Part shown: positions 1 through 51,096 of the stretch, in pieces
How the letters are laid out: the number at the start of each line of letters is the position of its first letter
How positions within the stretch are numbered: the first letter of the stretch is position 1
Source: Paracoccaceae bacterium
GTDB taxonomy: Bacteria; Pseudomonadota; Alphaproteobacteria; Rhodobacterales; Rhodobacteraceae
Direction: 5' to 3'
Assembly (NCBI GenBank): GCA_007692585.1
Contig: REBU01000115.1
Span: 1-51,096, forward strand
DNA: 51,096 nt
The notes under the pieces: generated by a model
What the model saw: only the letters and a program-made list of their open reading frames with translations
Told to the model about the DNA's origin: nothing
Database searches by the model: none
Position numbers and translations under genes: made by a program

Positions 1-692
1 AGGCCAAGCGCGGCAGCCATATCGTGATCACCACGATCATGTTCAACTTCATCGCAGCTTCCCTTCTGGGCTATGTTCTGGTGAATATCTTGCGGCCCAC
101 GGGCATGATGGACCCGGCATCGCCCCGGTTTCCTGCCGAGACGGCCCTGCCGCGCATGCATGAAATTCTGCGCCCGCTGGGGATCACGGTCTCGACAGTG
201 CCGCCACTGAATATCTCGCTTCTGATTGCGCTCGCGATGTGCGTCGCGGTCTGGTTTTTGCTTTGGCGCACGCGGCTGGGCTTCGAGATCCGGGCCTTTG
301 GGGAATCAGAGCCTGCGGCGCAATATGCAGGCATCAGCCCGGTGCGGATCACGGTGATCGTGATGCTGATTTCAGGCGGGCTGGCCGGGCTGATGGCGGT
401 CAATTCCGTGATGGGCGAGCAGCAAAGGCTGGTTCTTAATGCGGTCGAAGGCGCGGGCTTTATCGGCATCGCCGTTGCGTTGATGGGGCGCAATCATCCG
501 TTCGGGGTCGTGCTGGCCGCACTGCTTTTCGGATTTCTCTATCAGGGCGGGGCAGAGCTGGCGCTGTGGACCTCGATCCCGCGTGATCTGATCATTGTCA
601 TCCAGGCGCTTGTGATCCTGTTCACCGGGGCGCTGGACAATATGGTGCGCATGCCACTCACGCGGCTTTTTGCTTGGCGAGGCGCAAGATAA
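1..692 (+). CDS. ABC transporter permease, nucleoside/purine type (5' partial)
   Basis: Inner-membrane permease of the BPD_transp_2 family, as in BMP-type nucleoside or purine importers. The reading frame is open to the left edge, so the N-terminus lies outside the window; about 229 codons are visible. Hydrophobic segments alternate with short loops, and the loop with WRTRLGFEIRAFGESEPAA followed by YAGI is the typical cytoplasmic coupling region for the ATPase of this family. The stop overlaps the next start by one base (TAATG), so the two permeases are translationally coupled and probably form a heterodimer. The substrate is inferred from the family only; the binding protein and ATPase should lie just upstream. 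Confidence 0.9.
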   Translation, partial: AKRGSHIVITTIMFNFIAASLLGYVLVNILRPTGMMDPASPRFPAETALPRMHEILRPLGITVSTVPPLNISLLIALAMCVAVWFLLWRTRLGFEIRAFGESEPAAQYAGISPVRITVIVMLISGGLAGLMAVNSVMGEQQRLVLNAVEGAGFIGIAVALMGRNHPFGVVLAALLFGFLYQGGAELALWTSIPRDLIIVIQALVILFTGALDNMVRMPLTRLFAWRGAR

Positions 693-1711
693 TGGACCAG
701 TCGATCTGCCAGATTTTTTTCGACGCGCAGACCTGTTTTCAGGGCGCGCGGCCCGAGACATGGGTGACGGTCTTCTCCTCGACGCTGCGACTGGCCACAC
801 CGTTACTATTGGCCTGCCTGGCAGGGCTGATTTCAGAGCGCGCGGGCGTCTTCGATATCGGCCTAGAAGGAAAGATGTTGTTGGCAGCTTTCATGGCTGC
901 GGCGATTTCCTTTGTGACGGGCAATGTCTGGATCGGGGTCGGCGCAGCGATTGCGGCCTCGCTGGTCCTTGCATTGATGCACGGGGTAGCCTCGATCACC
1001 TTCCGGGGCAATCAGCTGATCTCGGGGGTGGCGCTGAATTTCCTCGCCGCCGGGATCACGGTTGTGGTGGCGCAAAACTGGTTTCGACAAGGGGGGCGCA
1101 CCCCGTCGCTCTCGGGCGATGCGCGTATGGCGCGGCTGGATCTGCCCTTTGCCGAGGCCCTGCGTGATGTGCCAGTGCTGGGGCCCATCTATTCCGGGGT
1201 TCTGTCGGGCCATGCACTTATTGTCTATCTTGCATTCGCCTGCGTGCCCTTGACGTGGTATCTGCTGTTTCGTACGCGTTTCGGGTTGCGGTTGCGCGCG
1301 GTCGGTGAAAATCCTGCGGCGGTCGACACGGCGGGCGTGTCGGTCACGGCGCTGCGCTTTGGCGCAGTGGCGATCTGCGGCGTGCTTTGCGGGCTCGCGG
1401 GGGCCTATCTGGCGACGGGTCTCTCAGCGGGTTTCGTGCGTGACATGACCGCCGGGCGCGGCTTCATCGCGTTGGCGGCGATGATCTTCGCGAAATGGCG
1501 GCCCTATCCGGCGATGGGCGCAGTGCTGCTCTTTGCCTTCATGGAGGCTGCGGCCAATACCTTTCAATCCTTGCAGATTTTCGGCGTTACGATCCCGGTT
1601 CAGGCGATGCAGGCCTTGCCCTATATCCTGACGGTTGTCATTCTGGCCGGGTTCGTGGGCAAAGCCATCCCGCCGCGTGCGGGCGGGCAGGCCTATGTCA
1701 AGGAACACTAA
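692..1711 (+). CDS. ABC transporter permease, nucleoside/purine type
   Basis: Second permease of the same importer, 339 aa, resembling NupQ/YufQ-type proteins. The ATG at 692 is chosen because it overlaps the upstream stop (TAATG); an in-frame TTG at 674 is less likely. Many hydrophobic helices are visible. The segment ISERAGVFDIGLEGKM near residue 50 is characteristic of this permease subfamily, and FRTRFGLRLRAVGENPAA near residue 200 is the ATPase-coupling loop. With the preceding gene it should form the membrane channel of a nucleoside or purine-base importer. Substrate specificity is inferred from the family and not visible in the sequence. Confidence 0.93.
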   Translation: MDQSICQIFFDAQTCFQGARPETWVTVFSSTLRLATPLLLACLAGLISERAGVFDIGLEGKMLLAAFMAAAISFVTGNVWIGVGAAIAASLVLALMHGVASITFRGNQLISGVALNFLAAGITVVVAQNWFRQGGRTPSLSGDARMARLDLPFAEALRDVPVLGPIYSGVLSGHALIVYLAFACVPLTWYLLFRTRFGLRLRAVGENPAAVDTAGVSVTALRFGAVAICGVLCGLAGAYLATGLSAGFVRDMTAGRGFIALAAMIFAKWRPYPAMGAVLLFAFMEAAANTFQSLQIFGVTIPVQAMQALPYILTVVILAGFVGKAIPPRAGGQAYVKEH

Positions 1712-1747
1712 CCCCTAACTGGCCCCGACAGGGTCCGCAGGCACATC

Positions 1748-2668
1748 ATGCAGATCTATCTGCCCATCGCCGAAACCTCTGTGAATGCCTTCACCCTGTT
1801 GGGCGTCGGTGGGGGCGTGGGGATGTTGTCTGGCATGTTCGGGGTCGGCGGTGGCTTTCTGATCACGCCGCTTCTGTTCTTTATTGGTGTGCCCCCCGCA
1901 GTCGCTGTGGCGACCGGTGTCAATCAGGTGGTGGCATCCTCGATTTCGGGCGTGCTGGCGCATCTCAAGCGCAAGACTGTCGATCTGCAGATGGGGAGCG
2001 TCTTGCTGATTGGCGGTCTGGTAGGCTCCTTGATCGGCATCTGGTTTTTCAACCTGATGAGTCAACTGGGGCAGATCGATCTGATCGTGCAACTGTCTTA
2101 TGTGATCTTTCTTGGCATTATCGGCGGTCTGATGTTGCAGGAGAGCTTGCGGGCCTTGCGGCGGGCCAACAATCCGGCTGCCCGCAAACGCAAGCTGCAT
2201 CAGCATTACTGGTTGCACAACCTGCCGTTCAAGATGAAATTTCGCACTTCGGGCCTTTATATTTCGGTCTTTCCACCGCTTCTGGTGGGTATGGGGGTGG
2301 GTGTTCTTGCGGCAATCATGGGGGTCGGGGGAGGCTTCATTCTGGTGCCTGCGATGATCTATCTGCTGGGGATGCCCACCAAGGTCGTGATCGGAACATC
2401 GCTGTTCCAGGTCACTTTTGTTGCGGCTTTCACCACGATGATGCATGCAATCACCAATCAGAGCGTCGATGTGATGCTGGCGGTGTTTCTGATCATCGGC
2501 GGGGTGGTCGGCGCGCAGATCGGGACGCGGGTCGGGCTGAAGCTGCGCGCCGAACAGTTGCGGATCCTCTTGTCGCTTCTGGTTCTTGCTGTGTGTGGCA
2601 AGATTGCATTTGACCTTCTTTGGACCCCGTCGGAATTCTATTCGATCACTGTGCCGGGGCGGTTCTGA
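1748..2668 (+). CDS. Sulfite exporter TauE/SafE family membrane protein
   Basis: Polytopic inner-membrane protein of 306 aa from the TauE/SafE family, which moves sulfite, sulfoacetate and similar organic anions. The two-fold internal repeat of the family is clear: GGGVGMLSGMFGVGGGFLIT near residue 18 and GVGVLAAIMGVGGGFILVP near residue 183, each carrying the glycine-rich GVGGGF motif. A long central hydrophilic loop rich in Arg and Lys separates the halves. The stop overlaps the next start by one base, so it is coupled to the TIGR02186-type gene. The exported anion cannot be told from sequence; the purine-type permeases upstream are separated by 36 bases and may belong to another unit. Confidence 0.93.
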   Translation: MQIYLPIAETSVNAFTLLGVGGGVGMLSGMFGVGGGFLITPLLFFIGVPPAVAVATGVNQVVASSISGVLAHLKRKTVDLQMGSVLLIGGLVGSLIGIWFFNLMSQLGQIDLIVQLSYVIFLGIIGGLMLQESLRALRRANNPAARKRKLHQHYWLHNLPFKMKFRTSGLYISVFPPLLVGMGVGVLAAIMGVGGGFILVPAMIYLLGMPTKVVIGTSLFQVTFVAAFTTMMHAITNQSVDVMLAVFLIIGGVVGAQIGTRVGLKLRAEQLRILLSLLVLAVCGKIAFDLLWTPSEFYSITVPGRF

Positions 2669-3426
2669 TGCGCTGGATTGCCCTCCTGCTCTTGCTGTTG
2701 ACCGCACTGCCGCTGCGCGGCGAAGAGGTGATCGCCGGGCTGAGCCAGAATAGCGTGTCGCTGACGGTGAATTTCGAGGGCTCGGAGATCCTGATCTTCG
2801 GGGCGGTGCGGCGCGAAACACCCTTGCCTGTGGACACAGCGCTCGATGTCATCATCGCGATCGAGGGACCACCACAGCCTGTGGTGGTTTGGCGCAAGGA
2901 GCGTCGCGCCGGTATCTGGGTCAATACGCAATCGCAGGATATCCGCGCGGCCCCGAGTTTCTATGCGGTGGCCTCGACCGGGGCGTTGGCTGAGATCCTG
3001 TCGCAGGATGCGGATCTGACGCATCGGATTTCGCCCCAGCTTGCGATTTTTGAAGCGCGTGGCACGGGCGATGCCTCAGCCAGGGCCACCTTCACTGAAG
3101 CGCTGATTCGCGTGCGCGCCGCAGAGGGGCTCTATCAGGAGCATGAAGGGCTGGTTGATATGCAGCGTGACACGCTGTTCAGTACGCGCTTGACGCTTCC
3201 CAAAACCATCGTCGAAGGCCGTTATACCGCGCGCGTCTTTCTGCTGCGCGAGGGCCAGGTGATCGATGAATTCGAGACTTTCATAAATGTACAGAAGGCG
3301 GTTCTGGAACGTTGGTTGACCAATCTGGCATTTGAGCAGCCGTTTCTTTACGGTCTGCTCGCGCTGGGGCTGGCATTGTTTTTCGGCTGGGGCGCATCCG
3401 CACTATTTCGGCTTTTACAGAGCTAA
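2668..3426 (+). CDS. TIGR02186-family membrane-anchored exported protein
   Basis: Conserved protein of unknown function, 252 aa, of the TIGR02186 type that repeatedly accompanies TauE-like exporters in alphaproteobacteria. The start at 2668 overlaps the exporter stop (TGATG). It begins with a Sec signal peptide (MRWIALLLLLLTALPLRG), continues as a beta-rich periplasmic domain, and ends with one transmembrane helix (FLYGLLALGLALFFGWGASA). The topology therefore places about 200 residues in the periplasm, anchored at the C-terminus. Coupled translation with the exporter suggests it is a periplasmic accessory of that transporter, which is inference. No catalytic motif is recognised. Confidence 0.85.
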   Translation: MRWIALLLLLLTALPLRGEEVIAGLSQNSVSLTVNFEGSEILIFGAVRRETPLPVDTALDVIIAIEGPPQPVVVWRKERRAGIWVNTQSQDIRAAPSFYAVASTGALAEILSQDADLTHRISPQLAIFEARGTGDASARATFTEALIRVRAAEGLYQEHEGLVDMQRDTLFSTRLTLPKTIVEGRYTARVFLLREGQVIDEFETFINVQKAVLERWLTNLAFEQPFLYGLLALGLALFFGWGASALFRLLQS

Positions 3427-3431
3427 GCCGA

Positions 3432-3668
3432 TCAGAAGGCTCGAAATGTGATGGTCGAGAGCGTGCGGCTGATCCCGGGGATGTCGAACAGCCGCGCAGT
3501 CAGAAACTGTCCCACATCTTCGCTTTCGGGGATGTAGATCTTGGCGATCAGGTCGTAGTCACCGGAGGTGGAATAAAGTTCCGAGACGATTTCGCGCTCG
3601 TAAATTGCGTCGGCGACATCATAGGTTTTGCCGGGTTGGCAGCGAAACTGAACAAAAACACAACGCAT
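3432..3668 (-). CDS. Stand-alone Lrp/AsnC effector-binding (RAM) domain protein
   Basis: Small protein of 78 aa consisting only of the ligand-binding/oligomerisation domain of Lrp/AsnC regulators; there is no helix-turn-helix. The start MRCVFVQFRCQPGKTYDVA is chosen because the domain begins there; an upstream in-frame start would add unrelated sequence read through a repeat. Features of the fold are TSGDYDLIAKIYI (beta-alpha-beta core) and GISRTLSTITFRAF at the C-terminus. Such proteins form octamer-like rings and may bind amino acids or modulate full-length Lrp paralogues. It converges on the TIGR02186 gene with a 5-base gap. Confidence 0.85.
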   Translation of the reverse strand: MRCVFVQFRCQPGKTYDVADAIYEREIVSELYSTSGDYDLIAKIYIPESEDVGQFLTARLFDIPGISRTLSTITFRAF

Positions 3669-3700
3669 CAGACGGTCTCCTGTGATTTGGGCGGTGTGAA

Positions 3701-3764
3701 GGGGGCGTTGCCCCCTCTGGGCGCAAGCGCCCATTCACCCCCAGGATATTTGGACAAGGGTGAA
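3701..3764. repeat. REP-like palindromic element (three adjacent hairpins)
   Basis: Three short inverted repeats lie head to tail: GGGGGC/GCCCCC (3701-3706 with 3710-3715), TGGGCGC/GCGCCCA (3718-3724 with 3727-3733) and TTCACCC/GGGTGAA (3734-3740 with 3758-3764). The last encloses a CCAGGATATTTGGACAA core. This resembles the dispersed intergenic element of many Rhodobacterales genomes (cores like CCCCxGGAGTATTT..CAAGatGAA). It sits between the downstream end of the helicase gene and the upstream end of the AsnC-domain gene. Only one copy was noticed in this window. Confidence 0.6.
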
Positions 3765-3776
3765 ACGGAAAGGGGT

Positions 3777-5300
3777 TCAGTCGTCAGCAACAAGGGCCAT
3801 CGGCGCGGGCGCAGCTCCGAGATCGTCAGTGGATAACGGTATACGGGGGCGGGCGAGGCGGTTGCGGATCACCCAGTGGAGCCGGTGTTCCGCACGGGTG
3901 ATGGCGACATAGGCCAGACGTTTCCACAGCGCGATCCCGCCTTCGCTGCGTCCGGCGCGGGCGGCTGCGAAAAGATCAGGGGCAAAGACCTGCACATCGG
4001 GCCATTGCGAGCCCTGCGCCTTGTGGATGGTCACGGCTGCGCCATGCACAAAGGCTGCGCCCATATTGGCCGCATAAGGAATGAAGGGTTCTTCATCCGG
4101 GTCGGTTTCGATCTTGATGATCGAGGCCACGGAAATCTGCGGATCTTCGGCCCCGAAAATATACAGCCGCGAAAAGCCGGGTTTGCGACCGGCACCCAAG
4201 TAAACCACCTGTGCGCCCTTGATCAATCCGCGCGCTTCGAGATCGATGCGTTTCTTGCGATGCTTGAGTGGCAACTCCAGCCCGTCGCAGATCAACGGCT
4301 CCCCCGGCAGCAGCGCAGTTTCCGGTGCGGCATGAGCACGGCGGAACGCGGTGATCAGGCGCAGCCGGGTCGCATTGCGCCAGACCAACACGGGGGAGCG
4401 CGCCATAAGGTCTGAATTGACGCGTTCGGCGAGTTGCACTCGGTCATCGCGGCGGGCAGCTTCGGCGACGCGGGTCTCGAAATCCTCGAAACCGAGATCG
4501 GGATCGGCCAGCGAATGCGCGAGATCCAGGATCGGATTGTCCTGCGCCTGGCGATGGATGCGGTTGAGCACCAGTTTTGCAGGCGCGGGCAGACTGTCGA
4601 AGACCATGCCGCCGGGCTGGTTGACAGGTGCAAGCTGGGCGGGGTCGCCAAAGAGAATCAAGGTGGAGAAAAGTTCCTGCAGATCCTCGAGTTGACGGGC
4701 GTCCAGCATGGAGCTTTCGTCAATGAAGCCGATATCGAGCGGATCTTCGCGCCGTTTCCAGCCCGTGATGAAATCCGCGCCACGCAAGCCGGCCGCCGCC
4801 ATGGCACCGGGGATTGACTTTACTTGCGCGTAGAAGGCATGGGCACGGTCGAGCGCTGTGTCGGACAATCCCTCGATGGTGGGGCGTGCGATCGTTCCCG
4901 TCAGCCATTCGGCGATACGTTCGTATTCGGGATCGTAGACCGGGGTATAAAGGATCCGGTGGATCGTCGTCGCGGCCACCCCGCGCGCGCGCAGCACTGA
5001 GGCGGCTTTGTTGGTAGGGGCAAGCACGGCCAATGTCCGCCGCTCGCGTTTGCGGCGGCCTTCGTAATCGCCTGAGACCAGTTCGACCCCCGCCTTGAGC
5101 AACGCCTCAGTCAGTTTGGCCAGAAGCATGGTCTTGCCCGAGCCTGCCTTGCCCATTACGGCAAATGTCGCGCGGTGGGTGTCAGAGGCCGGCTGGCAGG
5201 CATCTGTCAGCAGATCCACCCCGGCCTGCGACAACGCGGATGAGATTCGGTCCCAGGCGTCCGCCTGATCATCGGAGAAGGTGACTAGGGCACGGGTCAT
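3777..5300 (-). CDS. RecD-like superfamily 1 DNA helicase
   Basis: Stand-alone SF1B helicase of 507 aa (RecD2/Dda-like ATPase), expected to unwind DNA 5' to 3' with ATP. The motifs are all visible in order: Walker A GKAGSGKT near residue 50, Ia VLAPTNKAASVLR, II FIDESSML, III LFGDPAQLAPVN, V TIHKAQGSQW and VI YVAITRAEHRL. It lacks the long N-terminal helix-hairpin-helix region of RecD2, so it is closer to the short ATP-dependent RecD-like proteins common in alphaproteobacteria. RecB/RecC partners are not nearby. The ATG at 5300 lacks a strong ribosome-binding site but gives the usual start of the ATPase domain. The cellular role (replication or repair) is not set by the context. Confidence 0.9.
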   Translation of the reverse strand: MTRALVTFSDDQADAWDRISSALSQAGVDLLTDACQPASDTHRATFAVMGKAGSGKTMLLAKLTEALLKAGVELVSGDYEGRRKRERRTLAVLAPTNKAASVLRARGVAATTIHRILYTPVYDPEYERIAEWLTGTIARPTIEGLSDTALDRAHAFYAQVKSIPGAMAAAGLRGADFITGWKRREDPLDIGFIDESSMLDARQLEDLQELFSTLILFGDPAQLAPVNQPGGMVFDSLPAPAKLVLNRIHRQAQDNPILDLAHSLADPDLGFEDFETRVAEAARRDDRVQLAERVNSDLMARSPVLVWRNATRLRLITAFRRAHAAPETALLPGEPLICDGLELPLKHRKKRIDLEARGLIKGAQVVYLGAGRKPGFSRLYIFGAEDPQISVASIIKIETDPDEEPFIPYAANMGAAFVHGAAVTIHKAQGSQWPDVQVFAPDLFAAARAGRSEGGIALWKRLAYVAITRAEHRLHWVIRNRLARPRIPLSTDDLGAAPAPMALVADD

Positions 5301-5362
5301 GGGTGCAGTCTATCCCAAGCCCTTTGCGATGGGCAGGGGGATGGGGCAGAAAACCTGCCATG

Positions 5363-5557
5363 TCACTCGGTTTGTTGATAGTCGTACTGATCGTCCGGGC
5401 TGCAGGGCTGATCCTGGGCCGTTTCGAGCTGGGCCACCTGCAATGTCAGGTCGAGCTGCTCGCTGAGCGCAGGCAGGTCATGCACCTGTGCATAGGTTCG
5501 CAGATCGATAAGGGCCTCTATCAGCCAGTCATGTGCCACGCCGGAAAGCTCCATCAT
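5363..5557 (-). CDS. Small hypothetical alpha-helical protein
   Basis: Predicted protein of about 64 aa (or 63 from the second of two adjacent ATG codons), rich in Leu and acidic residues and probably all alpha-helical; no signal peptide or membrane segment. It reads MELSGVAHDWLIEALIDLRT near the start. A TATACT hexamer (minus strand, 5583-5588) lies about 26 bases upstream of the ATG and would be a fair -10 box, which supports this start over one at 5611. The ribosome-binding site is weak. It lies 62 bases upstream of the helicase gene on the same strand. No function is recognised, and it could be a chance ORF. Confidence 0.5.
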   Translation of the reverse strand: MMELSGVAHDWLIEALIDLRTYAQVHDLPALSEQLDLTLQVAQLETAQDQPCSPDDQYDYQQTE

Positions 5558-5625
5558 CGCGGGGATAATACCGCATGATGTCAGTATAGCGCGGCGGCGC
5601 TTTCCAGACATTTACGAAAAATAAT

Positions 5626-5661
5626 AAAATGCCGCACAAGCGAAAATTTGTGCGGCATTTT
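5626..5661 (-). terminator. Intrinsic terminator of ccr
   Basis: A perfect 14-bp inverted repeat (5626-5639 with 5648-5661, arm AAAATGCCGCACAA) with an 8-base loop lies 25 bases beyond the ccr stop. On the minus strand it is followed by a T-rich tract (ATTATTTTTT), as expected of a Rho-independent terminator for ccr. Confidence 0.88.
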
Positions 5662-5686
5662 TGCTATAGGCGTGGTCTTCGCAGGA

Positions 5687-6979
5687 TCAGCGTTTCGTGC
5701 CGGCTTCCAACGCGTCCGCAAAGGTGCGCAATCCGGTGCGCGGCGATTGGACCAGCACAGCCATATTGCCGGGCTTGTGCTCATTGCGATACATCTTCAC
5801 ATGTGCGGCGGGGATCTCATCCCATGGGAAGACCTCCGACATGCAGGGGTCCAGACGCCGCTCAATCATCAGCTGATTTGCTGCCGAAGCTTGCTTGAGA
5901 TGCGCGAAGTGGCTGCCTTGCAGACGCTTCTGGTGCATCCACATGTAGCGCACGTCAAAAGTGCAGTTGAACCCAGAGGTGCCTGCGCAGATCACAACCA
6001 TGCCGCCCTTCTTGACGACCAGTGTCGAGACCGGGAAGGTCGATTCGCCCGGATGCTCGAAGACCATATCCACATTGACGCCTTTGCCCGTGATGTCCCA
6101 GATGGCTTTGCCGAATTTGCGCGCTTCTTTCAGCCACTCGTTATATTCGGGCGTATTCACCGTCGGGAGTTGACCCCAGCAGTTGAACTCCTTGCGGTTG
6201 ATCACGCCTTTCGCGCCCTGATCCAGAACAAACTGCCGCTTGGATTCGTCCGAGATCACGCCGATAGCATTTGCGCCGGCGGTATTTGCCAATTGGATCG
6301 CATAGGAGCCCAAGCCACCCGACGCGCCCCAAACAAGCACGTTCTGGCCAGGCTTCAGGTCATGGGGTTCATGGCCAAAGAGCATCCGGTAGGCGGTGGC
6401 AAGCGTCAGCGTGTAGCACGCCGATTCTTCCCAGGTCAGGTGCTTGGGCCGCGGCATGAGCTGCTGGGCCTGCACATTGGTGAATTGCGCGAAGCTGCCA
6501 TCGGGGGTTTCATAGCCCCAGATGCGCTGACTGGGCGAGAACATCGGGTCGCCACCATTGCAATGCTCATCGTCCCCATCATCCTGATTGCAATGGATCA
6601 CGACCTCATCGCCGACTTTCCAGCGCTTCACGGCAGAGCCCACGGCCCAGACGATGCCGGAGGCGTCGGAACCCGCGATATGGAAAGGCGCCTTGTGCAC
6701 GTCGAAAGGCGAGATCGGCTGGCCAAGACCGGCCCAGATGCCATTGTAATTCACGCCAGCGGCCATTACCAGAACCAGGACTTCATGGCTGTCGAGGGGC
6801 GGAACATCGACCACTTCGATCTGCATGGCCTTTTGCGGTTCACCGTGACGCTCGCGCCGAATGGCCCAGGCGTACATTTGCTTTGGCACATAGCCCAGCG
6901 GCGGCATTTCACCGATTTCATAGAGATCTTTCTCAGGCGCGTCGTAATGTGCGATGCCGTCTTGCGTATCAAGAGCCAT
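5687..6979 (-). CDS. ccr: Crotonyl-CoA carboxylase/reductase
   Basis: Reductively carboxylates crotonyl-CoA with NADPH and CO2 to (2S)-ethylmalonyl-CoA, the defining step of the ethylmalonyl-CoA pathway for acetate assimilation. The 430-aa length is typical. It is an MDR-family enzyme: N-terminal substrate domain beginning MALDTQDGIAHYDAPEKDLY, then a Rossmann segment VLVWGASGGLGSYAIQLA near residue 215, and the family-specific FEHPGESTFPVSTLVVKKGG. The start at 6979 is preceded by GGAGG at ideal spacing (GGAGGCAAAT-ATG). It has its own terminator, so it is likely transcribed alone or with a promoter in 6980-7113. The acyltransferase gene upstream on the same strand may be part of the same locus. 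Confidence 0.97.
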   Translation of the reverse strand: MALDTQDGIAHYDAPEKDLYEIGEMPPLGYVPKQMYAWAIRRERHGEPQKAMQIEVVDVPPLDSHEVLVLVMAAGVNYNGIWAGLGQPISPFDVHKAPFHIAGSDASGIVWAVGSAVKRWKVGDEVVIHCNQDDGDDEHCNGGDPMFSPSQRIWGYETPDGSFAQFTNVQAQQLMPRPKHLTWEESACYTLTLATAYRMLFGHEPHDLKPGQNVLVWGASGGLGSYAIQLANTAGANAIGVISDESKRQFVLDQGAKGVINRKEFNCWGQLPTVNTPEYNEWLKEARKFGKAIWDITGKGVNVDMVFEHPGESTFPVSTLVVKKGGMVVICAGTSGFNCTFDVRYMWMHQKRLQGSHFAHLKQASAANQLMIERRLDPCMSEVFPWDEIPAAHVKMYRNEHKPGNMAVLVQSPRTGLRTFADALEAGTKR

Positions 6980-7113
6980 ATTTGCCTCCATTGGATGTAT
7001 GTTGGGATGGACCCGGCGAGCGTGCTGCGCTGCAGAAGGATTATGCGGCGCTTGCAGCATGCATAAGTTTGGCCGCGTAACAATGCAACCCTAAATATTA
7101 CTTTTTTGTAATT

Positions 7114-8553
7114 TTATGTCGCGCGCGAATTGGGGCGATCCGGGTTGTGCAAACTTGTCTGGCCTGCAAGCGCGATCCCGTCCGACGTATCGCAGCGTTG
7201 CAGAACCGAAGCGGCATAGTAGCTGAAAATATCCTGCTCGCCGGGTGTGATTTCGATGAGATCCGGAGATTCGCGGATCAAACCGCGAATTGTAAGCCCG
7301 GCAAGTCCTTCGCGAATGGGGTCATCGGCCTCGGTTTCGCCCAGATGCATCCATGCCCGTTTTGCAATCAGCGTCTCGCGCAGGTCTGCGACCGACTGTG
7401 CCAGTTGTTCGGGGCTGGCTTTGCCGTCGCAGCGCGCAAGCGCGGCCGCCACCAAGGGCACTGGCAAAACCGGGACAGCGGCCCGGATCCGCTCGATCAG
7501 TGTTTCGGCCAGAGATTGCGTGCTGGCATCAGTCTGTTCTTCCAGAAATTTTCGCAATGACATTGGCGCACCATAACAGACTGCAGCGTAGCCAAATGGC
7601 TGAAATGTGCCACGCGCTTTTTTCCACAGGATACGCAACACATTACCGATCACCACACGCACGCGGACCGGAAAGCGCCGAATCCCGTGCATCCCGGCCT
7701 TGATGAGGACGCGGTCTTCCAGAATGCGGTCGTAGTTCAGGGCAACAGGCACGAAGACGACATCCGCATTTTCATGCGGATTGAAGCCGCGCACAATGTA
7801 GTGCAACAACCCGCGCTTGGCCGGGCCGACCATCCCGTTAAGGCTCAGCCCGCCCTCGGGGAAAATCGCCTGCGTAGTGCCTTGCTGGATCGACATCTGG
7901 ACGTAACGCGCAAGAATCGCGCGATAGAGCGCGTTGGAATAGCGTCGCCGGATAAAATACGCCCCCATCGCGCGGATCAGTGCCTTGAGCGGCCAGACGC
8001 GCGCCCATTCCCCGACCGCGTAGCTGAGCGCCGAGTGACTTGAAGCCAGCCATGTGATGAGGACATAATCCATATTGGAGCGGTGATTCATCACGAAGAC
8101 CACAGCGGCGCGGCTGTCGATTTCCTTGAGCGCAGGATCATCGCCGCCACCAATGCGCACTTTATACAGCCCCTGGCTGATACGCTGGGCAAGCTTGATG
8201 GCAAAACCGAAATAGGTCGCAGTCGAGAAGCCCGGCACGATCTCGCGCGCATAGGACCGCGCCTTCTCGAAAGCGACTGTCGGCGGCACACCCTCTTTTA
8301 CGGCGAACGCGCGAACGGCTTCCATGACTTGTGGATCATAGATCAGCCGGATGACCTGATCTTCGCGGCGCATGATCTTGAAGGGCTCGATGGGGCGTTG
8401 CAGCTTTGTATTGAGCCGCGCAACCGCGCGTTCCATCCGGCGCCGGAAGAACCAGCGCACTGAGGGAAACAGGAAATGTGACGCAAAGGTGACCCCGGCG
8501 AAACCAAGGATCAGCAGCAAGGCCCAATAGGGAAGCTCAACAGTCTGAAACAT
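7114..8553 (-). CDS. PlsB-like glycerol-3-phosphate acyltransferase
   Basis: Membrane-bound acyltransferase of 479 aa in the PlsB/PlsC (LPLAT) superfamily, expected to acylate glycerol 3-phosphate or a lysophospholipid. One N-terminal transmembrane helix (YWALLLILGFAGVTFASHFL) anchors it. The catalytic HX4D block is NHRSNMDYVL near residue 157, followed by GAYFIRRRY (block II) and IFPEGGLSLNG (block III), all intact. At 479 aa it is much shorter than E. coli PlsB (about 800) but longer than PlsC (about 250), and the block spacing is PlsB-like. It lies 134 bases upstream of ccr on the same strand. Substrate is inferred. Confidence 0.88.
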   Translation of the reverse strand: MFQTVELPYWALLLILGFAGVTFASHFLFPSVRWFFRRRMERAVARLNTKLQRPIEPFKIMRREDQVIRLIYDPQVMEAVRAFAVKEGVPPTVAFEKARSYAREIVPGFSTATYFGFAIKLAQRISQGLYKVRIGGGDDPALKEIDSRAAVVFVMNHRSNMDYVLITWLASSHSALSYAVGEWARVWPLKALIRAMGAYFIRRRYSNALYRAILARYVQMSIQQGTTQAIFPEGGLSLNGMVGPAKRGLLHYIVRGFNPHENADVVFVPVALNYDRILEDRVLIKAGMHGIRRFPVRVRVVIGNVLRILWKKARGTFQPFGYAAVCYGAPMSLRKFLEEQTDASTQSLAETLIERIRAAVPVLPVPLVAAALARCDGKASPEQLAQSVADLRETLIAKRAWMHLGETEADDPIREGLAGLTIRGLIRESPDLIEITPGEQDIFSYYAASVLQRCDTSDGIALAGQTSLHNPDRPNSRAT

Positions 8554-8620
8554 GGCTATATCTTGCAGGAAAAACCGACGGGGTAAATGGTGTTAACCGT
8601 CTAAAGCCGAGCATCAAAAG

Positions 8621-8645
8621 GCCCCGGACACAAGATGTCCGGGGC
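8621..8645 (-). terminator. Intrinsic terminator downstream of ndk
   Basis: A perfect 10-bp GC-rich inverted repeat (GCCCCGGACA, 8621-8630, with 8636-8645) and 5-base loop lie 22 bases beyond the ndk stop. On the minus strand it is followed by CTTTTG, a short T run. Confidence 0.8.
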
Positions 8646-8667
8646 GTTTTCAGCTTGCAAGTTTACG

Positions 8668-9090
8668 TCAGCCGACCAGTTCGAGACCAGCAAAGAAATA
8701 TGCGATTTCCTGCGCAGCGGTTTCGGGCGCGTCAGAGCCATGGACCGAGTTTTCGCCGACAGATTGCGCAAATTCGGCGCGGATGGTGCCAGCCGCCGCA
8801 TCAGCGGGGTTCGTCGCGCCCATGACTTCGCGGTTTTTTGCGATCGCACCGTCACCTTCAAGCACCTGCACCACAACCGGGGCAGAGGCCATGAATTCGC
8901 ACAGCTCGTCATAGAAGGGGCGCTCAGCGTGGACTTCGTAGAATTTGCCCGCCTGAGCCTTCGTCAGGTGAATCCGCTTTTGCGCGATGATGCGCAGGCC
9001 AGCTTCCTCGAATTTGGCATTGATCTTGCCGGTCAGGTTGCGGCTGGTCGCGTCGGGTTTGATGATAGAGAGCGTGCGCTCGGTGGCCAT
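8668..9090 (-). CDS. ndk: Nucleoside diphosphate kinase
   Basis: Cytosolic kinase of 140 aa that transfers the gamma phosphate of ATP to nucleoside diphosphates through a phospho-histidine. The start [17 protein letters not shown] is canonical and is preceded by GGAG eight bases upstream (GGAGAATATGAC-ATG), which excludes the 20-residue upstream extension. The catalytic histidine lies in the signature [10 protein letters not shown] near residue 117. The length matches bacterial tetrameric Ndk. It is monocistronic by appearance: a terminator follows and rimO lies 98 bases upstream. Confidence 0.97.
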
Positions 9091-9188
9091 GTCATATTCT
9101 CCAGAATTCTTGTGGGGGCAGAGGTTGCCCAAGCGCGAAGCCCTTATCATGGGCGTGTGACGAGGGGAAGACGGAACTGGGCCGAGAG

Positions 9189-10565
9189 TTAAGGCGTGAT
9201 CTGTCCCCAGAGGTCGTATTCTCCCGCTTCATCGACCGTGACTGAGACAATATCGCCCACATTGAGTCCCTCGGTACCCTCGTCAATGAACAGATTGCCA
9301 TCGATTTCGGGCGCATCGGCCTTGGTGCGGCAGGTGGCGATGCCTTCGGCGTCGATTTCATCCACGATCACATCCATCTGTAATCCCACCTTGGCGGCCA
9401 GCTTGGCTTCGGAAATGCTCTGCGCCTTCTCCATGAAACGGGCGAAGCGTTCCGCCTTGAGTTCAGCGGGCACATGGTCGGGCAGGGCATTCGAGCGCGC
9501 ACCAGCGACGTTTTCATACTGGAAGCAGCCGACACGGTCGAGTTGCGCCGCATCGAGCCAGTCGAGCAGATGCTCGAACTCGGCCTCGGTCTCGCCGGGA
9601 TAGCCGACGATGAAGGTGGAGCGCAGCGTGATCTCGGGGCAGATGGCGCGCCATTCCGAAATGCGGTCCAGCGTCTTTTCCCCTGCTGCGGGCCGCGCCA
9701 TGCGGCGGAGCACGTCGGGATGAGAATGCTGGAAAGGAATATCCAGATAGGGCAGAACCAGCCCGTCAGCCATCAGCGGGATCAGATCGCGCACATGCGG
9801 GTAGGGGTAGATGTAATGCAGCCGGACCCAGGCCCCGAGCGATCCGAGATCCCGCGCAAGATCGGTGATATGGGCGCGGTGGCCGCGATCCGCTGCATGC
9901 TTGATGTCGACACCGTAAGCCGATGTGTCCTGCGAGATGACCAGGAGTTCCTTCACCCCGGCGGCGACCAGCTTTTCGGCCTCGCGCAACACCGCATGGG
10001 CAGGGCGCGAGACCAGCCGCCCGCGCATGTCAGGGATGATGCAGAATTTGCACTTGTGATTGCAGCCCTCAGAGATCTTCAGATAGCTGTAATGGCGCGG
10101 CGTCAGGCTGACAGATTGTGCAGGCATCAGATCGACAAACGGATCGGGTGCGGCGGGCACAGCCGCATGCACGGCGTCGAGCACCTGCTCATATTGATGT
10201 GGGCCTGTGACTGCGAGCACCTTGGGATGTGCGCCCGTGATGTAATCGGGCTCGGCCCCCAGACAGCCCGTGACGATCACGCGGCCATTCTCGGCGAGCG
10301 CCTCGCCAATCGCGTCGAGCGATTCGGCTTTCGCACTGTCCAGAAAGCCGCAGGTATTGACAATCACCGCATCCGCACCCGCGTAATCGGGGCTGATCCC
10401 GTAACCTTCGGCGCGCAAACGGGTCAGGATGCGTTCGCTGTCGACCAGCGCCTTGGGACATCCCAGCGAGACCATGCCGATGGTTGGCTGGCCGGGACGG
10501 GCAGTGTCGCGCAGCACCGCGCGCGGCGCAAGATCAGGGCGGAGGTCAGGTGGATTCGTGCTCAT
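9189..10565 (-). CDS. rimO: Ribosomal protein S12 methylthiotransferase RimO
   Basis: Radical SAM enzyme of 458 aa that adds a methylthio group to the conserved aspartate of ribosomal protein S12. The N-terminal UPF0004 domain supplies three cysteines of the auxiliary cluster in [17 protein letters not shown] and TGCLGAE. The radical SAM motif CNHKCKFC lies near residue 165, and a C-terminal TRAM domain follows. [12 protein letters not shown] distinguishes RimO from MiaB. The start at 10565 ([14 protein letters not shown]) is chosen because a longer in-frame version would run into the neighbouring gene. The 44-base gap to the upstream gene suggests possible cotranscription. Confidence 0.96.
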
Positions 10566-10609
10566 CTGGCGGCCTATACAGTGTGGTTTGGCCTGCGCAA
10601 AGCCCCGCG

Positions 10610-11773
10610 TCAGGCTGGGCGGCGCAGCATGGTGGTGCCCAGACGCCGCGCGATGCGCCAAAGCACCCGGTGGCCGAGATCAGCATAATCGAGATCACCT
10701 GCCAGCAGTTTCAGATAGCTGCGCGTCATCGATGGGTTGCGCTCGACCGCGCCGGGGAAATAGTTGCGCACAGGAGTCGCGTAGATCAGCGCGCGGATGC
10801 GGCGCGCGGCCGCCATTTCACGGTGGATATAGCCGATCCGTGACATGTAGGCGGCCATGGCGGGTTTGCCCGATTGTAGCGCTTCAGCCGCCGCCTGCCC
10901 GGCGAACTGGCCCGATTTCATCGCCCATGCAATGCCTTCGCCCGTGATCGGATCGACGAGGCCCGCGGCATCGCCTGCAAGCAGGACGGGGCCGCGACCG
11001 GGGGTCTTGCGATAGGCCCCGAAGGGCAGGAACGCGCCTTTGCAGCGCAGCTTCTCGGCATCCAGATGAGGGGCGTGCTGCGCAAGATATGTGCGAAAAT
11101 GCGCCTTCATATCGGGGTTTTTCGCATGAACGCCGCCCACGCCGAGCGTGATCGAGCCATTCTTGGGAAACACCCAGCCATAGCCCCAATTTGCCGCGCC
11201 CAGATCAATTTCGGTGGTGTTGTCATTGGTCAGATCGCGGTCTAGTTCGACCTCCAGCCCGAAACCGATCTCGGCAGGGTCGAACGCGCGCCCGTAAAGC
11301 GCGCGCGCGACAGCGCTGTTGGCCCCGTCCGCGCCGATCAGGATCCGCCCGCCGAGGCAGCGCCCGTCCGCGAGCGTGACGCTGGGGGCGTCTGTGTCGA
11401 TCTGGCTGATCTTGACCGGGGCGAAGACAGTGACGCCTGCTTCCTGCGCCCGCGCGTGCAAGGCCGCGTCGAAGTCGCGGCGCATGGTCATTTGCAGGAC
11501 CGGGGCATCAGGTTCATGGCCGATCGCGCGCCCGGCGAAGGTCAGGCGGAACTGGGTCGAGGGCAGAAACAGACTGGTGTCCGGGGTCAGGCCGAAGACC
11601 TCGGACATATAGCGCACCGAGCGCCCGGTCAGACCGCCGCCGCAGAGCTTGTCACGCGGAAAAGCGAATTTGTCGATCAGCGCGACTGACAGCCCTGCCT
11701 GCGCGGCGGTGATTGCTGCAGCACTGCCTGCAGGGCCGGAGCCGAGAACCAGAAGATCAAAGCGATGCGTCAC
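10610..11773 (-). CDS. Geranylgeranyl reductase family FAD-dependent oxidoreductase
   Basis: Flavoprotein of 387 aa in the geranylgeranyl reductase/PHBH-like family, which hydrogenates isoprenoid double bonds (as BchP/ChlP and archaeal lipid reductases do). The N-terminal dinucleotide fold [19 protein letters not shown] binds [17 protein letters not shown] near residue 40 is the family motif, and [19 protein letters not shown] near residue 270 is the second FAD signature. No bacteriochlorophyll or carotenoid genes are nearby, so it need not be BchP; the natural substrate is unknown. It lies just upstream of rimO and diverges from the GT61 gene. Confidence 0.88.
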
Positions 11774-12028
11774 AGAGCTACTCCGGGATAAGTGTCAGAG
11801 TTTTCAGAGCGCCTGCAGCATGAAAACCCACAAATCGACGCGGGCATAGCATGCGCGGCACGATGTGAGAAGGGCATGATGGCCGCAGGCGTGTTGCTTG
11901 TTTGACTTGCTGTCGGTTTCAGGGTCAGGTCTGATGCCAGAGCAGGCGGGCTGCAGTGAAACAGGGCGGTCGTCCAAGTGCAATCAGCGCGTAAGCGGGA
12001 AAATGTGCAAGTGGAACATGTCAACAAG

Positions 12029-13246
12029 ATGAACGCGCCCATACCAGAGACGGATTTGCCACCCATCGCCAGGTTCGATGCGGTGTTGGTCACGCCCTCG
12101 GGGGATCGCGATACGCCGGGGGTGTTCTGGCCTGATTTCGACCAGCAGATCCACGCACGGCTCCGGCGCAAGGACAAGCCGGTCTGTAAACCGCCCGTGC
12201 TGACCTCCGGGCGGTTGCGAATCGTGGACCCGCCCGCAGTTTTCGTATCGATGTATGACAATCATTTCGGCCATTTTGTCGCCGAGACCGTGCCCCGGCT
12301 GGCGCAGTCGCTGGCCGAATGTCCGCAAGAGTGGCCGCTTGTGTTCAGTTGCGACCCGCGCTTTCGCGCGCCCCATCCCTCAGCCATGTTCCGCGCTGTG
12401 ATGGACTGGCTTGACGTACCGCTGGCGCGGTTGCGCTTTTGCCCCGAGCCGACGGTCTTTCGCAGGCTTCATATCGCAGCGCAGGCCGAGCATCTGGGAT
12501 CGCGCGTGCCGACATCGCCGCGCTATCTGGATCTGCTGGAAGCGCGCGTGCATGCCAAGCTGCCGGATCTGCCGCAAGACGGGGTGAGCTTCATCAGCCG
12601 CGCCGCGCTGAGCCCTGAAAAGGGGTTCCATGCAGGCGAGGTCTATCTTGCAGGCTGTCTGCGACAGCTGGGGGTGCAGGTGGTCTTCCCCGAAGCGCTG
12701 TCCTTGCCCGAACAGATGCGGATTTATGCGCGCAGCAAGTATCTCATTTTCTCCGAAGGTTCGGCCCTGCATGGCCGACAGCTGATCGGGCGGCAGGATC
12801 AGCATATCTCGGTTCTCAGGCGGCGGTTTCGCAGCCATCTGGCGCAAGCTCAGATCGCCCCGCGATGCAGCAGCCTAAGCTACGTGTCCTGCTTCGCAGG
12901 TGCGCTCAATGTGATCGGGCCCGAGGGGCGGCCAGTGCTGCATGCGATGGTGTCACTCTATCAGCCCGAGGCCTTGCTTGCGCATTTTGACGCGATTGGC
13001 GTGCCTTTGCGCAAATTATGGAACAATGCCGTTTATCAGCATGTCCGCGATCAGGATGTCTTGCGCTGGCTGGCGCGGATCTATGACCCGAAGATTGCCC
13101 ATTGGCTGCGCCCGACCAATGGTCCCGGCCATATCCATGAGCAGCTCGAAGCGCTGGGTTTGGGTCAACTTGCGCAGCAAGCCGCCGCGATCATGGACGG
13201 ACATTCGGAACACAATAGACGTCACCGGCGCGCAGGGGAGGGTTAA
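12029..13246 (+). CDS. Glycosyltransferase family 61 protein (DUF563)
   Basis: Putative glycosyltransferase of 405 aa acting on capsule, LPS or another surface glycan. The GT61/DUF563 hallmark is present: MYDNHFGHFVAETVPRLAQ near residue 75 and the C-terminal acceptor-site segment LIFSEGSALHGRQL near residue 250, which resembles the EGSxxxH motif. No signal peptide is visible, consistent with a cytoplasmic enzyme. The ATG at 12029 (MNAPIPETDLPPIAR) is preferred to a GTG 17 codons upstream; neither has a strong ribosome-binding site. Its stop overlaps the opposing nucleotidyltransferase stop inside TTAA. The sugar donor and acceptor are unknown. Confidence 0.82.
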   Translation: MNAPIPETDLPPIARFDAVLVTPSGDRDTPGVFWPDFDQQIHARLRRKDKPVCKPPVLTSGRLRIVDPPAVFVSMYDNHFGHFVAETVPRLAQSLAECPQEWPLVFSCDPRFRAPHPSAMFRAVMDWLDVPLARLRFCPEPTVFRRLHIAAQAEHLGSRVPTSPRYLDLLEARVHAKLPDLPQDGVSFISRAALSPEKGFHAGEVYLAGCLRQLGVQVVFPEALSLPEQMRIYARSKYLIFSEGSALHGRQLIGRQDQHISVLRRRFRSHLAQAQIAPRCSSLSYVSCFAGALNVIGPEGRPVLHAMVSLYQPEALLAHFDAIGVPLRKLWNNAVYQHVRDQDVLRWLARIYDPKIAHWLRPTNGPGHIHEQLEALGLGQLAQQAAAIMDGHSEHNRRHRRAGEG

Positions 13247-13836
13247 TGCCCCCCGGCGCGCCAGGCGGCCCAGTCTTCGGGCGTATCGAGATCGGTGAGC
13301 GCGCGTTTGCCTTGCAAGGGATGCAATCGTGGGGGATGCCGCCGCAAAAGCTGTCGTGCACCTTCATCACCGCGCAGCTGCAACATGTCAGCAAACAGTC
13401 GGCGCGGCAGGATGACAGGGTGACCCGCACGGCCCGCCATGTCGCTGGCGCGTAACGCCTGGGTCGAATGTGCGGCCTGCGCTGCGATCAGCGCGCGCAT
13501 GTCTTGCGCGGTAATATCAGGCATATCGGGCAGCGCGATCATCAACGCGCCCACTGGCAGCACCATTGCCCAGGACGCCCCGGCTCTCAGCGACGCGGCC
13601 ATACCTTCGGACGCATCCGGCAGGCATAGCCGCGTGAGCGGCAACCCCTCCAATGACTTTTGGCGCGCGGGGTCCGGGTCGCGCAAGCTGACTGCCAGAT
13701 GTGCTGAAACGGTCAGCGCCAGCTGCGCGACATGGCGCAAGATCGGCTGACCATTGACATGTTCCAGCAGCTTGTCTTGCCCGCGCATCCGTGTAGCCGC
13801 GCCAGCGGCGGGCAAGAGGATGGCACAGCCGCGCAT
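13243..13836 (-). CDS. MobA-like nucleotidyltransferase (NTP transferase domain)
   Basis: Rossmann-like NTP transferase of 197 aa in the MobA/MocA family; relatives attach CMP or GMP to molybdopterin. The nucleotide-binding loop is LPAAGAATRMRGQDKLL near residue 8 (canonical LAAGxSxRMGxxKLL), and ALPDMPDI near residue 103 matches the metal-binding D-x-P segment. The first residue overlaps the livM stop (TAATG), so it is translationally coupled to the Liv operon, an unusual place for such a gene; molybdoenzyme genes are absent. The role could be molybdenum cofactor cytidylylation or another sugar-1-phosphate or cofactor nucleotidyl transfer. Confidence 0.82.
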   Translation of the reverse strand: MRGCAILLPAAGAATRMRGQDKLLEHVNGQPILRHVAQLALTVSAHLAVSLRDPDPARQKSLEGLPLTRLCLPDASEGMAASLRAGASWAMVLPVGALMIALPDMPDITAQDMRALIAAQAAHSTQALRASDMAGRAGHPVILPRRLFADMLQLRGDEGARQLLRRHPPRLHPLQGKRALTDLDTPEDWAAWRAGGH

Positions 13837-15140
13837 TATCGCTCGGGAATCAGGCCGCGGGGCGCAAAGCGCAGCATCAGCAAAAGCGCGAGCCCCATAG
13901 TCAGCAAGCGCATATAGGCCGCCGAGTCGAGCAGATGGCGGCGCAATTCGCTTTCCAGAGACATGCCGGATGTCACCATTTCCATCATCCAGCGGCCTGC
14001 TGGTTCGACCTGCACCCAGAGAAACCAGATCACGAAGGCCCCCAGAACCGCCCCCCAGTTATTGCCCGATCCGCCGACGATCACCATGACCCAGATCAGG
14101 AAGGTAAAGCGCAAGGGCTCGTAGCTGCCAGGGGTGAGCTGGCCGTCCATCGACACCATCATTGCGCCTGCCAGACCGCAAACCGCAGAGCCCAGAACGA
14201 AGATCATCAGATGGCGGCGCGTCACGTCCTTGCCCATTGCGCGGGCCGAAACCTCGTTGTCGCGTATGGCGCGCATCATCCGGCCCCAGGGCGAATTCAG
14301 CGCGCGTTCCGCAAGCCAGATCAGGATCGCGAGCACGATCAGGAAAAGTGCCGAATAGCCCAGGCCCGAGACGACACTGGCGGCCTGCGAGACCGACCAG
14401 CCCATCGTTTCTGCCAGCGACTGCACCCAGGGCAGCGGTTGCAATTCGATCGGGCGCGGCACCGGCCGGTCGATACCCGTGACATTATTGACCCCGCGCG
14501 CGAGCCAACGCTCATGTTTCAGAACCGCAATCACGATTTCCGAAATGCCCAGCGTGGCTATCGCCAGATAATCCGAGCGCAGCCCAAGACTGACCTTGCC
14601 GACCAGCCATGCGACCCCGGCGGCGAACACTGCGCCGACAGGCCAGGCGAGGATTACCGGCAGGCCCGCGCCGCCCAGATAGCCCTCGGAGGCCGGATTG
14701 ACCGCCTGCACTGCTTGGGTTGCGGGACCGAAGACCTGCGAGGTGATCACAAAGCCCACCACCAGCACAGCGAAAATTGCCAGGCCTCGCAGCTTGCCGG
14801 GCGCCATGCGTTTATAGACCAGAACCGCAGCGAGAATCGTTGCCACCCCCAGCATCAGCCCCAGAAGGACGCCCAGCCCGCCTGCGGCCCAGGCCTCGGG
14901 CACGGGCGGTTGTGCGATCAGCACAACGGCCAGCCCACCCACAGCCGTGAACCCCATGATGCCCACATTGAACAGCCCCGCATAGCCCCATTGCATGTTC
15001 ACGCCCAAGGCCATGATCGCCGAGATCAGGCTCATGTTCAGGATGGTAACGGCCAGCTGCGGGCTCTGGAACGTGGCGACAAGGGCCAGCACAGCGAACA
15101 TGATCGCAAACAGGCCCAGATCGCGTGCTGTCAGGCTCAT
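13836..15140 (-). CDS. livM: Branched-chain amino acid ABC transporter permease LivM
   Basis: Inner-membrane permease of 434 aa for a branched-chain amino acid or related importer. Many transmembrane helices are visible; the ATPase-coupling loop reads SPWGRMMRAIRDNEVSARAMG near residue 290, and the region after it (VCGLAGAMMV) is typical of LivM. About 100 residues longer than E. coli-type cores because of an extended N-terminal membrane region, as is usual in this bacterial group. It overlaps livH by four bases (ATGA) and is coupled by TAATG to the downstream nucleotidyltransferase. Confidence 0.95.
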   Translation of the reverse strand: MSLTARDLGLFAIMFAVLALVATFQSPQLAVTILNMSLISAIMALGVNMQWGYAGLFNVGIMGFTAVGGLAVVLIAQPPVPEAWAAGGLGVLLGLMLGVATILAAVLVYKRMAPGKLRGLAIFAVLVVGFVITSQVFGPATQAVQAVNPASEGYLGGAGLPVILAWPVGAVFAAGVAWLVGKVSLGLRSDYLAIATLGISEIVIAVLKHERWLARGVNNVTGIDRPVPRPIELQPLPWVQSLAETMGWSVSQAASVVSGLGYSALFLIVLAILIWLAERALNSPWGRMMRAIRDNEVSARAMGKDVTRRHLMIFVLGSAVCGLAGAMMVSMDGQLTPGSYEPLRFTFLIWVMVIVGGSGNNWGAVLGAFVIWFLWVQVEPAGRWMMEMVTSGMSLESELRRHLLDSAAYMRLLTMGLALLLMLRFAPRGLIPER

Positions 15141-16147
15141 AGCACTTTCCCCTTGAAGATACCTGTGGGACGGAACAGCAGCACGATCACCAGAATGGCG
15201 AAGGTCACGGCGAATTTGTAATCCACCGGCAGGAGCTGCATCATCGAGCTTGGCTCAAGCCCCTCGGGCATCAGATAGCCGAAGACACGCCGCCAAGCGA
15301 AGGTGATGCCCATTTCCGCAAATGCCACGACATAGGCCCCGACAATCGCGCCCAAAGGCGAGCCAAGCCCGCCAAGAATGGCGGCTGCGAACATCGGCAG
15401 CAGAAGCTGGAAATAGTTGAAGGGCCGGAACCCCTTGTCGAGCCCGTAGAGCGTGCCCGCCAGCACCAGAAGGATCGCCGTGATCACCCATGTAATGAAG
15501 ACCACGCGCTCGGGGTTGATACCTGAGAGCAGCGCCAGATCCTCGTTGTCGGAATAGGCGCGCATCGACTTGCCCGCGCGGGTGCGGTTGAGAAACCAGA
15601 ACAGCGCCACCATGACTACCAGCGCGGTGACGATGGTGATGGCCTGCGCGGACCGCAGCGCCATGCCTTCGGCCAGCCCCGTCCAATCGCGGAATTCGCG
15701 CACTGTAAAGACGAAACGTTGCCCGTCCTCGAAGCGCGTCTCGCCGACGCCCATGAACAACCGCGTGATGCCATTGGTGACGAACATCACCCCCAGCGAG
15801 GCCATCACGAAGATCATCGGCTTGGCCTTCACCTTGCGGTAATAGCGATACACGAAACGGTCTGCCGCGAGCAGATAGAGCCCCAGCACCAGCACGCCGA
15901 ACGGGATTGCCAGAAGCGCGGTCGGCAAGGGGGCGATGCTGACGCCCTGCGCCTGCAGAAACCACGTCCCGCCGATCACCGCGGCTGTGCCAAGTGCCAT
16001 CGTATCACCATGGGCGAAATGCGCGAATCGCAGGATCGAAAAGATTAATGTGATCCCCAGCGCGCCGAGCGCCAGTTGACTGCCATAGGCAAGCGCCGGG
16101 ACAAGCATGAAATTTGAGACGCTGACGAGCGCATTGAGCGGTTCCAT
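15137..16147 (-). CDS. livH: Branched-chain amino acid ABC transporter permease LivH
   Basis: Second permease of the Liv importer, 336 aa. The coupling loop NRTRAGKSMRAYSDNEDLALL near residue 190 and the motif LGGLGSPLGAIVGAYVV near residue 260 identify LivH. It starts five bases after the livF stop and ends with a four-base ATGA overlap with livM, so the genes are cotranscribed. The substrate may be leucine-type amino acids but also amides or urea, since related Liv systems differ in ligand. Confidence 0.95.
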   Translation of the reverse strand: MEPLNALVSVSNFMLVPALAYGSQLALGALGITLIFSILRFAHFAHGDTMALGTAAVIGGTWFLQAQGVSIAPLPTALLAIPFGVLVLGLYLLAADRFVYRYYRKVKAKPMIFVMASLGVMFVTNGITRLFMGVGETRFEDGQRFVFTVREFRDWTGLAEGMALRSAQAITIVTALVVMVALFWFLNRTRAGKSMRAYSDNEDLALLSGINPERVVFITWVITAILLVLAGTLYGLDKGFRPFNYFQLLLPMFAAAILGGLGSPLGAIVGAYVVAFAEMGITFAWRRVFGYLMPEGLEPSSMMQLLPVDYKFAVTFAILVIVLLFRPTGIFKGKVL

Positions 16148-16152
16148 ATCCC

Positions 16153-16863
16153 TTATCCCCCCAGAAAACTCTTGCGCACATCCGGGTCAGCCAGAAGGGC
16201 CGCGCCAGTATCCGTATAGCGATTGGCGCCCTGCACCAGAACATAACCTTTATCTGCGATCTCAAGAGCCTGACGCGCGTTCTGCTCCACCATCAGGATC
16301 GATATTCCGGTGCGCGCAATCTCGATGATGCGGTCGAACAGTTCGTCCATCACGATGGGGCTGACCCCGGCCGTCGGCTCATCAAGCATCAGGACCGAGG
16401 GCTGCGTCATCAGCGCGCGCCCCACAGCGACCTGCTGGCGCTGGCCGCCGGACAATTCGCCCGCAGCCTGCCGCCGCTTGTCGCGCAGGATGGGGAACAG
16501 CTCATAGATCTGCTCCATCGTGCCGCGAATGTCATCGCGCCGGATGAACGCGCCCATTTCCAGATTTTCCTCGACCGTCATCGACGGAAAGATGTTGTTG
16601 GTCTGCGGGACAAACCCCATGCCCTTGGCAACACGTGCCTGCGGGGTCAGGCTGGTGATATCCTCTCCATTCAGTCGCACAGAGCCCAGACGCAGTTTCA
16701 GCATCCCGAAAATCGCCTTCATCCCCGTCGACTTTCCTGCACCATTGGGGCCGACAATCACTGCGATCTGACCTTTTTCGACTGCAATCGTGCAATCATG
16801 CAGGATATCGGCACCGCCATACCCGCCAGTCATTGCCTCACCAATCAGGAATGGCTCTGCCAT
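16153..16863 (-). CDS. livF: Branched-chain amino acid ABC transporter ATPase LivF
   Basis: Cytoplasmic ATPase of 236 aa powering the Liv importer. Walker A is GPNGAGKSTGMKAI near residue 38, the signature ABC motif is LSGGQRQQVAVGRAL, and Walker B is VLMLDEPTAG, all intact. The C-terminus is short, as in LivF rather than LivG. It starts three bases after the secreted-protein gene, confirming an unbroken operon order livK-livG-unknown-livF-livH-livM. Confidence 0.95.
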   Translation of the reverse strand: MAEPFLIGEAMTGGYGGADILHDCTIAVEKGQIAVIVGPNGAGKSTGMKAIFGMLKLRLGSVRLNGEDITSLTPQARVAKGMGFVPQTNNIFPSMTVEENLEMGAFIRRDDIRGTMEQIYELFPILRDKRRQAAGELSGGQRQQVAVGRALMTQPSVLMLDEPTAGVSPIVMDELFDRIIEIARTGISILMVEQNARQALEIADKGYVLVQGANRYTDTGAALLADPDVRKSFLGG

Positions 16864-16866
16864 CGC

Positions 16867-17400
16867 TCACTCCTCCCGCAAGACAAAAAAGCTCGCGATG
16901 CGGCGCAATTCCTGCTCCACATCGGCGTGTTCTTCGTTTTCGTCGTCAAGTGTAACGAACAGCCGCCTGTCGCCCTGTCCGGCGATCATGCTGACAAAGA
17001 CCATTGGTTCATCCTCGGGCAATGCGATGCGGGTGGTCAGGGTCACAGCGTTCATCTCACCTGCGCTGAAGGCTTCACGCCCCAAGGTTTCAGGGGCGTC
17101 CAGCCCTTCATTGCGCGCCTGCGCGGCGAGAAGTTCCGTCAGCGCGTCAAGTGCCGCTTCCAGCGATGCGGCTTGGGCAATTGCGTCAGGGGCTTCCATC
17201 ACCTCGAGCCAGTAGGGTGGCAGATCAAAGGCCACGCCATTGGTGAAGGGCACGACCTCGGCCCCGGCCCAGTCCGTTACGCCCGGGCAGAATTCGAAAC
17301 CGCCGGGCAAGGGCGTGCAGGCCTCTGAGGTCGCGAGGGCCGATGTGGCCGCGATGGCAAGAACAAGGCCGGTGCAGCTCTTCCAAATGACGTCAAGCAT
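16867..17400 (-). CDS. Secreted protein of unknown function within the liv operon
   Basis: Unrecognised protein of 177 aa. The N-terminus is a signal peptide (MLDVIWKSCTGLVLAIAATS followed by ALA), so it should be periplasmic. The mature part starts with a small Cys-containing segment (EACTPLPGGFEFCPG) that could form a disulfide, then a helical stretch and beta-strand-rich C-terminus with many acidic residues. It starts inside the end of livG (8-base overlap) and ends three bases before livF, so it is translated with the transporter. A periplasmic accessory of the importer is an inference from position. A start 6 codons upstream is possible but spoils the signal peptide. Confidence 0.8.
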   Translation of the reverse strand: MLDVIWKSCTGLVLAIAATSALATSEACTPLPGGFEFCPGVTDWAGAEVVPFTNGVAFDLPPYWLEVMEAPDAIAQAASLEAALDALTELLAAQARNEGLDAPETLGREAFSAGEMNAVTLTTRIALPEDEPMVFVSMIAGQGDRRLFVTLDDENEEHADVEQELRRIASFFVLREE

Positions 17401-18190
17401 GACCCTCCTCCTGCACAACCTTGTTTTTCAATCCCGTGCCGAGATAGGCCTCGATCACGTCCTCATTGGCCTTGATCTCGTCGAGCGACCCTTCGGCGAG
17501 GACCTTGCCTTCGGCCATGCAGATGACCGGGTCGCAAATGCGCCCGATGAAATCCATATCATGTTCGATCACGACGAAGGTGTAGCCCTGTTCGCGGTTC
17601 AGCCGGACAATCGCATCGGCAATGGTGTTCAGAAGCGTGCGGTTCACGCCGGCCCCGACCTCGTCCAGAAAGACGATCTTCGCATCGGTCATCATGGTGC
17701 GGCCGAGTTCCAGAAGCTTCTTCTGACCGCCCGAGATCTGCCCCGCTTTCTCATCGGCGATATGGCTGATTGTCAGGAAATCCAGCACCTCATCGGCGCG
17801 CGCCTGAATGCGGGCTTCTTCCTCGCGGACCCGCGCGCCATGGAACCATGCGGACCACAGATTTTCACCTGCCTGGCCTGGCGGCACCATCATCAGGTTC
17901 TCGCGCACCGTCATGGAATGAAACTCATGTGCGATCTGAAAAGTGCGCAGCAAGCCCTTGGAAAACAACATATGAGGCGGCAAACCAGTGATATCCTCGC
18001 CTTCCATCAGAACGCGTCCGGATGTTGGCGAAAGAACGCCTGCAATCACATTGAAAAGCGTGGTTTTTCCCGCACCGTTCGGACCAATCAGCCCAGTGAT
18101 CGAGCCCTTGGCGATTTCCAGTGTTGCGCCATCCACTGCATGAAATCCGCCGAAATGCTTGTGCAGGTTTTCGACCCGGATCATCGCCAT
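17393..18190 (-). CDS. livG: Branched-chain amino acid ABC transporter ATPase LivG
   Basis: Cytoplasmic ATPase of about 265 aa. Walker A GPNGAGKTTLFNVIAG near residue 38, signature ISGGQKKLLELGRTM and Walker B KIVFLDEVGAG are present; the LivG-specific insertion between Walker A and the signature (TVRENLMMVPPGQAGEN) is also seen. Three close ATG codons occur (18196, 18190, 18184). 18190 is chosen because the purine-rich AGGGGG sits six bases upstream of it. It lies downstream of livK across a terminator-like hairpin. Confidence 0.93.
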   Translation of the reverse strand: MAMIRVENLHKHFGGFHAVDGATLEIAKGSITGLIGPNGAGKTTLFNVIAGVLSPTSGRVLMEGEDITGLPPHMLFSKGLLRTFQIAHEFHSMTVRENLMMVPPGQAGENLWSAWFHGARVREEEARIQARADEVLDFLTISHIADEKAGQISGGQKKLLELGRTMMTDAKIVFLDEVGAGVNRTLLNTIADAIVRLNREQGYTFVVIEHDMDFIGRICDPVICMAEGKVLAEGSLDEIKANEDVIEAYLGTGLKNKVVQEEGHA

Positions 18191-18212
18191 CACCATCCCC
18201 CTGGTCCTGTCA

Positions 18213-18244
18213 GAAAAAGGCCCGGGGGAAATGCGCCCCGGGCC
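18213..18244 (-). terminator. Terminator/attenuator between livK and livG
   Basis: A 9-bp GC-only stem (GGCCCGGGG, 18219-18227, with 18236-18244) followed on the minus strand by TTTTTCTGAC. It would end or reduce transcription after livK, giving more binding protein than membrane components, as is common in such operons. Confidence 0.8.
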
Positions 18245-18272
18245 AAATGGATCCTTGCGGACCCGGATCGTG

Positions 18273-19451
18273 TCAGTGGAACTGCACTGTGACGAATTCA
18301 CCGTTTTCGATGACATATTCGCGATAGAAACCGGCAGCTTCACCGGGACCGACAAGCGTGACGTTGGTTGCGCCCATGTAGTTGATCTCGCCACCATCCG
18401 CGAGAATCTGCAGGCCGCGCGCCAAGTCACCCGGAAGGATTTCCTCACCCGGAGCATTGGCCACATTCAGGATGTTGGCCGCAATCCCTGCGGGAGTTGC
18501 TGCGCCTGCAGCCTGCGCGGCCAATGCCAAAAGGGCTGCTGCATCATAGCTTTCGCGCGTGTAGCTCGACTGGCCCTGAAACCCGGCCTCTTCGGCCATG
18601 GCGTGGAACAGATCGGCACCTTCGCCATCGGCCCAGGGAATAGTGCCAATCGTGCCTTCGATCCCGTCACCTACAGACGCAATAAGTTCGTCCCCGAACA
18701 TCCCGTCTCCGATGAAGAAACGCTCGAACGCGCCCAACTCGTAGGCCGTGCGCAGCATCGAGCCGCCCCCGTCGATATAGCCAAGGATCACCAACGCCTC
18801 GCCACCGGCAGCAGCTAACTGACCGACTTCAGCGGAGTAGTCGCCACGCGCTTCTTCATGTGCCACTTTCGAGGTGATCGTGCCCCCGAGTGCCGTGAAG
18901 GATTCCTCAAACGCATTTGCGAAGCCCAGACCGTAATCATTGTTGGTATAGGTCACGGCCACCTCGCTGAAGCCGCGCTCTTTCACGATCCCGGCCAGAA
19001 CTTCGCCTTGGCGCGCGTCGGAAGGGGCGGTGCGGAAGAACAGACCATTCGAGTCGACTGTTGTGAAGGCAGGCGATGTCGCGGAAGGCGAGATCATCGG
19101 CACACCGGCCGACATTGCGACATTCTGCAGGATCGCCATCGTGACGCCCGAGCAATCCGCGCCCATGATGGCGACAACACCGTCGGATGAAATCAGGCGC
19201 TCAGCAGCGGCCTGAGCGGCAGAGCTGTCAACGCAGGTCGAATCGGCCCGAACCGGCGTGATGGTCTCGCCGCCAAGAAACAGACCACTGTCGCTGATCT
19301 CGCGAAAGGCCAGCTCTGCGCCGTCAGCCATCATCGGGGTGATCGCTTCGATCGGACCCGTGAAGCCCAGAAGCACGCCCATCTTGACCTCGGCGCTGGC
19401 CATGCCAGCCGAGAATGCCAGCGCCGTGCTGGCAAGAAGCAGTTTCTTCAT
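18273..19451 (-). CDS. ABC transporter substrate-binding protein, Liv type
   Basis: Periplasmic type I binding protein of 392 aa with a clear signal peptide (MKKLLLASTALAFSAGMASA, cleavage near residue 20). The mature protein begins EVKMGVLLGFTGPIEAITP, the usual first strand of Peripla_BP_6 proteins. The hinge motif SATSPAFTTVDSNGLFFRTAP near residue 125 matches the family. The start follows GGGAG (AACTTGGGAGATATCAG-ATG). It feeds the LivG/F/H/M complex downstream. The ligand cannot be read from sequence; amino acids are most likely. Confidence 0.94.
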   Translation of the reverse strand: MKKLLLASTALAFSAGMASAEVKMGVLLGFTGPIEAITPMMADGAELAFREISDSGLFLGGETITPVRADSTCVDSSAAQAAAERLISSDGVVAIMGADCSGVTMAILQNVAMSAGVPMISPSATSPAFTTVDSNGLFFRTAPSDARQGEVLAGIVKERGFSEVAVTYTNNDYGLGFANAFEESFTALGGTITSKVAHEEARGDYSAEVGQLAAAGGEALVILGYIDGGGSMLRTAYELGAFERFFIGDGMFGDELIASVGDGIEGTIGTIPWADGEGADLFHAMAEEAGFQGQSSYTRESYDAAALLALAAQAAGAATPAGIAANILNVANAPGEEILPGDLARGLQILADGGEINYMGATNVTLVGPGEAAGFYREYVIENGEFVTVQFH

Positions 19452-19755
19452 CTGATATCTCCCAAGTTGTTATCGTCAGCGCGCTCGGGCGACAGTTCTT
19501 GTCCCGCCGCGCAGCCCGGCAGTTTTCCTGCCTTGAGATCTGCGTAGCATGCGTTTTTGCGTTAGAAAAGGCTTTCAAGCGGTTGCGCCTTTGAATGTTA
19601 CAGCGCCTGTGGACGAGATCATGTTTTTGAACAAAGCGTGCAAATATCAGCCCCTCAGCCTGGCCATGCGTCGCGACCCGGAAAATATACAGTAATTTTT
19701 AATCTGTTTGCGAGATCCTCCTGGCGGCAGAGCTGGTGACTTGAGGGACGCGAAT
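19452..19755. other. Divergent intergenic region between livK and GT90 genes
   Basis: This 304-base gap separates the divergent starts of the Liv binding-protein gene and the CAP10-type gene. It holds the livK ribosome-binding site (minus strand, near 19455-19465) and the GAGGGA site of the GT90 gene (19743-19748). It is locally AT-rich near 19680-19710 (a plausible promoter region). No RNA gene, repeat or known operator was recognised. Confidence 0.6.
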
Positions 19756-20904
19756 ATGGTGCAGGTGAACGACATCATGCGCGATTCGGTGCCGTGCTGC
19801 GATAACGTGACTGATCGTGATACCGTTCTGGACCGGCTGACCGATTTCCGCATCAGCCCTTTGCTGGAGGGGCAGATCAGCCTCGCGCGCAAGGATATGT
19901 GGGCATCGCGACGCGCGCATCCCGCGCGGTCGCTTTTCAGCTATGACCACGCGACCGGGACACTCCTGCAGAACCGGCATTACGCAGAAGCGGTCATCCG
20001 AACCGAATGCGGATGGACGGCCGATACTGGGCGCTGTGGCACATCCGCTTTGCGCGCCGCGCATCTGCTGGATCAACTCGCGCCGCTCGGGCTGTCTTTT
20101 CATGCGGATATGCGCGACCGCCGCGTTGGGGCGTCGCGTCTGTCGCCGAAGGGCAAGATTATCCCCGTCTTCCAGCACAACCGCCCCGCGGGCGCGCATG
20201 GGGCCATTCTCTGGCCGCTTCTGCCGCATTATCATCACCTTGGTTCACCGACATTCTTTGGTGGTGCGACGCGCGACAGCACAGCGTTTCGCGCGAAGAA
20301 GCCGCAGATTTTCTGGCGCGGCTCGCTCAATGGGCGCGATGCGCAGGACCGGCACCCGACGACGCTTGCGCGCGCAGTCGAGGCAGGCACGCTGGATCAC
20401 GACGCCTGTCTGGAGCATGTGATGACCGTTCCGCGCTTTGCGCTCGTGCGCCGGTTTCAGGATCATCCGCTTTGCGATTTTGCCCTCGTTGATACGGCCT
20501 CGCGGTTTTGGTCGCGGCTTTACGGGCTGCGCCGGTCTGGCCGCGTAGCGCGCGAAGACGCCTGTCTCTTTCGCTATCAACTGGTGGTCGAAGGGAATGA
20601 CCGGGGCTCGAATTTCCCGTGGCTGTGTGAAACCAACTGTCTGATCTTGAGACAGGATATGGAATGGCAGTCGTTTTATGACGACATGTTCCGCCCATGG
20701 GAGCATTTCATCCCGATTGCACGGGATTTCTCGGATCTTGAAGATAAATACGAGTGGTGTGAGAGGCATCTCGACCGTTGCGCCCAGATCATCGAAACGG
20801 CCCAGAACACCGCGCGCATGATCGCGGCGCGCGGGTTTATCGAGGACAGCAATGACCGCGTGATCGCGCGTTACCGGGCGATCACAAAGGGGCTTGAGAT
20901 GTGA
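19756..20904 (+). CDS. CAP10-like glycosyltransferase (GT90 family)
   Basis: Protein of 382 aa in the CAP10/LpsA glycosyltransferase family (KDEL-motif-like), predicted to add sugars to LPS or capsule. Typical blocks are KKPQIFWRGSLNGRD near residue 178, RFQDHPLCDFALVDTASRFW near 230, and FRYQLVVEGNDRGSNFPWLC near 275, which matches the YK..lDGNg.S.R..LL block. No signal peptide. The ATG at 19756 follows GAGGGACGCGAAT, a well-spaced ribosome-binding site. Only three bases separate its stop from that of guaA on the other strand. Acceptor and donor are unknown. Confidence 0.85.
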   Translation: MVQVNDIMRDSVPCCDNVTDRDTVLDRLTDFRISPLLEGQISLARKDMWASRRAHPARSLFSYDHATGTLLQNRHYAEAVIRTECGWTADTGRCGTSALRAAHLLDQLAPLGLSFHADMRDRRVGASRLSPKGKIIPVFQHNRPAGAHGAILWPLLPHYHHLGSPTFFGGATRDSTAFRAKKPQIFWRGSLNGRDAQDRHPTTLARAVEAGTLDHDACLEHVMTVPRFALVRRFQDHPLCDFALVDTASRFWSRLYGLRRSGRVAREDACLFRYQLVVEGNDRGSNFPWLCETNCLILRQDMEWQSFYDDMFRPWEHFIPIARDFSDLEDKYEWCERHLDRCAQIIETAQNTARMIAARGFIEDSNDRVIARYRAITKGLEM

Positions 20905-20907
20905 GCG

Positions 20908-22464
20908 TCATTCCAGCTCGATCGTGCCCGGCGGCTTGGACGTGCAATCGTAGAACACCCGATTGATACCGCGCACTTCATTAATGATCCGCGTCGCAGT
21001 CTCGCCCAGAAATTCGTGGCTGAAGGGGTAGTAATCTGCTGTCATGCCATCGACGCTCGTGACCGCACGCAAAGCCAGCGCGAAGTCATAGGTGCGCCCG
21101 TCACCCATCACGCCCACAGTGCGCATCGGCAGGATTGCCGCGAAAGCTTGCCAGATTTCATCGTAAAGCCCGTGTTTGCGGATCTGATCGATATAGACCG
21201 CATCCGCCTTGCGCAGAATCTCAAGCTTGTCGCGCGTGATTTCGCCAGGGCAGCGGATCGCAAGACCTGGACCGGGGAAAGGATGGCGTCCGATGAATTT
21301 CTCCGGCAGGCCGAGCTCACGTCCCAGTGCGCGGACTTCATCCTTGAACAATTCGCGCAACGGCTCAACGAGCTTCAGCCCCATCTTTTCGGGTAGCCCG
21401 CCGACATTGTGATGCGACTTGATTGTGACGGAAGGACCGCCCGAAAAGCTGACCGATTCGATCACATCAGGGTAGAGCGTGCCTTGGGCCAGAAACTCCG
21501 CGCCCTCGATTTCGCCCGCGTATTTCTGGAAGACATCAATGAACAATCTGCCAATGATCTTCCGCTTTGTTTCCGGGTCGGAAACACCTTCCAGCTCGCC
21601 CAGAAACAGATCCGCCTCATCAGCATGGATCAACGGAATATTGTAGGTGTCGCGGAACATGCGTACGACTTCATTGGCTTCATTCAGCCGCAAGAGACCA
21701 TGATCGACGAACACACAGGTCAGTTGGTCACCGATCGCTTCATGGATCAGCACGGCTGCGACCGAGGAATCAACGCCTCCCGACAGTCCGCAGATCACCT
21801 GCTTGTCGCCCACTTGCGCGCGAATTTTTGCAATCGCTTCATCGCGGTAGCTCGCCATTGACCAGTCGCCTGTGAACCCGGCAAGGCGCACGAAATTCTC
21901 ATAAAGCTTCGCGCCGCGCGGCGTGTGATGGACTTCTGGGTGGAATTGGACGGCGAAGAAATTGCGCGAGACGTCCGCTGTGATCGCGAAGGGCGCACCG
22001 GAGGAGGTGCCATAGACCTCGAAGCCCGGCGCGATGCGGCTGACATGGTCGCCATGGCTCATCCAGACCTGCTCCGGGCCAGCCGCGAACCAGCCCTCCA
22101 GCAGCGGCAGGGGCGCGCCGGCCTGCGACACCAGAGCGCGGCCGAATTCCGCCGTGCCATCGCCGCTTTCGACCAACCCGCCAAGTTCCTGCATCATCAC
22201 TTGCTGGCCATAACAGATGCCAAGGATAGGAACTCCCAGCGTGAAAGCGCGTGCGGGTGGGCGGGGAGAACCCGCGCGCGTGACCGAATCCGGCCCGCCC
22301 GAGAAAATGATCGCCTTTGGCGCAAAGTCGTCGAGGAAAGCATCATCCACGCGATTGAACGGGTGGATTTCGCAATAGACATTCAACTCACGCAGGCGCC
22401 GCGCGATAAGCTGCGTGACCTGGCTGCCGAAATCAATGATCAGAAGGCGTTCATGTGTGCTCAT
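20908..22464 (-). CDS. guaA: GMP synthase (glutamine-hydrolysing)
   Basis: Converts XMP to GMP with ATP and glutamine in purine synthesis. The 518-aa length and three-part structure are standard: class I amidotransferase with nucleophile Cys in GICYGQQVM near residue 85 and His/Glu in QFHPEVHHT, an ATP pyrophosphatase domain with PP-loop [12 protein letters not shown] near 225, and the C-terminal dimerisation domain ending [20 protein letters not shown]. It begins [19 protein letters not shown]. The glycerate kinase gene lies 40 bases upstream on the same strand. Confidence 0.98.
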
Positions 22465-22504
22465 GGCCTCTCTCTAGGTCAGTGCCGCGCCCCTCGCAAG
22501 AGGA

Positions 22505-23716
22505 TCACTTGGCCACAGACAGAATTTGCAGATCGGCCACATTCGTGCCCGTGCCGCCGGTGATCAGCAAGTCGCCCGCAAGCTCCAGCGCGGCGAAGCT
22601 GTCGTTATTGGCGAGCAGTTGCTCGGGATCGCCACCCTTGGTCCGGATACGCGCGCAGGTCGTCCCATCCACGATTGCGCCCGCAGCTTCGGTGGGGCCA
22701 TCGCGCCCGTCCGTGCCTGCCGACAAAAACCGCCAGCCCGCGCGCCCGTCGAGCGCCAGCGCCACGCGCAAGGCAAGCTCCTGATTGCGCCCGCCGCGCC
22801 CGTCGCCGCGCAGCTGCACGGTCGTCTCGCCACCCATCAGGGTGATGCCGGGGCCTGCGTGCAGCTGCGCGACAACACGCTGCGCGGCGTCGGCGACATC
22901 GCCCACCAGCGGCTCCGGGTCACGGTGCGCGTCTTTGCGCGCTGCAGCCATCGCGTCGAGGGATTTCGCGTTCGATCCGATGAGGATGTTGCGCGCCTCG
23001 GTCAGGAGGGGCTGGGATTCGGTGCGTGACAATGCCGTTCGCGCCGCCGCCGGCAGCTGCTCCCAAAGCTGCGCCGCGTGCAGAAGTTCCACGACTTCCG
23101 CGCGTGGCAGCAGTGGGGATGCTGTCGGGCCAGAGGCAATGGCGCGCAGGTCGTCGCCGATCACATCGGACAGGATCAACGCGGTCACCGGGGCAGGGGC
23201 GGCGATCCGCACAAAGCCCCCCCCCTTGAGTTGCGACAGATGCTGGCGCACGGCGTTCATCGCCACGATGTCGAGCCCTGCGCCCAGCAGAACGCGGCTG
23301 ACTTCAGCCTTATCGTCCAGCGACAGGCCGGCCACAGGCGCGGGCAACAGGGCCGATGCCCCACCAGAGACAAGCGCAAGAACCCTGTCATCGCCGCTGG
23401 CCGCTTCCAGCATCGCCATGATTGCATTGGCCGCACGCTGTCCGTTCCCGTCCGGGACGGGATGGGCTGCGGTCCATAGGTCTGCCCCCGCAACCGGTCG
23501 CGCATTCTCGGGATTTGTGACAACGATGGCGTGCCGGGGCGACGGCAGCACGTTTAGTGCTGCACTCGCCATGGCGCATGCGGCCTTGCCGAAGGCGATC
23601 ACATGCGTGGGGGCTGTATGGGCCAGTGCTGTGCAGGCGCGATGGACGGCCTGCGCAGGATCAGCGGCCTGAACCCCGACCTGAAACAGGGTCGACATTT
23701 CATCACGACTGAGCAT
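22505..23716 (-). CDS. Glycerate 2-kinase (MOFRL family)
   Basis: Phosphorylates D-glycerate to 2-phosphoglycerate in tartronate/hydroxypyruvate or serine-cycle metabolism. The 403-aa protein has the GckA/TtuD architecture: N-terminal DUF4147 domain (VIAFGKAACAMASAAL near residue 40, ALVSGGASALLPAPV near 115) and C-terminal MOFRL domain (ITLMGGETTVQL near 295, GGRNQELALRVAL, SAGTDGRDGPTEAAGA). The ATG at 23716 is chosen because GGAGG lies at ideal spacing (GGAGGATTCC-ATG); longer versions lack this. Together with ccr it fits one- and two-carbon assimilation, which is inference. Confidence 0.93.
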   Translation of the reverse strand: MLSRDEMSTLFQVGVQAADPAQAVHRACTALAHTAPTHVIAFGKAACAMASAALNVLPSPRHAIVVTNPENARPVAGADLWTAAHPVPDGNGQRAANAIMAMLEAASGDDRVLALVSGGASALLPAPVAGLSLDDKAEVSRVLLGAGLDIVAMNAVRQHLSQLKGGGFVRIAAPAPVTALILSDVIGDDLRAIASGPTASPLLPRAEVVELLHAAQLWEQLPAAARTALSRTESQPLLTEARNILIGSNAKSLDAMAAARKDAHRDPEPLVGDVADAAQRVVAQLHAGPGITLMGGETTVQLRGDGRGGRNQELALRVALALDGRAGWRFLSAGTDGRDGPTEAAGAIVDGTTCARIRTKGGDPEQLLANNDSFAALELAGDLLITGGTGTNVADLQILSVAK

Positions 23717-23846
23717 GGAATCCTCCGCAACAACGCCGATGCCTTGATGCAAAGCAGACGCCCCCCAGTTTGGCAATGGCACATGCGGGCTGCAGTTGAT
23801 ATAGAGCGCAGCGAAACGGGGGCCGAGGGGCAGGAAAGGACACGGG

Positions 23847-24584
23847 ATGTTTGATCTGACAGGAAAATCCGCACTGGTGACGGGCGCTTCGGGCGGAATA
23901 GGTGCTGCGACTGCCCGCGCGCTGCATGGCGCGGGCGCGACGGTGGCGCTGTCGGGGACGCGCGAAGCCCCTCTGTTGGCATTGGCCGAGGAATTGGGCG
24001 CGCGCGCCTATGTTACCCCCTGCAACCTGTCGGACCCGGAGGCCGTGGAGGCATTGCCCAAAGCCGCAACAGATGCGATGGGCGCGCTTGATATTCTGGT
24101 CAACAATGCCGGGATCACCCGCGACACGCTGATGATGCGCATGTCAGACGCGCAATGGGCCGAGGTGCTGGATGTGAATCTGACCGCCTCGATGCGGCTC
24201 ATGCGTGGTGCCCTGCGCGGCATGATGAAAGCGCGTTGGGGTCGGATCGTGAATATTTCATCGGTGGTGGGGGCGACCGGAAATCCGGGGCAGGCGAATT
24301 ATGTGGCCTCGAAGGCGGGACTGGTGGGGCTGTCGAAAGCGTTGGCGCAGGAAGTCGCCTCGCGCGGGATCACAGTGAACTGCGTGGCACCGGGTTTCAT
24401 CGCCACCCCCATGACCGAAGCGCTGACCGAGGCCCAGCAAGCGGCAATAAATGCACGCATCCCCGCCGGGCGCATGGGAACGCCGGAAGAAATCGCTGCC
24501 GCCGCACTTTATCTCAGCAGCCATGAGGCGGCGTATGTCACGGGCGCGGTCGTGCATGTCAATGGTGGCATGGCGATGATCTGA
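23847..24584 (+). CDS. fabG: 3-oxoacyl-ACP reductase FabG
   Basis: NADPH-dependent reductase of the first reductive step of fatty acid elongation, 245 aa. SDR signatures are TGASGGIGAATARAL near residue 11, NNAG near 86, catalytic Ser in NISSVVGATGNPGQ, and YVASKAGLVGLSKALA (Tyr and Lys). It is followed by acpP and fabF on the same strand, the classic fatty acid cluster; fabD, often upstream of fabG, is absent here. A 184-base gap with its own promoter separates it from acpP. Confidence 0.97.
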   Translation: MFDLTGKSALVTGASGGIGAATARALHGAGATVALSGTREAPLLALAEELGARAYVTPCNLSDPEAVEALPKAATDAMGALDILVNNAGITRDTLMMRMSDAQWAEVLDVNLTASMRLMRGALRGMMKARWGRIVNISSVVGATGNPGQANYVASKAGLVGLSKALAQEVASRGITVNCVAPGFIATPMTEALTEAQQAAINARIPAGRMGTPEEIAAAALYLSSHEAAYVTGAVVHVNGGMAMI

Positions 24585-24585
24585 G

Positions 24586-24604
24586 CGCACAAATCATTTG
24601 TGCG
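24586..24604 (+). other. Hairpin just after fabG
   Basis: An 8-bp inverted repeat CGCACAAA/TTTGTGCG with a 3-base loop begins two bases after the fabG stop. It lacks a T run, so it may be an RNA-stabilising 3' structure or a weak pause, not a canonical terminator. Confidence 0.4.
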
Positions 24605-24661
24605 TGGCAGGGGCTGTGCTATAGCGATCAGCGCGGGGGAGGCAGGCTTTCAGCAGAGGTC

Positions 24662-24690
24662 TTGACCTACCCTGACAATGTGCCTAAAGG
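24662..24690 (+). promoter_or_regulatory. Predicted sigma-70 promoter of acpP
   Basis: TTGACC (24662-24667) and TAAAGG (24685-24690) are separated by exactly 17 bases, about 80 bases before the acpP start. This fits separate, high-level transcription of acyl carrier protein. Confidence 0.55.
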
Positions 24691-24768
24691 GTCGCGGACG
24701 AGCCGCCCCTATCTGTGGCGGACGAGGGAATTTCAGGCCGCGATGCGGCAAAACCTGAGGGGAAGAAC

Positions 24769-25002
24769 ATGAGCGATATCGCGGATCGTGTGAAGAAGAT
24801 CGTGGTCGAGCATCTGGGCGTGGACGAAGGCAAGATCACGGAAGGTGCATCTTTCATCGACGATCTGGGCGCCGACAGCCTTGACACGGTCGAACTGGTC
24901 ATGGCGTTCGAGGAAGAATTCGGCATCGAAATCCCCGATGATGCTGCCGAGAACATCCAGACATTTGGCGACGCGGTGAAGTTCATCACTGAAGCCAGCT
25001 GA
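24769..25002 (+). CDS. acpP: Acyl carrier protein
   Basis: 77-aa acidic helical carrier of growing acyl chains on 4'-phosphopantetheine. The attachment serine is in [16 protein letters not shown] near residue 37. The protein starts [18 protein letters not shown]; the ribosome-binding site GAGGGGAAG precedes the ATG by a few bases, excluding an upstream in-frame ATG. It sits between fabG and fabF, with its own predicted promoter and strong terminator, giving a short abundant mRNA. Confidence 0.98.
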
Positions 25003-25031
25003 TCGCACAGCCATACTCCGAATTTTTGAAA

Positions 25032-25057
25032 CGCCATCCCGACCGGGATGGCGTTTT
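25032..25057 (+). terminator. Intrinsic terminator of acpP
   Basis: A perfect 9-bp stem (CGCCATCCC, 25032-25040, with 25045-25053), GACC loop and TTTT tail, 29 bases past the acpP stop. Confidence 0.9.
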
Positions 25058-25261
25058 GCGTTACATCTGTTTCGGGACAAGCGCCCCAGGGCGCAAATGG
25101 TGCCGGGCGAAGGTCTGGTGCTGGTCCGGCTCGCCTTTTGCGGGCGCTTGTCGTGCGTTTTCAGCGAAAGCCCGCAACTGTCGCTGGCTTGACCCTTCCC
25201 CCCTGATGAAAATCCCGGTATCACCTGAAAAAAATCGCATGGTTAAATCCACGAGGGAAGA

Positions 25262-26524
25262 ATGCGCAGAGTTGTCATTACAGGTCTGGGAATGGTCTCG
25301 CCTCTGGCCTGCGGGGTCGAGGAGACCTGGTCCCGGCTTCTGGCAGGGCAATCAGGGGCCGGACATATCACCCGATTTGATGCAAGCCCGCTTGCGACCA
25401 CCTATGCGTGTGAAGTGCCGCGCGGCGATGGCACGAATGGTACGTTCAATCCTGACGACTGGATGGCCCCGAAAGAAGCACGCAAGGTGGATGAGTTCAT
25501 CCTCTACGGTGTCGCTGCCGCAGACCAGGCCGTGCGCGACGCAGGCTGGATGCCCGAGGATGAAGCAAGCCGTTTGCGCACAGGGGTCATGATCGGCTCG
25601 GGCATTGGTGGTCTTTCAGCGATTGCCGATACGGCCGTGCTGATCAAGGAGCGAGGCCCACGCCGGGTGTCGCCCTTTTTCATTCCGTCGGCATTGATCA
25701 ATCTGGTTTCAGGGCAGGTCAGTATCCGCTACGGGTTCAAGGGGCCGAACCATGCGGTGGTGACGGCCTGTTCCACCGGCGCGCATGCCATTGGCGATGC
25801 TGCGCGGCTGATCCAGTGGGGCGATGCCGATGTGATGATCGCGGGCGGTGCGGAAAGCCCTATCTCGGAAATCGGGATCGCGGGGTTCAACGCCTGCAAG
25901 GCGCTATCGACCAAACGGCCCGATGATCCGCAAGCCGCTTCGCGGCCCTATGATGCCGATCGCGACGGATTCGTGATGGGCGAGGGCGCAGGGGTGGTCG
26001 TGCTGGAGGAATACGAGCATGCCGTCGCACGCGGTGCCAGGATCTACGCTGAAGTTCTGGGCTATGGGATGTCAGGCGACGCCTATCACATCACGGCTCC
26101 ATCCGAGGATGGCGATGGCGCATTGCGCTCGATGCAGGCCGCCGTGACCCGCGCGGGGATCTCGCCCGATCAGATCGATTACATTAACGCGCATGGCACA
26201 TCGACCATGGCCGATGTGATCGAGCTTGCCGCGGTCGAGCGCTTGCTTGGCCATGCTGCGGCACGCGCCACGATGTCGTCGACGAAATCGGCCATCGGGC
26301 ATTTGTTGGGCGCGGCCGGCGCGGTCGAGGCGATTTTCTGCTGTCTTGCGATCCGCGACCAGATCGCACCGCCTACACTGAACCTTGATGACCCGGCGGT
26401 TGACACGCCCCTAGATCTCGCTCCAAAAACTGCGCGCAAGCGTGACATCACAATCGCGCTGTCCAACAGCTTCGGTTTCGGTGGCACGAATGCCAGCCTG
26501 ATTCTCGGGAAAGCGAGCACCTGA
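25262..26524 (+). CDS. fabF: 3-oxoacyl-ACP synthase II (FabF)
   Basis: Condensing enzyme of fatty acid elongation, 420 aa. The thiolase-fold active site is complete: Cys in VTACSTGAHAIGDA near residue 167, His in NAHGTSTMADVIEL near 310, and Lys/His in STKSAIGHLLGAAGAVEA near 345. The ATG follows GAGGGAAGA. The stop overlaps the mltG start by one base (TGATG), so the septal/glycan lyase is translated with fatty acid synthesis. It starts 259 bases after acpP, beyond that gene's terminator, so a separate promoter is expected in 25060-25250. Confidence 0.97.
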   Translation: MRRVVITGLGMVSPLACGVEETWSRLLAGQSGAGHITRFDASPLATTYACEVPRGDGTNGTFNPDDWMAPKEARKVDEFILYGVAAADQAVRDAGWMPEDEASRLRTGVMIGSGIGGLSAIADTAVLIKERGPRRVSPFFIPSALINLVSGQVSIRYGFKGPNHAVVTACSTGAHAIGDAARLIQWGDADVMIAGGAESPISEIGIAGFNACKALSTKRPDDPQAASRPYDADRDGFVMGEGAGVVVLEEYEHAVARGARIYAEVLGYGMSGDAYHITAPSEDGDGALRSMQAAVTRAGISPDQIDYINAHGTSTMADVIELAAVERLLGHAAARATMSSTKSAIGHLLGAAGAVEAIFCCLAIRDQIAPPTLNLDDPAVDTPLDLAPKTARKRDITIALSNSFGFGGTNASLILGKAST

Positions 26525-27693
26525 TGGTTCGGCATGTTGTCGCCAATGTCTTTACCTTGATGATCGTGGCCCTGATCGGGGTCGCGATTGTGATTTCGTC
26601 CGGAAAACGCAGTTTTTTCGTCGAAGGCCCGTTGGCTGAGGCGATCTGCTTCCGGGTCGCGCCCGGGGCCAGCCTGCGGGCGGTATCGGGGGCATTGGCG
26701 CAACAAGGTGCTGTCAGCTCGGAGGCTGTGTTCCGAATTGGCGCGCAATACACAGAGCGCGCGGATAATCTGCGTTTCGGCGCCTATCTGATCCCCGAGC
26801 GCGCGTCGATGGATGAGATCATGGACCTGTTGACGCGCGGTGGCGCTTCGACATGCGGGACGGAAATCCAGTATCGCATCGGGGTTACCCGGATAGATAC
26901 GCTTGTGCGTGAACTGGACCCGGCCACACAGCGCTTCCAGACAGTGGTGCAGTTTTTCAGCGATGAAGAGCCGCCCGAAGACTATGCACGCTTCACAGCC
27001 GAGCCGGACATTCAGTATCGCATCACGGTTGCGGAAGGCGCCACGAGCTGGCAGATCTGGGAAGGGTTGCGCCTGGCCGAATTCCTGAGTGGCGAGCCGG
27101 GCGAGCTGCCGCGCGAAGGCTGGCTTGCGCCCGACAGCTATGCCGTGTCGCGTGGTGCAGACCGGCAGGGTATTCTGGCCGAGATGGAGGCGCGTCAGAC
27201 CCGCATCCTGACCGCGCTTTGGGAGGAGCGCGCCGAGGATCTGCCTTACGCGTCGCCCGAAGAAGCGCTGATCATGGCCTCAATCGTCGAGAAGGAAACC
27301 GGCGTGGCCGATGAGCGACGGCAGGTGGCGAGTGTTTTCGTCAACCGGTTGCGGATTCCAATGCGGCTGCAGACCGATCCGACCGTGATTTACGGGATCA
27401 CATTGGGGCAGGGGACGCTCGGCCGTGGTCTTCGACGCTCCGAACTGGACGCGCTGACCCCGTTCAATACCTATCGCATCGACGGTTTGCCGCCGACGCC
27501 CATTGCCAATCCCGGTCGGCTTGCAATTGCGGCGGCGCTGAACCCTGATGACACGCCCTATCTCTATTTCGTGGCTGATGGCACTGGGGGGCATACGTTT
27601 AGCACCAACCTTGCCGACCACAACCGTGCGGTCGCGCGCTGGCGCGAGATCGAAGCGGATATTCGTGCGCGCCAGCAAGGCGAGGGCAACTGA
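26524..27693 (+). CDS. mltG: Endolytic murein transglycosylase MltG
   Basis: Inner-membrane lytic transglycosylase of 389 aa (YceG family) that cuts nascent glycan strands and is proposed to set their length. One N-terminal transmembrane segment (VFTLMIVALIGVAIVISSG) precedes the periplasmic LysM-like and catalytic regions. The active-site glutamate is in MASIVEKETGVADERRQVAS near residue 260, followed by LQTDPTVIYG and LTPFNTYRIDGLPPTPIANP, which are the family signature. Translationally coupled to fabF, an order seen widely in alphaproteobacteria. Confidence 0.95.
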   Translation: MVRHVVANVFTLMIVALIGVAIVISSGKRSFFVEGPLAEAICFRVAPGASLRAVSGALAQQGAVSSEAVFRIGAQYTERADNLRFGAYLIPERASMDEIMDLLTRGGASTCGTEIQYRIGVTRIDTLVRELDPATQRFQTVVQFFSDEEPPEDYARFTAEPDIQYRITVAEGATSWQIWEGLRLAEFLSGEPGELPREGWLAPDSYAVSRGADRQGILAEMEARQTRILTALWEERAEDLPYASPEEALIMASIVEKETGVADERRQVASVFVNRLRIPMRLQTDPTVIYGITLGQGTLGRGLRRSELDALTPFNTYRIDGLPPTPIANPGRLAIAAALNPDDTPYLYFVADGTGGHTFSTNLADHNRAVARWREIEADIRARQQGEGN

Positions 27694-27722
27694 GCGATTG
27701 TGGGGCGCGCCCAGTCAGCGCC

Positions 27723-27998
27723 TCATTTCTTGATCAGATACCCGACCAGCCCTCCCGCTGCTCCGGTCAGGAAAGACATGGCCCATTTCTTTTCTTCAGC
27801 GGTTGCTGTCGGGGACTGGACTGTGACGAAACAGATCCAGGCGAGCATCCCCAGAAAGACCAGCGCCGCTGCAAACAGGATGAAATCCTTGATCACCCGT
27901 GCCCATGCGTCGCGCAGCGTTTCTTCGGGTTTGACCGTCACCGTATACGTGTGACCGGGCGGCGTGGCCGACAGATCATAGGTCGGCGGATTGCTCAC
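27723..27998 (-). CDS. Small two-helix membrane protein partnered with RHH regulator
   Basis: Unrecognised 91-aa protein. Residues 1-37 form a hydrophilic cytoplasmic-type N-terminus; a transmembrane helix follows (FILFAAALVFLGMLAWICFV), then a short charged loop (TATAEEKKW) and a second short hydrophobic helix rich in glycine (FLTGAAGGLVGYLI) ending in KK. The start overlaps the RHH stop by four bases (ATGA, 27995-27998), so the two form one translation unit. Without homologues at hand the role is unknown: a membrane toxin, a signalling anchor or a phage-derived remnant are all possible. Confidence 0.7.
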   Translation of the reverse strand: MSNPPTYDLSATPPGHTYTVTVKPEETLRDAWARVIKDFILFAAALVFLGMLAWICFVTVQSPTATAEEKKWAMSFLTGAAGGLVGYLIKK

Positions 27999-28204
27999 AG
28001 CCCGACGAACTCGGTTTCCATCTGCCGCGTGCTCGGCTCAACAAGCCCGAGCTTCAAGCCACGTTTCTTGCCTTCCTGCGCGGCGATAAACAGTTGCAGC
28101 GCCTTGCGGATGACTTCGCTCTTGTTGCTTTCGCTGTCCGAGACGACTTTCTCTATGGCCGAATTCAGATCGTCAGATAGGACAAGATTCATTCTCACGC
28201 TCAT
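27995..28204 (-). CDS. Ribbon-helix-helix (CopG-type) DNA-binding protein
   Basis: 69-aa protein with an RHH domain in its first 45 residues: the DNA-contacting strand is MSVRMNLVLSDDLNSAI and helix B is NKSEVIRKALQLFIAAQEG, typical of CopG/Arc/ParD-type dimers. The C-terminal tail (RQMETEFVGL) is unclassified. The start at 28204 is supported by GGAGAGCAAT-ATG; a longer version would translate the operator itself. A 38-bp near-palindrome lies immediately upstream and covers the promoter, strongly suggesting autorepression. It shares an ATGA overlap with the membrane-protein gene. Confidence 0.87.
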   Translation of the reverse strand: MSVRMNLVLSDDLNSAIEKVVSDSESNKSEVIRKALQLFIAAQEGKKRGLKLGLVEPSTRQMETEFVGL

Positions 28205-28225
28205 ATTGCTCTCCGTTGCACAGGG

Positions 28226-28266
28226 ACGCATGCGCAAAATATGCGCATTATATGCGCATGCGTCAA
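28226..28266 (-). promoter_or_regulatory. RHH operator with embedded promoter (three TGCGCA sites)
   Basis: Region 28226-28263 is a 38-bp near-palindrome centred at 28244.5, with perfect 11-bp outer arms (ACGCATGCGCA, 28226-28236, and its complement at 28253-28263). It carries TGCGCA at 28231, 28242 and 28253, exactly 11 bp (one helical turn) apart. On the minus strand a promoter TTGACG (28266-28261), 17-base spacer and CATATT (28243-28238) lies inside it. A bound RHH array would block RNA polymerase. Confidence 0.75.
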
Positions 28267-28302
28267 GAGGCGCTTGGAACAAACAGAGTGCGTTAACCAG
28301 CG

Positions 28303-28974
28303 TCAGGTTTTTGCAGCCCAGTCATGCGGTGCGCGCAGGAAGCTTTCGACCGCATCGAGCGTCGCGTCGTCGAAATCCGCGCCGCGCCGCGCTTCGGCCA
28401 GAACGTCCCACCACGTACAAAGGTAATGGAGCTTCACCCCATGTTCCGCGAGCCGCGGCTCCGTTTCCGGGAAGATGCCGTAATAGAAGATGACGGCCGT
28501 ATGCGCGCAGTCTGCACCTGTCTCGCGGATCGCGTCCACAAAGCTGAGTTTCGAGCCGCCATCCGTGGTCAGATCCTCGATCAACAGCACGCGTTGGCCT
28601 TCATGCATTGCGCCTTCGATCCGGGCATTGCGCCCGTAGCCCTTGGGCTTCTTGCGCACATAGCTCATGGGCAGCGCCATGCGCTCTGCGACAAGAGCGG
28701 CGAAGGGAATGCCCGCTGTCTCGCCGCCCGCAACGTTGTCAAAAGCCTCGAAGCCGGCATCCTCAAACACCCGGCAAGTCAGGAAATCCATGAGCGAAGA
28801 CCGGATGCGCGGGAAGCTGATCAGCTTGCGGCAATCGATATAGGTGGGTGCTTTCAGGCCGCTGGCAAAGGTAAAAGGCTCCGTCGCGTTGAAATGCACG
28901 GCCTTTATGTCCAGCAGCATTCGTGCGGTCAGGCGGGCGACTGTCGCGCGGTCGGGATAGGTTGCGGGGATCAT
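28303..28974 (-). CDS. pyrE: Orotate phosphoribosyltransferase
   Basis: Makes orotidine 5'-phosphate from orotate and PRPP in pyrimidine synthesis. At 223 aa it is typical of the alphaproteobacterial form. The type I PRTase fold is shown by the PRPP-binding loop [20 protein letters not shown] near residue 125 and the flexible-loop segment [17 protein letters not shown] near 105. It lies 11 bases downstream of pyrC on the same strand, an operon of two consecutive pathway functions. Confidence 0.97.
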
Positions 28975-28985
28975 GTCAGGGCCTT

Positions 28986-30023
28986 TCAGTCAAGAACGCG
29001 CCAGTAAAGCGGGAAGCCGGGATCGAAGACCGTGACAGGGCCTGCCCCGGTCTCGATCTTTGCAGGATAGATAACGGGCGTGTCGGTTTTCTGCAGCGTC
29101 AGGGTGCCAATATTCTCTGGCAGTCGGTAGAAACCGGGACCGTTGCGCGAGGTAAAGGCCGCGAGTTTGTCGAGCGCGCCCTCCGTCTCGAAGACCTGCG
29201 CGAGGATCGAGAGCGTATTCGTGGCGGTGAAACAGCCCGCACAGCCGCAAGCCGATTCCTTGGCGTCATCAGTGTGCGGTGCGCTGTCGGTGCCCAGGAA
29301 AAACCGCGCATCCCCCGACGTTGCGGCCTGAACCAGGGCCACGCGATGCGTCTCGCGCTTGGCAACGGGCAGGCAGTAGTAATGCGGTTTGATGCCGCCG
29401 ACGAGAATATGATTGCGGTTGATCACAAGATGATGGGTCGTGATCGTTGCCCCTAGATTTTCCGGTTGGCTCTGAACATAGGCGACTGCGTCAGCGGTGG
29501 TGATATGTTCCATGACCACGCGCAAGCCCGGCGTCGCGCGGCGGATCGGATCGAGCACGCGATCGATGAAGACAGCTTCGCGGTCGAAAATATCGATCTC
29601 GGGATCCGTCACTTCGCCGTGGGTCAGAAGCGGGATACCGGCTTCGGCCATCGCGTCGAGCACAGCGCGGACGCGGTCGAAATCGCGCACGCCGGACGCG
29701 GAATTGGTCGTGGCCCCGGCCGGGTAAAGCTTCACCGCCGTGATGATGCCCGCGCGATGGGCGGCGACCACATCTGCGGGGTCGGTGGCTTCGGTGAGAT
29801 AGAGCGTCATCAGGGGCGTGAAGCTGTCCGGCGTCACCGCGCGGATGCGTGCGCGATATGCTTCGGCCTGTGCGCCAGTCACGACCGGCGGCACAAGGTT
29901 TGGCATGATGATAGCGCGCGCAAAATGGCGCGCGGTCTCGGGCGCGACGGCTTCCAGCATCGCGCCATCGCGCAGGTGCAGGTGCCAGTCATCAGGGCGG
30001 GGGAGGGTCATGCTCTGGGTCAT
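28986..30023 (-). CDS. pyrC: Dihydroorotase PyrC (class II)
   Basis: Cyclises carbamoyl aspartate to dihydroorotate with two zinc ions. About 345 aa, matching class II enzymes of the E. coli type. The metal-binding motif is [13 protein letters not shown] near residue 15, and the carbamylated lysine is likely in [20 protein letters not shown] near 100; [22 protein letters not shown] and [10 protein letters not shown] contain further ligands. The start at 30023 ([17 protein letters not shown]) is preferred; 30011 is also possible. It is followed by pyrE. Confidence 0.96.
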
Positions 30024-30071
30024 GGCCTGTCTTATACGCAAGCCGAGCGCGCTTTCCAGCCGGATTCGTGC

Positions 30072-31007
30072 TCAGGCCTTCGACCGTGCGCGCGTTTTTT
30101 CCGCCCGCGCCAGTTCCTTGCGCGTGCGTGCACACTCATGGAGCGCCAGCGCATGACGGGCGGCGGTGATTGTCAGGCTGGGATGCTTTGAGTTTGCGGC
30201 ACGTTTGACGAGCGCGCAGAGATATGTCGGATCGTTGCGCCGTCTGCGCAGCATGTCGTGGAAGCGTGCGGGGGTCAGTCGGCCGCGCGCTGCGGTCTCG
30301 ATCAAGGTTTCGAGCACCCCCATGCGGCGCAGCGCGGCTTCGGTCTGGCTGCCAAGATGCGCCGCGCGCAGCAGTGTCACGAAGGGCCGCCGGAACAGGG
30401 TTGCGTGCATGCTATCGGTCCTGCGACCGGCATCATAGACGATAAAGGCATTGCGTGAGCCATCGAGCATGGCCGGGGCGAAGCCGAAGCGTGACGTGAA
30501 GTCCAGTCGGCGGGCCTCGGGAAAGCGGCGGTCCCATGGCGCAATCTGGGGCTCCAATGTGGCCTGTGGCGCGACGGCCAGAACGATCGCACCGGGCGCA
30601 CAGATGCTCAGAGCGCAGGCGGCATAGCCGGACATGCCTGCCCCGTAGAAGATGACGCGCTCAAAACTGTCGAAAAAGCCTGCATCGATCTGGGCATCGA
30701 AAAAGTCCAACACCGCAGTGTCGCGGAACCAGCGCGGCGTTCGTGCAACGAGCACCAGGCTTGACCAGCCATGCCGCGATGCGATGCGCAAACCCAGCGG
30801 CATATGATCTGGCTCCACGCTGCGGATGGTGTCGATTGTTTCAAAGGTGACAAGAAGCGTATTGCCCCCATCCGCGAAAACCGCCGTGTGGTTTGGGTCA
30901 AGCGGGTAGTATAGACCTGATGCCGCGACGCGGGCTTCCAGGCGCGCCAACCAGTCGTCGTGACTGCGCGCGCTGGAGAGATCGAGCGGGGCTTGCGTGT
31001 CTTGCAT
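30072..31007 (-). CDS. Uncharacterised protein, possible alpha/beta-hydrolase fold
   Basis: 311-aa cytosolic protein of a type often labelled phosphoadenosine phosphosulfate reductase in databases. No such motif is visible: no P-loop SGGxDS and no KRTxxCG(I/L)H tail. Instead it has LLVTFETIDTIR near residue 50, then VIFYGAGMSGYAACALSICAPG near 120, a nucleophile-elbow-like segment, and LYYPLDPNHTAVF near the start. The fold could be hydrolase-like. The start at 31007 follows a short upstream frame extension that is probably not translated. It lies 48 bases upstream of pyrC on the same strand. Confidence 0.8.
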   Translation of the reverse strand: MQDTQAPLDLSSARSHDDWLARLEARVAASGLYYPLDPNHTAVFADGGNTLLVTFETIDTIRSVEPDHMPLGLRIASRHGWSSLVLVARTPRWFRDTAVLDFFDAQIDAGFFDSFERVIFYGAGMSGYAACALSICAPGAIVLAVAPQATLEPQIAPWDRRFPEARRLDFTSRFGFAPAMLDGSRNAFIVYDAGRRTDSMHATLFRRPFVTLLRAAHLGSQTEAALRRMGVLETLIETAARGRLTPARFHDMLRRRRNDPTYLCALVKRAANSKHPSLTITAARHALALHECARTRKELARAEKTRARSKA

Positions 31008-31204
31008 GGGCCTGTTCCGATTTGGACCTGAGCGGATTGCCTTAAGGGTAAACCACCCTAATGTTTTGACAACCTGCCGCCATGGGCGAGCGGTGAGATA
31101 TCTGTTCAGCTTGTCGAGAAATATCAAAGCTGCGGGCTGAATTTCAGACAATTGTCAGTTCTGCGTGAAATTGTTGATAGAAATTTCGTGCATGCCTTGG
31201 GGAT

Positions 31205-31218
31205 TTGATCGAGATCAA
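31205..31218 (+). promoter_or_regulatory. Perfect FNR/FnrL-type binding site
   Basis: TTGATCGAGATCAA is an exact match to the FNR/FnrL palindrome (TTGAT-N4-ATCAA), centred at 31211.5. A -10-like TATCAT occurs at 31238-31243, placing a start near 31250-31253 with the site about 39-41.5 bases upstream, the class II activation position. By chance under equal base frequencies about 0.05 such perfect sites are expected in a window of this size. Confidence 0.75.
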
Positions 31219-31250
31219 AGTGTCAGGGTCAAAAACGTATCATTGAGAGT

Positions 31251-31350
31251 AATGTTTCATGCTGATGCTCAGGCGATGGCGGGAAACATTCCTCCCTGTC
31301 CCGCGAGAGCGGGGTCGACTGAGCCACCCCTGGCAAGGGGTGGCGTTTTT
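31251..31350 (+). ncRNA. Predicted FNR-controlled small RNA
   Basis: About 100 nt between a class II FNR promoter and a strong terminator; no gene in any reading frame stops within it. Three structural units are visible: ATGTTTC (31252-31258) pairs with GAAACAT (31283-31289); CCCGC/GCGGG with a GAGA loop (31300-31313); and the terminator stem (31324-31343). Between the first two, TTCCTCCCTGT (31289-31299) is left unpaired; CCTCC can pair with ribosome-binding sites, as in known alphaproteobacterial sRNAs of the alpha-r14/CcsR kind. Start and expression are predictions; there is no sequence identity claim to a named sRNA. Confidence 0.6.
31324..31350 (+). terminator. Intrinsic terminator of the predicted small RNA
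   Basis: Stem CCACCCC (31324-31330) with GGGGTGG (31337-31343), loop TGGCAA, tail CGTTTTT. The T run is only on the plus strand, so it does not serve rsmA, which ends at 31358 on the other strand. It implies plus-strand transcription starting in this intergenic region. Confidence 0.88.
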
Positions 31351-31357
31351 CGATGGT

Positions 31358-32197
31358 TCACCGCGCCTCGTCCAATGCCCGTGCCAGCGCACACCACGCT
31401 TCCAGACCGACTTCCTCGGCGCGCGATGTCGGCGCAATAGCGCATGCGCGCAAGAGATCCTCGATCTGCGGATGCAGACCGCGCAAGGCCGAGCGCAGCA
31501 TCTTTCGGCGCTGGTTGAAGCCGGTGGCCACCAGGCGTTCAAGCGTCCGCGGCTGGGCGGGGAAGCGCGGGGCAGGCAGGCGGGTAATATGCACCACGCT
31601 CGAGCTGACCTTGGGGGGCGGGGTGAAGGCTTCCGGGGGCAGGGAGAGCGCGATCCGTGCCTCGGCGCGCCATTGCACCATCAGCGCCAGTCGGCCATAT
31701 GCCTTGGAGCCGGGCCGCGCGACGATACGCTCGGCCACTTCACGCTGAAACATCAAGGTCAGGCTGTCCCAGAATGGGGGCCAGTGGTCCGGGGTCATCC
31801 AGCGGATCAGAAGTTCCGTGCCGACGTTATAGGGCAGGTTGGCCACCACCTTGATGGGCGCGCGCAGATGCGCTGTCGCGTCAATGGCCAGCGCATCGCC
31901 TTCGATCACCTGAAGACGTCCCGGATAGGCTTCGGCGATCTCGGCAAGCGCAGGCAGGCAGCGGGGGTCTTTCTCGATGGCGAGCACGTGGCGCGCGCCT
32001 TCGGCGAGGAGACCGCGGGTCAGCCCACCAGGGCCGGGGCCGACCTCCAGCACATCTGCGCCTGAGAGATCACCAGCAAGACGCGCGATGCGCGCGGTCA
32101 GGTTCAGATCCAGCAAGAAATTCTGCCCGAAGCTCTTTTTCGCGCGCAGATCATGCGTGCGGATGACGTCGCGCAGCGGGGGCAGGTCATCGATCAT
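31358..32197 (-). CDS. rsmA: 16S rRNA (adenine1518/1519-N6) dimethyltransferase
   Basis: Dimethylates two adjacent adenosines in the 16S rRNA 3' hairpin during 30S maturation (KsgA). 279 aa. The SAM-binding motif [16 protein letters not shown] near residue 50 and catalytic motif [16 protein letters not shown] near 117 are intact. [18 protein letters not shown] near residue 20 is the classical KsgA start motif. Its first codon overlaps the pdxA stop by four bases, so rsmA is translated together with pdxA. Confidence 0.97.
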
Positions 32198-33162
32198 GCG
32201 CGCTGCTCCGCCATTTTCGCGGCGCAGCGCAGGGCTGCAATCAGCGAGGTCGGATCGGCCAAACTTTTCCCGGCGATCGCGTAGGCGGTGCCATGATCTG
32301 GTGAGGTGCGGATGAATGGCAAGCCCAGCGTAATATTGACCCCGCCTGCGAAATCCAGCGTCTTGATCGGGATCAGAGCCTGATCGTGATACATGCAGAC
32401 CGCAGCATCATACTGCGCGCGCGCACCAGGATGGAACATCGTGTCGGCGGGCAGCGGTCCGTTCAGGTCCCAGCCCTCGGCGCGCAAGCGATCAAGCACA
32501 GGCGCGATGATATCGATCTCCTCGCGTCCCATAGTTCCGCTTTCGCCAGCATGAGGATTCAGGCCGGCCACGGCAATTCGCGGGTTGGCAATGCCGAAAT
32601 CACGCGTCAACCCGGCCCGTGTGACGCGCAGACATTGCTCCAGCGCCTCGGGCGTCAGGTGGTGCGGGACATCGTATAGGGGGATATGAATCGTGACGGG
32701 AACCACGCGCAACGCGTCGCAGGCCAGCATCATCACCACAGGCACGCCCCCGGCCAGATCCGCCAGGAATTCGGTGTGGCCGGGAAAGGCGAAGGCGGCC
32801 CCGGTCTTCAGCCCGGCCTTGTTGATGGGGCAGGTCACGAGCCCGGAGGCGGCGCCCGACTGCACCAGCGCGACCGCGCGGCGGATCACTTCGATGATCG
32901 CCGGCGCATTGGCTGGATCGGGTTGGCCGGGGCGTGCCGGGGCAGGGAAGGCATGCGGCAAGACGGGCAGGATGTCGGGCGACAAGGCATGCGCCTCGGC
33001 TGGCGAGGTGACCGCTTGCCAATGGGCGCCAGCGGGCAGATGGGCAGGGTCGCCGAGCCACGCGAAACGCGGCACATCAGAACGTGCGGCTCGGACCGCG
33101 AGCTCCGGTCCGATCCCTGCCGGGTCACCGCAACTCATGATGAGAACATCTGTGCCAGCCAT
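32194..33162 (-). CDS. pdxA: 4-hydroxythreonine-4-phosphate dehydrogenase
   Basis: NAD-dependent, metal-requiring step in pyridoxal 5'-phosphate synthesis. About 322 aa from the ATG at 33162 ([18 protein letters not shown]); alternative starts at 33180 and 33204 cannot be excluded because ribosome-binding sites are weak. Metal-binding histidines appear in [30 protein letters not shown] and [13 protein letters not shown], and [20 protein letters not shown] is the C-terminal signature. Order pdxA-rsmA is a widespread arrangement. Confidence 0.95.
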
Positions 33163-33303
33163 CGCCCGCGCGCCGCTCATGCCAGCCACACAGCGCGTGC
33201 GCACGCAGAGGCGTCACCGCATCGCACTTGCCAAACCTTGCACATGGATAAGCCTTTCAAAAACCTCGCCTGCGGCCTGCATAGAGCTTATCGCGGCACA
33301 CGA

Positions 33304-33325
33304 AAAGGGCGTGTCAGCGCCCTTT
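33304..33325 (-). terminator. Terminator overlapping the mnmA stop codon
   Basis: An 8-bp perfect inverted repeat (AAAGGGCG, 33304-33311, with 33318-33325) has the mnmA stop (33314-33316) in its loop. The minus-strand RNA ends CGCCCTTTTCG, so it is a plausible terminator that begins within the last codons. Confidence 0.6.
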
Positions 33326-34453
33326 CCAGATCCATCCCCCGCCAAAAACGCGCGTATCTTCCGGCGCATAGAAAACACAGGCCTGACCTGGGCTGATCCC
33401 TTGTTCGGGGGCAAGCAATTCGACTTCGGCTTCGGTTTCGGACAAGGGGCGTACGAGCGCGGGTGCCGGCGGGCGCGTCGAGCGCATCTTGACGTGTAAT
33501 TCCCACTCGGGCTGTGACGTGAAGGGCGCATCACCGAGCCAGTTAATCTCGCGCACCGGCACGCGCCGCGTCGCCAGGGCGGCTTTCGGACCTACGATGA
33601 CGTGCCGCAATTGCGGGTCCAGCCGGATGACATAAAGCGGCTCTGTCAGCCCCCCGATCCCCAGCCCGCGACGCTGGCCGATCGTGTAATGGATCACGCC
33701 TTCATGCGCGCCGAGCACCTGACCCTGCATATCTACAATCTCGCCCGGATCTGCTGCACCGGGGCGCAATTTCTTGATCACGGCAGCGTAATCCCCATCC
33801 GGGACGAAGCAGATATCCTGACTGTCAGGTTTGTCCGCTACGCTTAACCCATGACGTGCGGCGAGCGCGCGGGTCTCTGCCTTGGTCATCAAGTGACCGA
33901 GCGGAAAGCGCAGGAATTCCAACTGTTCGCGTGTTGTGGAGAACAGAAAGTAACTCTGATCCCGCACAGGATCTGCGGCACGATGTAATTCCGGGCCAGC
34001 AGCGCCGATTTTTCGCTGAATATAATGCCCCGTCGCCATGCAATCGGCACCAAGGTCGCGCGCGGTTTGAAGCAGGTCACGAAACTTGACGCGCTCATTG
34101 CAGCGAATGCAAGGCACTGGCGTAGCACCTGCCAAATAGGCATCAGCAAATTCATCGATTACCGCTTCGCGAAAATGCGACTCGTAATCGAGAACATAAT
34201 GCGGAAAATTCATCGCCTCGGCAACGCGGCGCGCATCGTGAATGTCACGTCCCGCGCAGCACGCGCCCTGTTTTGCCAGTGCCGCGCCGTGATCATAAAG
34301 CTGGAGCGTAACGCCGACCACGTCGTAGCCCTCATTGGCGAGTTCGGCGGCGACAACGGAACTGTCCACACCTCCGGACATGGCAACCACAACGCGAGTG
34401 TCATGGGCAGGTTTCGTAAAACCGAGCGAATTCAGTGGCGGGTCATAGGGCAT
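33314..34453 (-). CDS. mnmA: tRNA-specific 2-thiouridylase MnmA
   Basis: Thiolates U34 of Lys, Glu and Gln tRNAs. 379 aa. The ATP pyrophosphatase PP-loop [17 protein letters not shown] near residue 25, the catalytic cysteine in [15 protein letters not shown] near 115, and the second cysteine in [16 protein letters not shown] near 212 are all present. [15 protein letters not shown] marks the adaptor domain. The start [20 protein letters not shown] is N-terminally extended relative to minimal enzymes. The gene is divergent from sciP. Confidence 0.97.
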
Positions 34454-34530
34454 CAGACGGGGCTTTCGCGGAGTTCCTTAAAAAAGATAGGAAAATGCCG
34501 CGCATTCTCAAGGGCAGAAACAGGGCGCAG

Positions 34531-34545
34531 TCAACCCGGAATTAA
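34531..34545 (+). promoter_or_regulatory. Degenerate CtrA box upstream of sciP
   Basis: TCAA-N7-TTAA, one mismatch from the CtrA half-site pair TTAA-N7-TTAA, 56 bases upstream of the sciP start. GATTC and GAATC (GANTC methylation-type sites, 34557 and 34591) lie between it and the start. One-mismatch boxes are common by chance. Confidence 0.4.
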
Positions 34546-34600
34546 TCACAGTGAGCGATTCTCTCGTCATCCAAGGGTTGGGTGAAGAAGGAATCTGGTG

Positions 34601-34879
34601 ATGTATATCAAACGTGTTGATGGCCCGCGTGCTGTGACTTTGGACGATGGAACTGTTCTGACGCTTGCGGATCTTCCGCCGAAAGACACCAAGCGCTGGG
34701 TCGCTAGTCGGAAAGCTGTTGTTATTCAGGCGGTTGAGTCCGGGCTCTTGTCGAAGAAAGCGGCGCTTGAGCGATATGCGCTGTCCGAAGAAGAATTCGA
34801 GTTGTGGCAGACCGCAGTCGAGAAACATGGTCTGAATGCCTTGAAAGTAACATCTTTGCAAAAATATAGACAACTTTAG
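34601..34879 (+). CDS. sciP: CtrA inhibitor SciP (DUF1153)
   Basis: Small helix-turn-helix protein of 92 aa matching SciP, which in Caulobacter binds CtrA and promoter DNA to stop CtrA-activated transcription in G1. Conserved segments are IKRVDGPRAVTLDDGT at the start, LPPKDTKRWVASRKAVVIQA near residue 26 and LLSKKAALERYALSEEEFELW near 50. The ATG at 34601 follows AAGAAGGAAT; a GTG one codon earlier is possible. It is directly upstream of ctrA on the same strand with an 84-base gap, so inhibitor and target are neighbours. Confidence 0.9.
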   Translation: MYIKRVDGPRAVTLDDGTVLTLADLPPKDTKRWVASRKAVVIQAVESGLLSKKAALERYALSEEEFELWQTAVEKHGLNALKVTSLQKYRQL

Positions 34880-34896
34880 GTTGTAACTATTTGGGA

Positions 34897-34918
34897 GAGT
34901 CGGGTAACCTAAGATTAA
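34897..34918 (+). promoter_or_regulatory. GANTC site and degenerate CtrA box in the ctrA leader
   Basis: GAGTC (34897-34901) is followed by GTAA-N7-TTAA (34904-34918), one mismatch from the CtrA consensus. In Caulobacter the ctrA promoter is controlled by CcrM methylation of GANTC and by CtrA itself; the same two elements occur here in 22 bases. Function is inferred. Confidence 0.5.
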
Positions 34919-34963
34919 CCTTTATACGACAAGGTAAAGCAATAACTGCGAAGGAGAACCTGA

Positions 34964-35680
34964 ATGCGTGTTTTGCTTGTTGAAGACGATCCGACGACCT
35001 CCCGAAGCATCGAGTTGATGCTGACCCACTCGAATTTCAACGTCTATTGCACTGACCTCGGTGAGGATGCGATCGAACTTAGCAAGTTGTACGACTATGA
35101 TCTCATCTTGCTGGATCTGAACCTGCCCGACATGGCAGGGCTTGAGGTTTTGCGTCAGATCAGGTTGGCGCGGATCGACACACCGATCCTCATCCTTACA
35201 GGTGAATCTGACACCGATACAAAGTTGCGTGGCTTCGGCGGCGGCGCGGATGACTACCTGACAAAGCCTTTTCATCGCGAAGAGCTTGTCGCGCGCATTC
35301 ACGCAATCATTCGTCGCAGCCAAGGGCATGCCCAATCCGTGATCCGTACCGGGCGCATTTCGGTAAATCTTGATGCCAAGACCGTGGAAGTGGAAGGTAA
35401 GGCGATTCATCTGACGGGTAAGGAATATCAGATGCTGGAGCTGCTGAGCCTGCGCAAAGGGACCACATTGACCAAAGAGATGTTTCTTAACCATCTCTAT
35501 GGGGGCATGGATGAGCCTGAACTGAAGATCATCGATGTGTTCATTTGCAAGCTCCGCAAGAAGCTGGCGGAAGCTACGGGTGGAGAAAGCTATATCGAGA
35601 CCGTCTGGGGACGTGGTTATGTCTTGCGCGATCCGGTGCTGAGCAATGCGACACCACCTCGTAGTGCGTTATCTGCCTGA
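34964..35680 (+). CDS. ctrA: Cell-cycle response regulator CtrA
   Basis: OmpR-type response regulator of 238 aa controlling cell cycle, motility or gene transfer agent genes in alphaproteobacteria. The receiver has acidic residues in [10 protein letters not shown] near residue 7, the phosphoacceptor Asp51 in [15 protein letters not shown], and Lys in [20 protein letters not shown]. The winged helix DNA-binding half has [18 protein letters not shown] and [16 protein letters not shown], the CtrA signature. A strong ribosome-binding site (AAGGAGAACCTGA-ATG) precedes it. Preceded by sciP. Confidence 0.97.
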
Positions 35681-35688
35681 ACTCTGAC

Positions 35689-37902
<2,214 letters not shown>

Positions 37903-37903
37903 G

Positions 37904-39991
37904 GTGGCCGCACGGCCGGAAATCCTGTTCCCGCTCTTTGCGGGGCTGGACGCGTTGGATGGGATCGGCCCCAAGACGTCGCGGAATTTCAGTGCCTTGC
38001 AGATCGAGACCCCACGCGATCTGCTGTTTCACCTGCCGCTGAATCTGATCGACAGAACGCGGCGCGATACTTTGCGGGGGCTGGAGTTTCCCTGTGTGAC
38101 GACCGTCGAGGTCACGATCGGGCTGCATCAACCCCCGCGCGGGCGCGGGCCTTACCGGATTATCGTGCAGGACGCTCTGAGCGAGTTTCAGCTCGTCTTC
38201 TTCCACGCGCGCGGTGACTATTTGCAAAAATTGCTGCCGACCGGGGCGCGGCGGCTCGTTTCCGGGCGGGTCGAGCTCTACGATGGGATCGCGCAGATGG
38301 CGCATCCCGATCATATTCTGCGCCCTGAGGAAGCGTCTGATCTGCCCCAGACCGAGCCTGTTTATGCTCTGTGCGCGGGCGTTTCGGCCAAGCTGATGAG
38401 CAAGGCGGTGGCTTCGGCATTGGCGCGCGTGCCACAGCTTGCGGAATGGATTGATCCGGCACTGATGGCCCGCGAAGGCTGGCCTGATTTCCGCGAGGCG
38501 GTTTTGCGGGCGCATGCGCCACAGACCCTGGCGGAGATTGCGGCGACCGCTGCGCCCCGCGCGCGGCTGGCCTATGACGAATTGCTCGCCCATCAACTGA
38601 CACTCGCGCTTGCCCGCGCGCGCCAGCGGCGCAAGCCGGGGCGGGGGAGCCGTGGTACGGGCGCGTTGCAGGCGCGCGTTCTCGGCGCGCTCGAGTATAG
38701 TCCCACCGGCGCGCAGACCCGCGCGATTGCTGAAATCGCTTCTGACATGGCGGCCCCGAGGCGCATGAACCGGCTGTTGCAGGGCGATGTCGGCGCGGGG
38801 AAGACGCTGGTGGCCCTGATGGCCTTGCTGATCGCGGTTGAGGCGGGCGGACAAGGCGCGATGATGGCCCCGACCGAGATTCTCGCCCGCCAGCATCTCG
38901 AAAGCCTTGGCCCTCTCGCACAGAGTGCCGGGGTTGAAATTGCGCTTCTGACGGGCCGCGACAAGGGGGCCGAGCGCGCACGCAAGCTTGCGGCGCTGGC
39001 TGATGGATCAATCCAGATTGTTCTTGGCACGCATGCCGTCTTTCAGAAAGGTGTGGAGTTTCATGATCTTCGCCTTGCTGTGGTCGATGAACAGCACCGT
39101 TTCGGTGTCGCGCAGCGTGCGGCACTCGCAGAAAAAGGCGCGGGCGCCGATATGCTGGTGATGACGGCAACACCCATCCCCCGGTCGCTCGCGCTGGCAC
39201 AATATGGGGATATGGATGTCTCCATCCTCGACGAGAAACCGCCGGGCCGTAAACCGGTTCAGACGGCGCTTGTCGCGACAGCCCGTATGGAGGAAGTGGT
39301 CGCGCATTTGCGTCGTGCGATCGACGAGGGGCGGCAGGCCTATTGGGTTTGTCCCTTGGTCGAAGAATCCGAGCTCAGCACATTGACCGCGGCACAGGCC
39401 CGCTTCGAGCATTTGCGCGCGGCTTTGGGGGAAGGCGTCGTCGGTCTGGTGCATGGTCAGCTGGCCCCGGCGGAAAAGGACGCGGCCATGGCGCGTTTTG
39501 TCGCCGGGCAGACGAAACTGTTGGTCGCGACGACCGTGATCGAAGTCGGCGTGAATGTTCCAAATGCCTCGATCATGGTGATCGAGCGGGCCGAGAGCTT
39601 CGGTCTGGCGCAGTTGCACCAGTTGCGCGGGCGGGTTGGACGCGGGGCTGCGGCCTCGACCTGTCTGCTGGTTTACGAGCCGCCGCTGAGTGAGACCGCC
39701 TCGCGCCGTCTGAAGCTCTTGCGCGACACGGAAGACGGGTTTCGCCTCGCCGAGGAGGACATGGCGATCCGTGGCGCAGGCGATCTGATCGGCACTGCGC
39801 AATCGGGCCTGCCACGGTTTCGCGTGGCTGATCTGGAACGGCAGGCGGGTTTGCTGGCCATCGCGCAATCGGATGCGCGTAAATTGCTGACCGATGATCC
39901 GGATCTGAGCAGCCCGCGCGGGCAGGCGGCGCGGGTTCTGTTGTGGCTGATGGAGCAGGATAAAGCGATTCGCTATCTTTCCGTCGGATGA
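37904..39991 (+). CDS. recG: ATP-dependent DNA helicase RecG
   Basis: Fork-reversal and branch-migration helicase of about 695 aa. An N-terminal wedge (OB) domain is followed by SF2 motifs: Walker A LLQGDVGAGKTLVALMALL near residue 290, DEQH in VVDEQHRFGVAQR near 395, and VIEVGVNVPNASIMVIERAE and QLHQLRGRVGRGAAASTC (motifs V and VI). A GTG at 37904, one base after the ligA stop, is taken as start; TTG at 37889 is an alternative. Close spacing suggests a ligA-recG operon. Confidence 0.96.
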   Translation: MAARPEILFPLFAGLDALDGIGPKTSRNFSALQIETPRDLLFHLPLNLIDRTRRDTLRGLEFPCVTTVEVTIGLHQPPRGRGPYRIIVQDALSEFQLVFFHARGDYLQKLLPTGARRLVSGRVELYDGIAQMAHPDHILRPEEASDLPQTEPVYALCAGVSAKLMSKAVASALARVPQLAEWIDPALMAREGWPDFREAVLRAHAPQTLAEIAATAAPRARLAYDELLAHQLTLALARARQRRKPGRGSRGTGALQARVLGALEYSPTGAQTRAIAEIASDMAAPRRMNRLLQGDVGAGKTLVALMALLIAVEAGGQGAMMAPTEILARQHLESLGPLAQSAGVEIALLTGRDKGAERARKLAALADGSIQIVLGTHAVFQKGVEFHDLRLAVVDEQHRFGVAQRAALAEKGAGADMLVMTATPIPRSLALAQYGDMDVSILDEKPPGRKPVQTALVATARMEEVVAHLRRAIDEGRQAYWVCPLVEESELSTLTAAQARFEHLRAALGEGVVGLVHGQLAPAEKDAAMARFVAGQTKLLVATTVIEVGVNVPNASIMVIERAESFGLAQLHQLRGRVGRGAAASTCLLVYEPPLSETASRRLKLLRDTEDGFRLAEEDMAIRGAGDLIGTAQSGLPRFRVADLERQAGLLAIAQSDARKLLTDDPDLSSPRGQAARVLLWLMEQDKAIRYLSVG

Positions 39992-40006
39992 GTTCTTAAA
40001 ATGTTC
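39992..40006 (+). promoter_or_regulatory. Perfect alphaproteobacterial LexA (SOS) site
   Basis: GTTC-TTAAAAT-GTTC, an exact match to the direct-repeat LexA box GTTC-N7-GTTC described for Rhodobacter and other alphaproteobacteria. The central TAAAAT (39997-40002) is itself a good -10 hexamer; alternatively TTTACA (40007-40012) could be a -35. A second, one-mismatch copy on the other strand (GAAC-N7-CAAC) is at 40030-40044. The site is 57 bases upstream of the small membrane-protein start. Confidence 0.75.
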
Positions 40007-40063
40007 TTTACATGCGTCGGTGAGTGTGAGAACAAAGTAGCAACTCAAGTGATGGAGGATATG

Positions 40064-40165
40064 ATGACCCCGAAGAATATCCCTGATTTCTGGCAGGATC
40101 TGGCTGGTGCGCTGGCATTGGCTGTTCTGGTTGTTGCGACCCTGCATTTGCCGCTGTTTTCCTGA
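40064..40165 (+). CDS. 33-aa single-pass membrane protein, predicted SOS-regulated
   Basis: Tiny ORF too short for usual gene callers. GGAGG (40054-40058) lies five bases before ATG 40064 (an ATG one codon earlier is also possible). The protein starts MTPKNIPDFWQDLAG and then has one hydrophobic helix (ALALAVLVVATLHLPLF), so an inner-membrane protein with a short polar N-terminus is predicted. It has a perfect LexA site upstream and its own terminator downstream. In size, topology and control it resembles Caulobacter SidA (29 aa SOS division inhibitor acting on FtsW/FtsN); sequence homology is not claimed. Confidence 0.7.
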   Translation: MTPKNIPDFWQDLAGALALAVLVVATLHLPLFS

Positions 40166-40214
40166 CGCCTGCGGGTCAGCCTGTCTCATACTGCCTCGAC
40201 TGACCCTCTCACTG

Positions 40215-40244
40215 CCGCCGCGCCCGCCCGCGTGGCGGTTTTTT
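40215..40244 (+). terminator. Intrinsic terminator of the small membrane-protein gene
   Basis: CCGCC (40215-40219) pairs with GGCGG (40234-40238), with an inner CGCG pairing, followed by six T. It isolates the small gene from trmFO, 67 bases further on. Confidence 0.82.
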
Positions 40245-40311
40245 CATGCCGCATCATTTGCCAAATCAATGCTATTTGCCTATCTGGAGCAAGATACGGA
40301 GAGAGGTGCGC

Positions 40312-41658
40312 ATGGATCACAAATTGCATATCGTCGGCGGCGGCATGGCCGGGTCAGAGGCCGCCTGGCAGGCGGCGCAAATGGGCGTCGAGGTTGTGAT
40401 CCACGAAATGCGGCCCAAGAATGGCACCTTCGCGCATCAGACCGAGCATCTTGCGGAAATGGTCTGCTCGAATTCCTTCCGCTCCGATGATGACGAACAA
40501 AACGCGGTCGGGCTGCTGCATTGGGAAATGCGCGCAGCGGGTGGGCTGATCATGCAGATGGCTGACCGCCATGCTTTGCCTGCCGGCGGTGCCTTGGCCG
40601 TAGATCGTGACGCTTTTGCGCAGGCTGTAACGGAGGCGCTGCTGGCGCTGCCGAATGTCTCGGTCGCGCGTGATGAAGTGGCCGAGCTGCCGAAAGACGG
40701 ACATTGGATCATCGCCACTGGACCACTGACTTCAGACGCGCTGGGACAGGCCATCGCGGCTGAGACTGGGACGGATGCGCTTGCGTTTTTCGACGCCATC
40801 GCTCCGATCGTTTATTTTGACAGCATCGACATGTCGCAGGCCTGGTTCCAGTCACGTTATGACAAGGGCGAGACGGAAGCGGAGCGCAAGGCCTATCTCA
40901 ACTGCCCGATGACACGCGATCAATATGAAGCGTTTATCGACGCGCTTTTGGCCGCCGACAAGACTGAATTTCACGAAGGCGAAACAGCAGGCTATTTCGA
41001 CGGTTGCCTGCCCATCGAAGTGATGGCCGAACGCGGTCGCGAGACCTTGCGTCATGGGCCGATGAAGCCTGTGGGACTGACCAATCCGCACGCGCCCGAT
41101 GTAAAGCCCTATGCCGTGGTGCAGTTGCGTCGTGATAATGCACTGGGGACGCTCTACAATATTGTAGGTTTTCAGACGAAGATGAAATACGGCGCACAAG
41201 CCTCTGTTTTCAAGATGATACCAGGTCTGGCGGATGCGTCTTTTGCGCGTTTGGGCGGGATCCATCGCAATACATTTCTGAATTCGCCCACGCTTCTGGA
41301 TGACGGTTTGCGGCTACGTTCCAAGCCTCATATCCGCTTCGCAGGCCAGATTACCGGGGTAGAGGGGTATGTCGAATCCGCCGCAATGGGGTTGTTGGCC
41401 GGGCGTCTGGCCGCGGCAGAAATCCTTGGTCTACCCGCCAGCGCACCACCGCGCGACACTGCGATGGGGGCGCTCGTGCATCACATCACCGGCGGGGCAG
41501 ACGCCAAGACCTTCCAGCCGATGAATGTCAATTTCGGACTGTTTCCACCGATTGACGCGCGGGGCGGACGGCGTGGGCGACGCGACCGTTACAAAGCCTA
41601 TACGGACCGCGCGAAAGCGGCCTTCATGGACTGGCTTGGCGCGCGAGATGCCGCTTGA
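40312..41658 (+). CDS. trmFO: Folate-dependent tRNA (uracil-54-C5) methyltransferase TrmFO
   Basis: FAD and methylenetetrahydrofolate-dependent enzyme that makes ribothymidine at position 54 of tRNA. 448 aa. The N-terminal FAD motif [19 protein letters not shown] and the family-specific CSNSFRSDD (with Cys) near residue 58, plus [20 protein letters not shown] near 228, identify it. GAGAGG precedes the ATG at 40312. Gid/TrmFO replaces the SAM-dependent TrmA in many Rhodobacterales. Its end overlaps gluQ by 11 bases. Confidence 0.96.
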
Positions 41659-42505
41659 GGCGCGCGCCACCCGTTTTGCGCCGTCACCGACTGGTCCGCT
41701 GCATCTGGGACATGCCTATGCGGCATTGATCGCACAGGAGCGGGCTGGGGCCGGGCGGGTCTTGTTGCGGATTGAGGATATTGATCAGAGCCGCTGCCGA
41801 CCAGAGTTCGAGACGCAGATCTATGACGACCTGCGCTGGCTCGGCTTCGATTGGGTGGGGCCGGTCATGCGCCAGTCTGATCGGCTGCCCGCATATCGTG
41901 CAGCCTTGGCTGGTCTGGCCGCAGTGGGAGTGATCTACCCGTGCCGTTGCACCCGCGCTGATATCCGCGCAAGTCTCAGCGCCCCACAGGAGGGTGCGCC
42001 GCTCGGCCCGGATGGTGTGACTTACCCCGGAACGTGCCGCGCCCGCTCCATGTCAGAGGCCAGCCCGCAAGATGCCATTCGGCTGAATATGAGTGCAGCG
42101 CTTGCGCGCGTGGGCAGATTGTCGTTTGTTGAACATGGGCCGGAGCATCCGGGTCGTCATGTCATCGATAACGACTGGTTGCGCGACGTCGCGGGCGATG
42201 TGGTGCTGGCGCGGCGTGATATGGGGACCAGCTATCACCTGTCGGTTGTTGTCGATGATGCCGCGCAAGCTATCACCGAAGTGACGCGCGGCTCAGATTT
42301 GTTTGACGCGACATCTGTGCATGTTCTGCTTCAGGCATTGCTTCAACTTCCGCAGCCAAGCTATTATCATCACGCATTAATTCGTGATGATGATGGCAAG
42401 CGGCTGGCGAAGCGCGATGATGCGCGGGCGCTGGCGCTCTGCCGTGCGCATGGACAGACGCCGGACGACATCCGCCTCAGTCTGGGGCTTGCTCCGGACG
42501 CATGA
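41648..42505 (+). CDS. gluQ: Glutamyl-Q tRNA(Asp) synthetase
   Basis: Truncated glutamyl-tRNA synthetase paralogue of 285 aa that attaches Glu to queuosine in tRNA(Asp) and lacks the anticodon-binding domain. HIGH-like motif is [14 protein letters not shown] near residue 15, and the KMSKS-like element is [13 protein letters not shown] near 258. A zinc-binding cysteine pair (YPCRC near 99) plus YPGTC remains. The ATG at 41648 is the only start that begins the catalytic domain properly ([16 protein letters not shown]). Its 3' end overlaps hisI on the other strand by 29 bases. Confidence 0.94.
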
Positions 42506-42845
42506 TCTCGACCTCATGCCCGTCGCGCAGTGCGGTGTAGAAACAGGATCGGCGGTTTGTGTGGCAGGCCGGGCCGCTCTGATTGACCAGCACAAGCAGG
42601 CAATCGCGGTCGCAATCTAAACGCATCTCGACCAATTCCTGAACATGGCCGGAGCTTTCGCCCTTGATCCAGAAGGACTGGCGCGAGCGTGACCAATAGG
42701 TGACGCGCCCGGTCTGGAGCGTCAGCGCAACGGCTTCGGCATTCATCCAGGCCATCATCAGGATCTCGCCCGTGTCATGGTCTTGGGCAATGGCCGGGAT
42801 CAAACCGTTTTTATCATATGTCAGGCTTTGCGGATCGAAACGCAT
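42477..42845 (-). CDS. hisI: Phosphoribosyl-AMP cyclohydrolase
   Basis: Opens the purine ring of PR-AMP in histidine synthesis. 122 aa: the single-domain HisI, not fused to HisE. Zinc/magnesium motifs WSRSRQSFWIKGESSGH near residue 53, MRLDCDRDCLLVLVNQ near 75, and CHTNRRSCFY near 94 are intact. GGAGG lies before the ATG (GGAGGACATAGCCC-ATG). It diverges from the Fe-S scaffold gene and tail-overlaps gluQ. Confidence 0.96.
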   Translation of the reverse strand: MRFDPQSLTYDKNGLIPAIAQDHDTGEILMMAWMNAEAVALTLQTGRVTYWSRSRQSFWIKGESSGHVQELVEMRLDCDRDCLLVLVNQSGPACHTNRRSCFYTALRDGHEVEIMRPEQAPD

Positions 42846-42903
42846 GGGCTATGTCCTCCAATGACACGTCGATATACTGCCCGCGCGCAAGGGGAAAGCC
42901 GAG

Positions 42904-43356
42904 ATGCCCGAAAATGCAGAGCTGATCAAACTCTATTCCGCGCGAATTCTGGCGCTTGCGAGTGAGATCCCCCATCACGGTCGTCTGGATGCGCCGCAGG
43001 CCAGCGTTAAGCGGCGCGCGCCGCTTTGCGGCTCGACTGTTACGGTCGACCTCGACCTTCAGGACGGGCGCGTGACGCGTTTTGCGCAGGATGTGAAAGC
43101 CTGCGCGCTGGGACAGGCTTCGGCGGCATTGCTGGGCCAAGTTGTGCTTGGGCGCAGCATCGCGCAACTGACACAAGCGCGCGACCAGTTACGGGCCATG
43201 CTGCGCGATGACGGGCCAGTGCCGGATGCGCCGTTTGACGGTTTTGAGGTGTTGACGCCCGCGCGGGAGTATCGCAACCGCCACGCCTCGATCCTGCTCG
43301 CACTTGAGGCAACCACAGACGCCTGTGCGCAGCTCGCAGGCGAAAACACCGGCTGA
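42904..43356 (+). CDS. IscU/NifU-like iron-sulfur scaffold-family protein (degenerate site)
   Basis: 150-aa member of the IscU/SufU/NifU-N fold. Two conserved cysteines remain, Cys42 in APLCGSTVTV and Cys67 in DVKACALGQASAALL. The Asp normally two residues after the first Cys (CGD) is Ser44, and the third cluster-binding Cys is replaced: the usual block reads EYRNRHASILL with His127. This is therefore a variant scaffold that may bind zinc, transfer clusters or have lost cluster assembly. No other suf/isc genes are nearby. It starts 58 bases from the divergent hisI start and precedes the acetate kinase fusion by 60 bases. Confidence 0.82.
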   Translation: MPENAELIKLYSARILALASEIPHHGRLDAPQASVKRRAPLCGSTVTVDLDLQDGRVTRFAQDVKACALGQASAALLGQVVLGRSIAQLTQARDQLRAMLRDDGPVPDAPFDGFEVLTPAREYRNRHASILLALEATTDACAQLAGENTG

Positions 43357-43416
43357 GTGCTTGCGCGCATGCTGCAGCTGCGGCAAGGTGGACACTTGAA
43401 AAGCTGAGGTGAGATC

Positions 43417-45198
43417 ATGCGTATTCTGGTCTTCAACGCGGGCAGTTCCTCGCTTAAATTCGGGGTTTATGACCTGAACGCGGGGGCGTCCCTGCAGGCA
43501 GGTCAACAGCGGCTGAAGGGCAGTTTCGACCGCTTCACTCCAGAAGGCTGCGACATGCAGCTGGACGGGACCAAGAGCCATATGCCTTTCCGTGATCTTG
43601 CTCAGGCCACAGCTGCGGTGCCTGAGCTGCTCGCGCAGGCAGAGCTTGGGGCGCTTGATGCGGTGGCACACCGGGTCGCGCATGGGGGCGAGGCGTTCAC
43701 CAAGCCCACGCTGATCGATGATGAAATGCTGACCCAGGTCGCGACGCTGACCCCGCTTGCGCCCCTGCACAATCCTGCGAGCCTGGACGCGATCCGACTT
43801 GCGCGCGAGGTCTGGCCCAGCCTGCCGCAATGGGCGGTGTTCGATACGAGTTTCCACCTGACAAACCCGGCCCGTGCGACCAGCTATGCGGTGCCGGAGC
43901 CATGGCGCAAGGCAGGGCTGCGTCGCTTTGGCTTCCACGGAACGTCGCATAAATACGTGGCCGGGCGTGCGGCGGAAGCCTTGGGACAGCCTTTGCGTGA
44001 CTTGCGCATCATCAGTCTGCATCTGGGCAACGGGGCAAGCGCTTGCGCGATTTCGCGGGGCGAGAGCATCGACAGCTCGATGGGCATGACGCCACTGGAA
44101 GGTCTGGTAATGGGTACACGGTCGGGCGATATCGATCCGGGCGTCTTTGGGTATCTCCAGCGCGAATTAGGGCTGGACCTGCCGCAGATCGAGGCGGCAC
44201 TTTACCGCGAGAGCGGGCTTTTGGGACTTACCGGGGCCTCGGACATGCGCGATATCGAGGCCCGTGCCGCCCACGGCGATGTGGATGCGCAGCTTGCCAT
44301 CAACATCTATGCCTATCGTGCGCGGAAATATATCGGTGCCTACGCGGCGGCGATGGGCGGGCTTGATGCGCTGGTCTTTACAGGCGGGATCGGTGAGAAT
44401 TCGGCCTCGATGCGGAGGCGCATCTGCGATGGTCTGGAATTCATCGGGCTGAAGCTCGATCATGACCGCAATCTGGCCGTTGATCTTTCCGGGCGGGCTG
44501 CGCCGCAGATCCACGCATATGGCGCGCGGGTCAATGTTCTGGTGACAGAAACGGCTGAGCAACTGATGATCGCCCATGAGGTCGCCGGCGCGACAGTCGC
44601 GCAACCGCCCGCTCCGCTGCACATTCCGATTGCCGTCTCGGCCCGCCATGTGCATCTGTCGCGCGCGACGGTCGACGCGATTTTCGGCCCCGGATATGAG
44701 CTGACGCCCGACAAGCCCTTGCGCCAGAAGGGCCATTGGGCCGCGCGCGAGCGTGTGCGGTTGATCGGGCCGAAGGGCGAGATCGGGAATGTGGCGATCC
44801 TTGGGCCCTTGCGGGACCGCACCCAGATCGAGATCTCGCGCACGGACGGGTTCGCGTTGGGGGTGGATGCGCCAGTGCGCCAGAGTGGTGCGCTGGATGG
44901 CACACCGCAGATACGGGTTGCAGGGCCTGCCGGATTTCAGGACACGGACGGTCTGATCATCGCTGCGCGCCATATTCACATGAACCGTCGCGACGCGGAG
45001 GCCGCAGGGCTTTCCGACGGCACGAGTGTCGATGTCAGCTTGCCGGAGACAGGTCGCGGTCTGACATTTTCCGGGGTGACAGTGCGGATCTCGGAGGCCG
45101 CGCATACTGAGATGCATATCGACACGGATGAAGCCAACGCCGCCGGGATTAGTGGTGCGGCAGAGGGGGCGATCGTCTTGCGCGGGGTCGTGGCCTAG
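43417..45198 (+). CDS. Fused acetate/propionate kinase and PduL phosphotransacylase
   Basis: 593-aa polypeptide. Residues 1-390 are an acetate kinase: VFNAGSSSLKF at the start, VAHRVAHGGEAF near 87, catalytic FDTSFH and FGFHGTSHKYV near 170, HLGNGASACAI and GTRSGDIDPG near 230, and FTGGIGENSASMRRR near 325. Residues 404-593 are PduL: IAVSARHVHLS (His411, His413), QIEISRTDGFALG, IIAARHIHMN (His519, His521) and HTEMHIDTDEANAAG (His567). The two halves catalyse consecutive reactions, acyl-CoA to acyl phosphate and acyl phosphate to carboxylate plus ATP. The ribosome-binding site is GAGGTGAGATC. The reading frame is uninterrupted, so this is one protein. Confidence 0.94.
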   Translation: MRILVFNAGSSSLKFGVYDLNAGASLQAGQQRLKGSFDRFTPEGCDMQLDGTKSHMPFRDLAQATAAVPELLAQAELGALDAVAHRVAHGGEAFTKPTLIDDEMLTQVATLTPLAPLHNPASLDAIRLAREVWPSLPQWAVFDTSFHLTNPARATSYAVPEPWRKAGLRRFGFHGTSHKYVAGRAAEALGQPLRDLRIISLHLGNGASACAISRGESIDSSMGMTPLEGLVMGTRSGDIDPGVFGYLQRELGLDLPQIEAALYRESGLLGLTGASDMRDIEARAAHGDVDAQLAINIYAYRARKYIGAYAAAMGGLDALVFTGGIGENSASMRRRICDGLEFIGLKLDHDRNLAVDLSGRAAPQIHAYGARVNVLVTETAEQLMIAHEVAGATVAQPPAPLHIPIAVSARHVHLSRATVDAIFGPGYELTPDKPLRQKGHWAARERVRLIGPKGEIGNVAILGPLRDRTQIEISRTDGFALGVDAPVRQSGALDGTPQIRVAGPAGFQDTDGLIIAARHIHMNRRDAEAAGLSDGTSVDVSLPETGRGLTFSGVTVRISEAAHTEMHIDTDEANAAGISGAAEGAIVLRGVVA

Positions 45199-45359
45199 CC
45201 GACGTTGGATGGGGCCCCGGCGTGTGTCCCGTTTCCGACCGAAAAAGGGCGTGATAGGTGCATGCGCTTGTTTTTGCCTGTCTGCGGTGCTGCGTGCCTG
45301 TGGAAGCGACAAGGCGTCTACGGCATGTGGGACCGAAGCGTGGTTTTAACCCCCTTGCT

Positions 45360-46019
45360 TCAGATCACCATCACCTTCGTGCCAATTGGCACACGATTGT
45401 AAAGGTCGATCACATCCTGCTGGAGCATGCGGAAGCACCCGGATGAAGCGAAGCGGCCAATCGAGCGCCATTCCGGGGTGCCATGGATCCGGTAGCCCTG
45501 ATCGCGTCCGTCCGTCATCAGATAAAGCGCGCGCGCCCCAAGTGGATTGCGCGGACCGCCCGGCTGTCCGTCCTTCCAACGCTCCAGATGTGGCTCGCGT
45601 TTGATCATTTCCGGCGGTGGGGTCCATGTCGGCCAGCGCGCTTTGCGATAGACCGTCGATGTGCCGGTCCAGTCAAACCCTTCGCGCCCGACTGAAAGCC
45701 CGTAGCGCAGTGCATAGCCATCCTCCAGGATCAGATAGAGCAAGCGGTTCTGATTTTCGATGATGATCGTTCCGGTGGGCTCGTCGGTTTCATAACGAAC
45801 CACCTGCCGATGCAGAAATTCAGGGATTTCCTGCAAATCAATCGCCTGCAACTGATGCGGGCCATCGCGTCGGGTCGCATAATCAATCGGCGGAAACTCC
45901 GGTGGCGGCGGCGCTTGCGTCAAGGCAGGCAAGCAGGCCGACAGGGCCATCGCACTGCCGGTGAGCGCAAGAAGCCTGCGGCGTCTGATCGATGGGGAGT
46001 TCGCCTGAATATGATCCAT
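45360..46019 (-). CDS. L,D-transpeptidase (YkuD), predicted lipoprotein
   Basis: Cell-wall cross-linking or anchoring enzyme of 219 aa. The YkuD active site is HGTPEWRSIGR (His179) and FASSGCFRM (Cys195), intact. The N-terminus has a run of arginines (IRRRRLLALTG) and a lipobox-like ALSAC (Cys29), so Tat- or Sec-exported lipoprotein anchoring is likely, which would keep it at the envelope. It converges on the acetate kinase gene with 161 bases between, in which nothing was recognised. Confidence 0.9.
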   Translation of the reverse strand: MDHIQANSPSIRRRRLLALTGSAMALSACLPALTQAPPPPEFPPIDYATRRDGPHQLQAIDLQEIPEFLHRQVVRYETDEPTGTIIIENQNRLLYLILEDGYALRYGLSVGREGFDWTGTSTVYRKARWPTWTPPPEMIKREPHLERWKDGQPGGPRNPLGARALYLMTDGRDQGYRIHGTPEWRSIGRFASSGCFRMLQQDVIDLYNRVPIGTKVMVI

Positions 46020-46166
46020 GTTTCGTCCCTACCACGCAATATCTTGCCAAATCCTCAATCGCATCATGCGATTTGGCCACGACCTGACCATATAACAGCA
46101 TGGCAGTGGCGTCTCGCGCAAGATCAAGATCGCTCGGACGCCTGTTCCGTGGGATACGCCGGGGGG

Positions 46167-46808
46167 TCAGCGCGGCAATGCGCTGGCCGCTTTGGCGAGC
46201 TCTGTAATCGCTCCCCAGTCTCCCTCGAGCATGGCGGTTTTCGGCGCGATCCAGCTGCCACCGACGCAGGCGACATTTGGCAATGCCAGGTAGTCAGGCG
46301 CGCGCGCAAGGCTTATTCCGCCTGTAGGGCAAAACGTCACCTGGGGCAGCGGTCCCCCAATGGATTTCAGCGCGTTGGCCCCGCCGATGGACTCGGCAGG
46401 AAAAAACTTCTGCACTGTGTAGCCCTGTTCCAATAGGGTCATCACCTCAGAACATGTCTGTGCCCCCGGCAAAAGCGGCATGTCATGGACCCGTGCGGCA
46501 TCAATCACTGCAGGCGTGGCTCCGGGCGAGACGGCAAAACGCGCCCCTGCAGTTTTCGCAGCTTCCATATGGCCTGCGTTCAGCACAGTGCCCGCCCCGA
46601 CAACGGCGCCATCAACCCCGGACATGGCCGCAATCGCGTCGAGCGCGCAATCCGTACGCAGTGTGACCTCCAGAACCGGCAATCCCCCGGCCACCAGAGC
46701 CTGCGCGAGTGGGATGGCATGGGCGATGTTCTCGATCACCAGAACCGGGATCACCGGCGCCAGCTGACAGAGAGACAGCGCATGCTGGCTTTGTTCAGAA
46801 GGTGTCAT
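46167..46808 (-). CDS. eda: 2-dehydro-3-deoxy-6-phosphogluconate aldolase
   Basis: Splits KDPG to pyruvate and glyceraldehyde 3-phosphate in the Entner-Doudoroff pathway. 213 aa. The Schiff-base lysine is in VQKFFPAESIGG near residue 135, with the substrate-binding segment FCPTGGISLARAPDYL near 165 and catalytic Glu in VLEVTLRTDCALDAI near 46. The ATG at 46808 follows GGAGCGCTGCC. edd and glucose 6-phosphate dehydrogenase are not nearby. Confidence 0.95.
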   Translation of the reverse strand: MTPSEQSQHALSLCQLAPVIPVLVIENIAHAIPLAQALVAGGLPVLEVTLRTDCALDAIAAMSGVDGAVVGAGTVLNAGHMEAAKTAGARFAVSPGATPAVIDAARVHDMPLLPGAQTCSEVMTLLEQGYTVQKFFPAESIGGANALKSIGGPLPQVTFCPTGGISLARAPDYLALPNVACVGGSWIAPKTAMLEGDWGAITELAKAASALPR

Positions 46809-46876
46809 GGCAGCGCTCCGTTGCATTGTTTGCGCTAACGGATACGCCCTCCGAGGTGTTTTGGCAAGGCTGCAGG

Positions 46877-48070
46877 TTATTGCAGCACGCTCATCGGATC
46901 GACACTGTTCATCCCGCGCCGCACTTCGAAATGCAAAAAGCTGGGGTCGCCCGAACGCACGCGCCCGATTGTCTGACCTTGTGACACGGTTGCCCCGCGC
47001 GTGACGGTGAGATTGTCGAGCTGCGCATAAACTGACAGCAATCCGTTATCGTGCTGGATCACGACGACGGGCACCTTGTTGGTGTCTTCGGTGATCGCAG
47101 CAACGCGGCCAGCTGCTGCGGCGCGGACAGCCGTTCCGGGGCTTGCGGCGATACCGATCCCTTCATTGCGTCCTGGAGCATAGGCGCGGATGATTCGGCC
47201 CTCCACTGGCATTGAAAAGCGCGGGCGCGTGGCTTCTGTACGCTCCTGGGACAGTGCGGGCGACGGAGGACGGGCCTCTGCGGCAGCGGCCTCGGCTTCT
47301 CGCGCCGGCGGTTCGGGGGGCGGCAGGGGCTGAGATGCGCTCGGCGGTGTCGGCGTGGCGCTGCCTGCACCCGGAGGTGTGACAGCCGGGGCAGGTGCGG
47401 GCGCGGGTGTTGGCGCAGCCGCAGCTGTGCGGACCGGCGCGGGCTGGTCAGCGACCGGGATCAGCAGAACCTGACCCTCGCGCACGCGCATTTCCGGGTC
47501 GAGCCCGTTCCACTCGGCCAGAGCGCGCGGCGCGACATTATAGAGCCGCGCGATCTGGAACGCCGTCTCACCACGTTGCACACGGTGCTGGCGCGGCTGG
47601 CTTTCGGCAGGTTGTGTGACCACGGGGCGCGGCGCAGTGGGCGCGGGCGAAGTGCCTTCGGCGCGGGCAATGGCCGTGTCGGCCAAGGTCGAGATCTCGA
47701 TGGCGCCGCCAGACTGGGCTGCCGGGGCAGGGGTGTCAATCATGCGCGGCAGCGCCAGCACCTCGCCGCCGCGCAGATTGGTTGTAACATCCAGCGCATT
47801 GTGTCGTGCAAGTTCGGTTTCCGACATGCCAAGGCGCTGTGCGACGCTGCCGACCGTCTCGCCTGGGCGCGCAATGGCGACCTGATAATCCGGATAGGTG
47901 ATCACTCCGCGCGCATCGGCCCGTGGCCGCGCTGCCGTCGCCTGTCGTGCCGCGTCAGCAGTGGACAGCCCGTTGGAGGGGCTGCGCATGTCCAGATCGA
48001 AATCCGCACAGGCGCTCAGCGCGACAAGCGCCGCACTGCACAGCAACAGTGTTCGTGTCTGAAAAGCCAT
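46877..48070 (-). CDS. nlpD: NlpD-like LysM/degenerate M23 lipoprotein
   Basis: 397-aa outer-envelope lipoprotein. Signal peptide with lipobox LLLCSAALVALSAC (Cys21), two LysM peptidoglycan-binding repeats (VAIARPGETVGSVAQRLGMS near 60 and HRVQRGETAFQIARLYNV near 160), a long Pro/Ala linker and a C-terminal LytM domain. The zinc motif is broken: where active enzymes have HLHFEV this has FLHFEV, and YAHL is YAQL, so it is a non-catalytic amidase activator like E. coli NlpD/EnvC. Downstream of surE and pcm, the classic nlpD place. A start at 48070 is supported by AGGGCAG. Confidence 0.92.
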   Translation of the reverse strand: MAFQTRTLLLCSAALVALSACADFDLDMRSPSNGLSTADAARQATAARPRADARGVITYPDYQVAIARPGETVGSVAQRLGMSETELARHNALDVTTNLRGGEVLALPRMIDTPAPAAQSGGAIEISTLADTAIARAEGTSPAPTAPRPVVTQPAESQPRQHRVQRGETAFQIARLYNVAPRALAEWNGLDPEMRVREGQVLLIPVADQPAPVRTAAAAPTPAPAPAPAVTPPGAGSATPTPPSASQPLPPPEPPAREAEAAAAEARPPSPALSQERTEATRPRFSMPVEGRIIRAYAPGRNEGIGIAASPGTAVRAAAAGRVAAITEDTNKVPVVVIQHDNGLLSVYAQLDNLTVTRGATVSQGQTIGRVRSGDPSFLHFEVRRGMNSVDPMSVLQ

Positions 48071-48141
48071 CTGCTCTGCCCTCATTTCTTGCGCAGCCCT
48101 TGCGACATTCATCCTGTCGGCTTTACGGGTCGCTTTTTGCG

Positions 48142-48789
48142 TTATTGTCCCAGACCTTCGATCAGGGGCACAAAGCGCACCGCGCGCAATTCTTCATACT
48201 CATACCCGTCTTCGCGCCGGATCACTCTGATCAGCGTCTGCACTGTATCAGACTGACCAACCGGCACCATCATGATACCGCCAATCCGCAGTTGCGCCAA
48301 GAGCGGCCCAGGGGGGTCTTCTGCCGCTGCAGTCACGATAATGCGATCAAACGGGGCGAGATCGGGCAAACCATGGCTGCCATCTGTCACCATGGCGGTC
48401 ACATTGGTCAGGCCCAGCCGGTCAAACACGGCCTGAGCGCCCTGCGCCAGTGTGCGGTGGCGCTCCACTGTGTAGACGCGCCGTGCGAGTTGGCTGAGGA
48501 TCGCTGCCTGGTAGCCCGAGCCGGTGCCGATTTCCAGCACCTTGTCGCGCGGACCGACTTGCAGCGCCTCGGTCATCAGTGCCACGACAGAAGGCTGGCT
48601 GATCGTCTGGCCGCAGGCAATCGGCAGGGGCATGTCCTCATAGGCGCGATCCGCGAAGATGCCGGTGACGAAAGCGCGGCGGTCGATCTTCTCCATCGCC
48701 TGCAACACGCGGGTGTCAGTGACCCCGCGCGAGCGGATGGTGAAGATGAAGCGCATCCGCGCCTCGGCCAGTTGCGCATCCTGCGTCAT
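48142..48789 (-). CDS. pcm: Protein-L-isoaspartate O-methyltransferase
   Basis: Repairs isoaspartyl residues with SAM. 215 aa. The family signature is [20 protein letters not shown] near residue 60, motif [19 protein letters not shown] near 83, and post-[16 protein letters not shown]. The start overlaps the surE stop by four bases (ATGA), and an nlpD-like gene follows: the widespread surE-pcm-nlpD order linked to stationary-phase survival. Confidence 0.97.
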
Positions 48790-49571
48790 TCCAGCGCCTT
48801 TCGCACATCATCAAGCGCGTCATGGGCGGTCAGATCCGCGCGCATCGGAGTGACCGAGATATAGCCCTCGAGATTGACTGCCGCATCCGTGCCAGGGGCG
48901 GTGGGCAGATGCTGCGGTCCACCCTTGATCCACAGAAACTTGCGTCCGGTGGGCGATGTCTGAGCCTCGACGCCGAAAAACGTGTCTTTTCTGTACCCTT
49001 GCGGGGCGACCTTCATGCCCTTGACCGCGTCGCGCCCAATGGGCGGGAAGTTGACATTGTAGAACAGCCGGTAATCGCCCTGATCCCAGATCGCGTCTTT
49101 CAGAAGTTTCTCGACCACGGCCTGCCCATGCCCGATGGCGGCATCGAACGCCGAAGGCAGGTCTTCTGTCTCCGGCCCCATATACTGCGAGAGCGCAATG
49201 GCGGGCAGACCTTGCAACGCGGCTTCCATCGCGCCACCGACAGTCCCCGAATAAAGCACGTTTTCCGCCGAGTTATTGCCGCGATTGACACCAGAGAGGA
49301 CCAGATCGGGCCGCGCCCCTTGCAGCACGTCGTAAAGCCCCGCGAGCACGCAATCCGCGGGCGAGCCTTCTGCCGCATAGCGCCCGGACCCAAGCTTGGC
49401 GATCATCATCGGATGAGTGTAGCTGATACAATGACCCACGCCGGATTGCTCAAAGGCGGGGGCAACGATCCAGACTTCGCCCTTGGGGCCAGCGACGGCC
49501 CGCGCGATCTGCTCCAGCACCTCCAGCCCCGGTGCGTTGATCCCGTCATCATTGGTTACCAGAATGCGCAT
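48786..49571 (-). CDS. surE: 5'/3'-nucleotidase SurE
   Basis: Metal-dependent phosphatase of 261 aa acting on nucleoside monophosphates and exopolyphosphate, part of stationary-phase survival. Metal ligands are in [17 protein letters not shown] at the start and [21 protein letters not shown] near 95; the conserved [15 protein letters not shown] near 40 binds substrate. It is the first gene of the surE-pcm-nlpD group on the minus strand. Confidence 0.97.
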
Positions 49572-49629
49572 AAAGCCCCCTTTGCCCCTGCGCTCTGCTT
49601 AGAACAGCGTCATGGGGCGGGCAAGGGGC

Positions 49630-50802
49630 TCAGTCCTGATAGTTCGGCTCTGGTGGAAGATTGGGCGAGGCAAGGCGCGGTTTCGCCTGCCTGTCACGCA
49701 GTGAGACATGCACCGGATCTTCTGCGCCAACTTGCCTGCGCCGCCACAGCGGCAGATACAGCCCGATCGGCCAGAGCGTGCCGTGACGCAGGCGCGGGAT
49801 CAGACCCGTCAGCCGCCAAAAGATATTGAGTGAGTCCTGCGCGGGCGCCATCGGGTCAGGGGGAACATATCGCGGATGCGGCTTATCTCCGAGCCTGCCC
49901 AATACGAGGCGCTTTACAGTCGTCTCGCTATAGTGGACGCCCAGTGCGCGGGTCTCGTCGATCATCCAGTTCAGCGCGACCTTGCCCAGCCCCGCATGCT
50001 TTTCAGGGTAGCCGCCGCCGACATCGGCATGCACCCCGGCGAACCAAAGCTCGCGCGTATCCTGCGGGCGCGGTTTGCCACGCTTGAAGCGGTTGCCATA
50101 GCAGAGCTGCCCGAGCGGCCAGCGGAGCGGATGATAAAGCGCGCGCCGCTCATCAAGCGCCACGGCATGACGCACTGCGGCGACGGAAGGGTTGCGGCTG
50201 GTATTGGCATGTGCCCGAAACCGCGGGCCATTCTGGCCCCATTCGAACACCGAACTGACCGTATCAAACAGTCCCAGACAATCAATCGGAACCAGTCGCG
50301 GGCGCAGCACCCGATACCACAGATCCATCTCCGCCCAGTCGCCGGGGGCATCCGGCGTTTCCGCCACGCCTTTGTAGGTGCGGTAGGCCTGATCCAACAG
50401 GTTCAGATGGCGTGCCTCCATCAGCCCGAAGGCATTGAGAAACCCCGCCAGCACCCGCGCCGTGTAGGCCCCGCGCGAAAAGCCAAACAGGATGACGCGA
50501 TCCCGCTCCTGCACCCGCACGCCATCACGCTTGCCGTCGTCGTAATTGTCCACGAGAAAGCGATAGGCCTGTTTGACATTGGCATCCAATCCCCATCCGG
50601 TCGCGCGGTCAAACACCTCGCGCAATCGCGCGCGCCAGTAAAATAGCGTGCCTTCGCCGCCGAAGGTGCCGACCCCGGGGCTGTACCAGACCAGCTGGCG
50701 GTCTGATTTCTCCAGACTGCCGTAAAGCCGCAGGATATTGCTGCGATTCGCCTTCACAGTATTGGCCGTGCCGTCAAAAAGCAGAATGATCGTCTTTGTC
50801 AT
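49630..50802 (-). CDS. DUF2235 alpha/beta-hydrolase protein
   Basis: 390-aa protein of the DUF2235 family, which includes some type VI secretion phospholipase effectors (Tle1) and many housekeeping relatives. The Ser nucleophile is in VILFGFSRGAYTARVLAGFL near residue 105 (GxSxG), and Asp/His are in CLGLFDTVSSV and WFAGVHADVGGGYPE. The start is set by AGGAGGACGGACG-ATG. No VgrG, immunity or T6SS genes are adjacent, so an effector role has no support here. Confidence 0.87.
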   Translation of the reverse strand: MTKTIILLFDGTANTVKANRSNILRLYGSLEKSDRQLVWYSPGVGTFGGEGTLFYWRARLREVFDRATGWGLDANVKQAYRFLVDNYDDGKRDGVRVQERDRVILFGFSRGAYTARVLAGFLNAFGLMEARHLNLLDQAYRTYKGVAETPDAPGDWAEMDLWYRVLRPRLVPIDCLGLFDTVSSVFEWGQNGPRFRAHANTSRNPSVAAVRHAVALDERRALYHPLRWPLGQLCYGNRFKRGKPRPQDTRELWFAGVHADVGGGYPEKHAGLGKVALNWMIDETRALGVHYSETTVKRLVLGRLGDKPHPRYVPPDPMAPAQDSLNIFWRLTGLIPRLRHGTLWPIGLYLPLWRRRQVGAEDPVHVSLRDRQAKPRLASPNLPPEPNYQD

Positions 50803-50849
50803 CGTCCGTCCTCCTGCCACGCGACTGCGATTCTAGCAAAAAACGAGGC

Positions 50850-50878
50850 TTGCGTCACGCGCAGGCTCACCCTACACG
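50850..50878 (+). promoter_or_regulatory. Predicted promoter of rnpB
   Basis: TTGCGT (50850-50855) and TACACG (50873-50878) are 17 bases apart, giving a start near 50884. It lies between the divergent DUF2235 gene and the RNase P RNA. Confidence 0.6.
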
Positions 50879-50882
50879 GTCT

Positions 50883-51096
50883 CGCGATGCGGAAGGTCGG
50901 ATGACCGCGTGCCCTGATCAGGGCGCGAGGAAAGTCCGGGCTCCATGAGGCAAGGGTGCCGGGTAACGCCCGGCTGGGGTAACCCAAGGGAAAGCGCCAC
51001 AGAAAACAAACCACCATGCATGCATGGCAAGGGTGAAACGGTGGGGTAAGAGCCCACCGCGGGACGGGCAACCGGACCGGCACGGCAAGCCCCACC
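50883..51096 (+). ncRNA. rnpB: RNase P RNA (3' truncated by the window)
   Basis: Bacterial type A RNase P RNA. Hallmarks are GAGGAAAGTCCGGGCTCC near 50930, CACAGAAAACAAACC near 50999, GGGTGAAACGGTGGGGTAAG near 51031, and GCCCACCGC, all in order with the usual alphaproteobacterial spacing. The 5' end is approximate and the 3' half, including the distal P1 strand, lies beyond the window. Confidence 0.95.

What the first reader, a model, noticed from the sequence alone, without database searches (positions are those of the whole stretch)
39992..40244. LexA-boxed 33-aa membrane protein: possible new SOS division inhibitor (SidA-like design)
Between recG and trmFO lies a self-contained unit: a perfect GTTC-N7-GTTC LexA site (39992), a -10-like hexamer inside it, GGAGG at 40054, a 33-codon ORF (40064-40165) with one membrane helix, and a terminator (40215-40244). 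Caulobacter SidA (29 aa, one helix, LexA-controlled) blocks division through FtsW/FtsN; this candidate has the same design. About 1.6 LexA-site matches are expected by chance in 51 kb counting both strands, so the site alone proves little; position plus ORF plus terminator is what counts.
Basis: partly seen in the sequence, partly recalled or inferred. Interest (0 to 1): 0.82.

Follow-up and report, generated by a model that had tools for sequence, protein, structure and literature searches.

The report
SOS transcript: membrane peptide plus RNA
Next to recG, this bacterium and most of its relatives carry an unannotated gene that looks switched on by DNA damage; it encodes a tiny membrane protein and, in most relatives, a structured RNA tail whose loops match the start sites of cell-division genes, so it may be a hidden brake on division.

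Summary
A perfect GTTC-N7-GTTC box (39992-40006), a 33-codon ORF (40064-40165) and a terminator are present. The box alone proves nothing (1.11 expected by chance). Conservation does: a profile of the peptide hits 251 of 295 family genomes; of 114 distinct loci, 112 have an exact box upstream and 110 have recG directly before. The same box precedes lexA and recA in this genome.

CUGUCCC is the exact complement of GGGACAG, found in 39 of 90 mraZ start regions against 1 of 188 generic gene starts. ftsZ starts also match, post hoc.

Best reading: a LexA-controlled dual-function transcript that arrests division through a SidA-like peptide and, in most relatives, a base-pairing RNA. Expression, peptide function and RNA targeting are untested; RNA/mraZ covariation does not exceed that with the nearest relative. 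In the window's own genome the RNA is reduced and the mraZ site absent. I found no report of it in the papers searched.

The parts
37889..39991 (+). recG (upstream neighbour; the unit follows its stop codon directly)
   Evidence: ORF list; RecG C-terminus lies directly upstream in 110 of 114 orthologous loci
39992..40006 (+). LexA (SOS) box GTTC-N7-GTTC
   Evidence: exact box in 112 of 114 orthologous loci; same motif (on the opposite strand relative to the gene) before lexA, recA, an IMS-family gene, an error-prone DNA polymerase and a photolyase in this genome
40007..40012 (+). presumed -35 element TTTACA abutting the box
   Evidence: TT[TG]AC at this exact offset in 101 of 112 loci
40027..40036 (+). 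conserved TGAGAACAAA: -10 region and/or inverted GTTC half-site
   Evidence: each base 88-97% conserved at offsets +35 to +44 from the box; assignment to -10 is inference
40054..40058 (+). Shine-Dalgarno GGAGG
40064..40165 (+). 33-codon ORF, single-helix membrane peptide
   Evidence: homologues in 251 of 295 family genomes; codon-position bias; one helix, residues 10-33 of the 34-residue version starting at 40061, mean pLDDT 86; hydrophobic, non-amphipathic segment with all K/R on its N-terminal side
40173..40206 (+). reduced version of the conserved 3' RNA: hairpin GGGTCAG/CTGACCC with motifs CTGTCT (40181-40186) and CTGCCT (40191-40196) in its loop
   Evidence: full-length relatives
40215..40244 (+). 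intrinsic terminator (hairpin + T6)
   Evidence: terminator found after the ORF in 105 of 114 loci
40312..41658 (+). trmFO (downstream neighbour, not part of the unit)
   Evidence: a trmFO match was recovered in only 5 loci including the window, though many loci are too short to show it; the unit is tied to recG

Best explanation
The locus is an SOS gene conserved across Rhodobacteraceae (broad sense). LexA would sit on a box that abuts the -35; DNA damage removes LexA and one short transcript is made. Its ORF encodes a peptide (33 aa here, 37-45 aa in the other 28 aligned relatives) with one membrane helix, N-terminus inside by charge, which most likely slows division by acting on the membrane-embedded divisome, as SidA does. 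In most relatives the 3' half of the same transcript folds into a multi-branched RNA showing CUGUCCC and CUGCCUG in loops and single-stranded parts, which most likely pairs with the ribosome-binding region of mraZ (first gene of the division and cell-wall cluster) and perhaps ftsZ and lowers their translation. Peptide and RNA would thus hit one process twice. Shown by sequence: conserved coding, the box, the promoter layout, the RNA structure, the complementarity. Inferred: LexA binding, expression, one transcript, peptide target, RNA pairing, division arrest. In the window's own genome the RNA arm is reduced and probably weak or lost.
For: Conservation: 251 of 295 family genomes, 59 of 61 order genomes, all 61 of the same family; of 20 genomes without a hit, 17 had a recG locus, and 13 of those carry a small ORF there that reads by eye as a diverged copy. 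Box in 112 of 114 loci, recG before it in 110. Codon-position differences 1263/627/2635 over 126 close pairs. Own-genome boxes before lexA and recA. RNA: CTGCCTG 138 copies (expected 2.85) and CTGTCCC 120 (expected 3.55) in 105 3'UTRs, one or the other in 102 of 114 loci; motif unpaired probability 0.745 vs 0.41; mean folding z -2.78 over 100 cores without terminator; stems keep pairing through sequence change: first hairpin 4.97 vs 3.25 with swapped flanks (max of 200: 3.53), closing stem 6.57 vs 5.21, last hairpin 4.47 vs 2.91. Target: GGGACAG in 39 of 90 mraZ start windows vs 0 of 30 recA, 0 of 114 SOS ORF starts, 1 of 188 generic starts, 2 of 28 dnaA; it co-occurs with CTGTCCC in the RNA (27 of 42 vs 2 of 9, p=0.029; 28 of 43 vs 1 of 9, p=0.007, after mending one mis-cut UTR; ancestry not corrected); GGGAC is followed by AG in 41 of 69 cases. 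ftsZ windows: GGACAG in 11 of 30, ACAGGC in 22 of 30 vs 3 of 30 recA, 1 of 28 dnaA, 5 of 90 mraZ.
Against: No expression, LexA-binding or phenotype data. The RNA/mraZ covariation beats random swaps (0 of 500 reach it) but not the nearest relative (17 better, 16 worse, 17 ties of 50), so it may be shared ancestry. Per-genome ftsZ covariation is not significant (164 of 500, n=13); ftsZ became a candidate only after I looked at it as a control, and it rarely has the full GGGACAG (2 of 30 in 150-nt windows). dnaA also shows some excess complementarity (+0.29 vs +0.45 mraZ, +0.47 ftsZ, +0.05 recA). RNAalifold on a sequence-only alignment of 16 UTRs found no consensus structure, probably because the stems are misaligned. 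The window's own genome lacks GGGACAG at mraZ (it has one in the mraZ leader, 5' of the leader's terminator hairpin) and has a 79-nt UTR with altered loops. Other RNAs such as StsR could be the real partner of the mraZ site.
Confidence: 0.42

Rival explanations
1. SOS division inhibitor by the peptide alone (a functional SidA analogue); the 3' RNA only stabilises or terminates the message, or serves a role unrelated to division.
For: LexA box, one helix, N-in charge pattern, invariant D, G and P. In Caulobacter, loss of lexA causes filamentation through sidA (PMC12700426 passages), and SidA is a 29-aa inner-membrane protein acting on FtsW (PMC4211646 passages). In the window's own genome the RNA is reduced but the peptide persists.
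Against: Does not explain why loop motifs, not just stems, are conserved in most relatives, nor the GGGACAG excess at mraZ.
Confidence: 0.25
2. SOS membrane toxin of the TisB/DinQ kind: the peptide damages or depolarises the membrane to slow growth or make persisters.
For: Small SOS-controlled membrane peptides of this kind exist in E. coli (TisB, DinQ; abstract starts as listed).
Against: The helix is not amphipathic (mean moment 0.09, mean Kyte-Doolittle 2.05). 5' UTR plus ORF shows no special complementarity to the 3' RNA (-73.6 native vs -74.1 swapped, 60 loci); a separate antisense gene was not searched for. A usually single-copy gene kept in most genera is unlike a typical type I toxin.
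Confidence: 0.12
3. The transcript is chiefly an SOS-induced small RNA; the peptide is a minor product, and the RNA targets genes other than the division cluster.
For: The RNA is highly structured with repeated conserved loops. Coding small RNAs and 3'UTR-derived RNAs are known in Rhodobacter sphaeroides, e.g. Pos19, UdsC, CcsR1-4 (passages). Only four genes were tested as targets.
Against: The peptide is under clear amino-acid constraint; of the four genes tested, mraZ and ftsZ match the loops best, dnaA and recA less.
Confidence: 0.15
4. GGGACAG at mraZ is an operator for MraZ or a site for another RNA (StsR), and its match to the SOS RNA is coincidence.
For: StsR binds the dcw leader in R. 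sphaeroides (PMC8307010 passages). MraZ is recalled to bind GGG-type DNA repeats. Nearest-neighbour covariation is null.
Against: GGGAC is followed by AG in 41 of 69 cases, more than an operator built on GGG repeats alone would predict; the match is to a repeated loop motif over 7 nt, and the two co-occur.
Confidence: 0.3

Closest known systems
SidA of Caulobacter crescentus
   Same: LexA-controlled, 29 aa, small inner-membrane protein (PMC4211646 and PMC12700426, passages read)
   Different: No sequence homology shown; this family is 33-45 aa with its own invariant residues, lies after recG, and in most relatives carries a structured 3' RNA; division inhibition not tested
DidA of Caulobacter crescentus
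   Same: Small membrane division inhibitor induced by DNA damage (PMC4211646 passages)
   Different: DidA is induced by DriD, not LexA
SgrS/SgrT-type dual-function RNAs (recalled)
   Same: One stress transcript carrying a small peptide that acts at the membrane and a base-pairing RNA, both serving one pathway
   Different: SOS-controlled, here predicted for division; RNA after the ORF with several redundant loops
3'UTR-derived and coding sRNAs of Rhodobacter sphaeroides (ccaF1-CcsR1-4, RSP_7527-UdsC, Pos19)
   Same: Small ORF followed by, or containing, regulatory RNA in the same family of bacteria (passages)
   Different: Those depend on RpoE or RpoHI/RpoHII; this unit has a LexA box and different loop motifs (CUGUCCC/CUGCCUG)
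EcpR1 of Sinorhizobium meliloti
   Same: Stress-induced structured RNA whose conserved GC-rich loop represses cell-cycle genes (dnaA, gcrA); over-production elongates cells (PMC4414408 passages)
   Different: Rhizobiales, stringent-response regulon, loop UCCGCCGCAUCU; no peptide described in the passages seen
TisB and DinQ of Escherichia coli
   Same: SOS-controlled small membrane peptides (abstract starts)
   Different: Toxins regulated by antisense RNAs; the helix here is non-amphipathic

Membership tests
LexA (SOS) regulon | Alphaproteobacterial LexA box overlapping or abutting the promoter, conserved in orthologues | tested here: met
   exact box in 112 of 114 loci, starting 15 nt before TT[TG]AC in 101 of 112; same motif before lexA and recA here; a Caulobacter LexA box of the same form in PMC12700426 (passages)
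LexA (SOS) regulon | Derepression by DNA damage or in a lexA mutant | not testable with these tools
   needs RNA measurements
SidA family | Sequence homology to SidA | tested here: inconclusive
   profile A1 found no convincing match outside the family in 385 class genomes (three at E 0.0016-0.0046); SidA sequence itself not available (its paper is not held)
SidA family | Very small single-pass inner-membrane protein | tested here: met
   one helix; one hydrophobic segment with no K/R after it in 29 of 29; predicted, not measured
SidA family | Blocks division through FtsW (and FtsN) | not testable with these tools
   needs two-hybrid, suppressor and microscopy data
TisB-type SOS toxin | Amphipathic membrane helix (recalled as a TisB feature) | tested here: not met
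   mean hydrophobic moment 0.09 in the hydrophobic segment
TisB-type SOS toxin | Antisense RNA antitoxin | not tested
   no antisense gene was searched for; 5' UTR+ORF versus own 3' RNA shows no special pairing
Dual-function (coding and base-pairing) RNA | Conserved ORF and conserved structured RNA in one transcription unit | tested here: met
   met in most relatives, in reduced form in the window; one unit inferred from one promoter and one terminator, not from transcripts
Dual-function (coding and base-pairing) RNA | Proven RNA target | tested here: inconclusive
   GGGACAG at mraZ in 39 of 90, co-occurrence p=0.029 (0.007 after mending one row), but nearest-neighbour test null
Rfam, Pfam, NCBIfam, PHROGs or PDB family | Match to a described family | tested here: not met
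   Rfam, 12 loci: only sub-threshold matches to one unrelated family, none over the 3' RNA; Pfam and NCBIfam: 0 of 29 members; PHROGs: two families with one member each at E 0.025 and 0.036; PDB: none

The most novel reading that the evidence does not exclude
Rhodobacteraceae carry a core, unannotated SOS checkpoint gene whose single transcript arrests division at two levels: a membrane peptide that jams the divisome and a multi-loop RNA that shuts translation of mraZ/dcw and ftsZ. It would be an RNA-plus-peptide counterpart of SulA/SidA, with the RNA arm decaying together with its target site in some lineages, the window's among them.
Probability: 0.28. Interest if true: 0.88.

Novelty: new variant of a known kind. 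Interest (0 to 1): 0.74.

Why it matters
I found no account of how Rhodobacteraceae stop dividing after DNA damage in the open papers searched (listings; passages of PMC6473078, whose main text does not name recG or a small protein). This unit is present in most genera sampled, sits in a fixed place and is small enough to be missed by annotation. It gives named, testable targets (FtsW/FtsN side for the peptide; mraZ and ftsZ start sites for the RNA). If right, it would link the SOS response to the RNA-based control of the dcw cluster already known in R. sphaeroides (UpsM, StsR), and be an SOS regulator that combines a membrane peptide with a base-pairing RNA.

Tried and rejected
Longer ORF: the 54-aa frame starting at 40001 begins inside the LexA box and has no ribosome site there; the family start lies 60-110 nt after the box start. 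Rejected.

Box as a regulator of trmFO or recG: recG ends before the box, and trmFO was recovered in only 5 loci, though many loci are too short to show it. Rejected.

Phage origin: one viral-contig hit (L418) is the end of an 866-aa frame without box or recG. Rejected.

Pairing of the 3' RNA with its own 5' half: no excess over swapped partners (60 loci), and no GGGACAG in the 5' parts of 99 loci; GGCAGG, complementary to CCTGCC, occurs 22 times there and was not followed. Rejected for now.

UdsC of R. sphaeroides as the same RNA: UdsC is 67 nt and RpoHII-dependent (PMC9779115, PMC8625941 passages). Rejected as identical, though the R. sphaeroides locus itself was not fetched.

Consensus structure from a sequence-only alignment: none found; I used alignment-free flank-swapping tests instead.

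Other copies of the RNA array: an exact pattern in 41 genomes hit the SOS locus in 7 genomes and 6 other places, against 2 for the reversed pattern. I read five of the six by eye (not L214) and did not test coding; only L209 was followed.

A slip found on checking: the UTR of L164 had been cut at an early T-run and counted as lacking CTGTCCC; mended, which also takes one more genome (52 instead of 51).

Literature: no report of the unit seen in the open PMC library (searches; listings, with passages of nine papers read); subscription papers were not searchable.

Full report
What is there. Directly after the recG stop lies GTTCTTAAAATGTTC (39992-40006), then TTTACA (40007-40012), TGAGAACAAA (40027-40036), GGAGG (40054-40058), a 33-codon ORF (40064-40165), and a 79-nt 3' stretch that ends in an intrinsic terminator (40215-40244). 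The box is the only one in the window; 1.11 are expected by chance. In the genome it occurs 65 times against 77 for the reversed pattern. The '-10 inside the box' is not borne out: in 101 of 112 orthologous loci TT[TG]AC starts exactly 15 nt after the box start, so LexA would sit next to the -35.

Conservation of the peptide. A tblastn search of 295 genomes of the family gave weak matches, many of them in short open frames. Of the 30 best loci, 29 have a short ORF with the exact box upstream and 27 have RecG directly before it (L056 has neither and is not a true copy). An alignment of 29 peptides has the consensus MxxxxKxxLxRxxxTLWQDAxGAxSLxVxLxxxLHLPxxx with the start M, D, G and P invariant. 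A profile finds it in 251 of 295 family genomes, about one genome per genus, and in 59 of 61 genomes of the order, all 61 of the same family. In a class-wide draw of 385 the five own-family genomes listed have it, with three weak hits elsewhere (E 0.0016-0.0046). Twenty named loci include Mameliella, Tropicibacter, Pelagimonas, Rhodovulum and Sagittula. Several share exact contig lengths with genomes of the family draw (e.g. Sagittula salina 485467 = G262:C28; Pseudoponticoccus marisrubri 479022 = G025:C2), which is how I take the unnamed family to be Rhodobacteraceae in the broad sense; NCBI places these two in Rhodobacterales, Roseobacteraceae. I examined 20 of the 44 genomes without a match: 17 have a recG locus; 9 of these carry an exact box with a small ORF, 4 a small ORF without an exact box, 4 nothing recognisable; for the other 3 no true recG was found (homology of these ORFs judged by eye). 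Over 126 close pairs the differences fall 1263/627/2635 on codon positions 1/2/3, as expected for a translated ORF. Of 114 distinct loci (116 less two chance hits, L066 and L068), 112 have the exact box (exceptions L108, one half-site changed, and L139) and 110 have RecG before it. Loci were chosen by peptide score, so very diverged copies are under-represented.

The box is this genome's SOS box. Among own-genome boxes (38 loci held of 65 matches; only those with AT-rich spacers read), boxes lie 17-64 nt before lexA, recA, an IMS-family gene, an error-prone DNA polymerase and a photolyase, there on the strand opposite to the gene. The genes were named from their first 90 residues, so four NCBIfam scores are below the full-length cut-offs; the IMS match passes Pfam's. 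A Caulobacter LexA box of the same form is given in PMC12700426 (passages).

The peptide. AlphaFold gives one helix, residues 10-33 of the 34-residue version, mean pLDDT 86. In 29 of 29 members the hydrophobic segment (mean Kyte-Doolittle 2.05) has no K or R after it; its mean moment is 0.09. That fits an N-in single-pass anchor and not an amphipathic pore former. No Pfam or NCBIfam family matches any of 29 members, PHROGs gives two stray weak hits, the PDB none.

The part that was missed: a structured 3' RNA. In 105 of 114 loci my rule finds a terminator after the ORF; the stretch from stop codon to the end of the T-run is mostly 130-210 nt. CTGCCTG occurs 138 times (2.85 expected) and CTGTCCC 120 times (3.55 expected) in these 105; one or the other is present in 102 of 114. 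The motifs (CTGYCY) are mostly unpaired: mean unpaired probability 0.745 over 328 motifs against 0.41 for other hexamers, in 94 UTRs. Cores without terminator fold better than dinucleotide shuffles (mean z -2.78, 68 of 100 below -2). Stems pair better with their own partner than with another species' partner: first hairpin 4.97 against 3.25 (n=86; largest of 200 swaps 3.53), closing stem 6.57 against 5.21 (n=91; 5.49), last hairpin 4.47 against 2.91 (n=78; 3.45). Against this, RNAalifold on a sequence-only alignment of 16 found nothing. Rfam has no entry that matches this part (12 loci). In the window the RNA is reduced to one hairpin with CTGTCT and CTGCCT in the loop, plus the terminator.

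A candidate target. R. sphaeroides controls its dcw (division and cell wall) cluster through a long RNA leader, UpsM, described as special to Rhodobacteraceae, and the sRNA StsR (PMC5089854, PMC8307010, passages). I therefore looked at mraZ, the first dcw gene, first in 14 genomes, then in 90. The 90 are 90 of the 144 genomes with a hit: the 30 best and 60 chosen by me from the list, mainly genomes whose SOS locus I held; they overlap the first 14. GGGACAG, the exact complement of CUGUCCC, occurs in 39 of the 90 windows (-75 to +6 from the tblastn match start); 30 of its 41 occurrences begin within 21 nt of that start, often between the ribosome site and a GTG start (by eye). Controls: 0 of 30 recA, 0 of 114 SOS-ORF starts, 1 of 188 generic ORF starts, 1.5% of random windows; 2 of 28 dnaA. 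Genomes whose RNA has CTGTCCC have GGGACAG at mraZ more often: 27 of 42 against 2 of 9, p=0.029; 28 of 43 against 1 of 9, p=0.007, after mending one mis-cut UTR; neither is corrected for ancestry. GGGAC is followed by AG in 41 of 69 cases. The longest perfect match of the motif loops averages 6.79 nt at the mraZ start (52 genomes), 6.31 at ftsZ (13), 5.40 at dnaA (15), 4.82 at recA (11), and 4.85 in the window upstream of the mraZ start; upstream of ftsZ it is 5.77. ftsZ, fetched as a control, turned out to have a conserved CAGGC (28 of 30) and GGACAG (11 of 30) in its start region, also complementary to the loops; this is post hoc.

What speaks against targeting. Own RNA beats random partners at mraZ (0 of 500 swaps reach it) but not the partner of the nearest relative (17 better, 16 worse, 17 equal of 50), so common descent can explain the covariation. 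For ftsZ the swap test is not significant (164 of 500). The window's own genome has no GGGACAG at mraZ and no GGACAG at ftsZ; it has one GGGACAG in the mraZ leader just 5' of the leader's terminator hairpin. The RNA arm may be lost in this lineage. dnaA shows some excess too. A MraZ operator or a StsR site could explain GGGACAG. Only four genes were tested.

Mechanism proposed. Damage, RecA activation, LexA cleavage, one transcript; the peptide inserts into the membrane and slows the late divisome (analogy to SidA, PMC4211646 passages); the RNA lowers mraZ and perhaps ftsZ translation. LexA control: about 0.93. Translated conserved peptide: 0.97. Conserved structured RNA: 0.95. Division arrest as the function: about 0.55. 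RNA pairing at mraZ in most relatives: about 0.45. Both arms together: about 0.3.

Comparison. It works like SidA in design and like SgrS/SgrT (recalled) in combining peptide and RNA; membership in SidA is not shown. Known Rhodobacter 3'UTR or coding RNAs (CcsR1-4, UdsC, Pos19) depend on RpoE or RpoHI/RpoHII (passages). I rate it a new variant of a known kind.

Noticed in passing
ftsZ start regions, L358-L387: The ftsZ start region in these genomes is unusually conserved (CAGGC in 28 of 30; the full CAGGCGGACAG in 9 of 30), which looks like more than a plain Shine-Dalgarno would need.
   Followed up: partly
mraZ leaders, L224-L327: Many leaders (the UpsM region) carry a hairpin loop GTGGCAGCAG, complementary to the CTGCC part of the SOS RNA.
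   Followed up: partly
L209, about 1501-1561 (genome G020): A second CTGCCTG/CTGTCCC array with a GATCCCGG...CCGGGATC stem lies between a small gene after a pyrF-like gene and a NUDIX-like gene next to a Y-family polymerase-like gene (names by eye); no exact LexA box in the locus.
   Followed up: partly
promoter of the unit in relatives; window 39982-40006: Most relatives have a third GTTC half-site 10 nt upstream of the box (87-96% per base); the window lacks it, because that place is recG coding sequence.
   Followed up: partly
window 40030-40044 and relatives: The sequence after the presumed -10 has a conserved GAACAAA, a short variable gap, then GCAACAAA (window: GCAACTCAA); its role is unknown.
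   Followed up: no
L139 and L108: Two loci have lost or altered the box while keeping the peptide: natural tests of LexA dependence.
   Followed up: no
G187 and G293: Two genomes have two matches to the peptide profile at E<=0.001, possible paralogues.
   Followed up: no
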